A stretch of DNA of 55,292 nt from Chloroflexota bacterium (GTDB lineage: Bacteria > Chloroflexota > Anaerolineae > Anaerolineales > Villigracilaceae). A program made the position numbers and the translations under genes. The notes below the pieces were generated by a model. It searched no databases. It saw nothing but the letters and a program-made list of their open reading frames with translations, and was not told where the DNA came from. Position 1 is the first letter of the stretch; the number at the start of each line of letters is the position of its first letter. This document shows, piece after piece, positions 1 through 55,292 of the stretch. Location: contig JACRLC010000041.1 in assembly GCA_016235425.1 (NCBI GenBank), positions 1 to 55,292 on the forward strand, given 5' to 3'.

Positions 1-1
1 A

Positions 2-3000
2 CCAGAGGAGTCTGCGCCGCCATTTAGCGTCCAGGGTGCAGAGCAATCTGTTCCTTCGAGCACAGACTGGTCTGCACCGCTCAATATCTCTGTGACGGAT
101 TCTGACTCCAGAAAACCGAGTATCGCGGCAGATTCCAATGGCGGTGTGCACATCGTCTGGGTTGAAAGAAAAATTGGCGAGCCCGAAGAGATTTATTACA
201 AATACTGGAATGGAACGGCCTGGTCGACTCCCATCAATGTTTCAAACAGCAGCGGGTTTTATTCTAACGACCCACAAGTAGCCGCCGACAGCAGCGGCAG
301 GGTATACATAACCTGGCAAGAGCAAGACGATGGCTACACTGGGGATGCTGAAATTCTCTATAGTCAATGCGCAGAGGGTGTATGTACTGCCCCGGTCAGT
401 CTCTCAGGTCCGCCAAACTGGGATTGCGGCAGGTATTACCCCAACCTTCAAGACTGGCACAGTCAAGTACCGATTCTCGGCATCGATCAGGCTGGCAGGT
501 TGATGGTGGAATGGCGGGCATATGAGCCCGGGGAACTTACCATGCCTTATACCACCTGGCTGAATACAGGAACGCCGCCGTCAATACGCACTGGATGTGT
601 GCCTTCTGGCGCAGGTGTCTACAACCGCTCAGTAGGCAGCTCACGAATTGCAGGCGGATTGGCAGGCGATTTCAGACTGTTATTCGAGGAAGGGCGCAGT
701 GATGGCACTGCAGGAATCTATTACAGCCGTTACTCCAGCGCGCACTGGACGTCTTCCTATTTGGCGCAGGGACATTGGCCTGACGTATTTTTGGATACAA
801 GCAACCAGGCGCATGGAACTTGGTGTGGAACCGACGGGAAATTACGATATTGGAACAGCGCCACTTTCATCACTGAAACTATCTTGGATGTAACCTGCAA
901 TTGGTACTCGCCTATCGCAATTGACGCGAGCGGTTTGCCGCGAGTCTTCTGGAACCAGGCCGGACACATTTACGAGAGTAAACGCCTTCCCGAAGGCTGG
1001 TCGGAAGGGGTCGATGTTTCTCGGGGTACCGGTGGCGCCGCCTGGCCGGATGTGGTAGTTGATGGAAATGGAGATTTACACCTGGCCTGGTATGAACTGA
1101 GCGATGGAAATTTCGAGATCTACTATGCAAACACTATTGCGACTCGCGTGCCGGTGATCCTGCTGCCGGGCGGGACAGGCAGCCGCCTCTATTCTCCCCA
1201 AAGCTTCAGCTGGTCACAGCCGGACGGGCATGGAGGAACCTATACAAACACATATAAAGCTGATGATGAAATATGGATAAATCTATCAGCAATGGTGAAT
1301 CCCCAAGATCCAGGCGATGATTATTTTGATGTCGCAAGACTCGAAAAGGATGGCGTGACACAGTCCACAGCGGCTAACTATGGCGTAAATCTCGAGGCGC
1401 GTGAAATTCTTGACAAGGTGTCAGGAATAGATATCTACAACAACCTGCTGACCGACCTTCAAAACGCCGGCTACCAGCCTGGGGTTGACTTGTTCGTCTT
1501 CCCTTACGACTGGCGGATGGATATTGCCACCAATGCAGCACTGCTGGACAGCAAAGTTCAAGAAGCATTAGAAAAAGCAAATGGCACAAAAGACACATCT
1601 CAATGGACAATTAAACAGATTGACCTGCTCACCCACAGCATGGGCGCATCGGTAGCGCGCCAGTATATCAGCGACCCGGCTCGTGCGGCCCGCGTGAATC
1701 GCCTGATCGCAATCGGCCCGGCCTTTCTGGGCGCGCCCAAATTTACGAAGCTCGTTCTCTTTGGCGACCCGTTACTTCCTTGTGTTTATCATGAAAACCT
1801 ATGTCTTTTGGATCCAGCGGAGGTCAAAGATATAGCTCAGAACATGCCAGGCCTATTCGAGGTAGCTCCCGGCCGCGCCTACTGGACATTCTATGATGGC
1901 AGTGGAGATAATCTGCAAGTCTTCCAGGAAGATTGGGACTTCGACGGGGATGGCCAGGTATTAGGCGCGCTTTCCTATGATCAATTCAAGAGCATGTTGT
2001 TCGGGCTCGATCGAGACCCTGACCTGGATTGGGACGGCGCTGGCAAGGATATAAACCAGACGGTATTCAACATGGGCGAAGCCTTCCACGATCAGCTGGA
2101 TTTTTCCTGGGATTCTAGCATTCCCGTGCCTGATATTGATATTATTGCGGGTACGGGCAAATGCACAATCGGACAAATTCAGGCAGGCTATCGTATCAGT
2201 TTCAAGCCGCCCATCGGTGGACCAGTACAAATCGGCCCAATAGTCCGTCTAAAATATGTGAACGGCGACAATACTGTCCCACTGTTCAGCGCAACGCTAT
2301 ATGACCCCGCGAGAGGCATTGACCATCGCGGCGGTGCGAACGTCTATTATGTCGCCCGCAAATTCACCGATCATGCCTTTCTGCCCTCAAAAGACCCGGT
2401 CAGACAGCTGGTGCTCAATCTCCTGGCAGGAGACAACAACGTGCCAGATGGCATCATCTCAGAAGCAGATGTGCCGAAAAGATGTCAGGGAACTATCATT
2501 AACGTTGAAAGCCCGGTGGAATTACACGTGACTGATGCAGCCGATAATCACACTGGCTGGGCCACGCTGCCGGATGTCGGCGGTCCGGTCATTGAGCAGG
2601 CTATCCCTGGCAGTGAATACGATGAGATCGAGGAAACCAAGTCTGTATACCTTCCGGATGACGGAGCGTACACAATATCCTTGAAGGCAACAGACAGCGG
2701 GAGTTTCAACCTGATCCTCGATTTATACAAAAGTGATGGAACGGTTGGGTCTATTGTCTTTCTGAGAGCGCCGCTGACAACAACTACAACGGGGGAGATG
2801 ACCTATGATACATCTTCCACTGAGCCGCCGCTACTGTATCTTGACCACAATGAAGACGGCATTTATGACGAGACGATTACCGCGACAAGTGTATTAGGCC
2901 AAACAGAAAGTACGGACACACAGCCGCCGCAAATACAAATCACCAGTCCCTTGCAAGGTCAGGTACTTGCTGGCGGAGGGCTTATGGCATGGCAGACCGG

Positions 3001-3514
3001 CGATGACAACTCAGGTGTTCTGAATGAGTGGGGATATATAGATATGGACACACCGAATGCCTTGCAGGTTACCAATGGCGAGGTTATGACCCTGCCTCCC
3101 GGCTCACACACTCTGACCGTGCTGGCCGAAGATCGGTTAGGAAATGCATCACAAGAACAGGTTTCTTTCACAGTCTACCCTTTTGAGTGGTTGTTCCCTC
3201 TCGGCGGCACAGGAACATATTCTGCCAAAGCCGGAAGCGCCATTCCGGTAAAATTCAGCGTGAGTGACTTGGATGGAATGTTCGTGCATGATGAAAGCGT
3301 CGAATTGAGTTTATTGGACGCATCGGGCAATATCGCGGTGGGCCCCATTATCTTTGCGCACAACCCAAACCAAGGCGTAGCGATCCAAGGACACGGGCAA
3401 TATCATCATAATCTGAAAACCAAAGGATTGGCAGCCGGAACATATACTTTGCGAGTAGTTTTCAACTCTTCTCAACTCAGCGGGGTCGTTGAGTTAGACA
3501 CCATATTGAGGTAG
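2..3514 (+). CDS. Secreted LCAT-like alpha/beta hydrolase with propeller-like repeats (5' partial)
   Basis: The frame is open from the window edge (base 2). The GTG at 92 is probably internal, because the codons before it (WSAPLNIS) belong to the same repeat pattern as WSTPINVS further on. The first ~350 residues hold about six units with a D-x-x-G-x-(hydrophobic)-x-W core, like a sialidase/BNR-type beta-propeller. A lecithin:cholesterol acyltransferase-like hydrolase domain follows, with PVILLPGG, a YDWR motif and a nucleophile elbow THSMG (Ser codon 1637-1639). Two Ig-like beta-sandwich segments form the C-terminus. The likely role is extracellular lipid or ester hydrolysis; the substrate is unknown. 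The signal peptide must lie left of the window. The next gene starts 6 bp downstream. Confidence 0.8.
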   Translation, partial: PEESAPPFSVQGAEQSVPSSTDWSAPLNISVTDSDSRKPSIAADSNGGVHIVWVERKIGEPEEIYYKYWNGTAWSTPINVSNSSGFYSNDPQVAADSSGRVYITWQEQDDGYTGDAEILYSQCAEGVCTAPVSLSGPPNWDCGRYYPNLQDWHSQVPILGIDQAGRLMVEWRAYEPGELTMPYTTWLNTGTPPSIRTGCVPSGAGVYNRSVGSSRIAGGLAGDFRLLFEEGRSDGTAGIYYSRYSSAHWTSSYLAQGHWPDVFLDTSNQAHGTWCGTDGKLRYWNSATFITETILDVTCNWYSPIAIDASGLPRVFWNQAGHIYESKRLPEGWSEGVDVSRGTGGAAWPDVVVDGNGDLHLAWYELSDGNFEIYYANTIATRVPVILLPGGTGSRLYSPQSFSWSQPDGHGGTYTNTYKADDEIWINLSAMVNPQDPGDDYFDVARLEKDGVTQSTAANYGVNLEAREILDKVSGIDIYNNLLTDLQNAGYQPGVDLFVFPYDWRMDIATNAALLDSKVQEALEKANGTKDTSQWTIKQIDLLTHSMGASVARQYISDPARAARVNRLIAIGPAFLGAPKFTKLVLFGDPLLPCVYHENLCLLDPAEVKDIAQNMPGLFEVAPGRAYWTFYDGSGDNLQVFQEDWDFDGDGQVLGALSYDQFKSMLFGLDRDPDLDWDGAGKDINQTVFNMGEAFHDQLDFSWDSSIPVPDIDIIAGTGKCTIGQIQAGYRISFKPPIGGPVQIGPIVRLKYVNGDNTVPLFSATLYDPARGIDHRGGANVYYVARKFTDHAFLPSKDPVRQLVLNLLAGDNNVPDGIISEADVPKRCQGTIINVESPVELHVTDAADNHTGWATLPDVGGPVIEQAIPGSEYDEIEETKSVYLPDDGAYTISLKATDSGSFNLILDLYKSDGTVGSIVFLRAPLTTTTTGEMTYDTSSTEPPLLYLDHNEDGIYDETITATSVLGQTESTDTQPPQIQITSPLQGQVLAGGGLMAWQTGDDNSGVLNEWGYIDMDTPNALQVTNGEVMTLPPGSHTLTVLAEDRLGNASQEQVSFTVYPFEWLFPLGGTGTYSAKAGSAIPVKFSVSDLDGMFVHDESVELSLLDASGNIAVGPIIFAHNPNQGVAIQGHGQYHHNLKTKGLAAGTYTLRVVFNSSQLSGVVELDTILR

Positions 3515-3520
3515 GATACA

Positions 3521-4204
3521 ATGTCCACTCATCAGAATTCCCTGCCCCCCTTCTGGCCTTCGCGCCGCCTGTGGCTGAAGTTCTTTATCGGATTGATTTA
3601 TGTACCGCTTCTCTTTTCCCTGCTGATTTGGGTGTTCATAACGTTTTCATTTTCTCCTATGGATATGCAAGGCCGCTATTTGACGTTGTTTTTCCTACTT
3701 CTCATTGGCGGTCCGGTATCAGTTGGACTACTGCTTGCACCTTCTTGGCACGGTGCGGGAGCAGGGTTTCTCGCCTTGATCAGTATGTTACTGGCATGGA
3801 ATTTGGCGGGCCACTTGGGATTACGGAATCTGCCTCAAAATGTCGGCGAAGCCATTGCCTATGCTGTATTATCGGCAAGCGGTGTCTCGGTTCTCGAGTT
3901 GATCGTTCGAGATATAACCAAACGAAGTGAACTTTTGGGATTGGGGATAGGGGTTGTTGCCGGGTTTCTAGTGTCTTTGCTCTTTGTCTCCATATTTTCT
4001 CCTTACCATCCGATGATCGCTATCCCCTCGGCTTACAGTTCGATGTTTGGAATAGTTGGCTGGTCGATCCAGGTTGCGATTAACTGGATTAGTGTCTTTT
4101 TTTTCGTTGATCTTTCCGGCCGGCGAGTCGGCTGGGGTGGCGGAATCGTGTGGGCGGCATTAGTAGGAATAATATTTGCTATTTCTTTTGCGCTGATGAA
4201 ATAA
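3521..4204 (+). CDS. Multi-pass membrane protein of unknown function
   Basis: A 227-residue protein with about six hydrophobic helices and a short N-terminal cytoplasmic segment containing FWPSRRLWLK. I do not recognise a family. It starts 6 bp after the large hydrolase stop and is probably co-transcribed with it. A frameshifted partial copy of its first ~45 codons follows immediately at 4216, so the locus has undergone tandem duplication. No catalytic motif is visible. Confidence 0.6.
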   Translation: MSTHQNSLPPFWPSRRLWLKFFIGLIYVPLLFSLLIWVFITFSFSPMDMQGRYLTLFFLLLIGGPVSVGLLLAPSWHGAGAGFLALISMLLAWNLAGHLGLRNLPQNVGEAIAYAVLSASGVSVLELIVRDITKRSELLGLGIGVVAGFLVSLLFVSIFSPYHPMIAIPSAYSSMFGIVGWSIQVAINWISVFFFVDLSGRRVGWGGGIVWAALVGIIFAISFALMK

Positions 4205-4215
4205 GGTGTGATTCG

Positions 4216-4444
4216 ATGCTCACTCATCAGAACCCTCAACATCCCTTCTGGCCCGCGTCGGTTGTGGCTGAAGTTGTTATGGGCCGCTATCTGCGTCCCG
4301 CTTCTTTTTTTATCTGTTGATACTCTCCTTTGTGCGTGGCTCGTTTATATGACGGATGAGTCACGCGATGTTCAGCCCATATCCAGGTTAGTTAATGAAA
4401 CATCTCCTCGTCCGCGACCTCATGACCGTCGGCTCTCTTACTGA
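4216..4444 (+). pseudogene. Frameshifted, truncated tandem copy of the preceding membrane-protein gene
   Basis: From the ATG at 4216 the DNA aligns with the start of the gene at 3521: both read ATG-x-x-ACTCATCAGAA, then TTCTGGCC, then TTGTGGCTGAAG or CTGTGGCTGAAG, then GTCCCGCTTCT or GTACCGCTTCT. The copy is two bases shorter between TTCTGGCC and TGTGGCTG, which breaks the frame. Homology fades after about 120 bp and a stop occurs at 4442-4444. An upstream in-frame start at 4208 gives a 78-codon reading, but its conserved part is only the post-frameshift stretch (RRLWLK). Confidence 0.6.
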
Positions 4445-4465
4445 ATTCTTGTTTGCTTGTATAAT
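4438..4465 (+). promoter_or_regulatory. Candidate sigma70-like promoter of nuoJ
   Basis: TTACTG, a 16-bp spacer, then TATAAT at 4460-4465, 12 bp before the nuoJ ATG. The predicted transcript start falls in or next to the Shine-Dalgarno AAGGTG (4469-4474), so the leader would be very short. It suggests that nuoJKLMN is its own transcription unit here. Confidence 0.55.
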
Positions 4466-4477
4466 CAAAAGGTGACC

Positions 4478-4993
4478 ATGACTGTTGACTTAATTCTCTT
4501 CCTGATCCTTGCCCTCGTGTCGGTTAGCACCGCGCTGGGCATGCTGCTCAGCCGCAACACGGTGTATTCGGCGTTGTTCCTCGTGCTGAACTTTGTGACG
4601 GTGGCGGTGTTCTATCTGCTGTTGGGCGCGCCGTTCATTGCCATGGCGCAGGTGACGGTGTACGCGGGCGCCATCATGGTGCTGTTCCTGTTCGTCATCA
4701 TGTTGCTCGGCACGGAAGTTCTGCCTGCCAGCAATATCCTGCCGTGGCAAAAACCTCTGGCGGGTGGGCTGGCCGCCGTCCTTGCGGTGGAAGCGATTTA
4801 TCTCCTGCTCGTGCGTGCACGTTCTGTCGCTCAGGTTACATCTCCTGATGTTGCAATCAACAGCATGGACAACTTGCGCGAGATGGGCAAAGTATTGTTC
4901 AGCACCTACCTTCTGCCGTTTGAAGTCACCTCTATTTTGTTGCTGGTCGCGATGGTGGGCGCGATTGTGTTGACCAAGAAAGAGAAGGCGTAG
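4478..4993 (+). CDS. nuoJ: NADH-quinone oxidoreductase subunit J
   Basis: Membrane subunit of respiratory complex I, in the proton-translocating arm next to NuoK. The protein is 171 residues with five hydrophobic helices and the family stretches ALFLVLNFVTVAVFYLLL and QVTVYAGAIMVLFLFVIML. I chose the ATG at 4478 over the in-frame TTG at 4457 because AAGGTG lies just upstream and the protein then begins MTVDLILF as usual. It is the first gene of a J-K-L-M-N run; nuoA-I are not in the window. Confidence 0.93.
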   Translation: MTVDLILFLILALVSVSTALGMLLSRNTVYSALFLVLNFVTVAVFYLLLGAPFIAMAQVTVYAGAIMVLFLFVIMLLGTEVLPASNILPWQKPLAGGLAAVLAVEAIYLLLVRARSVAQVTSPDVAINSMDNLREMGKVLFSTYLLPFEVTSILLLVAMVGAIVLTKKEKA

Positions 4994-4994
4994 A

Positions 4995-5101
4995 TGTCAT
5001 TGCCCCGCCAAATTACGGCGGGATTCCGAGGAGCGTTCTGTGCGACGAAGCAATCTCCAGTTAAACGGGAGATTGCTTCGCAAAGTGCGCTCGCAATGAC
5101 A
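4995..5101. repeat. Palindromic REP-like element between nuoJ and nuoK
   Basis: TGTCATTGC at the left is mirrored by GCAATGACA at the right. Inside, CGAAGCAATCTCC (5046-5058) pairs perfectly with GGAGATTGCTTCG (5068-5080) around a 9-base loop. The words GAGGAGCG, CGACGAAGCAATCTCC and GCAATGAC are those of a widespread intergenic palindrome seen in many environmental bacteria. It fills nearly all of the nuoJ-nuoK spacer. Confidence 0.75.
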
Positions 5102-5120
5102 TAATCCCTGAGGTAACAAT

Positions 5121-5423
5121 ATGGTTCCAGTAAACTATTACATCATCCTTTCGGCAATCCTTTTCACCATCGGCGCGGTGGGGGTGCTCATCCGCCGTAA
5201 CCCGTTGGTCATCTTCATGTCCGTGGAGTTGATGTTGAACGCGGCCAACCTTGCGATGGTCGCATTCTCCAGCGTTTACAAGAGTTTCAGCGGACAGATT
5301 TTTGTGTTCTTCGTCATCGCGGTCGCCGCGGCGGAAGTGGCGGTGGGTCTCGCGTTGATCGTGGAAATTTTCAAGACCAAACACAATATTAACGTTGATG
5401 AGATGAATTCTTTGAAGGGATAA
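5121..5423 (+). CDS. nuoK: NADH-quinone oxidoreductase subunit K
   Basis: Complex I membrane subunit (MrpC-like), 100 residues with three transmembrane helices, the usual length. The conserved helix-2 region reads [15 protein letters not shown], containing the conserved glutamate in the membrane. ATG at 5121 follows TGAGGTAACAAT, a reasonable ribosome-binding site. It lies between nuoJ and nuoL but is separated from both by repeat-filled spacers of ~125 bp, which is wide for this operon. Confidence 0.94.
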
Positions 5424-5495
5424 AAAACGTGTTGAGTGGGATGGTCGAGCAGGCGGTGTTCGTTTGCTGTATCGAGACCAGTGTGTTTCTTGTAA

Positions 5496-5530
5496 CGTGT
5501 TGCGTGTTCCGTTACGAAACACGCAACACG
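5496..5530. repeat. Inverted repeat in the nuoK-nuoL spacer
   Basis: CGTGTTGCGTGTT (5496-5508) is the exact reverse complement of AACACGCAACACG (5518-5530), with a 9-base loop. The arms consist of a short iterated word (ACACGCA). The hairpin has no T-run, so it is not an obvious terminator. It ends just before the nuoL ribosome-binding site. Confidence 0.7.
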
Positions 5531-5549
5531 CAACATGTACGGAGACCTT

Positions 5550-7712
5550 ATGCTCTTAAGCGAACAAACATATAGCGGCTTTTTGTTTTTAGCCCCCTGG
5601 CTGGTCTTTGCGCCCGTGGTTGGACTGCTTGTCAACATCATCTTTGGCGGGCGGTTGTCTGAAAAAGCCATCGGCTGGCTGGCAAGCGCGGCGTCGGGCG
5701 CGTCGTTCGTCGTTTCGGTTCTGCTTGCGATGACGGTCGCGGGAAATCACGGCGAAGTTCTGCGCTGGCGATTGGCCGAGTGGATGTCCGTCGGCAGCCT
5801 GACCATTGACTGGACGTTCCGCGTCGACTCGCTCTCGACTACGATGATGCTGGTCGTTTCGGGCGTGGGGACTCTCATCCACATCTACGCGATTGGGTAC
5901 ATGCACGAGGATGTCCGCTTCAAGAACGACGTTGGACGCTTCCGCCGTTTCTTCGTGTTCCTCAACCTATTCATTGCCATGATGATGATCCTCGTCAGCG
6001 GCGACTCGTACATGATGTTGTTCGTTGGCTGGGAAGGCGTGGGACTTTGCTCCTTCCTGCTGATCGGCTTCTGGTACGAGATGGACACGCTGGCGCGCCC
6101 CTCGTGGGCCAACTCCAACGCCGCCAAGAAAGCCTTCATCACCAACCGCGTCGGCGACTTCGGTTTCCTCATCGCGGGCTTTTTGATGTTCTGGTATCTT
6201 GGCTCGTTCCAATTTGATTCCGTTTTTGAAGCCGCAAAGGCGGCTCCTCCGGGAATTATTGTTGCAATCACGTTGTTCATGCTTGTCGGTGTGGCAGGCA
6301 AGTCGGCACAGATTCCGCTCTACGTCTGGTTACCTGACGCGATGGCTGGCCCGACACCCGTCTCTGCATTAATCCATGCGGCAACGATGGTGACTGCAGG
6401 CGTGTACCTCATCACGCGTTCTGCACCGCTGTATACGCTTGTGCCTCAGGCCCAGTATATCGTCGCCATGACAGGCGCGGTGACCGCGCTCTTCGCGGCG
6501 ACGATTGCCGTCGGTCAGTACGATATCAAGAAGGTGCTGGCGTATTCAACCATCTCGCAACTTGGTTTCATGGTTGCGGCGGTGGGCATGGGCGCATTCG
6601 TGGCGGGCATGTTCCACCTCGTGACGCATGCCTTCTTCAAGGCCCTGCTCTTCCTCTCCGCTGGCTCGGTCATTCTTGGACTTGAGCGTGGGCATCACCA
6701 TCTGGCACATCACGAACATAAAAAAGAGTCCGACGACTCCCGTCGTCGGCGAAGTCGGGAGACCCTTCGACAAGCTCAGGACAGCGCTTCGGACTCCAAA
6801 GACCACCACGAAGAAGTTTTTGACCCAGGCGACATGCGCAACATGGGCGGGCTTCGCAAGACCATGCCTGTCACGTTCTGGCTGTACATCATTGGCACGC
6901 TCGCACTGGCGGGAATCTTCCCGTTCGCGGGTTTCTGGTCGAAGGATGAAATTCTCGCCGACGCGTTCACGGAAGGATTTGGAGCGGTTTACTGGCTGCT
7001 CACCATCGCGGCGTTCTTCACCGCCTTCTACATGGGACGCCAGATCTGGATGGTGTTCTTCGGCGAAGCGCGTCACGAAGCCGCGGCACATGCAGAGGAA
7101 AGCAAGCCGATCATTACGGTGCCTCTCATGGTGCTGGCGCTCCTGTCGGTTGTCGGCGGCGCGCTAAATCTCCCTGGCTTGCACACATTGACCGAATGGC
7201 TCGAGCATACGATTGAAGTCCACGCGGGTGAATTTGTCATGAGTGTCGCGTTGATTTCAACCGGCCTCGCGCTCCTCGCCATTTTCATCTCCTGGCTTCT
7301 CTACGGACGCAATCCGCTCAAGGCCGGCCAGCCCGACCCGCTCAAAAAGCCGCTCGGTTTCATCTTCACGGGCATGGAAAACAAATGGTTCGTGGACGAG
7401 GCCTACTGGGCCGTCTTCGTTGACCGTTACGTGGACATCTCACGCTTCCTTGCCGACGTGATTGACTGGCGCTTCTGGCACGACTGGTTCCACGACAAGG
7501 TCATCGCGGGCACGTACAACTGGCTCAGCAATATTGCGCTCAACGATTATGCAGACCAGCGCGGCATCGACGCGTTCGCGAATGCCTTGGGGAAGTGGAC
7601 TCAATCTTTATCGGCGGCCATGCGAAAGGTCCAGAATGGATTCGTGCGTTCGTATGCGTTGTCTGTGTTATTGGGTGTCGTCCTAATCCTGGGTTATCTA
7701 TTACTTAAGTAG
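5550..7712 (+). CDS. nuoL: NADH-quinone oxidoreductase subunit L
   Basis: Antiporter-like distal subunit of complex I, 720 residues with many transmembrane helices. Family segments include LFVGWEGVGLCSFLLIGFWY, PTPVSALIHAATMVTAGVYL and YSTISQLGFMVAAVG. I chose ATG 5550 because GGAG lies 5 bp upstream; an in-frame ATG at 5535 lacks this. Around residues 385-430 there is a hydrophilic insert between the His-rich loop and DMRNMGGLRKTMP. It is encoded by a hairpin-containing dispersed repeat (6730-6782) that stays in frame. The C-terminal lateral helix region (WFVDEAYW onward) is present. Confidence 0.94.
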   Translation: MLLSEQTYSGFLFLAPWLVFAPVVGLLVNIIFGGRLSEKAIGWLASAASGASFVVSVLLAMTVAGNHGEVLRWRLAEWMSVGSLTIDWTFRVDSLSTTMMLVVSGVGTLIHIYAIGYMHEDVRFKNDVGRFRRFFVFLNLFIAMMMILVSGDSYMMLFVGWEGVGLCSFLLIGFWYEMDTLARPSWANSNAAKKAFITNRVGDFGFLIAGFLMFWYLGSFQFDSVFEAAKAAPPGIIVAITLFMLVGVAGKSAQIPLYVWLPDAMAGPTPVSALIHAATMVTAGVYLITRSAPLYTLVPQAQYIVAMTGAVTALFAATIAVGQYDIKKVLAYSTISQLGFMVAAVGMGAFVAGMFHLVTHAFFKALLFLSAGSVILGLERGHHHLAHHEHKKESDDSRRRRSRETLRQAQDSASDSKDHHEEVFDPGDMRNMGGLRKTMPVTFWLYIIGTLALAGIFPFAGFWSKDEILADAFTEGFGAVYWLLTIAAFFTAFYMGRQIWMVFFGEARHEAAAHAEESKPIITVPLMVLALLSVVGGALNLPGLHTLTEWLEHTIEVHAGEFVMSVALISTGLALLAIFISWLLYGRNPLKAGQPDPLKKPLGFIFTGMENKWFVDEAYWAVFVDRYVDISRFLADVIDWRFWHDWFHDKVIAGTYNWLSNIALNDYADQRGIDAFANALGKWTQSLSAAMRKVQNGFVRSYALSVLLGVVLILGYLLLK
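6730..6782. repeat. Dispersed repeat translated in frame inside nuoL
   Basis: CCGACGA (6730-6736) mirrors TCGTCGG (6743-6749), CTCCCG (6737-6742) mirrors CGGGAG (6756-6761), and CCCTTCGACAAGCTCAGGAC follows at 6763-6782. The last word is a well-known short dispersed repeat in environmental bacterial genomes. A close relative lies in the ABC exporter at 50302-50322. It encodes an Arg/Ser/Glu-rich stretch with no counterpart in ordinary NuoL. Confidence 0.7.
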
Positions 7713-7770
7713 CCAAAAGTCAAAAGTCGGTGACGTTCGGCTTTTGACGAACTTGCAACGAGGATTGAAT

Positions 7771-9294
7771 ATGAACTTTTTCCTGCAACCTCTTACCATC
7801 CTGACCTTCTTCCCGCTCCTGGGCATACTCGTGATTCTGTTCATGAATTCCGAGATGAAAAATGCCATACGCTGGACGGCGCTGGTCACATCCCTGATTA
7901 CGTTTGGCATTTCCATCTGGGTGCTGACGATGTTCACCGCGTCCAACCCCGACCTGCAACTGGTCGCGAAATACAATTGGATTACCGTGGCTGGATGGAA
8001 CATCCAATACCACATGGGCGTGGACGGGCTTAGCATTTTGCTCGTTTTGCTCACTGCATTCCTGACGCCGATTTCAATTCTCTCCACATGGACAGCCGTT
8101 GAAGAGCGCGTGAAGGATTTCATGGTTTTCTTCCTTCTGCTCGAAGTGGGCATGACGGGTGTGTTCCTCGCGCAGGATTTGTTCCTGTTCTACATCTTCT
8201 GGGAATTCACGCTTGTCCCGATGTATTTCCTCATCGGCATCTGGGGCGGGCCGCGGCGCATCTATGCCGCGATCAAGTTCTTCCTGTACACGATGGCTGG
8301 CTCCATTTTGATGCTGCTTGCCATCCTGTGGCTCGGCATTCAGGGACAGACGTTCTCCGTGCCTGATTTGATTTTGAAGGGCGGCATTCCCGCCAATATT
8401 CAGTGGTGGCTCTTCCTTGCCTTCACTGCCGCGTTCGCCATCAAAGTCCCGATGTGGCCTTTGCATTCGTGGCTGCCCGACGCCCACGTCGAAGCGCCGA
8501 CTGCTGGTTCTGTCATCCTCGCGGGCGTTCTGCTGAAGATGGGAACGTATGGTTTCCTGCGCTTCAACATTCCGCTTTTCCCTGAAGCCACTGTGGCCGC
8601 CGCTCCGTGGATCGCGCTCTTCGCGGCCATCGGCATTATTTATGGCGCGGCGGTTTCGTATGCCCAGGCGGATGTCAAGAAACTGGTTGCTTATTCCTCC
8701 GTCAGTCACCTCGGTTTCGTCATGCTTGGTATGTTCGCCCTCAACGAACAGGGTATCGCGGGCGGCATTTTGCAGATGATTAACCACGGTCTCAGCACAG
8801 GTGCCTTGTTCCTCCTCGTCGGTATGATTTACGAACAGACTCACACGCGCGAAATCAAAGTCTACGGCGGCTTGTGGAAGATCACCCCGATCTTCGGAAG
8901 CATTATGCTCATCGTCGCGCTTTCCTCGATGGGACTCCCTGGTCTCAATGGCTTTGTCGGTGAGTTCACTATCTTGCTCGGCGCGTGGGGCGCAGGCATG
9001 GACGGCGGACCCTATGGTTCGGTGTGGTACGCAGGTATCTCCGCCGCAGGCGTCATCATGGCCGCGGTGTATATCCTGTACATGTTCCAAAAGATGTTCC
9101 TCGGCCCAGAAGGCTCGATTGTGGAAGAAGTCAAGAAACACGGACACGCCCTGCGCGACCTTAACTGGCGCGAGATTGCCACGATTGTCCCGATTTTGAT
9201 TTTCATCTTCTGGATTGGTCTCTACCCCGCGCCGTTCTTCGATCTCATGGCGCCTGCTGTGACCAAGTTAGTGGCAGCGCTGCCCATCCCCTAA
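7771..9294 (+). CDS. nuoM: NADH-quinone oxidoreductase subunit M
   Basis: Antiporter-like proton-translocating subunit of complex I, 507 residues, the usual length. Family segments include MGVDGLSILLVLLTAFL, FYIFWEFTLVPMYFLIGIWG, PMWPLHSWLPDAHVEAPTAG (the conserved lysine lies just before it) and SSVSHLGFVMLGMFA. ATG 7771 was chosen because GAGGA lies 7 bp upstream; an in-frame TTG at 7744 sits inside a direct-repeat spacer. It follows nuoL and precedes nuoN. Confidence 0.95.
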   Translation: MNFFLQPLTILTFFPLLGILVILFMNSEMKNAIRWTALVTSLITFGISIWVLTMFTASNPDLQLVAKYNWITVAGWNIQYHMGVDGLSILLVLLTAFLTPISILSTWTAVEERVKDFMVFFLLLEVGMTGVFLAQDLFLFYIFWEFTLVPMYFLIGIWGGPRRIYAAIKFFLYTMAGSILMLLAILWLGIQGQTFSVPDLILKGGIPANIQWWLFLAFTAAFAIKVPMWPLHSWLPDAHVEAPTAGSVILAGVLLKMGTYGFLRFNIPLFPEATVAAAPWIALFAAIGIIYGAAVSYAQADVKKLVAYSSVSHLGFVMLGMFALNEQGIAGGILQMINHGLSTGALFLLVGMIYEQTHTREIKVYGGLWKITPIFGSIMLIVALSSMGLPGLNGFVGEFTILLGAWGAGMDGGPYGSVWYAGISAAGVIMAAVYILYMFQKMFLGPEGSIVEEVKKHGHALRDLNWREIATIVPILIFIFWIGLYPAPFFDLMAPAVTKLVAALPIP

Positions 9295-9360
9295 AGCTGT
9301 TCGCGATTGGCTTTTAGCTTTTGCTAAATGCTAACCGCTAATCGCTGAGAGCTAATTGTT
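9295..9360. repeat. Short-period degenerate repeats in the nuoM-nuoN spacer
   Basis: The spacer is built from variants of one short word: GATTGGCTTTTAGC, GCTAAATGCTAACC, GCTAATCGCTGAGAGCTAAT. No gene or terminator is seen. The nuoL-nuoM spacer (7713-7743) has a similar style, repeating AAAAGTC and its complement. Confidence 0.6.
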
Positions 9361-10803
9361 ATGACGCAACTCGACTTCCAAACTCTTCTCCCGCTGACCA
9401 TTCTCACCGTCTGGGCCTGCGTGCTTTTGATAGTGGACCTCTTCATCCCAAAGAATCGCAAAGGCATTACGGCGGTGCTTGCGGCGCTTGGCCTTGCGGT
9501 CACGCTTAGCTTCACCATCTTGCAGATTGGCCGTGAAAATTCCGGCTACAGCGGCATGGTCGTGCTCGACGGTTTCTCGACCTTCGTCAACGCCCTCATC
9601 CTCGTCAGCGGTTTGCTCGGCATCGCCCTTGCATACGGCTACGTCAAACGCATGGGACTCGAGCGCGGCGAATACTACACCCTGCTCCTCTTCAGCGTCG
9701 TCGGTATGATGCTCATGGCGCAGGCCGCTGACCTCATCGTCGTTTTCATCGCGCTCGAACTGCTGTCCATTCCGCTGTACGTGCTGGCCGCTTTTTCCCG
9801 TACCAGCGCTGAATCAGAAGAAGCGGGAATCAAATACTTCCTGCTCGGTGCGTTTGCAACTGGATTTGTCGTGTACGGGACCGCACTGGTCTTCGGCGCG
9901 ACGGGGACAACATCCCTCGTTGGAATCGTCGGCTCCGCTTCAAACGGGACCTCGAGCCTGCTCCTGACCATTGGAGCGGCTCTCATCCTTGTGGGATTCG
10001 GCTTCAAGGTTGCGGCCGTTCCCTTCCACATGTGGACTCCCGATGTCTATCAAGGCGCTCCCACCTCAGTGACAGCCTTCATGGCCGCGGGCGCGAAGAT
10101 TGCAGGTTTTGCCGCGTTGCTCCGCGTCTTTGCCACTGCTTTCCCCACCCTCGCCACCGACCTGACGGACATTCTCTGGGCCTTGTCCGCGGTGACGATG
10201 ATTCTCGGTAACGTTGTTGCCATTTCACAGACGAACATCAAACGCATGTTGGCTTATTCCAGCATTGCGCACGCGGGCTACATCCTCATGGCCTTCGTGC
10301 CTTACGGAAACAAGGACATTATGCCCATCTCCATCGCGGCAGGACTGTTCTATCTCGTCTCGTATGTATTCACAAACTTCGGTGCGTGGGGCGTAGTCAT
10401 TGCCCTCGAGAAATCAGAGGGGAAAGGACTGGAGATTGGAGATTACGCGGGCCTCGGACGGAAATATCCCGCCCTCGCCGCCGCGATGACAGTGTTCATG
10501 CTCTCGCTCATTGGTCTCCCGCCCACACTTGGACTTGTTGGCAAGTTCTATCTCTTCCGCGCTGTGATCGCGGGTGGATACACAGGTCTCGCCATTATCG
10601 GCGTTGTGACTTCCCTCGTCTCCGCATACTACTACCTGCGTGTTGTCGTCACCATGTACATGAAGGATGGCGAACCGACCACCGAACGCGAACCCATGCT
10701 CGATTTTACAACTGCCTTCACCGCGATTGTGACCGTGGTTGTCAGCCTTGTGCCGCAGTGGTTGTTCCTGTTGGCGAGTAATGCGGTGTTGAAGTTGTTC
10801 TAA
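9361..10803 (+). CDS. nuoN: NADH-quinone oxidoreductase subunit N
   Basis: Antiporter-like subunit of complex I next to the JK module, 480 residues with about 14 transmembrane helices. Family segments include FIALELLSIPLYVLAAF, FKVAAVPFHMWTPDVYQGAP and MLAYSSIAHAGYILMAFVPY. It is the last gene of the nuoJKLMN run and is followed 37 bp later by a rho-independent terminator. The start is the only sensible ATG after the repeat spacer; the ribosome-binding site is weak. Confidence 0.95.
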   Translation: MTQLDFQTLLPLTILTVWACVLLIVDLFIPKNRKGITAVLAALGLAVTLSFTILQIGRENSGYSGMVVLDGFSTFVNALILVSGLLGIALAYGYVKRMGLERGEYYTLLLFSVVGMMLMAQAADLIVVFIALELLSIPLYVLAAFSRTSAESEEAGIKYFLLGAFATGFVVYGTALVFGATGTTSLVGIVGSASNGTSSLLLTIGAALILVGFGFKVAAVPFHMWTPDVYQGAPTSVTAFMAAGAKIAGFAALLRVFATAFPTLATDLTDILWALSAVTMILGNVVAISQTNIKRMLAYSSIAHAGYILMAFVPYGNKDIMPISIAAGLFYLVSYVFTNFGAWGVVIALEKSEGKGLEIGDYAGLGRKYPALAAAMTVFMLSLIGLPPTLGLVGKFYLFRAVIAGGYTGLAIIGVVTSLVSAYYYLRVVVTMYMKDGEPTTEREPMLDFTTAFTAIVTVVVSLVPQWLFLLASNAVLKLF

Positions 10804-10840
10804 ACTGTAAAAACAAGAAGCAAGCTCATAATGTTGATTT

Positions 10841-10867
10841 GGGCGGCTAAACAGGCCGCCCTTTTTA
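10841..10867 (+). terminator. Rho-independent terminator of the nuo operon
   Basis: GGGCGGC (10841-10847) and GCCGCCC (10855-10861) form a 7-bp GC stem around TAAACAG, followed by TTTTTAT. Confidence 0.85.
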
Positions 10868-10886
10868 TCAGCCCCGCACTCTTTTA

Positions 10887-10914
10887 TTGACAGACATTTC
10901 CTTTGCGGTATAAT
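10887..10914 (+). promoter_or_regulatory. Consensus promoter of tRNA-Lys
   Basis: TTGACA (10887-10892), a 16-bp spacer and TATAAT (10909-10914), 17 bp before the mature tRNA 5' end. Confidence 0.85.
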
Positions 10915-10931
10915 TCCCGTCCGCAAGAATT

Positions 10932-11003
10932 GGCTCCGTAGCTCAATGGCAGAGCAGTTGCCTCTTAAGCAATTGGTTGAGGGTTCGAATCCCCCCGGAG
11001 TCA
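10932..11003 (+). tRNA. tRNA-Lys (anticodon CTT)
   Basis: A full cloverleaf can be drawn. Acceptor arm GGCTCCG with CGGAGTC, D arm GCTC/GAGC, anticodon stem GTTGC/GCAAT around loop CTCTTAA (anticodon CTT, reading AAG), variable loop of 5, and T arm GAGGG/CCCCC with loop TTCGAAT. The T stem carries one A-C mismatch. The discriminator is A and the 3' CCA is not encoded. It has its own promoter and a following terminator, so it is a single-gene unit. Confidence 0.93.
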
Positions 11004-11004
11004 C

Positions 11005-11041
11005 AGAAACAAAAAAGCCCGCGCAGGGCTTTTTTGTTTCT
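11005..11041. terminator. Bidirectional terminator between tRNA-Lys and the DUF554 gene
   Basis: A perfect 16-bp inverted repeat, AGAAACAAAAAAGCCC (11005-11020) with GGGCTTTTTTGTTTCT (11026-11041), loop GCGCA. T-runs lie on both strands. The end of the minus-strand DUF554 gene overlaps it. Confidence 0.9.
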
Positions 11042-11741
11042 AAAGCAAACTCAACACCCACACGATCAGCGGTGCGACCGCCAGCGCGGGCAGGAAGTTG
11101 CCGACGCGGATCTTTTTGATCTCCAGCAGACTGCTGATGGCAAGCCCGATCAGGATCACGCCTCCCGTCGCGGTCATCTCGCTCATCATTGGCTCAGTGA
11201 CAATTGCGTTGAGTTGCGCGGCCAGCAGGCTGATCCCGCCCTGATAGACTAGGACAATCACCGAAGAGAACAGCACTCCCACCCCCAGTGTGGATGCGAA
11301 CGCCAGCGACGCGAATCCGTCGAGAACCGATTTGACGGCCAGCAGGTTGTAGTCGCCTGTCAGACCGTCCTGGATGGAACCGAGAATCGTCATCGGGCCG
11401 ACGCAGAATAGCAGGGAAGCGGTCAGGAAGCCGCGAACAAATTTCGAACCGGAACCAGTTTCAGCGTCCCGCGTGAAGCGCTGTTCGAGGATCTGCCCGA
11501 GGCGCTGGATCCCGTCCTCGATCCTCCACCATTCCCCCAGTAAACTTCCAATCAAAAGCGCGCCCAGCACAATCAGCGGATTTTCCGTTTTGAGGAACAT
11601 TTGCAAACCCATCGCGGCGGTGAAGAGACCCATGCCTGCGATGACGGTGGCTTTCAGTTTTTCGGGAATGCGCGCGCCGAAGACCAGCCCGAGCGCGCCG
11701 CCGATGAGGACAGTGGCAATATTGAGGAATGTTCCGGTCAT
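11040..11741 (-). CDS. DUF554 (YqgA-type) membrane protein
   Basis: A 233-residue membrane protein with about seven helices. Family features are the Gly-rich N-terminus (NIATVLIGGALGLVFG), the GALLIGSLLGEWWRIEDGIQ segment and the LFCVGPMTILGSIQDGL loop. DUF554 proteins are thought to be transporters, but the substrate is not established. The start overlaps the stop of the adenosyltransferase gene by 4 bp (ATGA), so the two are translationally coupled. Confidence 0.85.
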   Translation of the reverse strand: MTGTFLNIATVLIGGALGLVFGARIPEKLKATVIAGMGLFTAAMGLQMFLKTENPLIVLGALLIGSLLGEWWRIEDGIQRLGQILEQRFTRDAETGSGSKFVRGFLTASLLFCVGPMTILGSIQDGLTGDYNLLAVKSVLDGFASLAFASTLGVGVLFSSVIVLVYQGGISLLAAQLNAIVTEPMMSEMTATGGVILIGLAISSLLEIKKIRVGNFLPALAVAPLIVWVLSLL

Positions 11742-12286
11742 GAAGTCTCTTTGGCGAGGGATGTTTTTCTTCCAGCGTTCTGGTTCTCTAGCAGTTCAAG
11801 CACAAAGCAAAGCGAGGAGAGGCGGTTGAGGTAGCGTTGCAGATCGGGGTTGGGGATTTCGCCGTCGTCGAACAGAACCACCACGCGTCGTTCCGCGCGG
11901 CGGACGACAGCGCGTGCCAGCGAAAGCGCCGCGCCGCCGAGCGTATCGCCGGGCAGGATGAACTCCTTCGGCATCTCGACGATTTCGCTCAATTCATCGG
12001 TTTGCGATTCGATCCATGCCACGCGCCCCGCGTCGATGAAATGGAATTGTTTTGCGTTTTCAGGTGTGGCGGCCACTTCGGCCATCAACTTGTACAGGTC
12101 GCGTTGCGCTTCGAGCAAAATGGGTAATGTCTGCGGTACGGCGCATTGTGCGCGGGCCAGCCCAAGCGCGGCGGAGGCTTCATCCAGCGCGCCGAGGGCT
12201 TCCATGCGGTCATGATATTTGGGGACGCGGCCTTCACCGAGCAAACCGGTTGTGCCGTCGTCGCCTTTGGCAGTGTAAAAGGACAT
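11738..12286 (-). CDS. PduO-type cob(I)alamin adenosyltransferase
   Basis: Transfers the 5'-deoxyadenosyl group of ATP to cob(I)alamin to make adenosylcobalamin in the cytoplasm. The protein is 182 residues, typical length. N-terminal TAKGDDGTTGLLGEGRVPK is the ATP-binding region of the PduO family; DEASAALGLAR and LPGDTLGGAALSLARAVVRR (with the RxxER-like RRAERR after it) are further family marks. No Shine-Dalgarno precedes the ATG, and a TATAAT on the minus strand lies only 6 bp upstream, which suggests a leaderless transcript. It is first in a two-gene unit with DUF554. Confidence 0.9.
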   Translation of the reverse strand: MSFYTAKGDDGTTGLLGEGRVPKYHDRMEALGALDEASAALGLARAQCAVPQTLPILLEAQRDLYKLMAEVAATPENAKQFHFIDAGRVAWIESQTDELSEIVEMPKEFILPGDTLGGAALSLARAVVRRAERRVVVLFDDGEIPNPDLQRYLNRLSSLCFVLELLENQNAGRKTSLAKETS

Positions 12287-12292
12287 GGGCGC

Positions 12293-12298
12293 ATTATA
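12293..12298 (-). promoter_or_regulatory. Candidate -10 box for a leaderless adenosyltransferase mRNA
   Basis: On the minus strand TATAAT is followed by GCGCCC and then the ATG (12286). There is no room for a Shine-Dalgarno. No good -35 box is seen. Confidence 0.4.
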
Positions 12299-12345
12299 AC
12301 CACTTTATCGCGAGGTCGCTTATAATTTTGAGGAAAGAGGTTTTC

Positions 12346-15120
12346 TTGAAACTCAAACTTAGTGGCGCAGGTTTACGTACTCATTTGCCTCCGCTCATTG
12401 CCGTGGCGGTGGCGGTGTTGATGTTAATCCTCACGCCCATATGGGCCTACCGGTGGGTTCAAATCCCGTTCCTCGGCGTCTCGATCGAAGAAAATAATGT
12501 GGTGAGCCAGATCAACGGGACAGACTGGTCTGCGCGAGCGCAAGGTGTGAAATATTTGGACAGGCTTGTGGAACTCAATGGCGAGCCTGTGCCGGATATC
12601 CGCGATGTGGAACGCGTGCTGGCTGCCAATGGATACAAACCTATCCAGGCGACCTTCGTAAAACAGACAGGGGAACGATTTACATTGGAAATCACGCCAG
12701 TCCGCCCGCTTTTGGTTGACGTGATTTCGCTCTTTGTTGTGCCTTACTTGATGGCTGTTTTCTTCCTGGTCATCGGGTTATGGGTCTATAGGATCAAGCC
12801 TCACCTGTGGGAAAGCCGCGCGCTGACACTTTTTGCTTCGGGCGTAAGTGTGATGCTGGCTACTTTCCTCGATATCAGCATGACTCATCATGCAACCATT
12901 ATCTGGTCGCTTGGCATTCTGCAAACTGCGGGTGGTTTGGCCTATCTTGCACTGGTCTTTCCCCGGCCAGTCCGGTTTGTGCGCTCTGCCCCCGCGTTGC
13001 GTTATTTGCCCTGGGCGGTTCTGGCCCTGCTTGTGCCGGTGATGGTGGCAGCCGTCTATTTCCCTCCCAATCCATATTTTTACACTGCCGCATGGCAGAT
13101 GGGTTACGTATGCATCATGCTCGGCTTTATGCTCCTGATTGGCATGTTGATCTGGCGCATCGTTCGCGCAGAATCCCCCATCGTCCGCCAGCAGAGCCGT
13201 GTGATCCTCTTTGGAGGGTTCATCGGTTTTCTTCCCATCCTTTTATATCTGGCGGGCCTCATCCTCGGACTTCTGCCTGAATTTCACGCCTGGCTTTATT
13301 TCCCGCCTCTTGTTTTATTTCCGCTTTCCATATCCTACGCCATTTTACGCTATCGCCTGCTGGACGTGGACGCTTTGCTCGTCCGCCTCCTCACGTATAC
13401 GTTGATGACTGTAGTCGTCATTGCAGCATTCTACCTGCTTCTTGCGGTTCTCTCTTTTGTATTTGAGGGCGCCATACAGTCCAACAACCCGATTGTGATT
13501 GCCTCTTATCTCTTCATTTTGGTGGTTGGGCTGACTCCTCTTCGCAATATCATTCAAAGCACAATTGACAGGCTCTTTTATCGTTCTCCTGCCGATTATC
13601 GGCGTGTATTGTCAAGGCTTTCACAAAGCCTCACGGTCATGCCCAATCTAAGTCAGACTCTGCGCCTGCTTGAAGATCAACTGCAACAGGCCCTTTCCCC
13701 CGATAAATTTGCCGTCTATCTTTATAACGATGACCTGGGTGAATACTTCCCACACGCCACACAGGAGGATAGCGCGCCACCTTACCAAACCAACGCGCCG
13801 CTAATTCGACAGCTCGCCTCCTCCCAGGCCCCGGTCTGGCTGCCGCTCGATGGGCCGCTTCCACCTGAATTAAGGGATGCCGCCACCTCTGCCCAGCGCC
13901 TGCTTGGCTTCACCTTTGTTCCCCTGCGTTACGAGGGCAGGCTGATCGGATTCCTTTCCCTCGGTCCGCGCCGCTCCGGCGACCCGTATACCAGCGATGA
14001 CCTGGATTTTCTCACCGCCGTGGCATCGCAATCCACGCTCGCATTGGAAAATGCCCGGCTGTTTGCCAACCTGCGCCGCAATCTCGATCAGACGATGGAA
14101 ATGAAGAATCTCATGGACGATATTTTCGCTTCCATTGCCACCGGCGTCATTACCACGGACGTTAAACATCAAATCACGCTTTTCAACCGCGCCGCGGCCG
14201 AGATCTTCGGCATTCCGGTGAACCAGGTATTGGGACATTCGCTCTCGACGGCGTTACCCGGCCTGGGAGTGGAACTTGAGCGGGCTACTGCAAGCGTCAT
14301 TGATCAGAGCAGTACGATCCTCAACACGGAACTGAACAGCACTACCTCAACGGGCGGTGACTTGTACCTGCGGTTGTCCCTCTCGCCCCTGCGCGATGCC
14401 TATCTCGTTACCAAAGGTACAACGATTGTCTTTGAAGACCTGACCGAGCGATATAAACTTGAAGTTGAACGCGAACTCATTCATAAGACCTTTGGCCGCG
14501 TCGTTGCGCCTCGCGTCCGTGACCGTCTGCTGGCCGATCCCGGTAATTTGCAATTGCGCGGCGCCAAACAAACCGTCACCATTTTATTTGCCGATCTGAG
14601 CGGATTCACAACCTACAGCGAAAAGCATGATCCTGAAACAGTATTCTCCGTGCTGAATTCCTACCTCTCCCTTGCCGCGCAAGCCATCCTCGAACAGGAA
14701 GGCACGCTCGATAAATTCATGGGCGATGCGGTGCTTGCCATTTGGAACAGCCCCGATTTGCAGGAGGATCATGCCGTGCGCGCCGTACGTGCCGCGTACG
14801 AAATTATCCGCCGGTTGGAAGTGGTGCACTCGCATTTTGACAATCCCGACCAACGCATGTTTTTTCGCATTGGCATAACCACCGGCCCTGCAATTATCGG
14901 CAACGTGGGAACGGACGAGCTCTTCAATTACACAGCCATCGGTGACACGGTCAATCTGGCGGAGCGTTTGCAGAGGGTTGCCCAACCGGGTCAAATTCTG
15001 CTTGAGAAAACCACTTACGATATTGTGGCGGATCAGGTCATCGCTGAGCCGCAGGAGCTGATCACGGTCAAGGGGCGCGAACGATCGGTGGAAGTTTACG
15101 TTTTGAAGGGCCTGAAATAA
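12346..15120 (+). CDS. Membrane class III adenylate cyclase with PDZ-like, 7TM, GAF and PAS modules
   Basis: Predicted to make cAMP from ATP. Order in 924 residues: one N-terminal helix, an external PDZ-like segment (~30-125), about eight more helices to ~405, a GAF domain (~430-570), a PAS domain (~585-690) and a class III cyclase domain (~735-924). Catalytic residues are present: metal Asp750 (FADLSGF) and Asp794 (DKFMGD), base-selecting Lys790 and Thr863 (YTAIGD), transition-state Asn870 and Arg874 (NLAERL). I chose the TTG at 12346 because GAGG lies 5 bp upstream and the frame further upstream overlaps the divergent adenosyltransferase gene. Its stop overlaps the next start (TAATG). The ligand sensed is unknown. 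Confidence 0.88.
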   Translation: MKLKLSGAGLRTHLPPLIAVAVAVLMLILTPIWAYRWVQIPFLGVSIEENNVVSQINGTDWSARAQGVKYLDRLVELNGEPVPDIRDVERVLAANGYKPIQATFVKQTGERFTLEITPVRPLLVDVISLFVVPYLMAVFFLVIGLWVYRIKPHLWESRALTLFASGVSVMLATFLDISMTHHATIIWSLGILQTAGGLAYLALVFPRPVRFVRSAPALRYLPWAVLALLVPVMVAAVYFPPNPYFYTAAWQMGYVCIMLGFMLLIGMLIWRIVRAESPIVRQQSRVILFGGFIGFLPILLYLAGLILGLLPEFHAWLYFPPLVLFPLSISYAILRYRLLDVDALLVRLLTYTLMTVVVIAAFYLLLAVLSFVFEGAIQSNNPIVIASYLFILVVGLTPLRNIIQSTIDRLFYRSPADYRRVLSRLSQSLTVMPNLSQTLRLLEDQLQQALSPDKFAVYLYNDDLGEYFPHATQEDSAPPYQTNAPLIRQLASSQAPVWLPLDGPLPPELRDAATSAQRLLGFTFVPLRYEGRLIGFLSLGPRRSGDPYTSDDLDFLTAVASQSTLALENARLFANLRRNLDQTMEMKNLMDDIFASIATGVITTDVKHQITLFNRAAAEIFGIPVNQVLGHSLSTALPGLGVELERATASVIDQSSTILNTELNSTTSTGGDLYLRLSLSPLRDAYLVTKGTTIVFEDLTERYKLEVERELIHKTFGRVVAPRVRDRLLADPGNLQLRGAKQTVTILFADLSGFTTYSEKHDPETVFSVLNSYLSLAAQAILEQEGTLDKFMGDAVLAIWNSPDLQEDHAVRAVRAAYEIIRRLEVVHSHFDNPDQRMFFRIGITTGPAIIGNVGTDELFNYTAIGDTVNLAERLQRVAQPGQILLEKTTYDIVADQVIAEPQELITVKGRERSVEVYVLKGLK

Positions 15121-15749
15121 TGCTTGTCCCTTTTCATAAGGAAATGGTCCTTACCGCGCTTAAGGACCGCTTCAGTCCGCGTGCGCTCTCTGCCATCCTC
15201 GCCGCCAACCTCGCGCAGGATTCCCTCCGCTGCCAGCTCGGCCACGACGAATTTCATTACGACAACAACGCCATCGACGAGTCGGATCGCTATCTCAAGG
15301 AACAACGCGGGTACATCCTTGCGTCGTTGCTGTTGCCGGATTACCTGCCAGCCTGGGGAGCCTTCGGCAGATTGATCCACACCGCGCAGGATTTCTACGC
15401 CCATACAAACTACGTGGCCCTCTGGCTTGACCAGTTCGACGGCACGCCTCCTCCCCCGCCCGAAATTGATCCCGTTCAAAAGAGTTTGATCCAAAGCCCG
15501 GGCCTGCGTTCTGGTAAACTGTATTATCCGCTGGAACTTTTATATTTCATCCGGCCTTTGCAGAAATTTGCCCTGTCCATCCTGCCGCCCGATTCGCACG
15601 CCCACATGAACCTCGACTCACCCGCGCAGGGGCCGCGTTTTGAATACGCCCTCGCCGCCGCCATTAAACGGACACAATACGAATTGGAAGTTCTCGAAAA
15701 TATCCTTACGCCCGAAATGTTTGAACGCTTCACCGACCTGAAAACATGA
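15120..15749 (+). CDS. Het-C / zinc phospholipase C-like protein
   Basis: A 209-residue protein with His- and Asp-rich motifs typical of the Het-C/zinc-dependent phospholipase C-like superfamily: HDEFHYDNN near residue 42, LIHTAQDFYAHTNYVALW near residue 85, and DSHAHMNLD near residue 160. These His/Asp residues are the expected metal ligands. There is no signal peptide. Its ATG overlaps the cyclase stop by one base and its stop overlaps the methyltransferase start by 4 bp, so all three genes are likely translated together. The substrate is unknown. Confidence 0.65.
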   Translation: MLVPFHKEMVLTALKDRFSPRALSAILAANLAQDSLRCQLGHDEFHYDNNAIDESDRYLKEQRGYILASLLLPDYLPAWGAFGRLIHTAQDFYAHTNYVALWLDQFDGTPPPPPEIDPVQKSLIQSPGLRSGKLYYPLELLYFIRPLQKFALSILPPDSHAHMNLDSPAQGPRFEYALAAAIKRTQYELEVLENILTPEMFERFTDLKT

Positions 15750-16621
15750 CGCGTAAAAACACCTCCACCACTTCCTTTGGTTCGCCCGGCCGCGAAGGTC
15801 ATGATTCTTCGGCTTTTTATTCGGCGCGTCTCTATGACGAAAAGCCGCAGGTTGACGCCATGCCGTATGTGGAGAATCCCATCCCCGCGGACAGGCTCAA
15901 CACGATCACGCTTGCCTCCTCCGAGAACATGTCAAACCTGCCGGATTCGAGTGTGCATCTCATGGTCACTTCGCCGCCCTACAACGTTGGCAAGGATTAC
16001 GACGAAAACCTGACGCTCGAGGAATATCTGGCCTTCCTCCGCCGCGTGTGGGGTGAAACCTATCGCGTGCTTGTCCCCGGCGGGCGCGCCTGCATCAACG
16101 CCGCGAACCTGGGACGCAAGCCCTACATCCCCCTGCATCTCTTCATCGCCCGCGACATGGTGAACATCGGCTTTCTCATGCGCGGCGAGATCATCTGGGA
16201 CAAAGCCGCCAGTGCCAGCACATCCACTGCCTGGGGATCGTGGCAGTCGGCATCCAACCCCACCTTGCGCGACACGCACGAATACATTTTGGTCTTCTCC
16301 AAGGGAAACTTCCGCCGCGAAAAAGTGGAGGACCGCGAGAATACGATCTCAAAAGAACAATTCCTCGAATGGACAAAATCCGTCTGGTCGTTTGCATCCG
16401 AGTCTGCCAGGAAGATCGGCCACCCCGCGCCGTTCCCGGTCGAACTGCCATATCGCTGTATCCAGTTGTACACCTACTCCAACGAAGTGGTTCTCGACCC
16501 ATTCATGGGATCGGGTCAAACCGCACTGGCCGCGTTGAGGGCGGGAAGAAAGTATGTGGGATATGAATTGAATGAAGATTATTTGAAACTGGCGCAAAAG
16601 CGAATCGATGAAAGGGTATAA
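15746..16621 (+). CDS. Orphan beta-class DNA methyltransferase (N4-cytosine or N6-adenine)
   Basis: SAM-dependent DNA methyltransferase of 291 residues. The catalytic motif TSPPYN (75-80) comes before the SAM-binding motif DPFMGSGQT (251-259), the beta-class order. SPPY is most common in N4-cytosine enzymes but also occurs in N6-adenine ones. No restriction endonuclease is adjacent, so the role is probably regulatory or a remnant of a restriction-modification system. It is coupled to the upstream gene by an ATGA overlap, an unusual partner for a cyclase operon. The recognition site cannot be read from sequence. Confidence 0.85.
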   Translation: MTRKNTSTTSFGSPGREGHDSSAFYSARLYDEKPQVDAMPYVENPIPADRLNTITLASSENMSNLPDSSVHLMVTSPPYNVGKDYDENLTLEEYLAFLRRVWGETYRVLVPGGRACINAANLGRKPYIPLHLFIARDMVNIGFLMRGEIIWDKAASASTSTAWGSWQSASNPTLRDTHEYILVFSKGNFRREKVEDRENTISKEQFLEWTKSVWSFASESARKIGHPAPFPVELPYRCIQLYTYSNEVVLDPFMGSGQTALAALRAGRKYVGYELNEDYLKLAQKRIDERV

Positions 16622-16629
16622 TCCTGATC

Positions 16630-17076
16630 ATGGACCTAAAAACTCAACTCAACGAATCCGTGAAAGACGCCATGAAGAGCGGGGACGAAGTCCGCAAGCG
16701 TACCGTCCGCATGGTGCTGGCCGCCATCAAGCAGGTTGAGGTGGACAAGCGAACCACGCTCGACGATATGGCTGTCATTGCGATCATTCAAAAGGAAATC
16801 AAGAACCGCCGCGAAGCTTTGGAGGAGGCCCAAAAAGCCAGCCGCGCCGACCTCATTGCAGATAACGAAGCTGAGATCAAAGTGCTCGAAGTCTTCCTTC
16901 CCAAGGCCATGCCCGCCGAAGAACTGCGCGCGCTTGTGCAATCCGCCATCGCGGAGACGGGCGCATCCTCACCCACAGATATGGGCAAAGTGATGAAAAT
17001 CGTCATGGGCAAGGTGGCAGGACGCGCTCCCGGCGACATGGTCAGCGCGGCAGTGAAAGAATTGCTTACCCGGTAA
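16630..17076 (+). CDS. yqeY: GatB/YqeY domain protein
   Basis: A 148-residue YqeY-family protein, full length. The helical N-terminal part has the family pattern RTVRMVLAAIKQVEVDKR and the C-terminal part has VMKIVMGKVAGRAPGDMVSA, similar to the tail domain of GatB, the tRNA-dependent amidotransferase subunit. The exact function is not established; a tRNA-linked role is inferred from the homology. A TATAAT at 16617-16622 lies 7 bp before the ATG and may give a leaderless transcript. It heads the yqeY-pgpH-ybeY-dgkA block. Confidence 0.88.
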   Translation: MDLKTQLNESVKDAMKSGDEVRKRTVRMVLAAIKQVEVDKRTTLDDMAVIAIIQKEIKNRREALEEAQKASRADLIADNEAEIKVLEVFLPKAMPAEELRALVQSAIAETGASSPTDMGKVMKIVMGKVAGRAPGDMVSAAVKELLTR

Positions 17077-17127
17077 GAGAAGAACGCGCAAAATAACGCG
17101 CCCCTGTTGTTTTGCGATCCATTTTAG

Positions 17128-19227
17128 ATGTCTGAACGCAGTTCGTCCCCTTCCGTCGGTATTCGCACACTCCAGATTCTTATCGTCGTTGCAGTCAGCC
17201 TGGTGACCTTTGGCGCGCTGACATTGCCAATCGGCCTGCGTCCATCCACCCCGCCGTTGGACGTGGGGCAGGTTGCGCCGTACGATCTTCAAGCCCCGTC
17301 CGAACTCGAATACGTCAGCGAAATACGGACGGAGGAGGCGCGCTCCGCCGCCGAAAGCGCGGTGCCGCCCATTTACACCTCTCCAGATCCCGCCATCGCC
17401 CGCCAGCAAATTGACCGTCTTCGCACCACTTTGCAGGTGATCACTTCGATACGGGACGATCACACAATTCCCTTTGACGACAAAAAAGCCAGCCTCGCCG
17501 CTCTCAGCGACGTTCGGTTGGACATTGAAACGATAGACTACCTGCTTGCAATCCCAACCACGCGCTGGGATTCCACGCAACAGGAAGCCTTGCGCGTGCT
17601 GGAACTGGTCAGCCGCCGCGCGATCCACGAAGACACTGTGGATGCCACAAAGAACAACCTGGCCAGCCTGGTCAGCCTCACATTAAGTGAGCAACAGGCC
17701 GCCCTCGTTTCTGAACTGGCCTCGGCCTTCATCGTCCCCAACAGTTTTTACAGCGAAGAATTGACCCAGGCCGCGAAACAATCCGCACGTGAGGCGGTAC
17801 AGCCGGTGGTGCAAACCTACAAGACAGGCGAGACCGTCGTCCCTGGGGGCGAGATCATCACGCCTGCCGATATGGAGGCCCTGCGCCTCCTGGGTTTGGT
17901 CAGCACCGGCCAGCGGCTGGAAGATATCGCCGGCGCGGCCGTGTTGACCATCGTTTGCGTGGTGTTCGTGCCGCTGTATTTTTCGCGCCGCAAACGCGCC
18001 CCGATGATCAACGACATGCGCAGCCTGCTGGTGATGGCTTTCGTTTTCATGATCTTTTTGGTCGGAGCGCGCCTCGTCACCAATCGCACGCTGGCTCCTT
18101 ACGCGTATCCGCTTCAAGCGGCGGGACTCCTGCTCGTGACCTTGTTCGGACTCGATGCAGGCGTCGTCATTTCCATTCCACTGAGCCTTTTGGCCGCCTA
18201 CGGGCTTTCCAACACGTTCGACCTCACGCCCTATTACCTGCTTTCCTCTCTCGTTGGGATTCTTGTGTTGGGAGCGGCGCGCCGCTTTTGGGGATTCCTG
18301 CGCGCGGGATTTGCCATCATGATCAGCGGCATTGCCGTTATTTTTGCCTACCGCTTCCCGGTCATTCCCACCGATTGGCTGGGCGCGGTACAACTGGCAG
18401 GCGCGATAGCCTTCAGCGGGTTGGCCTCTGCAAGCATCGCCCTGCTCTTGCAATATATTCTTGCCCAAACATTGGGATTAACCACATCACTGCAATTGCT
18501 CGACATCTCCCGCCCCGATTCGCCTCTCCTGCAATTCTTCCTTCGCAATGCGCCCGGAACCTACCAGCACAGTCTGCAGGTGGCAAACCTCGCCGAACAG
18601 GCCGCCGAAAAAATCGGCGCAGACCCGCTCCTCACGCGCGTCGGCGCGCAATTCCACGATGTGGGCAAGTCCCTCAACCCAACCTTCTTCATCGAGAACC
18701 AGCTTCCCGGCAGTGTGGATAAACATCACGATATCCCGCCCGAAGAAGCCGCGGCCACCATCATCCGCCACGTAACCGACGGGGTGAAACTCGCACGCAA
18801 GCACCGCCTGCCGCGCCGCCTCGAAGATTTCATGCTCGAACATCACGGCACGTTGATCACGCGCTATCAATACAACCAGGCGCTCGAAGCCGCAGGCGGC
18901 GACGCCGGCAAAGTGGACATCGAAAACTTCCGCTACCCCGGCCCGCGTCCGCGTTCGCGCGAGACCGCCCTGCTTATGTTGGCTGATGCTGTGGAAGCCC
19001 GCGCACGCGCCGAGCGCCCTTCCACCGACGATGATCTGCGCGCCCTCGTCCGCAGTGTGGTCGACATCGTCCAGAAAAACAACCAACTGGATGACACCCT
19101 CGTCACTCTGCGCGATCTCAATCTCATTGCTGAATCTTTTGTCACCACCTTGCGCGGCACCTATCACCCGCGCATCCAATATCCCAAACCCGCCGTCGAA
19201 GACCAAACCATTCCGGCAAAACAATGA
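17128..19227 (+). CDS. pgpH: 7TM-HD domain phosphodiesterase of the PgpH (YqfF) family
   Basis: The family hydrolyses cyclic di-AMP at the membrane. The 699-residue protein has an N-terminal helix, a large external 7TMR-HDED domain (~40-255), seven membrane helices (~270-440) and a cytoplasmic HD domain. Metal-binding residues are His481 (HSLQVA), the His510-Asp511 pair (FHDVGK) and further His residues in HHDIPPEE and EHHGT. The neighbourhood (yqeY before, ybeY after with an ATGA overlap, then dgkA) matches the conserved yqfF gene block of other bacteria. Confidence 0.92.
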   Translation: MSERSSSPSVGIRTLQILIVVAVSLVTFGALTLPIGLRPSTPPLDVGQVAPYDLQAPSELEYVSEIRTEEARSAAESAVPPIYTSPDPAIARQQIDRLRTTLQVITSIRDDHTIPFDDKKASLAALSDVRLDIETIDYLLAIPTTRWDSTQQEALRVLELVSRRAIHEDTVDATKNNLASLVSLTLSEQQAALVSELASAFIVPNSFYSEELTQAAKQSAREAVQPVVQTYKTGETVVPGGEIITPADMEALRLLGLVSTGQRLEDIAGAAVLTIVCVVFVPLYFSRRKRAPMINDMRSLLVMAFVFMIFLVGARLVTNRTLAPYAYPLQAAGLLLVTLFGLDAGVVISIPLSLLAAYGLSNTFDLTPYYLLSSLVGILVLGAARRFWGFLRAGFAIMISGIAVIFAYRFPVIPTDWLGAVQLAGAIAFSGLASASIALLLQYILAQTLGLTTSLQLLDISRPDSPLLQFFLRNAPGTYQHSLQVANLAEQAAEKIGADPLLTRVGAQFHDVGKSLNPTFFIENQLPGSVDKHHDIPPEEAAATIIRHVTDGVKLARKHRLPRRLEDFMLEHHGTLITRYQYNQALEAAGGDAGKVDIENFRYPGPRPRSRETALLMLADAVEARARAERPSTDDDLRALVRSVVDIVQKNNQLDDTLVTLRDLNLIAESFVTTLRGTYHPRIQYPKPAVEDQTIPAKQ

Positions 19228-19673
19228 TCTGCATCGAACCTCATCCCGATTTTCCCAACATCGAAATACTCGAACAAACGGCGGACGCCGCGCTTGAACA
19301 TGAATCCGTTGAAGCGGAGGTCATTCTCTCCATCATTTTGACGGACGACGGGCAGTTGCATGAACTGAACCGGGACTATCTCGGAATCGACGCGCCAACC
19401 GACGTGCTCTCCTTCCCCGCCTCTGAATCGGACCCTGAAACTGGCGCGCGTTATTTGGGAGATGTCCTCATCTCGATCCCTCGCGCCGCGGAACAAGCCC
19501 GGGCCGCCGGGCATGATCTTCAAGGTGAAGTTCAGCTTCTCGTCGTCCACGGTGTTTTGCATTTGCTTGGGCATGACCATGCCGAGGCGGAGGAAAAAGC
19601 CCGTATGTGGGCCGCGCAGGCCGAGGTCCTGGAAAGACTCGGGCTGGGTCATATCAAAGTTCGCGAAGAATAA
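19224..19673 (+). CDS. ybeY: Endoribonuclease YbeY
   Basis: Zinc-dependent RNase involved in 16S rRNA 3'-end maturation and ribosome quality control. The protein is 149 residues, typical length. The signature HGVLHLLGHDH (109-119) supplies the three zinc-binding His residues. NRDYLGIDAPTDVLSFP is the other conserved segment. The ATG overlaps the pgpH stop by 4 bp. Confidence 0.95.
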   Translation: MICIEPHPDFPNIEILEQTADAALEHESVEAEVILSIILTDDGQLHELNRDYLGIDAPTDVLSFPASESDPETGARYLGDVLISIPRAAEQARAAGHDLQGEVQLLVVHGVLHLLGHDHAEAEEKARMWAAQAEVLERLGLGHIKVREE

Positions 19674-19676
19674 TTC

Positions 19677-20069
19677 ATGTCACTAAAGTCATTCATCGCA
19701 TCGCGCATCAAATCCTTCGGCCACGCGTTTCACGGCTGGTTCTACGTGTTGCGCACACAACAAAACGCGTGGATCCACGGCACAATTGCCACGATTGTCT
19801 TCATCCTTGGTTTTTGGGTTGGGCTTCCGCCGCGCGACTGGGCGGTTATCATCCTGACGACCGCCATGGTCTTCGCGGCTGAATTCATGAACACCGCCAT
19901 CGAAGCGGTTGTGGATTTGGCCAGCCCCGTGCATCATCCGCTCGCCAAAGTGGGCAAGGACGTGGGCGCGGCCGCGGTGCTTGTTGCCGCGCTTGCCGCG
20001 ATATTGATCGGCCTGCTGCTTCTTGGCCCGCCGTTGTGGGCAAAGGTAACAACCTTGTTCAACTGGTGA
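19677..20069 (+). CDS. dgkA: Diacylglycerol / undecaprenol kinase family protein (DgkA)
   Basis: Small integral membrane lipid kinase of 130 residues with three to four helices. The family signature is seen as FAAEFMNTAIEAVVDLASP with the catalytic Glu. In Gram-positive-type bacteria the enzyme phosphorylates undecaprenol for cell-wall lipid-carrier recycling; that substrate is inferred here. It lies 3 bp after ybeY and ends the block. Confidence 0.9.
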   Translation: MSLKSFIASRIKSFGHAFHGWFYVLRTQQNAWIHGTIATIVFILGFWVGLPPRDWAVIILTTAMVFAAEFMNTAIEAVVDLASPVHHPLAKVGKDVGAAAVLVAALAAILIGLLLLGPPLWAKVTTLFNW

Positions 20070-20097
20070 AACTCTCGAAGTTGGGGAGTGGCTGGAA

Positions 20098-20316
20098 ATG
20101 AGCTTTTTCAACACGAAGCCACAAAGATCAACTCGAAGGCTTTTAGTGACTCTGAGACTTGGTGGTTGGTCTTTGATTTTGGACACTTCTAATTTCAGTA
20201 AATCACAGATTGCACGGAATGCAGACTTCAGTCTGCGATTTTCCGAGGCCAAAGCGGACTACACCTGCCCTGGCGGGCGGTGCCAGGGAAGTCCGCGCTC
20301 CGAAACAAATTCGTGA
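20098..20316. repeat. Repeat-filled spacer downstream of dgkA
   Basis: This stretch contains several hairpins and no convincing gene. CACGAAGCCACAAAG near the left is mirrored imperfectly by TTGGTGGTTGGTCTTTG. GCAGAC-TTCA-GTCTGC is a perfect small hairpin. CCCTGGC and GCCAGGG around 20268-20288 form a 7-bp stem nested within GCGGACT and AGTCCGC. A 72-codon open frame crosses it, but its codons follow the repeats and it has no recognisable protein. Confidence 0.6.
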
Positions 20317-20343
20317 TTTGCTGAATTTATAAAAGGAGACAAA

Positions 20344-21198
20344 ATGACTTTATCGTTTAAATTCGGCACGGTCGGTTCGCCCACAGGCACGCCAAAGAAA
20401 CCCGGCGGCTCGGTGGGCGCGGTTGAGTTCAGCAAATCAATCGGGCTTGACGCGCTCGAGCTTGGCTGGGTGCAATCGGTGCGCGTGACCGAGGCCACCT
20501 GCGCGGCGATCAAATCCGCGGGCGAGGCTCAGGGTGTCTCGTTGAGCGTCCATGCGCCGTACTTTATTAACTTGAACGCGACCGATGATGAGTGGCCCAA
20601 ATCACGCAAGCGTTTGATGGACGCCGCGCATTATGGATACCTCGCGGGCGCAACGGATATCATTTTTCATCCCGGCTCGTATTTTCAAAATGATCCCATT
20701 GAAGTTTTGAAAGTGGCGATCCCGCGCTTGAAGGGCTGTGTGGATGAGTTGAAGAAGAACGGCGACAACGTGACCCTGCGCCCGGAGACGATGGGGAAAT
20801 CCGCGATGCTTGGCTCGTTTGAAGATGCGCTTGCGATGAGCAAAGCCATGGACATGGTGCAGCCCTGCATTGACTTTGCCCACCTGCACGCGCGTCCCGG
20901 CGATGGCACGATGAATACTTATGACGAATGGTCGCGCCTGCTGGAAACCTGCGCAAATGAACTCGGCGCGGATTCGCTCAAGCGTTTGCACATCCATCTT
21001 TCCGGCATCGAATACGGCCCGAAAGGTGAAAAGAATCACCTGCCCCTCGCCGAAGCCGACCTGGACTTGAAGGCATTATTCCGCGCGCTGAAAGAGTTCA
21101 AATGTGCCGGCCGCATCCTGTGCGAAAGCCCTGTCATGGAAGAGGACGCGTTGAAGATGAAAAAAGTATGGATGAAAGTGAGCGGGGAGAAGAAATAA
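20344..21198 (+). CDS. Endonuclease IV-like (Nfo family) TIM-barrel AP endonuclease
   Basis: Predicted to cut DNA at abasic sites in base excision repair. The 284-residue protein follows the endonuclease IV motif order with variations: SVHAPYFINL (zinc His), FHPGS, RPETMGK in place of the usual LENT segment, CIDFAHLHARPG, HIHLSGIEYGPKGEKNHLPL and a final Glu in CESPVMEEDA. The substitutions make another sugar-phosphate TIM-barrel activity possible. A strong AAAGGAG precedes the ATG. It stands alone between the dgkA spacer repeats and a convergent protease operon. Confidence 0.8.
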   Translation: MTLSFKFGTVGSPTGTPKKPGGSVGAVEFSKSIGLDALELGWVQSVRVTEATCAAIKSAGEAQGVSLSVHAPYFINLNATDDEWPKSRKRLMDAAHYGYLAGATDIIFHPGSYFQNDPIEVLKVAIPRLKGCVDELKKNGDNVTLRPETMGKSAMLGSFEDALAMSKAMDMVQPCIDFAHLHARPGDGTMNTYDEWSRLLETCANELGADSLKRLHIHLSGIEYGPKGEKNHLPLAEADLDLKALFRALKEFKCAGRILCESPVMEEDALKMKKVWMKVSGEKK

Positions 21199-21203
21199 CT
21201 TTC

Positions 21204-21252
21204 CTCACCGACTCCCTTCCCCTTTTGGGGGAAGGGTTGGGGATGAGGGTGA
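21204..21252. repeat. Palindromic intergenic repeat (CTCACC...GGGGGAAGGG type)
   Basis: CTTCCCCTTTTGGGGGAAG forms a hairpin flanked by CCTCACC on the left and GATGAGGGTGA on the right. A related copy with CTCTCCCTTTGGGAGGGG is at 25110-25146. It separates two convergent genes and could also act as a transcriptional roadblock. Confidence 0.6.
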
Positions 21253-21256
21253 ATGC

Positions 21257-22900
21257 CTACTTGGTCATTTGAATATCAAGCTGGTAGCGATCGGGGTCTT
21301 CATCGGTCCATACCAGCAGGTCGCCATAGCGGTCGTAATATCCCTGCGCGCTGGCAACGATCGTATATTCTTCGTTGCGGGCAATTGAGAGGGGAATTTC
21401 GTAGCCGCCATTCGCATCTGTTAACGCATAGGCATATACATTTGATTCGGGATAATTCGCCGAAGACCACTGATCGTATGTGATCCCCGGTTGCAATATG
21501 AATACCTGCGCGTCAGAAATCGTCCTGCCAGTATCCGCATCCGTGACTGTGCCGTAGATGGCCACACCATTGCTCGCGGGCGGCGGGTTTGTCCCGCTTG
21601 AGCCGCCGCCAACCACCACACTGCTTTCGGCCAGTTGCGGGAGGTCCGCACCGGCGTAGAGTTGAAGGCGGTAATTGCCGTCAGCCAGGGACCCGTCTGT
21701 GGCGTAGATGCAGGTATAAGACTGGCCGGATTCGCCTTCGGTCCAGGCATAACTGCCGGAGTAGACTTCCTGTCCGTCCGCGGTCCACAGTTCGGCCCAC
21801 TCCTGCCCGTCGGTCATGCCGGAGAAATCGAATGTTGCCGCCATGGCCGCTGTGTTCGATGGATAGGAACTGACCGGCTCGCCCAGCTTGCATTCGGAAC
21901 CGCCGCTGACCGAATACCAGGTCATGTTGCTGAAACTTTCACTGCCGCTTCCCGATGTTGAGATTACGTTTGAGCCGAACGGACTGGAATATTGCTGGCC
22001 GGATTGTGCGGCTTTGATGAGCGGCAGGGCGAGGTTGACAGGCCGTAATGCATTGATGAACCCGCCGATCGGGATGCAGCTGTCGTTTTCGTTGATAATG
22101 CCATCTTTATTTGTATCCTGAATTTGGCGGCAGTCCGTCACTTCGCCTGAGCCGCCGGAGGAAGCCTGGGTGGGCACACCGATGATTCTGCCGCTGTCAT
22201 CCGCGGCGAGGCCGCCGGAGTTTCCGCCCGCGATGGTGGCGTCGGTCTTGACCCACGCCCGGTCACCGATCTGCTCTTCGGAAGTAAAGCCTGAGACGTT
22301 GCCATCGGTGTAAGTGATCGTGTCGCCGCCAATGCCGGGGAAGCCGAAGATGTTGACGTGGTCGCCGACATGGATTTGGTCCGAATCGCCGAGGGACACG
22401 TATGGCAGGTTCAGGCTGGAGGTATCGATGTTGGCTCCATCCACCGTTGACGTGATCTGGATCACGGCCAGGTCGAGATAGCCATCCACTGCCAGCACTT
22501 GCGCGAAATACGAAGGTGTGGGAGGGCGGTCTTCGGATTCAACGAGTGCGATGCCCAGGGATTTTGGCTCGTTTTCCACGTCGCCCTGTGAGGCCGGGCT
22601 TGCGACGTGGGCGTTGGTCAGGATCATGCCGGTTGAACTGATGATCGTTCCAGAGCCGGTATATCCCGGCACGAGTTCGCCGTTGTTATCGAAAAGTCCG
22701 AAGATTTGAACGGTGGCCGAGATAAGCTGAAGCCGTTCCGATTGGGAAAGCCCGTCGTTTGAATCACCTATGTTCTGTGGATTGACGGGCGGGTTGGGCG
22801 TTGTGGGCTGCACTGGAGGGTTGTTGCCATAGCAAGCCAGCGCCGCAATGGCCAGAACCGTCAGCATGAACCAGAAACGGTTAAATTTTGTTGATCTCAT
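21257..22900 (-). CDS. Lipoprotein-anchored S1C (DegP-like) serine protease with C-terminal beta domains
   Basis: A 547-residue exported trypsin-fold protease. The N-terminus has a hydrophobic signal and a lipobox-like AALAC (Cys23), then a Pro/Asn/Thr-rich linker. The catalytic triad is His98 (TNAHV), Asp143 (YLDLAVIQI) and Ser228 (GGNSGG). No PDZ domain follows. Instead there is a beta-sandwich region and a C-terminal carboxypeptidase-regulatory-like domain (GTVTDADTG...). I chose the ATG at 22900 because GGAGG lies upstream on the minus strand and the signal peptide starts there. It is the last gene of an operon with an anchored protein and a PrsW-like protein. Confidence 0.88.
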   Translation of the reverse strand: MRSTKFNRFWFMLTVLAIAALACYGNNPPVQPTTPNPPVNPQNIGDSNDGLSQSERLQLISATVQIFGLFDNNGELVPGYTGSGTIISSTGMILTNAHVASPASQGDVENEPKSLGIALVESEDRPPTPSYFAQVLAVDGYLDLAVIQITSTVDGANIDTSSLNLPYVSLGDSDQIHVGDHVNIFGFPGIGGDTITYTDGNVSGFTSEEQIGDRAWVKTDATIAGGNSGGLAADDSGRIIGVPTQASSGGSGEVTDCRQIQDTNKDGIINENDSCIPIGGFINALRPVNLALPLIKAAQSGQQYSSPFGSNVISTSGSGSESFSNMTWYSVSGGSECKLGEPVSSYPSNTAAMAATFDFSGMTDGQEWAELWTADGQEVYSGSYAWTEGESGQSYTCIYATDGSLADGNYRLQLYAGADLPQLAESSVVVGGGSSGTNPPPASNGVAIYGTVTDADTGRTISDAQVFILQPGITYDQWSSANYPESNVYAYALTDANGGYEIPLSIARNEEYTIVASAQGYYDRYGDLLVWTDEDPDRYQLDIQMTK

Positions 22901-22913
22901 GCCTGCCTCCGTT

Positions 22914-23486
22914 TTAGAAAGTGAGCGATTCCAGGAAAAGATGGAATCGTCCAAGCCCCATTTCAAAGTCGTTTTCTTCCGCCCAATAGGTTGCAGCCAA
23001 CGCGTGATCGCCGTTGATGAAAATGTAGTCAACGCCGCGCACCACACTTGGGATGTCCGCATGTGTGAGGTCCGGGTTGGATTCGACGAAGACGTAGGTC
23101 ACCTCGTAGGCGGTACGCCCATACACGGTCACTTCACGCTGTTCCAGAACGCGGAAGGCCGTCAGATTTTGGGCGCGTTCCAGCGTGAGCAGGCTCGCAA
23201 TTTGCGCGGCTGTGGTTCCTTCTGCGAGCGGCATCTTTCGCAGAATATACGTGGTTCCAAACCCGGCATTTGAAAAATCGTTGGTGTGCAGGATTTCATC
23301 GCCTGCGGGCTCAGCCTGTAACCATCCGGCGGGAGTTTGAGCAGTGATGCCATCCGCTTCAAAAGCGATACTGCGCGTTTCCACGGATGTTTTGCAGGCC
23401 CAGCCTGCGAGAAGGGCAACGACCGTTACCGCGATCACCGTGATTTCAGCGAAGCGGTCGCCGAGGGAAGAATTCCTGGTTGACAT
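22914..23486 (-). CDS. Membrane-anchored extracellular protein of unknown function
   Basis: 190 residues. A single N-terminal hydrophobic helix (ITVIAVTVVALLAGWACK) is followed by a mixed alpha/beta extracellular domain. The Cys after the helix could be a lipid attachment site. I recognise no family. It lies 13 bp upstream of the S1C protease and 9 bp downstream of the PrsW-like gene, so it may be a substrate or partner of either; this is inference. Confidence 0.65.
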   Translation of the reverse strand: MSTRNSSLGDRFAEITVIAVTVVALLAGWACKTSVETRSIAFEADGITAQTPAGWLQAEPAGDEILHTNDFSNAGFGTTYILRKMPLAEGTTAAQIASLLTLERAQNLTAFRVLEQREVTVYGRTAYEVTYVFVESNPDLTHADIPSVVRGVDYIFINGDHALAATYWAEENDFEMGLGRFHLFLESLTF

Positions 23487-23495
23487 GTCTTCCTC

Positions 23496-24356
23496 CTATT
23501 TCGCCGCTTGAGCGGACCTGATGCTGCGGCGGACGAGTCCGAGGATAATTCCCGTGATCGCCAATGCCATCACGGCCGCCAAAGCCAGTCCCAGCCACGA
23601 GTTGACCGAGCCGCCGCTGAGGCTTACACCGGTTTGCACAACACGTCCGCGCAGCCAATTGAACAGGCCGTTTGCCACAGCCGCCAGTGTAATGCCCAGA
23701 GGCATCCACCAGATTTTCTCAGACTCGAACTTGGCGCGCCCGAGGAAATAGCCGGTGATACCGGAGAACGAAGCCTGCGCCAGCGCCACAACCGCCATGC
23801 GGATCACGCCTGCGCCCAGGTCCACGCCGCCGTTCGAGACCACGAACTGGATATTCAACACGGCGGCGTATCCCAATCCTGCGGCGGTGGCATAGATCAC
23901 GCCGTCGGTAGGCTCGTCAAATTCCTCTGAGTGATAAATGCTGTAGCGGACCGCGGCGTATTTCAGGAACTCCTGTACGAAGCCGACCACAAGGATGCCG
24001 CCAAGGATGGTCGTGACCGTGTCTGCATACAGCCAGTGAGATACGCGGTAGACGTTCTCAACCAGCGGCATACCGATGGCCGCGGCCAGCAAAGCGCCGA
24101 TGGCAAAGACCCCCAGCACAAAGTGCTTCGGCTCCGGTTCAAGCCTGTCCTGCACATAGAAAAACATGAGCCAGATCACGGATGGGACAAGCGCCAGAAA
24201 AACGCCGGTCAATAATAAAGTTGAGGGTGTGAAGGCCGGCTGGAGTGCATTATCGAGCGCATAGACGATACCTACGAACACGATCAGACTCGCAATAAGC
24301 AGGAACTCATCGCGCCAAATGTGAGCTCGTTCGCGCAGTGGTTTTGATTCGGGCAT
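23496..24356 (-). CDS. PrsW-like intramembrane protease family protein with altered catalytic residues
   Basis: A 286-residue protein with about eight membrane helices. It has the PrsW-family landmarks FVQEFLKYAA (usual EExxK) and EPTDGVIYATAAGLGYA. However, the first Glu of the EE pair is Gln128, and the usual NHALFTG-type His is replaced in LAQASFSGITG. The protein may therefore be inactive or use other residues. In B. subtilis PrsW cleaves an anti-sigma factor; here no sigma or anti-sigma gene is adjacent. It heads a three-gene minus-strand operon with an anchored protein and an S1C protease, preceded by AAGGAGGATG. Confidence 0.78.
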   Translation of the reverse strand: MPESKPLRERAHIWRDEFLLIASLIVFVGIVYALDNALQPAFTPSTLLLTGVFLALVPSVIWLMFFYVQDRLEPEPKHFVLGVFAIGALLAAAIGMPLVENVYRVSHWLYADTVTTILGGILVVGFVQEFLKYAAVRYSIYHSEEFDEPTDGVIYATAAGLGYAAVLNIQFVVSNGGVDLGAGVIRMAVVALAQASFSGITGYFLGRAKFESEKIWWMPLGITLAAVANGLFNWLRGRVVQTGVSLSGGSVNSWLGLALAAVMALAITGIILGLVRRSIRSAQAAK

Positions 24357-24419
24357 GGGGCATCCTCCTTCGTAATGAATAAATGTGAAAATTACAAACC
24401 CTGCAAAATCCTACCGGCC

Positions 24420-24425
24420 ATTATA
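24420..24425 (-). promoter_or_regulatory. Minus-strand TATAAT 64 bp upstream of the PrsW-like gene
   Basis: On the minus strand TATAAT is followed by a ~60-bp leader and a strong GGAGGATG before the PrsW-like ATG. The -35 box is weak. Confidence 0.4.
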
Positions 24426-24429
24426 GCCG

Positions 24430-25101
24430 CTATTCTTCCGGCTTATATTCAAACCGGAATCCCTTCAATTCGATGTACGGCTGCCACGTCTTATAACTGA
24501 CCGCACGCACGCGCCGCGCAATTTCATCCGCGCTCATATCCGGCGTGACCTTGAATAGCTCGTTGAATTGAACACGCGTGAACGGCGGCCTCGTCCATTT
24601 TTCTGTTGAGACGGGCAGTTCTTTCCCCTCCGCCATGAGCCCCGTGATTTCAAAAAATAATTCCATCTGGTTTTCGTAGGTGCGTTTGAGGAGCGTATCC
24701 ACATTATCTTCGGGATAAACAGGGAATCGCTTCACTGCAATGATCGTGCCGGTGTCCACTTTGGACGCCATGTGATGACAGGTCGCACCGTATTCTTTTG
24801 CATCCTCATACAACGCAAAGTTGTTACAGCCAATTCCGGGATAATCAGGCGACGCCGGATGGAAATTGATTGCGGCCCTGCGGGCGCGCTTCAATAAACT
24901 TTCAGGAACCACCCAGCGTGAAAGATAGGAGATGACGTAATCGCCTTCCCAGTCACGCGCCTCGGGCGGTAATGCCTCTCCCCAGCGGCCCAGGCAAAAG
25001 GTCACGCGCGCGAAGCGTTGCCGGCAAAATTCCAAAGCGCGGGCGCAGTCGGCGTCGTCCGCTTTTCCGAGAAAGAGAATTGAAATATCGCTATTGTTCA
25101 T
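24430..25101 (-). CDS. Formyltransferase-family protein
   Basis: A 223-residue protein of the formyltransferase fold (methionyl-tRNA, GAR and sugar-amine formyltransferases use N10-formyltetrahydrofolate). Motif NFHPASPDYPGIGCNNFALY holds the catalytic Asn and His, and KVDTGTIIA holds the catalytic Asp. It lacks the C-terminal domain of tRNA formyltransferases, so a small-molecule or sugar acceptor is more likely. It is a separate minus-strand gene with a TATAAT about 50 bp upstream in the spacer after the GNAT gene. Confidence 0.75.
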   Translation of the reverse strand: MNNSDISILFLGKADDADCARALEFCRQRFARVTFCLGRWGEALPPEARDWEGDYVISYLSRWVVPESLLKRARRAAINFHPASPDYPGIGCNNFALYEDAKEYGATCHHMASKVDTGTIIAVKRFPVYPEDNVDTLLKRTYENQMELFFEITGLMAEGKELPVSTEKWTRPPFTRVQFNELFKVTPDMSADEIARRVRAVSYKTWQPYIELKGFRFEYKPEE

Positions 25102-25109
25102 AACAACTT

Positions 25110-25146
25110 ATTTTTCCTCTCCCTTTGGGAGGGGCCGGGTGAGGGA
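25110..25146. repeat. Second copy of the CTCACC-type palindromic repeat
   Basis: CCTCTCCCTTTGGGAGGGG followed by GGGTGAGGG. It resembles the element at 21204-21252 in reverse style. It lies in the untranslated leader of the formyltransferase gene. Confidence 0.55.
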
Positions 25147-25158
25147 ATTGTGTCCCCA

Positions 25159-25725
25159 TTATAGTCTGGCCTGCAAGCCGAAATCCTGCGGGATGAACGA
25201 GAACATCACCGCGTCGTGCGCTTCTTTTCCGACCAGGATGCGGTTGCGAAGAATGCCCTCACGATGCGCTCCGATCTTTTCTGCGACCTTCAAACTGGCC
25301 TCGTTACCCACGGCCACCACCACCTCCACGCGGACCAGCCTGAGCTTTTCGAATGCAAAATGCGCCGCCATCCGCGCGGCCTGTCCTGCCGCACCGCGTC
25401 CGCGTTGGGATGTGCGTATCCAATATCCAAGATTGCAATGGAAATAAACGGGATGGATGTGACTCAGACTGCACGCGCCGATGAACGCGCCGCTCCTTGC
25501 ATCGGTGATCGCAAAACTGTACATTACATTCTCGCCCCAGCGCGCCCGCACAACCGCAATGTAATCGCGCGCCTCAGATTGGGCATAATCGTTGTGCGCC
25601 CACGACATCCATGGCTTGAGGTCCGCCATCGATTCCCGTACGGCCATATATAAATCACCTGCGTCGTTGAACTGGAACGGACGCAGGGTGATATGGCTGT
25701 CGCTTATCGTGGTGTAGGGGATCAT
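25159..25725 (-). CDS. GNAT acetyltransferase, RimJ/RimL type
   Basis: A 188-residue N-acetyltransferase of the Acetyltransf_3 type. The acetyl-CoA binding motif is IRTSQRGRGAAGQAARM and the fold ends with the usual SLKVAEKIGAHREGILR segment. RimJ/RimL members acetylate ribosomal protein N-termini, but many relatives act on other amines. An in-frame TTG at 25740 would add five residues; ATG 25725 is preferred. It is located just downstream of the regulator's terminator. Confidence 0.82.
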   Translation of the reverse strand: MIPYTTISDSHITLRPFQFNDAGDLYMAVRESMADLKPWMSWAHNDYAQSEARDYIAVVRARWGENVMYSFAITDARSGAFIGACSLSHIHPVYFHCNLGYWIRTSQRGRGAAGQAARMAAHFAFEKLRLVRVEVVVAVGNEASLKVAEKIGAHREGILRNRILVGKEAHDAVMFSFIPQDFGLQARL

Positions 25726-25741
25726 GCGAATCCCGCCCAAA

Positions 25742-25764
25742 GAAAAACCTGCGCGAAGCGCAGG
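25742..25764 (-). terminator. Rho-independent terminator of the NarL-type regulator gene
   Basis: On the minus strand CCTGCGC-TTC-GCGCAGG is followed by TTTTTCTTT. It begins directly after the stop codon. Confidence 0.88.
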
Positions 25765-26424
25765 CTACATGGCAATGTATTCTCTCAGGTTATGTTCAAC
25801 CGCATAGGCGGCGGCTTCGGCGCGGTTGTTCACGCCCAGTTTGGAAAGGATGCTCGAAACGTAATTCCGCACCGTGCCCTCCCCCAAAAACAGCGACTTG
25901 GCGATCTCGCGGTTGGTCTTGCCTTCCGAAACCAGCAAAAGCACGTGCTTTTCCTGCTGGCTCAAGTGAGCGAAAGCGGATGCCTCCTCCTCCTTCACTG
26001 CACGCCGCACTTCCTGGAACACACGCTGGGTCACAGCCGGGTCGAGCAGGGCCTCGCCGCGACCGACGGATTCCAGGGCTTTTATCAGGTCCTCGCTCCC
26101 GATTTGCTTCAGGATATAGCCCGAGGCCCCGGCGCGAATCGCCGAAAAAAGCATCTCATCCTCGGCATACGAGGTGAGCATGATCACTTTCGTGTTGGGG
26201 AACTGGTTGACAATTTGTTCGCAGGCTTCGATGCCCGAAGTGCCGGGCAGGCGAATATCCATCACCACAACATCCGGGTTCAGCGCGTGTACCTGTTCCA
26301 GCGCATCACGGGCGGAACCTGCTTCTCCCACGATCTCGAATTGCGGATGCCGCTCGAGCAGGGATTTCAAACCCAGACGAACCACTTCGTGGTCGTCAAC
26401 AAGGATTATTCTTTGCTTAGCCAT
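25765..26424 (-). CDS. NarL/LuxR-family response regulator
   Basis: A two-component transcription regulator of 219 residues. The receiver domain has the acidic pair Asp10-Asp11, phospho-acceptor Asp56 (VVMDIRLPG), a switch Thr/Ser in MLTSYA and Lys in YILKQIG. The C-terminal LuxR-type HTH reads [20 protein letters not shown] and [20 protein letters not shown]. No histidine kinase is adjacent, so its partner is elsewhere. The gene ends in its own terminator. An 89-bp repeat lies upstream. Confidence 0.93.
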
Positions 26425-26465
26425 TGTGCTATTTTACCCTAAGATTGTCCACAAATGTACTTATC

Positions 26466-26554
26466 GTATTACCCTGTGAAAACTACGTCAACCGCGAAGA
26501 TTTTGCAGCGCGATATTTATATCGCCTTTGGTTGCGGAATGAATTCCGCGTTAC
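26466..26554. repeat. 89-bp palindromic dispersed repeat, copy 1
   Basis: The reverse complement of 35933-36021 matches this stretch with two mismatches in 89 bases. It contains two near-perfect palindromes, GCGATATTTATATCGC (26510-26525) and GCGGAATGAATTCCGC (26534-26549). It lies between the regulator gene and the DinB-like gene and codes for nothing recognisable. Confidence 0.9.
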
Positions 26555-26569
26555 GAAATACTGGGCGAA

Positions 26570-27046
26570 TTAGGTTTTCCGGGTGATTTTTTGCACAGAG
26601 GCCAAATGCTCTTCGATATGTGCCAATCCGCGCTCGACCCACGTTTGAGTTGTGAAACCGGCTCCCAGCGTCTCGTGGCGGCTTTCACGATTCCAGGCCT
26701 CGGATGGCAGGCCCCGCAGAAGAATTACAAGGTCCTGGATGCTGGCTGTGAACTCATCCAGGACGACTTCCAGCGGTTCGGACGAGTTGTAATGTGCGAG
26801 CATCCATTCGTTGGCATCAAAGTTTTTGAATTCGGGATTCTCCTCGTTGATCGTGCGGCGGACGCGCATTCCATAAACATGCTTGTCCGCATCGCGCGTG
26901 TGCGAAGCCAATTGATGCGCGTTCCAGCCGCCCTCGTCCACGGGCGCGAAAGGGTCTTTGGCCGCCTCGCAAGCTGAACGAAATTCCTTCGCCGCCGCGG
27001 CAATCTGCTCGATCAATTTTCTGCGATATTCCAGTAATTCCTTCAT
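26570..27046 (-). CDS. DinB-like metal-binding four-helix protein
   Basis: 158 residues, mostly helical, fitting the DinB/YfiT-like superfamily. Possible metal His residues occur in WNAHQLASHTRDADKHVYG and in the C-terminal GLAHIEEHLASV. Members include thiol-S-transferases and many proteins of unknown function. The start overlaps the stop of the SDR gene by 4 bp, so the two are coupled. Confidence 0.72.
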   Translation of the reverse strand: MKELLEYRRKLIEQIAAAAKEFRSACEAAKDPFAPVDEGGWNAHQLASHTRDADKHVYGMRVRRTINEENPEFKNFDANEWMLAHYNSSEPLEVVLDEFTASIQDLVILLRGLPSEAWNRESRHETLGAGFTTQTWVERGLAHIEEHLASVQKITRKT

Positions 27047-27657
27047 CGTTCCTCCTGCTTGAAGAGCGGCATGATTTCACTGATGATCTTTTCCGGGCCA
27101 TGATTTTCGACCGCATACACCCGAACCCCCATTGGACTCATCTCCTGGTCCGCGGCATGAGACAATGCTGTAAGCCCCGCCATGCTCGATGAATAGGCCC
27201 CCGCTTCCTTCCCGGACCCTTTGCCTGCTTCCGTTATGATGTTGATGATCACCCCCCGGCCTTTTTCGCGCATCACCCGTCCCGCGGATTGCATCATCAA
27301 AAATGCGCCGGTCAGGTTCACATCCAGGGTGCGATGCCAATCCCATTCGTCCATATCCAGCAGGGGCGTGTGCGGTTCGACCGCGGCGTGGTTGACCAAA
27401 ATATCAATGCGGCCAAAGTCATCCTCCACGCAGTTGATCAAAGCCTGCGCCGCCACCTTTTTGGCAACATCGTCAATGTATGCCCTGGCAATTCCCCCGT
27501 TTGCCTTGATCTCAGCGACAACCTGCTCAACATTGACCGGCGAAACATCGTTCGCGGCCACAACCGCGCCGCGCCGCGCGAATTCGAGCGCCAGGAGCCG
27601 CCCCGTCCCTTTGCCTGCACCCGTGATCAAAACAACCTTATCTTTGAAATCATTCAT
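27043..27657 (-). CDS. Short-chain dehydrogenase/reductase family protein lacking the catalytic Lys
   Basis: A 204-residue Rossmann-fold protein. The cofactor motif TGAGKGTG and the NHAA motif (usual NNAG) are present. The active-site YxxxK is YSSSM, so the catalytic Lys is replaced by Met. The Ser normally preceding it is not clear either (NIITEAGKG). The protein is also shorter than the usual ~250 residues at the C-terminus. It may be a non-enzymatic or atypical SDR. ATG 27657 was chosen over the GTG at 27666. Confidence 0.8.
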   Translation of the reverse strand: MNDFKDKVVLITGAGKGTGRLLALEFARRGAVVAANDVSPVNVEQVVAEIKANGGIARAYIDDVAKKVAAQALINCVEDDFGRIDILVNHAAVEPHTPLLDMDEWDWHRTLDVNLTGAFLMMQSAGRVMREKGRGVIINIITEAGKGSGKEAGAYSSSMAGLTALSHAADQEMSPMGVRVYAVENHGPEKIISEIMPLFKQEER

Positions 27658-27667
27658 GCCTGGCACC

Positions 27668-28366
27668 TCACTCGCACACCGGGATTGTATCGGGATTCGT
27701 GTTCGCGTTCAACGGCAGACCAAGATAGGGCGAAGGGTCATACGTGTTATCAATATCCAGTTCATTCTTGAAATTGCCGAGGGGATCATTTTCAACAATG
27801 GAAAAATGCAAATGCACGCCCACCGGGTTGTTGGGGTCGCCGGAATAGTTTCCCTGATAACCGAGCAACGTCCCTGCTTCGATGAACATTTCTTTCGCGC
27901 CCGCTGGAAAATCGGACGCGATGTACGAAGCGCCGTTCTGATCGGCCATGTGAGTGTAATAGAGCCAGATCTGGCGTCCGGGTTGAAGCGGGTCGTCTGG
28001 CACGCGCACGATGACGGATGATTTCCAATCGGCCATTCGCGTCAGGTATCCGGGGTACGCCGCGATGACGGGGGTAACGCCCACCTCCGTCCCGGCGAAA
28101 ATGTCAATTCCCTGGTGGCAGTGACCGGGGCGGAAAGAATCGTCCCAAATAAAGCCGACCAAACCGTCGGTGGGGAAAATGAACGGGGCGTCCGCGCAAC
28201 GCGTTTCGGCAGTCATCATCAATTCTGGATGCGAGAATGGATCGCGAAACCAGTCAAAGACTTGAAGAGTCCTTGCGCTTCCGCGACGATAGGTGAAGAA
28301 AAGATATAACCCGGCTGTCAGGATTGCAACGAGAAGAATGGGAATAAAAATGTAGCGTCTGGGCAT
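27668..28366 (-). CDS. M23-family metallopeptidase, membrane anchored
   Basis: A 232-residue protein with an N-terminal helix (YIFIPILLVAILTAGLYLFF) and an external M23 (LytM-type) domain. Zinc ligands are visible in HQGIDIFAG (HxxxD) and HLHFSI (HxH), with YYTHM between. The usual role is peptidoglycan cross-link cleavage in cell-wall remodelling. The minus-strand TATAAT lies about 8 bp before the ATG, suggesting a very short leader. It is divergent from the riboswitch-controlled protease genes. Confidence 0.87.
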   Translation of the reverse strand: MPRRYIFIPILLVAILTAGLYLFFTYRRGSARTLQVFDWFRDPFSHPELMMTAETRCADAPFIFPTDGLVGFIWDDSFRPGHCHQGIDIFAGTEVGVTPVIAAYPGYLTRMADWKSSVIVRVPDDPLQPGRQIWLYYTHMADQNGASYIASDFPAGAKEMFIEAGTLLGYQGNYSGDPNNPVGVHLHFSIVENDPLGNFKNELDIDNTYDPSPYLGLPLNANTNPDTIPVCE

Positions 28367-28408
28367 GGGAAGGGATTATACCTTTTTCCAAAAATGCTCT
28401 CGCGCCAC

Positions 28409-28437
28409 TTGAAATGGACTTTGAAACGATGTAATAT
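28409..28437 (+). promoter_or_regulatory. Promoter of the first riboswitch-protease unit
   Basis: TTGAAA (28409-28414), exactly 17 bp, TATAAT-like TAATAT (28432-28437). The aptamer begins about 45 bp downstream. Confidence 0.75.
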
Positions 28438-28482
28438 AAAACTGCTTTAGAGTTGTTGCGCCATTTGTCTGAGAGGTACGGA

Positions 28483-28573
28483 TGCGAACCTCGAAAAGGC
28501 AAACCCACTGCGAGGTGGGGGCGCAAAGTTATGGATCTGCGAGTGAAGCGAGTGCAGACCGCCAGACTGCCGA
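28483..28573 (+). ncRNA. Cyclic di-GMP-I (GEMM-I) riboswitch, copy 1
   Basis: GGCAAACC (28498-28505), a stem CCACT/GGTGG closed by the GNRA loop GCGA, then CGCAAAG (28522-28528), and a second stem TGG...TCTGC with GCAGA...CCA. These are the order and key words of the GEMM-I aptamer. P1 closes through GGC with GCC in the left arm of the following terminator. It sits 130 bp before the start of a secreted protease gene, with its own promoter. Confidence 0.88.
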
Positions 28574-28606
28574 AAGGTTTTTCCTTTCGGCAGTTTTTAT
28601 TTTTTC
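28566..28606 (+). terminator. Expression-platform terminator of riboswitch 1
   Basis: CTGCCGAAAGG (28567-28577) and CCTTTCGGCAG (28583-28593) form an 11-bp stem followed by TTTTTATTTTTT. Its left arm overlaps the 3' strand of aptamer helix P1, so the two structures compete. Confidence 0.88.
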
Positions 28607-28703
28607 AAAGATGTGAAAGGAGGCAGATAGGACGACAGTCTTCGATTCTGATTTCACTATCTTCTGGATCTGTTTAATTCCATATCTAAGGAGAAAAAAG
28701 AAG

Positions 28704-30836
28704 ATGAAAAAGAAAATTCTTGCAACAGTTAGTGTTGTGTTGTTGCTAATCGCTTTATTGCCTGCATCAGTTGCGGCAGATACTCCCCCCGGCCCTCCAA
28801 CGGAATTCCCGCGGAATAACATGGCACCCGCTGGCCCAGATCCTATGGACCTTTCTGTGGAAATGCTCGGCGAAGAGGAGATCGCCTTGCGAAAACAGGC
28901 GGCTGTGGTTGGTTCTGATGTTGCCACCAATGCCTCTCCAATCGGTGAGCCGGCTGATATAGGAGACGAATTAACCATCACTGTCAGCGATAACGGCCTC
29001 GGCGTTGATTATGATGAGACCTTTGTTGTTGTGCTGGATGGCACATGGGGTATCATCCTGATCGAGGAAGCCGCCTACGATTCCTTCGATGGCACATACT
29101 ACCATTTCCCGAATCCGAATGGTTGCTGGCGAACCGAAGATGTCATATCTCATGCACAGCTTTCATATCTGCTGGATGAGTTCGATGGCAACATTTATCC
29201 AACGGTTTCGACCTACTTTGGCGCGCCGCTGCCGCGTGGCGATGAAGGACAAAAAACCTGGATATTGGTCTTCAACATCCGTGACGAGGCATATTACGAC
29301 TGCGCTGAAACCACCTACATCGCCGGTTACTTCTCGGCCAGCGAAAGCGCTACAAACAACAAAAACATCATGCACATTGACTCCTATGATTGGGCCAATC
29401 GTATTGGCGCAAACTCTGCGCGCCCCTTCTTGTATGAGGGAGTCTTTGCTCATGAGTTTGAGCATCTGGTTCACTTTGACATTGACCCAGACGAACCTTC
29501 CTGGGTAGACGAAGGTCTGGCAGATCTAGCTGGCTATTTGAGCGGATATGGTCACTCTGCCGGACATATTGCTTACTATATGGTCTATCATCCATTCACA
29601 GCTCTCACCTTCTGGGGTGGAGGCCTGGAAAGCTATGGTGCCAGCTACCTATTCCAACTGTATCTGTATGAGAAGTTTGGCGGGGCTCCTTTTATCTCTG
29701 CACTGGTGCAGGAACAGGCAAATGGCATTGAAGGGATTGAGAACACCCTGGCGGCTTTTGGCTACACTGAGTCCTTCGATGAGATCTTCGATGACTGGAC
29801 CATCGCCAACTACCTTGACGATACCCGTGTAAACAACCGTTACGGGTATGACACCCTTGTCGTTGGCACCATAGATACCTGGGGATATTCCATAGAGTAC
29901 GCGCTTCAAAACTTCTGGGTTGGCGATCCCTTCCCGGTTTCTCTGGGCTTTAACTCCAGCGATCTCTTCGGCGCTCCAATGCCATATACGGCACATTACT
30001 ACCGCTTTGGCGGGGAACCCACTCTTCGCACTGCCCTGGATGGCAGTGAATTTGCCGGCACCCCTGCTCACAGCGGCGCGTACGAGTGGTATTCAGACAT
30101 GGATGCCTGGGCTTGGCGCAGTTTCTACCAGACGTTCAATGTCCCTGCAAGTGGCGCCACGCTTAACTTCTACACCTTCTTTGAAATTGAGGAGGATTGG
30201 GATTACGGATACGTGGAGGTCCATGATCTGGATACCGATGAGTGGTATACGCTTGATGCCGCAGGGACTGTGAACACCGTGGCTCATGCTCAAGACAATC
30301 CCAATACGCCCACCGGCCGCGAGCCAACCGATTACGAGGCCGCAGGCCGCTGGCATGCCTTCACCGGTTATAGCGGGGGCTGGATTCCTGTTTCGATGGA
30401 TCTGAGTGCATTTGCCGGCCATACCATTGACCTGTACTTTACAAGCTGGCAGGACGGTGCGTTCACTCTTCAAATGATGTACGTGGATGACATCTCGATT
30501 CCCGAGGTTGGATTCTATGACAATGTTGAAGCAGGCGCGGATGGATGGACCACCACTGGCTGGTACAGGACCACTGGCATCCTGCCGAATGACTGGCAGG
30601 CAACTCTCATTGAAACCTTGTGGCAGCCGACCGTGCGCTATCCTAAACCAGAAAACTGGCATGCCCGCAAACTGCTTGATGAGACCTATATGATAATGGA
30701 TCCAGTTACGCAGTCTGGCGAAATTACAGGGATCAATACAACACCTGCAAATTCGCGTCGCACACAGGTTTTGATCGTCAGCAACCGCTTTGATCACATT
30801 CTTACATCAGATTACTGGGTCGAATTCACCCATTAA
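28704..30836 (+). CDS. Secreted gluzincin metalloprotease with InhA-like C-terminal domain
   Basis: A 710-residue exported protease. The signal peptide (residues 1-~26) ends near ASVAA. The zinc site is His250-Glu251-x-x-His254 (FAHEFEHLVH) with the third ligand Glu270 (WVDEGLAD), a gluzincin layout similar to M30 hyicolysin-type enzymes. The C-terminal ~250 residues include a beta domain like that of immune inhibitor A (DMDAWAWRSFYQTFNVP and VDDISIPEVGFYDN). AAGGAG lies ~10 bp upstream of the ATG. Its leader carries a cyclic-di-GMP riboswitch. The target protein is unknown. Confidence 0.87.
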   Translation: MKKKILATVSVVLLLIALLPASVAADTPPGPPTEFPRNNMAPAGPDPMDLSVEMLGEEEIALRKQAAVVGSDVATNASPIGEPADIGDELTITVSDNGLGVDYDETFVVVLDGTWGIILIEEAAYDSFDGTYYHFPNPNGCWRTEDVISHAQLSYLLDEFDGNIYPTVSTYFGAPLPRGDEGQKTWILVFNIRDEAYYDCAETTYIAGYFSASESATNNKNIMHIDSYDWANRIGANSARPFLYEGVFAHEFEHLVHFDIDPDEPSWVDEGLADLAGYLSGYGHSAGHIAYYMVYHPFTALTFWGGGLESYGASYLFQLYLYEKFGGAPFISALVQEQANGIEGIENTLAAFGYTESFDEIFDDWTIANYLDDTRVNNRYGYDTLVVGTIDTWGYSIEYALQNFWVGDPFPVSLGFNSSDLFGAPMPYTAHYYRFGGEPTLRTALDGSEFAGTPAHSGAYEWYSDMDAWAWRSFYQTFNVPASGATLNFYTFFEIEEDWDYGYVEVHDLDTDEWYTLDAAGTVNTVAHAQDNPNTPTGREPTDYEAAGRWHAFTGYSGGWIPVSMDLSAFAGHTIDLYFTSWQDGAFTLQMMYVDDISIPEVGFYDNVEAGADGWTTTGWYRTTGILPNDWQATLIETLWQPTVRYPKPENWHARKLLDETYMIMDPVTQSGEITGINTTPANSRRTQVLIVSNRFDHILTSDYWVEFTH

Positions 30837-30868
30837 CCTGTCTGTTGATGAGTCTGCTGATCATACAC

Positions 30869-30903
30869 AAAAGCGAGGAGGCCGAGACCTCCTCGCTTTT
30901 TGA
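30869..30903 (+). terminator. Rho-independent terminator of the first protease gene
   Basis: AAAAGCGAGGAGG (30869-30881) pairs with CCTCCTCGCTTTT (30888-30900), loop CCGAGA, T-run included. Confidence 0.9.
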
Positions 30904-31059
30904 AATGGTGGATTATGTACCTGCTGTGTGCATCGAATATTATGTGATTCCTTTCCTCCCGCCTCCAACCGGACCCGATAACTGCTACCGTACCCCGACC
31001 ATATCCGCGTTATCGGCCTAGCCTAACTAGTCCATTTGGGGGGAATTTTGAGCAACCAC
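30904..31059. other. Non-coding spacer between the two protease units
   Basis: With its flanking elements it belongs to the 489-bp gene-free stretch 30837-31325. This part shows no open frame, repeat or strong structure. The rest is a terminator, a promoter, the second riboswitch and a leader. Confidence 0.5.
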
Positions 31060-31088
31060 TTGAATTCCACGCTCAAATCATATATTAT
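31060..31088 (+). promoter_or_regulatory. Promoter of the second riboswitch-protease unit
   Basis: TTGAAT (31060-31065), exactly 17 bp, TATTAT (31083-31088). The aptamer starts ~25 bp downstream. The layout matches the first unit. Confidence 0.75.
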
Positions 31089-31112
31089 TTAGGAGAAATT
31101 GGATAATTAATA

Positions 31113-31205
31113 ATACCGAAAAGGCAAACCCATCGTGAGGTGGGGGCGCAAAGTCATGGACCTGTCATTCTGATGCGTACGGGATGGCAGGCCGCCAGAC
31201 CGCCG
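31113..31205 (+). ncRNA. Cyclic di-GMP-I (GEMM-I) riboswitch, copy 2
   Basis: GGCAAACC (31123-31130), stem CCATC/GGTGG closed by the GNRA loop GTGA, then CGCAAAG (31147-31153), then a stem TGGACCTG with CAGGCCGCCA. The distance from GGCAAACC to CGCAAAG is 24 bases in both copies. The stems differ in sequence but keep pairing, which supports a real RNA structure. Confidence 0.88.
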
Positions 31206-31234
31206 AAGTTTTTTTACTTTCGGCGGTCATCCTT
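31199..31234 (+). terminator. Expression-platform hairpin of riboswitch 2
   Basis: ACCGCCGAAG (31199-31208) pairs with CTTTCGGCGGT (31217-31227) around a T-rich loop. The run after it (CATCCTTTT) is a weaker T-tract than in copy 1. A second small stem, CCTTTT/AAAAGG (31231-31245), follows at once and covers part of an AAAGGAGG. Confidence 0.7.
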
Positions 31235-31325
31235 TTAATAAAAGGAGGTGATGCAATCTCGAATACTTAACGTGCGTTCTACCGTCATTTCAGCAAGATT
31301 TTTAGACTATCTGAGGAGAATAGTA

Positions 31326-33641
31326 ATGAAAGCAAAATGGCTTGGCACGTTATTGATTCTTGTAATGCTATCCGTGACCCTTGTGCCCGCGGTTGGCGCG
31401 GCGCCCCCATCGCCCATAGGTGAGGACCCACAGTTTGGTTCGGACACCGATGATGCCGCGCATCCATTGGGCACAGAACAAAGGGAAGCCAAGGCATTGG
31501 CTGTCGAAGCCAAAATGCACGGCAAATCAGATGGGGATGCGGATGAGCATACTCATAAAGTAGATCTGAAACATTACGTTGAGTTAGACCGCCTGGGTGA
31601 AGACACAATCTGGACGATCATCGGGGAGTTTGGCACGCAGATCCATCCAGCTTATGGCGGTACGGCTGGCCCGCTCCACAACGAAATCCCGGAACCTGAC
31701 CGGACAATGGATAACACCACCATTTGGTCCCCGGATTTTAGCAAGGGTTACTACGAAAATATGCTTTTCTCGGAAGCGCCCGGTGCGGTCTCGATGCGTA
31801 ATTTCTACATTGAGCAGTCGTCCAACCGCTATACGGTCAATGGTGTGGTAACCGATTGGGTACAGGTCCCATACAACGAGGCACGCTATGGCGCGAACTA
31901 CTGCGGAAGTATCGTCTGCGCCACCACCTGGCTGTTCGTCCGTGATGAGGTGCAGGCCTGGTACAACTCCCAGATCGCGGCAGGCATGACCCCGGCTGGC
32001 ATTGACGCCTACCTGAGCCAGTTCGATGTTTGGGACCGCTATGACTGGGACGGTGACGGCAACTTCAATGAGTCCGATGGTTACATTGACCACTTCCAGG
32101 CCGTCCATGCAGGCGAAGGTGAAGAGACCGGCGGCGGCGCGCAAGGCACAGATGCCATCTGGAGCCATCGCTGGTACGCGTTTTACAACTTAATTGGGAT
32201 TGCCGGCCCGTCACCTGACTACTTGCTGGGCGGCGTCCGAATTGGTAATTCCAGCTACTGGATCGGTGACTACACCGTTGAGCCCGAGAACGGCGGCGTG
32301 GGTGTGTTTGCTCACGAATTTGGCCATGATCTTGGCCTGCCCGACCTGTACGATACCAGTGGCAACACCGGCGGTGCTGAGAATTCTACCGGCTTCTGGA
32401 CGCTCTACTCCAGCGGTTCCTATGGCAGTTCCGGCAATCCTGAAGACGGAATCGGCTCGAAGCCGATTCACATGAGCGCCTATGAGAAGCTCTTCCTGGG
32501 CTGGTCGAATTATGAGGTGGTCAACTACAACCAGAAAGCAGAGGTCAAGTTAGGCCCTGCCGAATATAACACCCAACATGCCCAGCAACTCGTGGTGTTG
32601 CTGCCTGACAAGGAGGTCAGCTCCTTTATCGGCGATCCGTATGCCGGAAGTTACTTCTACCACTCCGGTGCAGGAAATGATCTCGATAACAGCATGACAC
32701 GCTCTGTCACTCTGCCGGCTGGCGCTGTTTCCCTCTCTGCGCAAGTTCGCTATGATATTGAGCTGGATTGGGATTATGCCTATCTGACAGTCAACGGAAC
32801 CAACGTTGCCACCAACCTTTCCACCAACACGAACCCGAACGGCCAGAACTTTGGCGAAGGCATCACGGGTTCCTCTGGCGGAAACTGGGTGGCGCTCACT
32901 GCCGATCTATCGGCTTATGCCGGACAAACCGTCACCCTCGGCTTCCGCTATTGGACTGACGGCGCGGTGGCTGAAGCAGGCTTTGGCGTGGATGACATTG
33001 CCATTACCGGCCTGCCCACCGACGACGCGGAGACCGATCCGGGCTGGACTTATGCCGGGTTCATCCGCACGACCGGCACGGTCGTTCAGTCGTTTGCCAA
33101 CTTCTACGTGGCGGAATATCGCCAGTATGTCGGCTACGATGATTCCCTGCGCACCGGTCCTTACAACTTCGGTTTCCTGGATACCAAGCCTAATTGGGTC
33201 GAGCACTTCCCATATCAGAATGGCCTGCTGGTCTGGTATCTGGATTATTCATTTGCGGACAATAATGTAGGTGACAACTGCGCCTCCGGGCGTTGCGGCG
33301 GCCTGTTCCTTCCGGTCGACGCGCACCCGGATTTGCTCCTGCGTCCTGACAATGGACAGGTCTGGCGGCCCCGGATTCAGTCGTATGACTCAACATTTGG
33401 TACCGAGAAGACCGACAAGATTTGTCTGCACGTGAACACCACCTTCGTGCAATGCTATGGCGGTTTGAAGGCCAACCCGCTCTTTGACGATACCAAGAGC
33501 TATTGGGTTGCTCCTAATCCCGCCATCGGCCATTTCGGCTGGGCCAGTGTTCCGCTTCCGGGCTTCGGTGTTAAGATCCGCGTAGCCAACATGGAGGATA
33601 AGCCCGGTAGTTTCATGGAGGTGAAGGTCAATAAAAAGTAG
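31326..33641 (+). CDS. Secreted M6-family (immune inhibitor A-like) metalloprotease
   Basis: A 771-residue exported zinc protease. The signal peptide covers residues 1-~26 (LLILVMLSVTLVPAVGA). The M6 zinc motif HEFGHDLGLPD has His330, Glu331, His334 and Asp340. The C-terminal half has the InhA beta domain (SVTLPAGAVSLSAQVRYDIE, later AGFGVDDIAITG), shared with the upstream protease. I chose ATG 31326 because AGGAG precedes it and the signal peptide starts there. An upstream in-frame GTG/ATG at 31248-31251 would place 25 non-hydrophobic residues before the signal. Expression is likely controlled by cyclic di-GMP. Confidence 0.92.
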   Translation: MKAKWLGTLLILVMLSVTLVPAVGAAPPSPIGEDPQFGSDTDDAAHPLGTEQREAKALAVEAKMHGKSDGDADEHTHKVDLKHYVELDRLGEDTIWTIIGEFGTQIHPAYGGTAGPLHNEIPEPDRTMDNTTIWSPDFSKGYYENMLFSEAPGAVSMRNFYIEQSSNRYTVNGVVTDWVQVPYNEARYGANYCGSIVCATTWLFVRDEVQAWYNSQIAAGMTPAGIDAYLSQFDVWDRYDWDGDGNFNESDGYIDHFQAVHAGEGEETGGGAQGTDAIWSHRWYAFYNLIGIAGPSPDYLLGGVRIGNSSYWIGDYTVEPENGGVGVFAHEFGHDLGLPDLYDTSGNTGGAENSTGFWTLYSSGSYGSSGNPEDGIGSKPIHMSAYEKLFLGWSNYEVVNYNQKAEVKLGPAEYNTQHAQQLVVLLPDKEVSSFIGDPYAGSYFYHSGAGNDLDNSMTRSVTLPAGAVSLSAQVRYDIELDWDYAYLTVNGTNVATNLSTNTNPNGQNFGEGITGSSGGNWVALTADLSAYAGQTVTLGFRYWTDGAVAEAGFGVDDIAITGLPTDDAETDPGWTYAGFIRTTGTVVQSFANFYVAEYRQYVGYDDSLRTGPYNFGFLDTKPNWVEHFPYQNGLLVWYLDYSFADNNVGDNCASGRCGGLFLPVDAHPDLLLRPDNGQVWRPRIQSYDSTFGTEKTDKICLHVNTTFVQCYGGLKANPLFDDTKSYWVAPNPAIGHFGWASVPLPGFGVKIRVANMEDKPGSFMEVKVNKK

Positions 33642-33680
33642 TCGAAACAGCCAATAGCAAGCGTTGTTTGGCTTGAACAA

Positions 33681-33727
33681 GAGGGGTCCCTCGGCTGAAT
33701 GTCGAGGGACCCCTTCATTTGTTTTTT
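33681..33727. terminator. Terminator after the M6 protease gene
   Basis: AGGGGTCCCTCG (33682-33693) pairs perfectly with CGAGGGACCCCT (33703-33714), followed by TCATTTGTTTTTT. It lies between convergent genes. Confidence 0.85.
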
Positions 33728-33741
33728 CGCGAATATGAAAG

Positions 33742-34194
33742 TTAAGGTGTGGGATAGATTTCATCCGGCGGGCGCGCTTCGCACAGGATTACCTGATTCG
33801 CGCTGTCCGTGTGGTAGGAGAATACCTGTCCGGTTGCTTCGAGCGAAATCCTGAATCCGGGCGTGACTGCCTGGGTGTAGATCATGCCGCTTCTTGGGCA
33901 ACCCAGACTGCCGTCCGGCCATTGAACCGGTTCTACATCGAATAGTGAAATTTTTTCCACCGCGATGCCCAATTTTCTCGACAGGTGCTCTTTTGCAAGC
34001 GTCACCATTTTTTCAGCGGAAGGGTCGGGTGTTGCGGGAGAAACCATGGTTGCATTCTCCTGAATCGGCGTGGAAGTGAAGGCTGGTGTTTGTGTGCTTT
34101 CCGGGAGGGGCGTGGCCACTGGATTTTCGGGTTGGCAGGCGATCAAGATAGATCCCAGCAATACGCAGGCGTAGGTTATCCACAAGTGTTTCAT
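33742..34194 (-). CDS. Lipoprotein of unknown function
   Basis: 150 residues. The lipobox LIAC gives a predicted lipidated Cys20, followed by a Thr/Pro/Ser-rich spacer. The C-terminal part contains VEPVQWPDGSLGCPRSG, a pattern I have seen in small Chloroflexota and cyanobacterial exported proteins of unknown role. It is a single-gene minus-strand unit, convergent with the M6 protease. Confidence 0.7.
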   Translation of the reverse strand: MKHLWITYACVLLGSILIACQPENPVATPLPESTQTPAFTSTPIQENATMVSPATPDPSAEKMVTLAKEHLSRKLGIAVEKISLFDVEPVQWPDGSLGCPRSGMIYTQAVTPGFRISLEATGQVFSYHTDSANQVILCEARPPDEIYPTP

Positions 34195-34385
34195 AAGCTG
34201 CTCCTATTTTATTACATGCAGGCCCGTTGTGCTTGGACGTGAAAATCCATTCAAGTGTTCCCGTTTACAAATTGCCATGCTCCCTCTAACAAAGAATCTA
34301 TCTTTCGCTTTCATTTTTCCTATGGTTGCCCGATAAGATAACGCTATTCAAATTGAAACCAACAACCGATTAAGGAGAACTCAAA

Positions 34386-34781
34386 ATGACACTCTACATT
34401 CAACCCTATCCCTTCCGCCGCATGGCCCGCCGCTGGATGGCCGCGAACAACGAACCTGTTCGTGAACGCGCTCTCGGCGTCAACATCCGCGAAGAGGACG
34501 AAGCCTACACACTCTCCGCGCTTGTGCCGGGACTCAAAGCTGAGGATCTGAACATCCAGGTGCTGGACGATGTTCTTCGCATCGAAGGCGAATACAAAGC
34601 CGAGGAGGCCGAATACCTCCTGCGCGAACTGCCCTCCGGCTCGTTCACGCGGACCTTGCGCCTGCCTGCCGCCATCGAAGCGGATCATGTCGAGGCGAAG
34701 ATCGCCGACGGCGTGCTCACGCTAAAACTGCCGAAGGCCGAGTCTGCCCGCCCGAAGAAGATCAACGTCTCTGTAAACTAG
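34386..34781 (+). CDS. Hsp20/alpha-crystallin family small heat-shock protein
   Basis: ATP-independent chaperone of 131 residues. The alpha-crystallin domain (~35-120) reads ALVPGLKAEDLNIQVLDDVL and later FTRTLRLPAAIEADHVEAKI with the A-x-x-x-(D/N)-G-V-L-T element (IADGVLTLKLPK). The C-terminal I-x-I-like motif is INVSV. AAGGAG lies upstream. I see no CIRCE element in the spacer 34195-34385, and the heat control is unknown. Confidence 0.93.
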   Translation: MTLYIQPYPFRRMARRWMAANNEPVRERALGVNIREEDEAYTLSALVPGLKAEDLNIQVLDDVLRIEGEYKAEEAEYLLRELPSGSFTRTLRLPAAIEADHVEAKIADGVLTLKLPKAESARPKKINVSVN

Positions 34782-34801
34782 CTTATTACTTTTACCGTCC
34801 T

Positions 34802-34836
34802 GGCGGGGTCTGCAAAGACCTCGCCTTTGCATTTAA
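34802..34836 (+). terminator. Terminator of the hsp20 gene
   Basis: GGCGGGGTCT with AGACCTCGCC (one mismatched pair) around a short loop, followed by TTTGCATTT. Confidence 0.7.
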
Positions 34837-34922
34837 TAAGAGTGTTCTGCAAGATTAATCCCGCATTGCAGGCGGGGAAGGAGCAGTATAATTCGGGCAT
34901 TCTTAATTTTTGGAGCATGCTT

Positions 34923-35936
34923 GTGCGACTCAAATTTGCCCTGTTCATCACCCTTGTGCTTGCCATCCTGAGCGCGTGCGGACAGCCAGCCGCCACTGAG
35001 ATTCCTACAGTTATTCCAACCGATACCCCGATCCCCACGCCCACGTTTACACCCGCTCCAACCACACCGCTGGCAATTTTGGTCATCCCTGCGGATATGG
35101 ACCAGGCCGCGTCCGGCCTGTACCAAAAGACGGTCTATGACCTGGCACAACAGTCCGGCTTTCGATTTCAGGTCCGCAATGTATTAATGTCCGAGGATTT
35201 GACAGACCCGATGCTCAAAATTGTGATCGCCCTGCCGCCCGATCCGGGGATTGCCGCACTGGCTTCCAACGCGCCGCAAGTGCAGTTTCTGGCCGTGAAT
35301 GTCCCTGACCTGACCGCCGGAGGAAATGTCAGTGTACTGGCCCCGGATGGGCAGGCTGATATTCCGGCTTTCCTTGCCGGTTATGTGGCGGCGATGATCA
35401 CCGATGAGTATCACATTGGCATGATGATTCCGCAGGGAAATGCCGATGCCCAACGCGCCTACAATGCCTTTGTAAACGGCATGACATTTTATTGCGGCCT
35501 CTGCCGCACCTTTTACTTTACCACCTATACTTATCCGCAATACATTGAAATCCCCGCCGATGAAGACCCGTCGCGCTATGGCGGTTACGCCAACGTCCTC
35601 ATCAATGACAGGGACGTTTACACCTTGTATATCTATCCTGATCTGTATAATGAAGAGTTTCTCTCCTATGTGGGGACCCAGGGTGTGATGCTCATAGGTA
35701 CGCAAATGCCGGAGCCGCGTCCCGGCGGCTGGGTGATGACCATTCAACCGGATATCATCGAAGCGATCAAGCTGGCTTGGCCCAACCTGGTTGCGGGACA
35801 AGGGGGGGCTAGCATTCAGTCCCCGCTTGGCATCGCCGATGTGGACCCGGCCCTGCTTACCCCCGGCAGGGAACGCCTCGCCCAGGAAACGTTGGAAGCC
35901 TTACTGACCGGGCAAATTTTGACGAGTAATCCGTAA
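34923..35936 (+). CDS. BMP-family (PF02608-like) substrate-binding lipoprotein
   Basis: A 337-residue exported lipoprotein. The signal sequence ends in a lipobox (LSACG), then a Thr/Pro spacer and a periplasmic-binding-protein-like domain. The Bmp family binds nucleosides or similar ligands for ABC import. No permease or ATPase gene is adjacent. I chose GTG 34923, because GGAG lies 7 bp upstream; the ATG at 34917 is too close to it. TATAAT at 34887-34892 may be the -10 box. The stop codon TAA lies inside an 89-bp repeat that also supplies the last residues. Confidence 0.75.
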   Translation: MRLKFALFITLVLAILSACGQPAATEIPTVIPTDTPIPTPTFTPAPTTPLAILVIPADMDQAASGLYQKTVYDLAQQSGFRFQVRNVLMSEDLTDPMLKIVIALPPDPGIAALASNAPQVQFLAVNVPDLTAGGNVSVLAPDGQADIPAFLAGYVAAMITDEYHIGMMIPQGNADAQRAYNAFVNGMTFYCGLCRTFYFTTYTYPQYIEIPADEDPSRYGGYANVLINDRDVYTLYIYPDLYNEEFLSYVGTQGVMLIGTQMPEPRPGGWVMTIQPDIIEAIKLAWPNLVAGQGGASIQSPLGIADVDPALLTPGRERLAQETLEALLTGQILTSNP

Positions 35937-36021
35937 CGCGGAATTCATTCCGCAGCCAAAGGCGATATAAATATCGCGCTACAAAATCTTCGCGGTTGAC
36001 GTAGTTTTCACAGGGTAATAC
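35933..36021. repeat. 89-bp palindromic dispersed repeat, copy 2 (inverted)
   Basis: Reverse complement of 26466-26554 with two mismatches. Contains the palindromes GCGGAATTCATTCCGC and GCGATATAAATATCGC. It starts within the last codons of the BMP-type gene and provides its stop codon (35934-35936). Weaker similarity extends ~10 bp further into the coding region. Confidence 0.9.
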
Positions 36022-36029
36022 TATAAAGT

Positions 36030-36057
36030 AAAACGACGGGCAAACGTCCGTCGTTTT
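36030..36057. terminator. Bidirectional terminator between BMP lipoprotein and receiver genes
   Basis: AAAACGACGG (36030-36039) and CCGTCGTTTT (36048-36057) form a 10-bp stem with T-runs in both directions. Confidence 0.85.
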
Positions 36058-36083
36058 GCTTTCCAACAGTTCACAATAAACCA

Positions 36084-36500
36084 TTAAACGTAGGTGCGGA
36101 TGGACTGTGTTTGCATTTCCATCCAATCCTGCTTCGCGAGCCAGGCCATGGACTTGATCAGCAGGATCATCGGATTGAGCGGGGAAACAAAGTGTTCGTC
36201 TATGCCTGCGAGGTAATAATCGTAGATTTCCTGTTCTTCCCTTTCAGGTGAAACGTGCAGGATCGTCCCGCGGGTGGTGCGGCGCAGTTGGTGGCACAGG
36301 GAAATCTGTTCCTCATGGGATACGTTTAAATTCAGGATGATCAATGAAGGGGCAATCAGGCGCGCGGCTTGCAACGCATTCTGTGGTGACGTTTCGTGGA
36401 TCACGGAGCAGTTCTTTTGTAGAAAAAGAGTTTCCCAAACTGCAACCGTTTCGGCATCCTCCGAAATGATCAAAATTGTTTGAATGTGATTCTTGTCCAT
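36084..36500 (-). CDS. Degenerate receiver-domain protein (pseudo-receiver)
   Basis: 138 residues with the alpha/beta pattern of a response-regulator receiver and no output domain. The usual phospho-acceptor Asp is replaced by Asn (SLIILNLNV, expected ILDLN), and the conserved Lys before Pro is missing (FVSPLNP). It is probably not phosphorylated and may bind a partner instead. ATG 36500 is preferred; an ATG at 36521 would add seven residues. No kinase is nearby. Confidence 0.65.
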   Translation of the reverse strand: MDKNHIQTILIISEDAETVAVWETLFLQKNCSVIHETSPQNALQAARLIAPSLIILNLNVSHEEQISLCHQLRRTTRGTILHVSPEREEQEIYDYYLAGIDEHFVSPLNPMILLIKSMAWLAKQDWMEMQTQSIRTYV

Positions 36501-36653
36501 TTCAGTCTTCCAGACGAACATGGCCTATTCTCAGATTTAAATTTTGTCGCTGTATATTATGTTGGTTTTATACGCGAAAAAGGGTTGCGCGCGGTATGCC
36601 CCTGCGGTACTGTATTTTGGGCGGTGAAATCTTTTCTGTTTTGAACAAAAGCC

Positions 36654-36683
36654 TTGACTCTCTTCTCAGGCGTGTGATAAACT
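36654..36683 (+). promoter_or_regulatory. Promoter of the GNAT gene array
   Basis: TTGACT (36654-36659), 18 bp, TAAACT (36678-36683). It gives a leader of roughly 255 nt before the first GNAT gene. Confidence 0.65.
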
Positions 36684-36730
36684 CGCGCCTACTTGAAGAA
36701 AGTAAATCTAACGAAAGGAGACGCGAACCA

Positions 36731-36814
36731 ATGGTAATGAACACGTTTTACACCAAGTTTTCCCGCACCCCGCAGGGTGCTGATTTGCCTTGGAACGCGC
36801 CTGCTCACCGTTAG
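36731..36814 (+). CDS. 27-codon leader peptide upstream of the GNAT array
   Basis: A short open frame with a strong Shine-Dalgarno AAAGGAG (36714-36720) 10 bp before the ATG. It encodes a hydrophilic peptide starting MVMNTFYTKFSRTPQG and ending PWNAPAHR. A second ATG lies two codons in. It ends 20 bp before two overlapping hairpins. The arrangement resembles leader peptides of attenuation systems, but translation is not shown. Confidence 0.55.
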   Translation: MVMNTFYTKFSRTPQGADLPWNAPAHR

Positions 36815-36833
36815 AACCTGATCTTGTTGTCAT

Positions 36834-36927
36834 AACGGCCGCGGCGCATCCATGCCTGTGGCCGTTTTTATTTGCCTGTTTCCCAGGCGGCCATGGGCCT
36901 GATCGAGACCCGCGGCCGTTTTGTTTT
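36834..36927 (+). promoter_or_regulatory. Two mutually exclusive hairpins (attenuator-like)
   Basis: AACGGCCGCGG (36834-36844) can pair with CCTGTGGCCGTT (36855-36866, with G-T pairs), followed by TTTATTT. It can also pair perfectly with CCGCGGCCGTT (36910-36920), followed by TTGTTTTAATTTTT. A small hairpin GCCTG/CAGGC lies between. Both look like terminators sharing one left arm. They lie between the leader peptide and the first GNAT gene. Confidence 0.55.
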
Positions 36928-36946
36928 AATTTTTGGAGGAACCACC

Positions 36947-37531
36947 ATGTTAGACATTCAAACTCAGCTCTTTGAAGCCCAGGATATCCGCTTCGGGCCG
37001 ATTGACCATGAAGCGCATCCCGAGATCGAATCCCAATGGACGCACGACGCCGAATTCATGCGCCTGATGGAACTAAAACCCGTCCGCCCGCTTTCGCCTG
37101 CAATGGTCAAGAAGCAGTACGAAGCCATTGAAAAGCAGATGGAAGAGGACAAGAACATGTTCTATTTCACCATCCGCTCCCGCGCAGATGACCGTTTGAT
37201 CGGCAAGGCCCAGGTCGAATGGATTGACTGGATGAACGGCAACGGCTACATCCGCCTTGGCATCGGCGCGGAGACAGATCGCCGCAAGGGATATGGCTCG
37301 CAGGCATTGAGTCTGTTATTACGCTATATCTTCGGCGAATTGAACCTGTACCGGATCACGGCAGTCGTCCCCGGTTATAACGAGGGCGCGCTCCGCCTGT
37401 TCAAAAAGTTCGGTTTCGTCGAAGAAGTGCGCCGGCGCAAAGCCCTCAACCGCGACGGCGAGTTTTGGGACATCGTCGCTTTCGGCTTGTTGAATTCTGA
37501 ATGGCGGGACCAGGCCAACGGTCGAGGGTGA
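36947..37531 (+). CDS. GNAT acetyltransferase 1 of the array
   Basis: A 194-residue Acetyltransf_3-type N-acetyltransferase. The acetyl-CoA pyrophosphate-binding loop is visible in IGAETDRRKGYGSQALSLLL, and the typical C-terminal GALRLFKKFGFVEEVRRRKA is present. ATG 36947 follows GGAGG; earlier in-frame codons lie in the hairpin region. It heads five closely packed GNAT genes, 4 bp before the next. The substrate is unknown. Confidence 0.87.
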   Translation: MLDIQTQLFEAQDIRFGPIDHEAHPEIESQWTHDAEFMRLMELKPVRPLSPAMVKKQYEAIEKQMEEDKNMFYFTIRSRADDRLIGKAQVEWIDWMNGNGYIRLGIGAETDRRKGYGSQALSLLLRYIFGELNLYRITAVVPGYNEGALRLFKKFGFVEEVRRRKALNRDGEFWDIVAFGLLNSEWRDQANGRG

Positions 37532-37535
37532 AGCG

Positions 37536-38102
37536 ATGAAAGACATCTATTGCGGAACCCTCGTCCGGCTGGCAGTCGAATCGCCGGAGATCATGGCAAA
37601 GGCATTTGTCCGCTGGGATCACGATTCAGAGGCGCATCGTCTCGCGGATAGCGACCCGGCCCAGTTGTGGTCGGAGAAATGGATCAAGGAACGGATCGAG
37701 AAGGACACTGAAAAGGAAGAGTCACAAGCCTTCCGTTTCTCGATCCGCACCCTGGTGGAAGACAAATTGATCGGCGGTGTTTCGCTGTGGGTTCACTCGT
37801 GGACTCACAGCGAAGCATGGGTGGGCATCGCACTCGGTGAGCGCGATTTCTGGGGGAAAGGCTACGGAACCGATGCGATGCGCCTGATCGTGCAATATGG
37901 ATTTGTCGAAGCCAACCTGCGGCGCATTTCTCTCGGCCTGCATTCTTTTAATGCGCGCGCCTTGAAATCCTACGAGAAGGTCGGCTTCAAAATGGAGGGC
38001 ATGGCACGCGGCGATGGTCTGCGCGATGGCCAGCGTTACGACGGTTATTACATGGGCATCCTGCGTGAAGAATGGTTTGCCATGCAGGGAGTTATGCCAT
38101 GA
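37536..38102 (+). CDS. GNAT acetyltransferase 2 of the array
   Basis: 188 residues, RimJ/RimL-like. The CoA loop is LGERDFWGKGYGTDAMRLIV and the C-terminus has NARALKSYEKVGFKMEGMA. It shares its opening (MKDIYCGTLVRLA) with GNAT 3 (MKDILTGSLVRLA), so the two are recent paralogues. Stop and next start overlap by 4 bp (ATGA). Confidence 0.88.
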   Translation: MKDIYCGTLVRLAVESPEIMAKAFVRWDHDSEAHRLADSDPAQLWSEKWIKERIEKDTEKEESQAFRFSIRTLVEDKLIGGVSLWVHSWTHSEAWVGIALGERDFWGKGYGTDAMRLIVQYGFVEANLRRISLGLHSFNARALKSYEKVGFKMEGMARGDGLRDGQRYDGYYMGILREEWFAMQGVMP

Positions 38103-38713
38103 AAGATATTCTCACGGGCAGTCTTGTTCGGCTTGCGTCACTTGACGCGGAGGAACTTGGCAAAGCCTATGGAAACTGGCGGCGCGATTCCGAGTTTATG
38201 CGCCTGATTGATATGCGCGCCGACGGAATGTACTCCGGCAAAAAGCAGCAAGACGTGTTCGAGAAAATGCTGGATGATGATCCGCAGGCGCATCACTACT
38301 TTAGCATCCGTTCGCTGGAGGATAACCGACTGCTTGGCGACATCAACCTGGACGTGACCAACTGGAGCACGCGCGATGCCTTCGTTGGGCTTGGCATCGG
38401 CGAGCGCGCAGACTGGGACAAAGGCTATGGTACAGATGCGATGAACATCATCCTGCGCTTCGCCTTTACTGAAGTAAACCTGCGCCGCGTTACCCTCACC
38501 GTTTTTGAATATAACCCGCGTGCCATTCGTTCCTACGAAAAGGCCGGGTTTCAGCATGAAGGACGCATCCGCCGAGCGATACTCCGCGATGGAAAACGCT
38601 GGGATGTTTTTTATATGGGCATCCTGCGTGACGATTGGATGGAAAAACATCATGACCAAATTATGGACAAAAGAACCGCTTCTTTCTTCGACCCTCAACC
38701 TGCGCGCCGTTAA
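38099..38713 (+). CDS. GNAT acetyltransferase 3 of the array
   Basis: 204 residues. The CoA loop is IGERADWDKGYGTDAMNIIL and the tail has NPRAIRSYEKAGFQHEGRIR. It is a paralogue of GNAT 2 but carries an extra ~20-residue C-terminal tail (KHHDQIMDKRTASF...). That tail overlaps the start of GNAT 4 by 62 bp in another frame. The ATG at 38099 overlaps the previous stop. Confidence 0.87.
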   Translation: MKDILTGSLVRLASLDAEELGKAYGNWRRDSEFMRLIDMRADGMYSGKKQQDVFEKMLDDDPQAHHYFSIRSLEDNRLLGDINLDVTNWSTRDAFVGLGIGERADWDKGYGTDAMNIILRFAFTEVNLRRVTLTVFEYNPRAIRSYEKAGFQHEGRIRRAILRDGKRWDVFYMGILRDDWMEKHHDQIMDKRTASFFDPQPARR

Positions 38714-39647
38714 ATGGGCAGACCTCAACGCTGTGGCAAAACTCATCTACGATGTGTGCGAAGCAGATGGCGATACCACGGTGGCCGTCACTCCCGAAGA
38801 ACTGAAACACGAATGGGAGAACGATGACTTCAATCTTGAAACCGACGCCTTCGTCGTCGAAACGAAAGAGGGACGGGTGGTTGGCTACGAGGAACTTGGA
38901 AACCAGAACGAACATGCCCACCTACGGGCGGATGGATACGTCCATCCTGCGTTCAAGGGGCTTGGCATCGGCACGTCGCTGTTGCGGCGAATGGAGGCGC
39001 GTGCTCACGAAGAGATGGAACTGGCCGCGCCGGGCCCGCGCGTGTTCATCCAAAGCGCCATGGACAGCAAGGATGAGGAAGGCCGCAACCTGCACAAGAA
39101 CGAAGGTTATATCCCCGTCCGTTATCACTGGCGCATGGAAATAAAACTGGAAGACGCGCCGCCCGTGCCGGTTTGGCCGGAGGGTGTTGAACTGCGTCCG
39201 TTCATCAGGGAACAGCACGAGCGCGCGGTCTGGCAGGCGCAGAACGAATCCTTCCGCGACCACTGGGGGAGCCGCGATGTAACCTTTGAAGAATTCACGC
39301 ACAGCCGCTTTGACGACCCCGAATACGACCCATCCCTCTGGGCCATCGCCTGGGATGGGGATGAAGTGGCCGGTGTCTCCCTCAATCGCTTCCGCATGGG
39401 CATCGGCTGGATTCGCACGCTCGGAGTCCGCCGCCCCTGGCGCAAAAAAGGACTTGGCCTGGCCCTGCTTCAACACTCGTTTGGCGAATTCTACAGGCGC
39501 GGCATGAAGACCATCGGTCTCGGCGTGGACGCGTCCAACCCTACCGGTGCGACGCGTTTATACAAGCGCGCCGGCATGTACGCGGCAAGCGAGTTCGTCA
39601 CCTACGAAAAGGAACTCCACCCTGGCCGCGAATTGGAAACGCAGTGA
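38652..39647 (+). CDS. Double-domain GNAT acetyltransferase 4 of the array
   Basis: 331 residues containing two GNAT folds in tandem. The N-terminal half has VHPAFKGLGIGTSLLRRMEA; the C-terminal half has VRRPWRKKGLGLALLQHSFG followed by EFYRRG. Double GNAT proteins include mycothiol synthase-like and antibiotic acetyltransferases, but neither function can be assigned here. ATG 38652 lies inside the 3' end of GNAT 3. It is closely related to GNAT 5. Confidence 0.82.
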   Translation: MTKLWTKEPLLSSTLNLRAVKWADLNAVAKLIYDVCEADGDTTVAVTPEELKHEWENDDFNLETDAFVVETKEGRVVGYEELGNQNEHAHLRADGYVHPAFKGLGIGTSLLRRMEARAHEEMELAAPGPRVFIQSAMDSKDEEGRNLHKNEGYIPVRYHWRMEIKLEDAPPVPVWPEGVELRPFIREQHERAVWQAQNESFRDHWGSRDVTFEEFTHSRFDDPEYDPSLWAIAWDGDEVAGVSLNRFRMGIGWIRTLGVRRPWRKKGLGLALLQHSFGEFYRRGMKTIGLGVDASNPTGATRLYKRAGMYAASEFVTYEKELHPGRELETQ

Positions 39648-39662
39648 TAAACATAACGGAGG

Positions 39663-39727
39663 CCTATCCACAGATTGCACAGGTTTGGCAGATTTTTTCT
39701 GCGTAATCTGCTAGATCTGCGGATGGA
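39663..39727. repeat. CACAGATT-type repeat spacer
   Basis: The spacer before GNAT 5 carries variants of one word: CCACAGATTGCACAGG, GGCAGATTTTTTCTGC, AATCTGCTAGATCTGC. Similar words occur at 20200 (AATCACAGATTGCACGG) and 52659 (ACCACAGATGAACG). No gene is present. Confidence 0.6.
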
Positions 39728-39774
39728 TTTTGACCCTTTCCCGCTATAGCGGAAGAATCAAACAAAGAGGAAGA

Positions 39775-40815
39775 ATGAAAGCAACACTTGAAAAACAAAA
39801 TGTAATTGAATTGCCCGAAGGCTTCACCGCCCGCGGTGCAGCGTTGGAAGACGTGGAATCCGCGTTGGAGTTATATAACCGCTGGTCGCAATCCGTTATC
39901 AAAGAGGATGAAATCACCGATGCGAGAGCTATTCGCACCGAATGGGTCTCGCCCGGCTTCGACCCGGCCCGCGACATCCGCCTCGTCTTTGCGCCGGATG
40001 GAAGGATGGTCGGCTACATCGAAGTCTGGACGACGGCCAAGCCTCCCGTCCACCCGTGGATTTGGGGACGCGTCCACCCGGATTTTGGCGGCCTGGGCCT
40101 CGGAACGTGGATGCTCCAATGGGCCGAAGAACGCGCCTGCAAAGCCATCGAAGAGATCCCCGCGGACCTGCGCTTCGCGCCGCGCATCGGCATCTACCGC
40201 CCCGCGGAGAAATCCAAAAAGTTGTTCGATGACATGGGTTACAAACAGATCCGCAGTTCGTACCAAATGCGGATCAATATGGAGGCCCCGCCTCCCGCGC
40301 CGGTCTGGCCTGATTCCGTTTCGATCCGCACGTACAACCCTGAAACAGACGCCGAAGCCATTTATCGCGCGGATGTCGAATCCTTTCGCGACCACTTCGG
40401 GTTCGTCGAAGAGCCGTTTGAAGAAGGCTTCGCGCGCTTCAGACATTTTATGACCGAATACGAAGGCTTCGACCCCACGCTCTGGTTCCTTGCCATGGAT
40501 GGGGACGAAATCGCGGGCATAAGTCTCTGCCGCCCGAATTCTTATGATGACCCCGACCTCGGCTTCGTGAACGTTTTGGGCGTCCGCCGTGCCTGGCGCA
40601 AACGCGGCATTGGTCTGGCCCTGTTGCATCACTCCTTTGGCGAATTCTACCGCCGCGGCAAACGAAAAGCCGGTCTCGGTGTGGATGCCGAGAACCTGAC
40701 CGGCGCACTGCGCCTGTATGAAAGAGCCGGTATGCACGTTCACCAGGCTTTTGACCTGTACGAAAAGGAGATTCGCCCCGGCAGGGAAATCAGTGTAGAA
40801 TCGATTCAGGATTAA
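39775..40815 (+). CDS. Double-domain GNAT acetyltransferase 5 of the array
   Basis: 346 residues with two GNAT folds. The N-terminal half has VHPDFGGLGLGTWMLQWAEE; the C-terminal half has VRRAWRKRGIGLALLHHSFG then EFYRRG, almost the same as GNAT 4. It also shares the linker pattern PAPVWPDSV versus PVPVWPEGV. The two genes are therefore duplicates. ATG 39775 follows AAAGAGG; an upstream in-frame TTG at 39730 lies in the repeat spacer. Confidence 0.85.
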   Translation: MKATLEKQNVIELPEGFTARGAALEDVESALELYNRWSQSVIKEDEITDARAIRTEWVSPGFDPARDIRLVFAPDGRMVGYIEVWTTAKPPVHPWIWGRVHPDFGGLGLGTWMLQWAEERACKAIEEIPADLRFAPRIGIYRPAEKSKKLFDDMGYKQIRSSYQMRINMEAPPPAPVWPDSVSIRTYNPETDAEAIYRADVESFRDHFGFVEEPFEEGFARFRHFMTEYEGFDPTLWFLAMDGDEIAGISLCRPNSYDDPDLGFVNVLGVRRAWRKRGIGLALLHHSFGEFYRRGKRKAGLGVDAENLTGALRLYERAGMHVHQAFDLYEKEIRPGREISVESIQD

Positions 40816-40860
40816 TCGAGGAGGGCATAAAAGGCCCTCCTCCCTCACAAAGGAGTTGAG

Positions 40861-41289
40861 ATGAACCTACGTTGCTTTTACTGCCAGACCCCGTTCACAC
40901 TCGGACGCGCCGAAGTGCTCGGCGCGATCCAGCGAATGCACGCCGAAAATCTGCATCACTATGACGCCCATTGCCCGCGTTGCCGCCGCGCCAATTCCGT
41001 TGCACGCGAGCGCCTGGAATTGGCCTTCCCCAACTGGCGGCAGGTTGCGGAGGAACAAGCCGCCAACCCGCCCGCGCCGACTCCTGTTCCTGTCCCCGCG
41101 CCTGTTGTAGAGAAACCTGCGGTTACTGCCGTGGCTGAACCTGTGAAAGCCGCGCCCAAAGCGGCCAAAAAGCCCGCGGCAAAGAAGACGACCGAAAAGA
41201 AGCCAGCGGCTAAACCTGCCGCAAAGAAGACCGCGACAAAAACAGCGGCAAAGCCCAAGTCCAAGCCCGCCGTAAGCAAGAAAAAGTAG
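40861..41289 (+). CDS. Zinc-ribbon protein with Lys/Ala/Pro-rich (histone H1-like) tail
   Basis: 142 residues. The N-terminal zinc ribbon uses Cys5, Cys8, Cys38 and Cys41 (CFYC and CPRC). From ~residue 70 the chain is low-complexity, first Pro/Val/Ala and then repeated AAKK/PAAKK units, strongly basic. The tail resembles histone H1-like bacterial proteins and suggests nucleic-acid binding; this is inference. AAAGGAG lies upstream. It could be co-transcribed with GNAT 5, 45 bp before it. Confidence 0.75.
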   Translation: MNLRCFYCQTPFTLGRAEVLGAIQRMHAENLHHYDAHCPRCRRANSVARERLELAFPNWRQVAEEQAANPPAPTPVPVPAPVVEKPAVTAVAEPVKAAPKAAKKPAAKKTTEKKPAAKPAAKKTATKTAAKPKSKPAVSKKK

Positions 41290-41305
41290 CGGAAGAGTCA
41301 TTATC

Positions 41306-41899
41306 GTGATTCGCGCCATCTTCTTTGACTTCGGCGGGGTGATCATGCGTACTGAGTTTCAGGCGCCGCGCCAGCATCTGGCCGAGCGCCTGAATATGGA
41401 ATACGAGGATCTCGTGCAGCTGGTCCTCGATAGCGAGACCAGCCGCAAGGCGTCCATCGGCGCGGCAACGGTGGACCAGCATTGGGCGGCGGTGATGAAA
41501 CGGCTCCATCGTCCCGCCACCGAAGCGAAAGCCATCCGCGATGAATTCTTCGGCGGCGACGTGCTCGACCGTAACCTCATCAATCTCATGCGCGGCCTGC
41601 GCGGCAAGTACAAGATTGGCCTGATCTCCAACGCCTGGAACGACCTGCGCGATTTCATCGCCAAAGAAAAATTCGACGATGTTTTCGATGCCATGATCAT
41701 CTCCGCGGAGGTGAACGTGGTCAAGCCTGAGGAGAGGATCTTCCAAATTGCGCTGGACCAACTCAAGGTCAAGGCAAAGGAAGCGATGTTCGTTGATGAT
41801 TTCCTGCAAAACATCGAAGGCTGTGAAAAGGTCGGCATGAAGGGCCTGCTCTTCAACGATCCCGAAAAAACTATTCAAACGCTAAAAGCCTTGTTATAA
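41306..41899 (+). CDS. HAD-superfamily hydrolase
   Basis: A 197-residue phosphatase-like protein. Motif I is FFDFGGV (nucleophile Asp8; the usual second Asp is Gly, as in YihX-type relatives), motif II is LISNAW, motif III Lys in NVVKPEERIF and motif IV VDDFLQN. The substrate is unknown. The start is GTG 41306, 16 bp after the zinc-ribbon gene, with weak ribosome-binding signal. Confidence 0.88.
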   Translation: MIRAIFFDFGGVIMRTEFQAPRQHLAERLNMEYEDLVQLVLDSETSRKASIGAATVDQHWAAVMKRLHRPATEAKAIRDEFFGGDVLDRNLINLMRGLRGKYKIGLISNAWNDLRDFIAKEKFDDVFDAMIISAEVNVVKPEERIFQIALDQLKVKAKEAMFVDDFLQNIEGCEKVGMKGLLFNDPEKTIQTLKALL

Positions 41900-41936
41900 A
41901 AAGAGACTGTCACGCCCAACGTGACAGTCTCTTTTT
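41898..41936. terminator. Bidirectional terminator between HAD and HD genes
   Basis: A perfect 17-bp stem: AAAAAGAGACTGTCACG (41898-41914) with CGTGACAGTCTCTTTTT (41920-41936), loop CCCAA. The convergent HD gene's stop codon lies in the T-run. Confidence 0.93.
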
Positions 41937-42594
41937 ATCGGGGGAAGTCCGCGCCATCCCATTCCTGCATGAAGCGTTCAACGAATTCGAGCATATAAGT
42001 GTGTCGTTCCTCGGCGATATGTTTGGCTGTTGATGTGTTCATCATGTCCTTGAGCAGAAACAGTTTTTCGTGAAAGTGATTGATGGTGGCGCTTTGGCTG
42101 TTTTTGTACTGCTCAAAAGTGGCATGTAATTGAGGAGGAGCGTCGGGATCGTAAAGCGGGCGTCCCTTGTAGCCGCCATAGGCGAAGGCGCGGCCGATAC
42201 CCACCGCGCCGATGGCGTCCAGCCTGTCTGCGTCCTGGACGATCATGCCCTCGATGGTGTTGATCTTGTTTTCGACCCCCGCGCCTTTGAACGAAAGATG
42301 CGCGATGATCTCGCACACGTGGCGGGAGATTTCTGCATCCACTTTGCATTGATCCAGCCAGGCCTTCGCGCGGATCGGTGTCTCGTCCCCGTTGGGGTTG
42401 AATTTCCAATCGTCGATGTCATGCAACAGTGCCGCCAGTTGGACGATGAACATATCCGCCTGTTCATGTTCGCAGATATTGAGTGCATTCTTCCAGACGC
42501 GGTAAATATGCCACCAGTCATGGCCGGAGGAATCGTTTCGGAATTCCTGTTTTATGTACGCGGTTGTTTTTTGAATGATGTCTTGTTTAGTCAT
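41935..42594 (-). CDS. HD-domain phosphohydrolase (YedJ-like)
   Basis: A 219-residue metal-dependent phosphohydrolase. The HD signature is seen as HDWWHIYRVWKNA, LLHDIDDWKF and later IVQDADRLDAIGAVGIGRAF, the order known in YedJ-like proteins. The substrate is unknown, possibly nucleotides. ATG 42594 was preferred to the upstream start at 42618, which would add eight residues without a ribosome-binding site. Confidence 0.88.
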   Translation of the reverse strand: MTKQDIIQKTTAYIKQEFRNDSSGHDWWHIYRVWKNALNICEHEQADMFIVQLAALLHDIDDWKFNPNGDETPIRAKAWLDQCKVDAEISRHVCEIIAHLSFKGAGVENKINTIEGMIVQDADRLDAIGAVGIGRAFAYGGYKGRPLYDPDAPPQLHATFEQYKNSQSATINHFHEKLFLLKDMMNTSTAKHIAEERHTYMLEFVERFMQEWDGADFPR

Positions 42595-42634
42595 ATCCCT
42601 ATTTTGCCACAGTAGCACAAATTGTCAACTTGTC

Positions 42635-42844
42635 CTACCTAATGTAAACTCCCCCGTGTTCGAGTTCATCCAGCATTTGATTGATGCGCTTTTGCCTTGT
42701 AGCTTCCGTCTTGGCGCGCGTGATCCAGCCAATGTAATCATTTTGCTGATACAGCGGACGGGACTGGTAGGCGTCCATCACTCCGCGTGCGTTGAGTGCG
42801 TCGCGGATAAAATCGGGCATTTCGTAGCGGGGACGTGTGGGCAT
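42635..42844 (-). CDS. Short YdeI/OmpD-associated-like protein
   Basis: 69 residues. The C-terminal pattern YIGWITRAKTEATRQKRINQ followed by a helix is that of the YdeI/OmdA family; full-length members are often 150-200 residues, so this is a minimal form. Its ATG follows CGGAGG that overlaps the end of the frameshifted membrane gene, so the two were probably coupled. The function of this family is poorly defined. Confidence 0.7.
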   Translation of the reverse strand: MPTRPRYEMPDFIRDALNARGVMDAYQSRPLYQQNDYIGWITRAKTEATRQKRINQMLDELEHGGVYIR

Positions 42845-42847
42845 GTT

Positions 42848-43215
42848 TTACCTCCGGGTTACAAAAATCAAAATCAACACGATGATGTTTGCCGCTGTGC
42901 CGGTGGGCAGGTACCATAATCCAAGGATGGCAATTATGGTCCCCGCGGTGCGCGCTCGGGGCAGGCCGAGGGCGAGGCAGATCGCGATGGTCAGGGCGGC
43001 CAATCCATAGGCGACAAATATAATTTCATCAAGGTGGAGCGCGGCTCAATGCCGGCAGCTTTGACGAGATTCGACCACGGGCCGAGCCGACCGGCGTACT
43101 CGCCGGCCACGGGCGTGATGTAATCACCAACCACCAGGGCGCGTGTCCCGTCGAAGAGCATCCAGCCGGAATTAAAAATGATCAGCAGGACGACGATCCA
43201 GTTTTTCCAGTTCAT
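42848..43215 (-). pseudogene. Small membrane protein gene broken by a one-base deletion
   Basis: The first frame (43215 to ~43025) encodes a signal-like helix WIVVLLIIFNSGWMLFDGTR and a loop, then goes out of frame and stops after PMDWPP. Shifting by one base at a short A-run near 43024-43026 continues with hydrophobic helices (FVAYGLAALTIAICLALGLP, then TAANIIVLILIFVTRR) to a stop that abuts the next gene's ribosome-binding site. One missing A would restore a ~122-residue protein. This can be decay or a sequencing error. Confidence 0.7.
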
Positions 43216-43221
43216 GTTTGT

Positions 43222-43695
43222 CTATTTCTTGAGCGTGCAAAGCGCCTGGCGGATTTCGCCCAGGTGGTATGCGGTGTGTACGGCAATTGCCAGTGAACCG
43301 CCGATGGAGTCTTCATTCCAAACTTCGTTGCTATGGAATATTTTTTCGATGCGGTGATAAGTCTCTTTCAATTTATTCCTGAGCGCGTCCCATTCCTCCG
43401 GTGTGACCTTTTCGACGGTGCGCCAGATCTCGCCCCAGTCCACGCGGCTGGTATCGTGATGGACAACGTAGCGTTCGAGCACTTCGAGGTAAAAGTTCAC
43501 GTGGGCAACCTGTGCGGCGAGGGAGGCGCACTTGCCTCCAACGGGGATGGAGGCCTCTTTGGCGGAAACAGTTTCAAGGGTCCGAAAAAGAGACGTGTCA
43601 TTGTCCAGGTAAATGCCGTGGGTGTTGTCGAATGTCTCATCCAGCAGGCTGAACAGATTGACCAGGAAATCATCCTGTTTGATCGTTTTTTCCAT
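43222..43695 (-). CDS. DinB-superfamily protein
   Basis: 157 residues, mostly helical. Possible metal His residues are seen in AAQVAHVNFYLEVLERYVVHH and in AVHTAYHLGEIRQAL, the typical spacing of DinB-like four-helix proteins. The function is unknown. It lies 4 bp after the DUF4287 gene and 6 bp before the frameshifted membrane gene in a tight minus-strand run. Confidence 0.78.
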   Translation of the reverse strand: MEKTIKQDDFLVNLFSLLDETFDNTHGIYLDNDTSLFRTLETVSAKEASIPVGGKCASLAAQVAHVNFYLEVLERYVVHHDTSRVDWGEIWRTVEKVTPEEWDALRNKLKETYHRIEKIFHSNEVWNEDSIGGSLAIAVHTAYHLGEIRQALCTLKK

Positions 43696-43699
43696 GAGC

Positions 43700-43918
43700 T
43701 TATCCCGCGCTTTCGAATGCAGACTCTATGATCGCATGGGCGAGTATGTTCGCATCTCCATACCCCAACCCAAATTCACGAAGGAACATGGAACGAATTT
43801 CGCCATGTTGGGTCAATCCAGTCCTTTTGACGATGTCGGCCAGGTCGTCGAGCGACTTGCCTGTCTTTGTTTGAATGTTGTTGAGCTGGGTTTGGAGGGT
43901 TTGATCGAGGTTATTCAT
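43700..43918 (-). CDS. Short DUF4287 protein, internally deleted paralogue
   Basis: 72 residues. The DUF4287 part (MNNLDQTLQTQLNNIQTKTG onward) is similar along ~55 residues to the protein at 45480-46049. It then jumps to IESAFESAG, which matches the last nine residues of that protein (IKSAFESAG). The middle ~115 residues (DUF5655 part) are missing. The ribosome-binding stretch AAAGGAGATAACC is also conserved between the two. ATG 43918 was chosen by this match. Confidence 0.75.
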   Translation of the reverse strand: MNNLDQTLQTQLNNIQTKTGKSLDDLADIVKRTGLTQHGEIRSMFLREFGLGYGDANILAHAIIESAFESAG

Positions 43919-44008
43919 GGGGTTATCTCCTTTGACTAAAGAGGGGAAGAACGAAGTTGAATTATTATAGAACATATTTTCTAAACCTGTCAATCCCTTT
44001 TCCCATGC

Positions 44009-44385
44009 CTAAATCGAGCGCGGGTCAAATTGCGTTGCAGATTTGATCAACTCCTTCAAATATTCCCAGGGAGCATCATCGAATGATTTGATTCTGATGA
44101 AGCGTTTGTATTTTTGAGTCCCCTCAAGAGATGACGCGGGTCGGGCAGGAATGCCCCATGAACAGAGGCCAGGCGGATATGATCCTTGTGAATTTCGATC
44201 TGGCAGATCCCCGCGCTGACAATCCCGCCGCGCCTCTCGTGATAATAACTCAGCCCGCCCCAGCGAACCGTCTCGACTGCGTCGGGCGCGGCTGAAGCAA
44301 TGAAGTTCCGCAGTTCGAGCACGATCTCTTGCAAGTGCGCGGGGACATGCTGAAGAAAGGTTTCGATTTCGTGGAGAGGAAGCAT
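44009..44385 (-). pseudogene. DUF1801-family gene with a one-base deletion
   Basis: From ATG 44385 the frame encodes a DUF1801 (YdhG-like) protein up to GAFLPDPRHLL, then goes out of frame. Adding one G near 44125 (CTCTTG[G]AGGGG on the minus strand) gives LLEGTQKYKRFIRIKS and continues to a stop at 44009, about 125 residues. Both halves fit the family. The cause may be decay or a consensus error. The function of the family is poorly known (iron-chaperone-like fold). Confidence 0.75.
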
Positions 44386-44414
44386 GTCTTTGCACGAAAA
44401 ATATTTTCGTTATT

Positions 44415-45293
44415 TTATCCTCTGAAGAAACGGGTCAATTGTCGTATTGCACCTGCGATGCAACCCGGTGATTCCGGAGTCGGTTGGGGTGTGGGAGACG
44501 GTGTAGGTTCTGGAGCAGGTTCAGGTCCAGGTTCGACCGCGAGGGGTTCGAATAACTCTCGATCCTTGTTTGCATCCGAACCTTCCAACTGCGGCGTCTG
44601 CGGATAATCCGAAGAGGGTAGTAATTTGCGCAGGCCCGCGTAAAATTCCCTGTAGGTTGCGTTCAGGTCTTGCCTGATGACGCGGAGCGCCAGTGCGGTC
44701 ATGGCCCCGTTGGGCCGTCCATCGAATTCAGCATCGTATGAGTATTCGCTATCAGTGCATCCGGTAATAAGGATTTCGGGCATGTCTGTCTCGGGCATCA
44801 GGAAGGGCCTTCGCGCCGCCCTGCCGACGGTGGAGACGGCTGGAGGGACAAAGCGTGGCGTGAATTTTTGCGCCGCCAGCGCCGCGATTCTCGTGACCGA
44901 TCCTGAAAAGCAACTATCGCTAATCACCACCAGTGTAGCCTGCGGATGAATCCCTTTCAGAATGGGACGTAATTCGTCGTCTATGATCGTGCCGTCATAC
45001 ACGTAAAGGGCCTCGTCGTACGGATCGCCTTCGTCGCTGTTGGCATCCGTGACCTGCGTCCCGTGGCCGGAATAGGTGAAAACGGCGATGTCCCCAGCTT
45101 TCGTTCCGTCCACCAGTCCCTGCAGTGCGGCCTTGATGTTTTGACGCGTGGCCTGCGAATCGAGCATCAGGCTGACATCGAAACCCAAATCCTTCAATAA
45201 CTCTGACCAATCGTTCGCGTCGTTGACACAGCCTTTCAGGTCGTTGAATATGCCGGGATAATTATTGATGCCAATACAGACTGCCTTTTTCAT
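44415..45293 (-). CDS. Caspase-like (metacaspase, C14) peptidase
   Basis: A 292-residue caspase-hemoglobinase fold cysteine peptidase. The catalytic dyad is His77 (YSGHGTQ) and Cys128 (SDSCFSGS). The N-terminus begins with the core strand (KKAVCIGINNYP), so it has no prodomain or signal peptide. Acidic residues near the active site (DANSDEGDPYDEAL) suit metacaspase-like calcium binding and basic P1 preference; this is inference. After the peptidase domain there is a Pro/Glu/Thr-rich linker and a C-terminal short amphipathic basic segment (IRQLTRFFRG). Confidence 0.88.
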   Translation of the reverse strand: MKKAVCIGINNYPGIFNDLKGCVNDANDWSELLKDLGFDVSLMLDSQATRQNIKAALQGLVDGTKAGDIAVFTYSGHGTQVTDANSDEGDPYDEALYVYDGTIIDDELRPILKGIHPQATLVVISDSCFSGSVTRIAALAAQKFTPRFVPPAVSTVGRAARRPFLMPETDMPEILITGCTDSEYSYDAEFDGRPNGAMTALALRVIRQDLNATYREFYAGLRKLLPSSDYPQTPQLEGSDANKDRELFEPLAVEPGPEPAPEPTPSPTPQPTPESPGCIAGAIRQLTRFFRG

Positions 45294-45479
45294 TTTCGGC
45301 CTCCTGCTACAGATGAAGAAAATGTTGATTGTGAGGGGGAATGACTATATTATTATCGCGCAAATCTGTTTGCCACGCCCAATGATTTTTGTATGATGTG
45401 CCTCCTTCATCCCCGCCAGTGCCAACTGTGATTCTTACAAGCGGTCATGGTCAAATCGAAGTGATGATCTCTAATACGA
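45294..45479. other. Spacer between metacaspase and DUF4287 genes
   Basis: No gene, repeat or clear terminator is seen in these 186 bases. Confidence 0.4.
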
Positions 45480-46049
45480 TTATCCTGCGCTTTCAAATGC
45501 GGACTTGATCCACGCGATCAACTCTGCATCCACTTCCTTCGCATCAGTCACATTGACGATGTAATTGCACATGCTTCCTTTGGGCTGTTCCAACAGGCGG
45601 GCATTTTTCTTTAGATCTTTTGCGTTGATACCAACCTCAAAGCGTGTGTTGGTTTTGGGGCCGATCATTGCAAATTGTTTCCTGCGCCGCAAGCTGACAT
45701 ACCCTTTCTTGGGCACGATTTCAAATTCGCCAAATTCATTGATCTGTTTTATCAACGCCTCGTGAATGGAGCGGAACGCGGCTTTTAGACCCGAATAAAT
45801 TTCATCCAAAACAGCATCGGTGCTTTTGCCATCTGCCGCGCGCGTGCCATCCGAAGCAAAAACGGCATGGACCAGCGCATTTGCATCGCCATGACCCAGC
45901 CCAAGCTTTTTCTTGAGCATGTCACGGACCTTGCCATGTTTGGTCAGGCCGCTGCTTTTGACGATGGCGGCCAACTCGGCGAGTGATTTACCTGTCTTCT
46001 TTTGGATGTTATCAAGTTGGGTTTGAACTGCTTTATCAAGGGAACTCAT
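45480..46049 (-). CDS. DUF4287 / DUF5655 two-domain protein
   Basis: 189 residues. N-terminal DUF4287 (MSSLDKAVQTQLDNIQKKTG) is followed by a DUF5655-like domain (VPKKGYVSLRRRKQFAMIGP and later CNYIVNVTDAKEVDAELI). DUF5655 proteins are often annotated as transporter-like or DNA-binding by similarity, with no firm function. ATG 46049 has AAAGGAG 8 bp upstream. It is the intact paralogue of the shortened gene at 43700. Confidence 0.82.
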   Translation of the reverse strand: MSSLDKAVQTQLDNIQKKTGKSLAELAAIVKSSGLTKHGKVRDMLKKKLGLGHGDANALVHAVFASDGTRAADGKSTDAVLDEIYSGLKAAFRSIHEALIKQINEFGEFEIVPKKGYVSLRRRKQFAMIGPKTNTRFEVGINAKDLKKNARLLEQPKGSMCNYIVNVTDAKEVDAELIAWIKSAFESAG

Positions 46050-46237
46050 AAGGTTATCTCCTTTGGTAAATAAAGTGGACGCCAAGATTTTAGAACGCAG
46101 TTTCTGTTTTGGCAATACAAAAATTCCCATATTCCTCTCGCGTGGATACTTGTGGAACCAGAACTGTCTATACATGAATCATTTTATAATGGGGTTACTT
46201 TTAGCCAACCATCTTATCAATATAAAAGGAGAAAAAT

Positions 46238-46447
46238 ATGGAAATACACCCCTGCCCAAAGTGTAATGAAACAATGGATGAAGGCTGGATAAGTCCAACG
46301 GGGAGCGGTTTCCTTGGCTATGTTTCCCAAAAACAGACAGGTATGCTCAAGACGGTAACAAAGGTCAACCGGGCGAGGGCCTGTCCAAACTGTGGTTATG
46401 TGGAAATGTATCTGGACCCAAAGGAATTAAAGCAAAGATTGCCTTGA
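46238..46447 (+). CDS. Small zinc-ribbon protein
   Basis: 69 residues with two Cys pairs, Cys6/Cys9 (CPKC) and Cys49/Cys52 (CPNC), forming a single zinc ribbon. It fits small nucleic acid-binding-like zinc ribbons of unknown function (DUF6487-like). AAAGGAG lies 7 bp before the ATG and a terminator follows, so it is a single-gene unit. Confidence 0.75.
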   Translation: MEIHPCPKCNETMDEGWISPTGSGFLGYVSQKQTGMLKTVTKVNRARACPNCGYVEMYLDPKELKQRLP

Positions 46448-46461
46448 AGATTTCAAGATGG

Positions 46462-46490
46462 AAAAAGCGACGTGAGACACGTCGCTTTTA
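46462..46490 (+). terminator. Terminator of the zinc-ribbon gene
   Basis: AAAAAGCGACGTG (46462-46474), loop AGA, CACGTCGCTTTTA (46478-46490). Confidence 0.92.
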
Positions 46491-46642
46491 TGTAATGGAT
46501 GGCTACGTATGTGGCAGGGGGCATCCCTGTGCGAGTCCCATCGAGTTGACGCATCCTGTCGAAGAAGGTGCAACGCGCACATTGCTCACCGCGCCCTTAT
46601 ACATCATTGCACAGGACAATAAATTGGCTGCTTTCTGGAATA

Positions 46643-47425
46643 TTAATAGGAATCGATTTTTTGTTTAGCAATATCTTGAAATTTCTTCTTCAACTTTTCT
46701 TTGTATTCTTTACCCACATCATCAAATACCTGTAACAACTCTGGGAAAGTGTTCTCGCCACCAATGAAATTCCAATACTCATCACCAACCAAAAAATCAC
46801 CTTGATGATGCATCAATCCTTCTTCTGTGTATCTTGCATAAGGTTCAGGATAATACGGATTGTACGGAAAGGCAAGAAACACATTTACAGGCTTTCGTCT
46901 TCTTGCAACCCATTCCAATAATTTTGTTTTACTCTTTTCAAAAACATCGATGTTTGGTTTGACAGTCTTTATTTCAAAGAAATACTCGTCATCACGCTTT
47001 CTCATGTAAAAATCAGCGATGTTTCCTGATTTTTGGAATTCGCCGTTTTTCCAAGAAGCGGCTAGAACTTCGCTTTTTTCTTTCTGAATATCTACAGCGC
47101 GTTTTTTGGCACGCAGGTCATTTACTATTTTGCCAATGACCAATTTCTGCTCAGGTGAAATAGCCCCTCCAACGCCGTAATTTCTAAAACACTCGTCACA
47201 ATATTCACTTGCAATTATCACTGAAACATCCTCGAATATGGACATTCCTAAAGATGTGGCAATTGAATGAATGAAAGAATACGCGGCTATCTTCTCGTTA
47301 TCTTGTGTCAGCCTTGCGAGAAAAGGCATGGAAATAGTTTCCCTGCCATAAGCCTTGAGTTTATTCTCAATCTTCTTGCTGAGTAGCGCTTTTATATCAT
47401 CTCTTTGTTTGCGTGAGAGCGTCAT
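46643..47425 (-). CDS. Type II restriction endonuclease, TdeIII-like
   Basis: A 260-residue endonuclease resembling the TdeIII family. The PD-(D/E)xK site is visible as ADFYMRKRDDEYFFEIKTVK (Asp, Glu and Lys). The N-terminal helical part reads YSFIHSIATSLGMSIFEDVS. The gene overlaps the methyltransferase stop by 4 bp, as in a coupled restriction-modification operon. It is AT-richer than its neighbours, which fits horizontal acquisition. The recognition site cannot be read here. Confidence 0.82.
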   Translation of the reverse strand: MTLSRKQRDDIKALLSKKIENKLKAYGRETISMPFLARLTQDNEKIAAYSFIHSIATSLGMSIFEDVSVIIASEYCDECFRNYGVGGAISPEQKLVIGKIVNDLRAKKRAVDIQKEKSEVLAASWKNGEFQKSGNIADFYMRKRDDEYFFEIKTVKPNIDVFEKSKTKLLEWVARRRKPVNVFLAFPYNPYYPEPYARYTEEGLMHHQGDFLVGDEYWNFIGGENTFPELLQVFDDVGKEYKEKLKKKFQDIAKQKIDSY

Positions 47426-49029
47426 GGTTTTTCTTTTAGGTGAAATATCGTTTCCGAGTAGGCGGCTTTGTCTCGTTCAGTTCGGTTTAGAACGGGTCTT
47501 TTGAATTGATTCACTATCTTCATTCCAGAACGCTCTGCAATGACAGGGTAAAGATTGAACTTATCGTTAGCCACTAAAAACACGCTGTAATTCTCTGCCA
47601 GGAATTTTTTGCTATTTATTAGAACATCGGATATACCATGGGCATAAGAATCCCTGGCTTCTTTTCCTTGACCTTTATTCATCGCTCCAATCTCTAAATC
47701 ATCTTGTCTGTGAAAGCCAAATAACTCATAAGCGTAAGCATGTTGTTCGTGATAATCAATGAGACCAACATAAGGGGGACTCGAAAAAATTCCATTAACC
47801 TTCCTGCTTTTTACAATTTCTGCAAATTCTGGTTCTTCGGATTCCAGTTTCGTTATGATATCAACATTTCTTGAATCACCCACGATACAATATTGTTGAG
47901 TATTGGTTCTTAACTTATCAAATTTCACCAACCTTTCAATTGTATCTTTGCTATACCGTTCCCACCAACTCAGGATTGAGAACAAGGGCTTACATACTTT
48001 TCCGTGTTTTGCACAGTAGTAGGTAGCCGATACTGGTTCAACCAAAGTCCCTAAATCTGCATGGGTGGTTGCTCTGCACGAACGAATAGTACGACTTAGG
48101 ATAACTTGAATTACTCTTTTGGTTGCAGGATCCTCAATTTCGTTAACCAATCCAATAACGAAATCTATCTCTTGACGAATAGGATGTAAATACCACTTAT
48201 CGAGAAAATTTTTGTCGCCATTCTGTTTTAACTGTATCTTGTATTTTTTAACCAACTCTAAATATGTAGAGAGAAATTCGGTTTCTTTTTCTTTGCCGAA
48301 CTTCTCTTCGTTAATCAATTTGCGCTGAACCTTGTATCTAAATTCTGGGGATGGAAAATATGTATTATTAAACCCGTAAAGGGCCTCCAGTAGTTTTTGC
48401 TCGAACTCCGGAACATTTAACGAATTAAGAAAAGTCTTTAGGGATTTTGTAATTCGCAGGATTTCCTTTTGTACGCCAATCAGATTATGCTTTTCAATCT
48501 TTATGTTGCTAATCAAAGCATTAAACGCTGAAACATCTATTCCTATAGCGTGCATACCGAGTTCGTTGGCTTGAACCAGTGTTGTGCCACTTCCGCAGAA
48601 CGGGTCAAGCAAAACATCGCCAGGTTTAAAGTAAACTTCCTTCTTGAATTCGTCGGTATGGCTGTCAATAAAATACTGAACTAATTGAGGAATGAATTTA
48701 CCCTTGTAAGGGTGTAGTCTATGTACGTGTTTTGTAGTATCAGCCTCTTTGAGATAGTCAAAAGACAAAGCCCAATTTACATCCTGTCCCAATTCCGCCT
48801 TCCAGTTGATTTCTCGTTTGCCAAGAAAAGAACTGTAATAATTAATGAGTTCCTTCTTGGAAACCTTGGCGACGCCATTGTTGCTATATTTTCTGACACG
48901 ACCATATTGAATGAGATAAGAAATATTTGAAGATGTTACATTTTTCTTCAAATAATCTGTCGCCCATTTACTCGCTTCCAAGATTGTCAGAAGGTCTTGG
49001 TTATCAACCGTCATCGATTCCTTAAGCAT
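47422..49029 (-). CDS. DNA methyltransferase of the TdeIII-like restriction-modification system
   Basis: 535 residues. SAM-binding motif DPFCGSGTT (142-150) precedes the catalytic motif SSPPY (416-420), which suits an N4-cytosine methyltransferase. The N-terminal ~70 residues look like an HTH DNA-binding module (NISYLIQYGRVRKYSNNGVA). The region between the motifs is long and probably holds the target-recognition domain. It is located upstream of the endonuclease with a 4-bp overlap. AT-rich. Confidence 0.88.
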   Translation of the reverse strand: MLKESMTVDNQDLLTILEASKWATDYLKKNVTSSNISYLIQYGRVRKYSNNGVAKVSKKELINYYSSFLGKREINWKAELGQDVNWALSFDYLKEADTTKHVHRLHPYKGKFIPQLVQYFIDSHTDEFKKEVYFKPGDVLLDPFCGSGTTLVQANELGMHAIGIDVSAFNALISNIKIEKHNLIGVQKEILRITKSLKTFLNSLNVPEFEQKLLEALYGFNNTYFPSPEFRYKVQRKLINEEKFGKEKETEFLSTYLELVKKYKIQLKQNGDKNFLDKWYLHPIRQEIDFVIGLVNEIEDPATKRVIQVILSRTIRSCRATTHADLGTLVEPVSATYYCAKHGKVCKPLFSILSWWERYSKDTIERLVKFDKLRTNTQQYCIVGDSRNVDIITKLESEEPEFAEIVKSRKVNGIFSSPPYVGLIDYHEQHAYAYELFGFHRQDDLEIGAMNKGQGKEARDSYAHGISDVLINSKKFLAENYSVFLVANDKFNLYPVIAERSGMKIVNQFKRPVLNRTERDKAAYSETIFHLKEKP

Positions 49030-49267
49030 CTGTCTTTGACTCCATGTGCACGGTACACTCTTTTTAGCAATTTACGAAATTATACCCTCATACCACTCCT
49101 CATAGACTTTCATTAACCTCCCCCTTCGTCCAGTTGACCAAACCCGCGCACAGGGGCAAAATGGAGATAATCACTAATTCTCCAATTCCAATTCTCCAAT
49201 TCTCCAGTCTTCAATCTCAAAAATCTCCACTTACCATTTACTAATTACCTTTCCCCAGGAGTTTCCC
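49030..49267. repeat. Spacer with iterated CCAATTCT-type words
   Basis: Between the divergent methyltransferase and ABC genes, 49160-49262 is made of variants of CACTAATTCTCCAATT, CAATTCTCCAGTCTTC, CAATCTC and TTTACTAATTACC. No gene is seen. A similar style occurs in the nuoM-nuoN spacer. The rest shows no clear structure. Confidence 0.55.
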
Positions 49268-51250
49268 ATGCACTACGGCAGCTGGTTTACATACATGCGT
49301 TCGGGCGACCAAAAGCCCAAAGTGACGCGCGAATTACTGGTACGCGTCCTCAACTATGCCAAACCTTACTGGGGACACATCGGCGGGATGTTGTTGACGA
49401 TCCTGCTCACCACGGGGTTTAGCCTCGTCACGCCGCTGATATTCAGGCAGATGATCGACCAAACCCTGCCCGCCAAAAATTTCAATCAACTCATTCTGCT
49501 CGCGGGCGCATTATTGGCGGTGCCTCTCATCGAAGGCGGGATCAACGTCATCCAACGCAGGCTCAACTCCACCGTCGGCGAGGGCGTCATCTACGACTTA
49601 CGCGTGGCGCTTTTCGGCAAACTGCAACGGATGAGTCTGCGCTTCTTCACCAACACCAAAGTCGGTGAATTGATGTCGCGTCTCAATAACGACGTGGTCG
49701 GCGCACAGAACGCCATCAGCAACACCATCGTCGGCATCATCACCAACCTCATCGAGACAATTGCGATTCTCGCCGTCATGCTTTCGCTCGAATGGAAACT
49801 GACTCTCGTCAGCGTGCTCATCCTGCCGCTGTTCATCTTCTTTGCGCAACGGCTCGGCACCGTCCTGCGCGACATCGCCCGCGAAGCGATGGATCACAAC
49901 GCCAAGATGAACGCGCACATGAACGAGACCCTCAACATCGGCGGCGCGTTGCTCGTCAAATTGTTCGGACGCGCCAACCAGGAAACCGACCGCTTCCGCC
50001 AGCGCGCCTCCAGCGTGCGCGACATCGGCATCCGCCGTGCAGTCATCGGCTCGTCGTTCTTCGTCATGCTCGGCCTCGTCAGCGCGGTGGGCATGGCGCT
50101 CGTCTATGGCCTCGGCGGCTGGTACGTCATTCAAGGCACGTTCACTATCGGCACCATTGTCGCGTTCGGCTCGTATCTCGGTCAACTCTACAACTCGCTT
50201 CAAGGACTGGCGGGCGCGCCCGTCGAATTCTCCACGTCCATGGTCAGTTTCGAGCGTGTCTTCGAAGTCATTGACTTGCCGCAGGATATCGCCGAAAAAG
50301 ACCCTTCGACCACGCTCAGGACGAACGAAATAAAAGGCGAACTCGAATTCGATAACGTCACCTTCAACTATCGCGTCGACGAAACCAAACTGCTCAAGGA
50401 TGTCAAACGTTACGGAAAGATGGAGGACGTGGGCGCGGTCTTGTCTTTGACGGATAAAGACCGTGGACCGAAGACGATGGACGGTCAACGGTCCGCGGTC
50501 AACGGTCAAGAACGAAGCGCTTCTCGCGACGGGGAAGCTGACTCAACATCCCAAGCCAGAGAGGTCGCTTTGGAGGAAGTCTCCTTTACCGCCGCGTCGG
50601 GACAGTTGGTCGCGTTAGTCGGTCCCTCCGGCGCTGGCAAAACCACGCTGACGTATCTCATCCCGCGATTGTATGATCCCACCGACGGCGTCATCCGCAT
50701 TGACGGGCATGACGTGAAGGATGTGACACTCGACTCGCTCGCCAACGCCATCGGCATGGTGACGCAGGAGACGTACCTTTTCCACGACACCATCCGCACC
50801 AACCTGACGTATGCCCGCCCCGACGCATCGCCCGCCGAAGTGGAAGCCGCCGCGCGCGCCGCGAACATTCACCAGTTCATTATGGATTTGCCCGACGGCT
50901 ACGACACGATCGTCGGCGAGCGCGGCTACCGTTTGAGCGGCGGCGAAAAACAACGCATTGCATTGGCGCGTGTCATCCTCAAAGACCCGCGCATCCTTGT
51001 CCTCGACGAAGCCACCAGCCACCTCGACAGCGAATCCGAATCCCTGATCCAGGATGCGTTGAAGCGCGTGATGGCCGGGCGGACGAGCATCGTCATCGCC
51101 CACCGCCTGTCCACGATTCTCGCGGCGGATTTGATTTTGGTGATGGATCGCGGCAAGATTGTTGAACGCGGCACGCACGAGCAATTGCTCGCGCTCAATG
51201 GGTTGTATGCCCAACTTTACGAAACGCAATTTAAACGTGAGAGAGTTTGA
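49268..51250 (+). CDS. ABC exporter half-transporter with repeat-derived insert in its nucleotide-binding domain
   Basis: 660 residues: six-helix transmembrane domain (~30-320), then the ATPase domain with Walker A GPSGAGKTT (~451), signature LSGGEKQR (~556), Walker B ILVLDEAT (~577) and H-loop IAHRLST. It probably works as a dimer exporting lipids, drugs or peptides. Between residues ~340 and ~440 there is extra sequence. The word DPSTTLRT comes from a dispersed repeat (50302-50322), and a segment after FNYRVDETKLLKDV is encoded partly by iterated ACGGTC words (50458-50510). Copies of its 3' end recur downstream. Confidence 0.9.
   Translation: MHYGSWFTYMRSGDQKPKVTRELLVRVLNYAKPYWGHIGGMLLTILLTTGFSLVTPLIFRQMIDQTLPAKNFNQLILLAGALLAVPLIEGGINVIQRRLNSTVGEGVIYDLRVALFGKLQRMSLRFFTNTKVGELMSRLNNDVVGAQNAISNTIVGIITNLIETIAILAVMLSLEWKLTLVSVLILPLFIFFAQRLGTVLRDIAREAMDHNAKMNAHMNETLNIGGALLVKLFGRANQETDRFRQRASSVRDIGIRRAVIGSSFFVMLGLVSAVGMALVYGLGGWYVIQGTFTIGTIVAFGSYLGQLYNSLQGLAGAPVEFSTSMVSFERVFEVIDLPQDIAEKDPSTTLRTNEIKGELEFDNVTFNYRVDETKLLKDVKRYGKMEDVGAVLSLTDKDRGPKTMDGQRSAVNGQERSASRDGEADSTSQAREVALEEVSFTAASGQLVALVGPSGAGKTTLTYLIPRLYDPTDGVIRIDGHDVKDVTLDSLANAIGMVTQETYLFHDTIRTNLTYARPDASPAEVEAAARAANIHQFIMDLPDGYDTIVGERGYRLSGGEKQRIALARVILKDPRILVLDEATSHLDSESESLIQDALKRVMAGRTSIVIAHRLSTILAADLILVMDRGKIVERGTHEQLLALNGLYAQLYETQFKRERV
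50302..50510. repeat. Dispersed repeats translated inside the ABC exporter
   Basis: CCTTCGACCACGCTCAGGAC (50303-50322) is a variant of the nuoL repeat CCTTCGACAAGCTCAGGAC. Farther on, 50458-50510 iterates GACCGTGGACCG, GGACGGTCAACGGTC and GCGGTCAACGGTC. Both keep the frame. Together they lengthen the region around the first strands of the ATPase domain. Confidence 0.65.
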
Positions 51251-51341
51251 CCCCCTCCTACCTCCCCCAAACCCGACATTGAAACTCTTTCTGGATTCAT
51301 CTAAAATATAAATTGTCAGATTTGGAGAAGGTGCCGAAGGC

Positions 51342-51395
51342 GGAGGGGGGTATAGTCAGTTGTATGAGACACAGTTTCGAGGGGAGAGGGTGTAA
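51342..51395 (+). pseudogene. Shard of an ABC exporter 3' end (copy 2)
   Basis: In one frame this reads [17 protein letters not shown] and stop, matching the last residues of the intact exporter ([15 protein letters not shown]). It lies ~90 bp after the intact gene's stop. Confidence 0.75.
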
Positions 51396-51424
51396 AGGTT
51401 TGGCGTTTGAAGTAAAATAAGCGC

Positions 51425-51721
51425 ATGGCTGTTGCTTATCCTTTCGATGTTACCCGTCTTGTTGACATCTGCCGCCAAAACGACGTTTCGATGGTGGGCG
51501 TATTTGGTTCAATGGCGCGCGGGGAGGCGAAGAAGAAAAGCGATATTGACTTGATCATCCGTTTTTCAAAGCGAAAAAGTTTGTTGACGATGGTCCGCCT
51601 GGAACGCGAACTTTCCGAAGCATTGGGTCGCAAGGTGGATTTACTCACCGAGGCGGCAATCAGCCCGTATATACGTGAGAGGGTGATGAAGGAACTAAGG
51701 GTGTTCTATGGCACGCGATGA
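51425..51721 (+). CDS. mntA: MntA-like nucleotidyltransferase antitoxin
   Basis: 98 residues of the minimal nucleotidyltransferase family. Catalytic motif GSMARGEA...SDIDL is present, with the last Asp at VDLL. In characterised MntA/HepT pairs MntA blocks the HEPN toxin by adding AMP to it. Its 3' end overlaps hepT by 14 bp. The pair sits between two ABC exporter shards. Confidence 0.9.
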   Translation: MAVAYPFDVTRLVDICRQNDVSMVGVFGSMARGEAKKKSDIDLIIRFSKRKSLLTMVRLERELSEALGRKVDLLTEAAISPYIRERVMKELRVFYGTR

Positions 51722-52055
51722 ACTGCTTTATTTGCGCCATATTTTGGATGCGATAAACGTCGTTGAAGAATATCTGGAGGGAGTCAGCGAAGACCAATTC
51801 AACAATACTCGTCTGCTTCAAGACGGGGTGATACGCCAGATTGAAATCATCGGAGAGGCATCCCGACACATTTCAAAGGATATTCGTCGCACGTATCCCG
51901 AAGTTCCCTGGCAGGATGTTACAGGTATGCGCGATAAACTCATCCACGATTATTTCGGCGTTGACCTTGAAAAGGTCTGGCTCACCGCACAGGAAGACCT
52001 GCCTGTTTTGAAAGGACAGGTTATTGGCATTTTGAAAGATTACGGGCAGGAATAG
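51708..52055 (+). CDS. hepT: HepT-like HEPN ribonuclease toxin
   Basis: 115 residues, all helical. The HEPN active-site motif R-x4-H is RDKLIH in TGMRDKLIHDYFG. Known HepT toxins cleave RNA (for example tRNA or mRNA). It overlaps mntA in the usual order, and is followed 11 bp later by an in-frame ABC-like fragment fused to a BrnT-like remnant. Confidence 0.9.
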   Translation: MARDELLYLRHILDAINVVEEYLEGVSEDQFNNTRLLQDGVIRQIEIIGEASRHISKDIRRTYPEVPWQDVTGMRDKLIHDYFGVDLEKVWLTAQEDLPVLKGQVIGILKDYGQE

Positions 52056-52066
52056 CAGAAGGGAAA

Positions 52067-52215
52067 CGCACGAGGAGTTGCTCGCGACGGGAGGATTGTT
52101 GCTGGTCTGTTTTGTTGAACGACACGAAGATGTAATCCGAATCATTACGGTGCGACCCGCCACCAGCCAAGAGAAAAAAGATTATGAAGAAAACGCCCGC
52201 TTCCAAACCCCGTAA
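52067..52215 (+). pseudogene. Relic: ABC 3' fragment fused to the C-terminus of a BrnT-like toxin
   Basis: One open frame begins THEELLATGGL, the motif found near the end of ABC exporters. It continues in frame as LLVCFVERHEDVIRIITVRPAT, which resembles the C-terminal strand and R-I-I-S-A-R-x-A-T motif of BrnT (DUF497). It lacks a start codon, ribosome-binding site and the toxin's first half. Confidence 0.6.
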
Positions 52216-52224
52216 AATCAAGGA

Positions 52225-52423
52225 ATGGCTTCCGAATATCGCTTTGACTATAAAAAAGCGAAGCCGAATCGTTTTGCTGGAAAAATGAAACGGACCCCCT
52301 GTTGTGGTTCTGCTTGATGACGACGTTGCAAAAGTTTTCAATACAACAGAACAGGTAAACAAAGCCTTGCGCGCCCTGATTTCAGCGATACCAGAAGCGA
52401 ATATAAAAGCGCCTGCAAAGTAA
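52225..52423 (+). pseudogene. BrnT-partner-like antitoxin gene with a one-base frameshift
   Basis: ATG 52225 opens MASEYRFDYKKAKPNRFAGK, typical of small partners of BrnT-like toxins. The frame then stops, but shifting by one base at the C5 run (52295-52299) gives [13 protein letters not shown] and [17 protein letters not shown] to a stop at 52423. One missing C would restore a ~66-residue protein. Confidence 0.65.
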
Positions 52424-52659
52424 CCAGCCACCTCGACAGCGAATCCGAATCCCTGATTCAAGACGCGCTGAAGCGTGTCATGGCTGGGCGGACGAGCATC
52501 GTCATCGCCCACCGCCTGTCCACGATTCTCGCGGCGGATTTGATTTTGGTGATGGATCGGGGACGAATCATCGAACGCGGAGCACACGAGCAGTTGCTTG
52601 CGCTCGATGGATTGTATGCTCAGCTTTATGAAACGCAGTTTAGAGGGGAACGCGTTTAA
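52424..52659 (+). pseudogene. Shard of an ABC exporter 3' end (copy 3, 236 bp)
   Basis: Reads [20 protein letters not shown] onward to QFRGERV and stop, the last ~78 residues of the exporter. A block of 74 bases (52486-52559) is identical to 51077-51150 of the intact gene, while flanking parts differ, a pattern fitting gene conversion between tandem paralogues. It begins directly after the antitoxin-like stop. Confidence 0.85.
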
Positions 52660-52690
52660 CCACAGATGAACGTAGATAAAAAGGATTTTG
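52657..52690. repeat. ACCACAGATGAACG-type short repeat
   Basis: TAACCACAGATGAACG then TAGATAAAAAGGATTTT, a widespread intergenic word. It follows the ABC shard stop and precedes the convergent reverse transcriptase gene. There is no space for a structured RNA of normal retron size in 52660-52719. Confidence 0.5.
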
Positions 52691-52719
52691 TAGGGATAGG
52701 CTTTGTGTCCGTCTCCCTT

Positions 52720-53607
52720 TTATATTGACTGAAACTCGTCAAGCAATTTTTGCCCTCGAGCTGGATTGACTTCAAGAACATATTGAATTTTTCCAAAAAT
52801 ACTTTCCTTGAATTCTTCTACAGGTACATCACCCGCAATCATCTCAATCCCTTTCACTTTGCACAAGTGAAGGGTCATTCGCAAATTTCGATAATATTCT
52901 TTTGGGACATTTACTTTGTGATTTATAACATACCCGGTCACTTCTTGTTTACCTGTTCTTGGCATTGGTCTTTTCTTTTTGGGTAAGTGATGTAATGTAA
53001 AACCTTCTTGTTTCATAATCAGCGTGAACAGGTTTACCAAATTTGGTATTCTATATCCACCAGAGATAGTCAAATCGTCCTGATAAAATGTAAAAGTAAT
53101 CCTGTGTTGATTGCAAAGTTTTTGAATGCGTGGGGTAATTGGGGCCAAAATCAAATTCGCCAATGTTGAACTTGTAGGAAAACCTTGTGCCAAGCTACCT
53201 TTGTATGTGGTCAAACGAGTTAATAGCGAAGCAACATCACTTGAATAACCCAGGCTCAACAAGAGTTTTTGAACTCTTGTGAAGTGGATACTTGGGTAAA
53301 AGTCTTTTATGTCCAAGCCATAAACAAAAGGTTTTCCTTTATGCTGTTCAGCATTTATCTTTGGTGATTTTCCCATTACTGAACCATATAAACTTCCTGG
53401 TAAAGGGATTTTTTGCAGAATTTGCTTATTGATAAGCCGTTGCACTTTTTTTAATTTGTTCGATGGATCACAGATTTCTCTAATTTTCCCCTCTATTACC
53501 TTTGGACCAAATTTTACATTTTCGTCTATTGAACTTGCCAAATGTTGTAATTGGCTTGCAGGAATACTTAAGATTCTTTCCAAGTCTTGGTACGATTGAA
53601 GTTCCAT
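52720..53607 (-). CDS. Retron-type reverse transcriptase
   Basis: 295 residues, the size of retron RTs. Retron marks are NAEQH (85-89, the NAxxH motif), VYGLDIKDFYPSI (~95-107), QGFPTSSTLAN (~141-151), catalytic YQDD (175-178) and VTG (223-225, followed by YVINHKVNVPKEYYR). The usual YADD is YQDD here. Retrons make branched multicopy single-stranded DNA from an adjacent RNA and act in phage defence. It starts 6 bp after the XRE gene. No msr-msd RNA is obvious nearby. AT-rich, likely acquired. Confidence 0.9.
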   Translation of the reverse strand: MELQSYQDLERILSIPASQLQHLASSIDENVKFGPKVIEGKIREICDPSNKLKKVQRLINKQILQKIPLPGSLYGSVMGKSPKINAEQHKGKPFVYGLDIKDFYPSIHFTRVQKLLLSLGYSSDVASLLTRLTTYKGSLAQGFPTSSTLANLILAPITPRIQKLCNQHRITFTFYQDDLTISGGYRIPNLVNLFTLIMKQEGFTLHHLPKKKRPMPRTGKQEVTGYVINHKVNVPKEYYRNLRMTLHLCKVKGIEMIAGDVPVEEFKESIFGKIQYVLEVNPARGQKLLDEFQSI

Positions 53608-53613
53608 TTTGCC

Positions 53614-53913
53614 CTATGAAATGGTTTTTTGTAATCTCACCATTTCAATTTGAACTATCAAATCTCTCATTTTCATTAGCAAATCTCTCTCCTGTGGACT
53701 GACTTCTTTCTTGCTCATATCTAATTCCAAGAACAGCAGGCCAACAGGAATATCAAGACTACTTGCCAATTCTTTTAGAAAAGAAAGACTAGGCTCACGT
53801 TTATCGTTTTCAATTAAAGAAATATAGTTTGTGGAAACTTTAATGCGTTCAGCCAAATCTGATTGCTTTAGCCCTTTTGAAATTCGTAGCAGCTTGATAG
53901 TTTTGCCTATCAT
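53614..53913 (-). CDS. XRE-family HTH regulator next to the retron RT
   Basis: 99 residues. The N-terminal HTH (KLLRISKGLKQSDLAERIKV, then TNYISLIENDKREPSLSFLK) is typical XRE. The C-terminal ~35 residues are helical and could mediate dimerisation. It lies 6 bp upstream of the RT gene on the same strand. Some retron types carry an HTH protein as a module; whether it is regulator or effector here is unknown. AGGA lies 7 bp before the ATG. Confidence 0.88.
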   Translation of the reverse strand: MIGKTIKLLRISKGLKQSDLAERIKVSTNYISLIENDKREPSLSFLKELASSLDIPVGLLFLELDMSKKEVSPQERDLLMKMRDLIVQIEMVRLQKTIS

Positions 53914-54265
53914 GGGGGTATCCTATAAAAGAGTCTGCCGCGAACAATGAAAACACAGATTCCCACTGCTCACGGCGTAATTTGTAGTGGATGGAGTCGT
54001 TCAATCTGTTCAGAGCGTATCGAGTAACAGTAGCGATGACAACATTCACAAGTTGCCATACACGTTCGCTGTTACACGTTGCGGACTTTAGCTCTTTACG
54101 AATTAGTCTTTCCAGACTATCAAGGGCCTTAATCCGCTCTGCGTTGAGCACCAGCTGTTGCGTAGAGCGAGTCTCTTGGCTCAACATCCACTGTTTTGTC
54201 ACAGCGATAAGTTGAGCGATGGACTCGACCACCGTATCCAGCGAGTGCCGTTTTGGGGTTGACAT
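53849..54265 (-). CDS. Unrecognised helical protein upstream of the retron genes
   Basis: 138 residues, predicted helical (SERLIRKELKSAT-like segments, then VWQLVNVVIATVTRYALNRL). I recognise no family. A strong GAAAGGAGGT precedes the ATG. Its last ~22 codons overlap the XRE gene by 65 bp in another frame, so its 3' end may have been disturbed. An alternative is that part of 53914-54265 is a non-coding retron RNA and this frame is fortuitous. Confidence 0.5.
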   Translation of the reverse strand: MSTPKRHSLDTVVESIAQLIAVTKQWMLSQETRSTQQLVLNAERIKALDSLERLIRKELKSATCNSERVWQLVNVVIATVTRYALNRLNDSIHYKLRREQWESVFSLFAADSFIGYPHDRQNYQAATNFKRAKAIRFG

Positions 54266-54307
54266 AAGCTTTTACCTCCTTTCTTGACAAAGTCATGCTG
54301 GTCAAGG

Positions 54308-55292
54308 TGTCAGTAACGGTGGTAAAAGTACCCAAAAACGCGACTTAAAAAGTCCTCTAAAGCGCGACTAAAATGTACCTTCCTTAGAGGTTCAAGGAGG
54401 TACGCCCATGATAGGTAAGGAGGATTTTGCCGTGATTCAAGCATTACATCAACGCGGCGTGTATCAGAAAGATATCGCCGAAGAGTTGCAGGTGCATCCC
54501 AGGACGGTCAGTCGCGCCCTTCAGCGCCAGGGGGCACCAGAACGAGAACGGGTGAACCGAGGCAGCAAATTGGATGCGCACAAAGGGAAGGTGGATCAGT
54601 TGTTATCCGAAGGTGTATGGAATGCGCGTGTGATCTTGCGCGAGATCCAGGCGGAGGGATACGAGGGAGGCTATAGCATTCTGCTGGAGTATATCCAGCC
54701 CAAGCGTACTCTGCGACCGGGTCAAGCCACGGTGCGCTTTGAGACGGAACCGGGGAAACAGCTGCAGAGCGATTGGGGGGAATTAGTGGTGGAGATCGCC
54801 GGGCAGTTGCGCAAAGTGCATTTCATCGTGAATGAGTTGGGTTACTCGCGACGGTTCCATTTCTGGTGCACGGAGAGTGAGGACGCCGAGCACACCTATG
54901 AAGGAATTAATTCGCAGCTTCGAATACCTTGGCGGAGTCACAGCCGAAGTGTTAGTAGACAACCAGAAGAGTGCCGTACTGGAAGCCTCGAATAGCGGGC
55001 ATCCGAAATTCAACGAGCGCTTTGTCGATCTGGCTGGACACTATGGGTTCACACCCCGGGCTTGCAAACCCTATCGAGCGCGCACCAAAGGCAAAGATGA
55101 ACGGATGGTCGGGTACATCAAGCAAAATTTCTTTGTCCGCTATCGCCGCTTCGAGGGCTGGGCACACCTGAACCAACTGGCTGAAAAGTGGCTGAAAGAA
55201 GAAGCGGATGCGCGTCTGCAAGGAACGGTGAAGGAGGTGGTGGCGGAGCGCTTCGAGCGAGAAAAACCGTTTCTCCAACCTCTGCCGCAGAT
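54308..55292 (+). mobile_element. IS21-family insertion sequence (left part, right edge outside window)
   Basis: Left end TGTCAGTAACGGTGGTAAAA at ~54308. Three related words follow: GGTAAAAGTACC, GCGACTTAAAAAGTCC and GCGACTAAAATGTACC, the multiple transposase-binding repeats usual for IS21 ends. The istA gene follows at 54408. The element lies 43 bp upstream of the minus-strand gene at 53849-54265. The istB gene and right end are beyond the window. Confidence 0.85.
54408..55292 (+). pseudogene. istA: IS21 transposase IstA with a one-base insertion; 3' partial
   Basis: Frame 1 encodes the N-terminal HTH (HQRGVYQKDIAEELQVHPRT) and the first catalytic Asp (QSDWGE). The frame breaks after HTYEG. 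Removing one A at 54905-54906 joins it to LIRSFEYLGG and then VLVDNQKSAV (second Asp) and KGKDERMVGYIKQNF (Glu), completing the DDE triad, open to the window edge. AAGGAGG precedes the ATG at 54408. Confidence 0.85.

Follow-up and report, generated by a model that had tools for sequence, protein, structure and literature searches.

How do two neighboring genes for secreted zinc proteases of different catalytic type come to lie behind what looks like the same riboswitch, and in which direction would that switch act? The question arises from the window analyzed here, the whole stretch of 55,292 nucleotides of contig JACRLC010000041.1 from a Chloroflexota bacterium. The features of the two units are collected in Table 1.

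Table 1. Features of the two protease units, with positions in the window
Feature	Unit	Position	Strand	Remarks
Sigma-70-like -35/-10, TTGAAA-17-TAATAT	1	28409..28437	+	Not above shuffled expectation
Class I c-di-GMP aptamer	1	28489..28575	+	P2 loop GCGA; G20, A47, C92; RF03167 59.1 bits, RF01051 58.2 bits
Intrinsic terminator	1	28564..28596	+	Aptamer 3´ strand, with C92, forms the left arm; textbook form
Far Shine-Dalgarno-like element GAAAGGAGG	1	28615..28623	+	Without a start codon at translating distance
Shine-Dalgarno sequence AAGGAG of protease 1	1	28688..28693	+	
M30/lugdulysin-like secreted zinc protease 1	1	28704..30836	+	710 aa; HEFEH at 250; InhA-like MAM domain
Sigma-70-like -35/-10, TTGAAT-17-TATTAT	2	31060..31088	+	Not above shuffled expectation
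Class I c-di-GMP aptamer	2	31114..31208	+	P2 loop GUGA; G20, A47, C92; RF03167 61.0 bits, RF01051 54.7 bits
Hairpin	2	31198..31228	+	Aptamer 3´ strand forms the left arm; weak U-tract AUCCUUUU
Small hairpin CCUUUU/AAAAGG	2	31230..31246	+	Pairs part of the far Shine-Dalgarno-like element
Far Shine-Dalgarno-like element AAAAGGAGGTG	2	31240..31250	+	
Shine-Dalgarno sequence GAGGAG of protease 2	2	31313..31318	+	
M6 (InhA-type) secreted metalloprotease 2	2	31326..33641	+	771 aa; HEFGH at 330; MAM and VEG domains

Class I c-di-GMP aptamers precede two secreted metalloproteases

The initial annotation had placed a GEMM-I aptamer at the head of each unit and had named a search with the RF01051 covariance model as a way to refute this. 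Both copies score well above the curated RF01051 cut-off of 35 bits, at the places it had given, and the distance from GGCAAACC to CGCAAAG, start to start, is 24 in both units, as it had described. The ligand-contact bases of c-di-GMP-I are G20, A47 and C92 according to the available text of PMC4744006 and PMC9049102; all three are found in both copies when the numbering is transferred to these RNAs by our own alignment. Both also have a GNRA tetraloop on P2, the element that docks into a P3 receptor in c-di-GMP-I riboswitches and may do so here. Judged by covariance model and contact bases, both window RNAs are class I c-di-GMP aptamers.

Each aptamer is followed by a protein with a hydrophobic N-terminus (judged by eye) and an HExxH motif, which agrees with the signal peptide and metalloprotease claimed for each unit. 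The two catalytic types and common InhA-like domain described before were also recovered, with protease 1 being lugdulysin-like, protease 2 being M6 and the MAM domain PF20773 present in both. For protease 2, matches to PF05547, PF20773 and PF20774, an alignment with PDB 4yu5 (E 2.2e-67) and the motif HEFGHDLGLPD, which fits HExxHxxGxxD, identify an M6/InhA peptidase by its catalytic, MAM and VEG domains. Protease 1 had no Pfam peptidase match, and aligned with PDB 7bb8 over residues 141-340 (E 8.5e-8), with HEFEH and WVDEG, the latter holding the candidate downstream Glu ligand, aligned; M30 is its putative family. Upstream of the aptamers, the -35 and -10 motifs with a 17-bp spacer that had been noted are present in both units, but cannot be said to exceed chance because a scan gave 2 promoter-like sites compared to a mean of 4.1 in shuffles.

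The aptamer sub-type is associated with secreted peptidases

From a riboswitch search of 80 genomes, 118 units were taken among the best matches listed, leaving out four at contig ends (G009:C176, G032:C29, G020:C144 and G015:C169). In 33 of the 118 listed units, which come from 26 genomes, the P2 loop is GUGA, GCGA, GCAA or GUAA in place of GAAA. A secreted peptidase lies behind 29 of these 33 listed sub-type units compared to 4 of the 80 genes behind the other 85 units (GAAA-type and other, five without a callable gene), giving a Fisher p of 1.8e-18, though such p-values overstate independence because the units are related by descent. The sub-type peptidases belong to S8, S1, M6, M28 and M30-like families and to 13 genera. 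The four peptidase genes behind GAAA-type units (L198, L205, L217 and L219) are all S8, and no further peptidase family was seen among the other gene families of the GAAA set (36 families covering 72 of the 80 genes, with eight ruvB genes excluded). Genes were picked mechanically, and for some GAAA units, L123, L142 and L181 among them, the choice is open to doubt. In a pattern scan of named genomes, in which 5 of 77 sites had no callable gene, 52 of the 60 units from Chloroflexota likewise head a peptidase (41 of 48 when non-redundant). Records of the cultured species Bellilinea caldifistulae and Thermanaerothrix daxensis are among those that show the pattern.

Among sub-type rows, G20 is kept in 32 of 34 and C92 in 34 of 34 (one row is a duplicate). 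P2 and P3 covary: for 31 of the 33 units, excluding the near-copy L133 and the ruvB unit L192, 9 of 18 pairs changed on both sides, a value reached by 0 of 500 shuffles, and the paired fraction dropped to 27-43% in slid registers. The window pair, described as twins in the initial annotation, is not isolated but one instance of what these comparisons identify as a family-wide set, with one aptamer sub-type and a common leader design mostly heading unrelated secreted proteases. No account of this riboswitch-peptidase set was found in the openly licensed literature. The M30-like/M6 pair itself is found again in L287, from a MAG of Brevefilum fermentans, with the order kept and one aptamer each. 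No aptamer precedes the orthologue nearest to protease 1 (G010, 69%) or the G020 orthologue, and the L280 unit includes an M6 relative (66%) that lacks a separate aptamer.

Sub-type terminators take their left arm from the aptamer

A hairpin had been reported behind each aptamer as the expression platform. Hairpins are indeed present in both units, but that of unit 2, followed by AUCCUUUU, is non-canonical with a poor U-tract and was not scored in the terminator scan. Across the set, all 24 scored sub-type terminators overlap the aptamer, with C92 inside the left arm in 22, compared to 3 and 1, respectively, of the 53 scored terminators of other units; 9 of the 33 sub-type units had no scored terminator. 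When the U-tract was not required, hairpins overlapped the aptamer in 29 of 33 compared to 52 of 85 units, a poor separation of the sub-types that arises, in our view, because the antiterminator of GAAA units also contains C92. The earlier statement that the 3´ strand of P1 overlaps the terminator left arm is therefore upheld for the 24 scored sub-type terminators, but this "P1 strand" amounts to a very short stem plus C92, since of 31 sub-type units examined for an extended P1, just 1 paired beyond the level of shuffled controls. The flank pairing in the window was -8.5 kcal/mol (p 0.097) for unit 1 and -0.9 kcal/mol (p 0.66) for unit 2, and an extended P1 was rejected as the switching helix.

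Because the C92-containing strand of the aptamer doubles as the left arm of the terminator, c-di-GMP is predicted to turn these genes ON, which we regard as the better prediction for the protease sub-type. The terminators, at -7 to -22 kcal/mol, far outweigh P1 and extended P1 is rare, so that switching would need to be under kinetic control. Many GAAA-loop units have a different layout, in which the left arm of a separate terminator can pair with the aptamer 3´ strand (24 of 50 at p<0.05 in one run; 25 of 38 in a second run with ruvB-type units removed, as shuffles vary). Three of the GAAA-type S8 units, L198, L205 and L219, have this OFF-like layout, while L217 was not significant, suggesting that some proteases behind such switches would not be under ON control.

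A Shine-Dalgarno-like element is conserved far upstream of the start codon

A second Shine-Dalgarno-like element, AAGGAGGUG, is present in 30 of the 33 listed sub-type leaders (1.7 expected from base shuffles), in 27 of the 30 at 74-110 nt upstream of the start codon, compared to 5 of 77 other leaders (5.6 expected from base shuffles). The element was again found in 53 of 61 leaders of a second pattern-scan set (3.1 expected), and in 0 of 9 of the outgroup (1.4 expected). In 3 of the 30 leaders, a usual start codon follows at a spacing suited to translation, in none of them in frame running into the gene, leaving translation of a leader peptide from this element unsupported.

According to the available text of PMC4113751, the STAB-SD of the cry3A mRNA resembles a Shine-Dalgarno sequence but lies in the 5´ UTR, far upstream, and is not used for initiation. 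The leaders here have in common with cry3A a far, extended Shine-Dalgarno sequence in the 5´ UTR, but their element sits behind a riboswitch terminator and is conserved over a gene set, with a putative role in stabilization. A search for RNase J gave a homologue at 567.7 bits. The 16S 3´ tail, sought with strict patterns, was not found in genome G000 or four relatives.

A proposed model for read-through and mRNA stabilization

We consider it probable, taking all parts together, that the sub-type riboswitch acts ON by read-through, that the far element stabilizes the mRNA and that the leader has been reused across peptidases. The two proteases would be transcribed separately, each behind a 5´ leader containing a class I c-di-GMP riboswitch with a non-GAAA GNRA loop on P2. 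In the nascent RNA, aptamer and terminator would be rivals for the one strand that contains the ligand-contacting C92. Without c-di-GMP, this strand would go to the terminator and transcription would end; with c-di-GMP bound, the aptamer would keep it, and RNA polymerase would read through to allow synthesis of the secreted protease. In the read-through mRNA, the non-coding AAGGAGGUG right behind the terminator could then bind a 30S subunit and shield the 5´ end from RNase J, in the manner of the cry3A STAB-SD. Leader and signal peptide together may have been copied, throughout the family, ahead of secreted peptidases that are unrelated to one another.

For the ligand, the Rfam model with the highest score on each of the window copies is not RF01051 but RF03167, c-di-GMP-I-GGC, with the cut-off of 59 bits exceeded (E 1.8e-11 for unit 1 and 5.1e-12 for unit 2, whole window searched), which might point to a variant that senses another molecule. 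We take "GGC" in the model name to denote a G at position 47. The RF03167 consensus is accordingly CGCGAAG where the window copies have CGCAAAG; A47 is kept in 145 of 145 parsed aptamer rows, both window copies included, and the other 8 of the 10 copies in the same genome score higher with RF01051. Since the contact bases are G20-A47-C92, the Rfam name is misleading here and was set aside, and a changed ligand seems very improbable. For the direction, the precedent is OFF: the available text of PMC6366702 reports that all seven functional class I switches of Clostridioides difficile are OFF and that zmpI/PPEP-1, a secreted zinc metalloprotease gene behind such a switch, is negatively regulated. 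The OFF-like layout of many GAAA-loop units in the same family points the same way, and on this reading c-di-GMP would halt synthesis of the proteases in the window. In every scored terminator of the sub-type, however, the left arm is formed by the aptamer strand, which makes aptamer and terminator mutually exclusive, and we regard OFF control of these proteases as unlikely. The likeness to PPEP-1 drawn in the initial annotation thus extends to the general plan and not to the direction, since zmpI/PPEP-1 is one OFF gene, according to the same text, compared to a multi-family set with other peptidases and ON predicted here.

The strong Shine-Dalgarno match of the far element and its near-fixed distance to the gene would also suit a site for ribosome standby or loading, or a short leader peptide that begins there at an unusual start codon; the scarcity of suitably spaced usual start codons, none in frame into the gene, argues against this, and we see it as a real, if lesser, possibility beside a stabilizer. 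The peptidase association could also reflect inheritance of a few ancestral units rather than a dedicated regulon, as some units, such as L132 and L133, are clearly orthologous and the 33 come from 26 genomes. Against this, the leader features are common to all five peptidase families and 13 genera and, in part, so are the signal peptides, of which 38 of 1071 cross-class pairs are at least 55% alike compared to 0 of 1071 for residues 41-66. Inheritance alone is therefore unlikely in our judgment, and reuse of the leader ahead of unrelated peptidases remains the reading we prefer.

Comparison with other class I switches

Typical RF01051 members and the RNAs described here have the same aptamer model, contact bases and transcription terminator platform. 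The latter are set apart by the P2 loop, by a terminator left arm that is the aptamer 3´ strand, by the far Shine-Dalgarno-like element and by mostly secreted peptidases downstream. ON control by read-through, predicted here, is described for the class I aptamer of Bc2-cap in Bacillus thuringiensis; that switch heads an adhesin, and the available text of PMC6366702 and PMC11218506 mentions no far Shine-Dalgarno-like element for it.

A broader extension, which we hold tentatively and at somewhat short of an even chance, is a clade-wide exoprotease regulon of the Anaerolineales. It would combine the terminator-fused ON sub-type and a non-coding, 30S-binding stabilizer, moving between unrelated peptidase genes as a cassette of leader and signal peptide, while GAAA-loop switches in the same genomes would turn cell-surface genes OFF by the same signal. 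We know of no earlier conserved link that joins a STAB-SD-like element to a riboswitch, so that this would be the first. If correct, c-di-GMP would be tied directly, without a protein regulator, to extracellular protein digestion in a group known largely from metagenome-assembled genomes. The two sub-types also provide a natural set in which one aptamer class is apparently wired in opposite directions. The initial annotation read the pair as pointing to a switch between attached and free life, which may or may not apply; the genome of the window itself has 24 GGDEF and 21 HD_5 matches, and thus the enzymes of c-di-GMP turnover.

Twin aptamers and their proteases

The twin class I c-di-GMP aptamers of the initial annotation were recovered by covariance models, one in each of two neighbouring units of the window, which spans the full length of contig C24 in a 5.0-Mb draft genome. 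Both exceeded the RF01051 cut-off of 35 in an Infernal search (58.2 bits in unit 1 and 54.7 bits in unit 2), and the 24-base motif spacing, counted start to start, is exactly the same in the two. The promoters proposed for them are present as sequences, but shuffled sequence contained such matches no less often. Aptamer 1 is followed by a terminator hairpin. The hairpin behind aptamer 2 is strong (about -20 kcal/mol), but AUCCUUUU comes next and it was not scored as a terminator.

Features of the two protease units (window coordinates)
Feature	Position	Details
Class I c-di-GMP aptamer, unit 1	28489-28575	RF03167 59.1 bits, E 1.8e-11 (cmscan)
Protease 1 gene	28704-30836	710 aa; HEFEH at residue 250; InhA-like MAM domain; signal peptide by eye
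Class I c-di-GMP aptamer, unit 2	31114-31208	RF03167 61.0 bits, E 5.1e-12 (cmscan)
Protease 2 gene	31326-33641	771 aa; M6, MAM and VEG domains

The domains agree with the earlier description of secreted zinc proteases of two types sharing an InhA-like domain. Among solved structures, protease 1 matched only lugdulysin, as two sequences: 7bb9 and 7bb8 (E 8.5e-8, residues 141-340). HExxH and, downstream of it, WVDEG were both aligned. Pfam peptidase models gave no match to it, and we tentatively call it M30-like. Protease 2 matched the InhA structure 4yu5 (E 2.2e-67); a second in-frame start is available at 31248, but 31326 was preferred because its Shine-Dalgarno sequence is better placed and the signal peptide begins there.

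The best Rfam name for the window copies was c-di-GMP-I-GGC. The RF03167 consensus, CGCGAAG, has a G at the site that we aligned with the ligand-contact base A47 of c-di-GMP-I, while both window copies read CGCAAAG. As A, not G, stands at position 47 in all 145 parsed rows (of 149, one a duplicate; the remaining four show A by eye), the c-di-GMP-I-GGC reading was set aside. RF01051 outscored RF03167 in 8/10 copies of the same genome, with the reverse for the two window copies.

A protease-associated aptamer sub-type across the family

Of 80 family genomes, 50 had RF03167 matches (E 1e-5). For a first set, 116 regions were fetched around 146 hits (144 among the matches listed plus two further copies from the window's genome), omitting four listed contig-end hits; four extra regions were fetched to examine orthologues. 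Adding the two window units to the 116 regions gave 118 units among the matches listed. The P2 loop in the 149 rows, again among the matches listed, was GAAA in 98, GUGA in 13, GCGA in 13, GCAA in 7, GUAA in 1 and AAAA in 7, and eight rows had other loops or none parsed (seven forms). The GUGA, GCGA, GCAA and GUAA loops define a sub-type of 33 units from 26 genomes among the matches listed, the window's own included. The contact bases G20 (32/34 rows) and C92 (34/34) are kept and, judged by the contact residues given in PMC4744006 and PMC9049102, these RNAs are ordinary predicted c-di-GMP sensors.

Peptidases follow 29/33 sub-type units, spread over 13 genera (S8 subtilases 15, S1 trypsin-like 5, M6 4, M28 3, M30-like 2); the other four genes encode RuvB, a weak-BNR protein, a truncated protease-1 relative and a protein that has a signal-like N-terminus but no assignment. 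Behind the other 85 units, 80 genes were callable (five units had none), four of them S8, with no match to further peptidase families among the 80; the non-peptidases include RuvB (8), sortase-domain (8), LysM (4), SLH (4) and beta-helix (4) proteins. The association (29/33 vs 4/80) gives a Fisher p of 1.8e-18, which is overstated since units share descent. A gene-blind scan of named genomes with a degenerate sub-type pattern, partly overlapping the first set in species, matched 72 stretches. These contain 77 distinct sites; a gene could be called at 72 of them, and 54/72 encode peptidases (by Pfam S8 34, M6 9, S1 8 and M28 1; two M30-like by BLAST). Among Chloroflexota-labelled units the count was 52/60, or 41/48 once genes sharing 99% identity or more with the first set were removed; the eight misses were three BNR proteins (L247, L251 and L277 are BNR-like members), two proteins read as secreted 5'-nucleotidases (such members occur at L256 and L298) and three gene calls that were poor or had no assignment. 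In eight units from Paenibacillus/Cohnella (L232, L233, L254, L268, L281, L291, L295, L297) the same pattern precedes other proteins, some of them very large and several carrying RHS repeats.

The observation of the initial annotation is right, and its interpretation partly right but too narrow: the pair belongs to a wider set. A Brevefilum fermentans MAG (L287) has an M30-like and then an M6 gene, each with its own aptamer and in the window's order (M6 77%, M30-like 33% identical to the window proteins). Each unit likewise has an aptamer in an M6 and S1 pair (L284) and in two rows of S8, BNR and S1 (L247, L251). Within the family, three of four close M6 orthologues (56-77%) have an aptamer directly upstream (G075, G047, G041); for the fourth, in G065, the contig stops at the gene. 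No aptamer precedes the protease-1 orthologues of G010 (L227, G010:C55; the closest, 69%) or G020, where the gene sits behind an S8 unit, and an M6 relative in L280 (2091-4367, minus strand; 66% identical) has none of its own and adjoins an S8 unit with one. The G010 leader keeps AAGGAGGT, and L208 (G049:C94) still has aptamer, leader and signal peptide before its truncated protease-1 relative.

An unusual leader

Terminators were scored in 24/33 sub-type units and 53/85 others. The proposed overlap of the aptamer 3' strand with the terminator left arm was present in all 24 scored sub-type units, with C92 inside the arm in 22, and in 3 of the 53 others (C92 inside in 1). P1 is short, with extended pairing in 1/31 sub-type units. 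When the U-tract requirement was dropped, the contrast fell to 29/33 (sub-type) versus 52/85 (others). Among the others, 24/50 have a separate left arm complementary to the aptamer 3' strand (p<0.05), an OFF-switch layout; a second run without ruvB-type units gave 25/38. From this difference between shared and separate arms, the predicted effect of c-di-GMP is ON for the protease sub-type and OFF for much of the GAAA set. According to PMC6366702, the class I switches of C. difficile are OFF switches, zmpI/PPEP-1 among them, unlike the direction predicted for the window leaders, while Bc2 is an ON switch, as predicted here.

Excluding the last 22 nt before the gene, GGAGG occurs between aptamer and gene in 30/33 sub-type leaders (1.7 expected from base shuffles) and 5/77 others (5.6 expected). 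It lies 74-110 nt upstream of the start codon in 27/30, and in 3/30 a usual start codon follows at a distance suited to translation. The second set, from the pattern scan, gave 53/61 (3.1 expected; consensus AAGGAGGTG) and an outgroup 0/9 (1.4 expected). This far Shine-Dalgarno element resembles the STAB-SD of cry3A, which, according to PMC4113751, does not initiate translation, binds 30S and blocks RNase J; a stabiliser role here is putative. An RNase J homologue is encoded in the window's genome. Part of the element in unit 2 is paired within a small hairpin.

Signal peptides were compared between genes of different classes, taking those of the second set together with the window's own. Mean identity was 0.37 over residues 1-26 versus 0.19 over residues 41-66, with 38/1071 versus 0/1071 pairs at 55% or above (81% versus 19% for the L287 pair), and MKAKW-like starts are seen in M6, S8, M30-like and BNR genes. 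This suggests that leader and signal peptide were copied together, although signal peptides are alike by composition and the likeness is no proof.

Proposed regulation by c-di-GMP

The apparent novelty lies in a sub-type within an established riboswitch class, mostly before exoprotease genes and with an unusual leader; its ligand, direction and stabiliser role are putative. The explanation we prefer, and consider reasonably probable, is that c-di-GMP switches the proteases ON through the strand shared by aptamer and terminator, with the far element as stabiliser. More tentative is an Anaerolineales exoprotease regulon in which ON sub-type and stabiliser travel as a leader/signal-peptide cassette, with GAAA switches turning surface genes OFF. 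Two findings lower the confidence in both: the M6 gene of L280 lacks an aptamer, and three of the four GAAA-set S8 genes (L198, L205, L219) show an OFF-like layout.

The window's genome has 24 GGDEF and 21 HD_5 matches (20 above cut-off) and no EAL match. The GGDEF and HD_5 matches indicate that the cell is able to make c-di-GMP and probably to degrade it with HD-GYP-type enzymes.

Several further arrangements were seen. Class I aptamers, often in tandem, precede ruvB in several family genomes (L179, L187, L190, L192, L196, L204, L213, L216, L224), and single GAAA-type aptamers precede a family of short proteins (~120-153 aa) whose N-terminus is signal-like or pilin-like (L137, L151, L152, L158, L160, L166 and others). 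Position 20 varies within several tandem units of the GAAA type, being A in the first aptamer and G in the last (C21 and C69 of the window's genome, G000, at L189 and L181; L113, L117, L119, L127, L178); A20 is associated with c-AMP-GMP sensing. The GAAA-type unit L223 heads a response-regulator gene, and among genes behind GAAA-type and other units a GGDEF domain and an HD_5 domain occur in one gene each, a hint of feedback on c-di-GMP.
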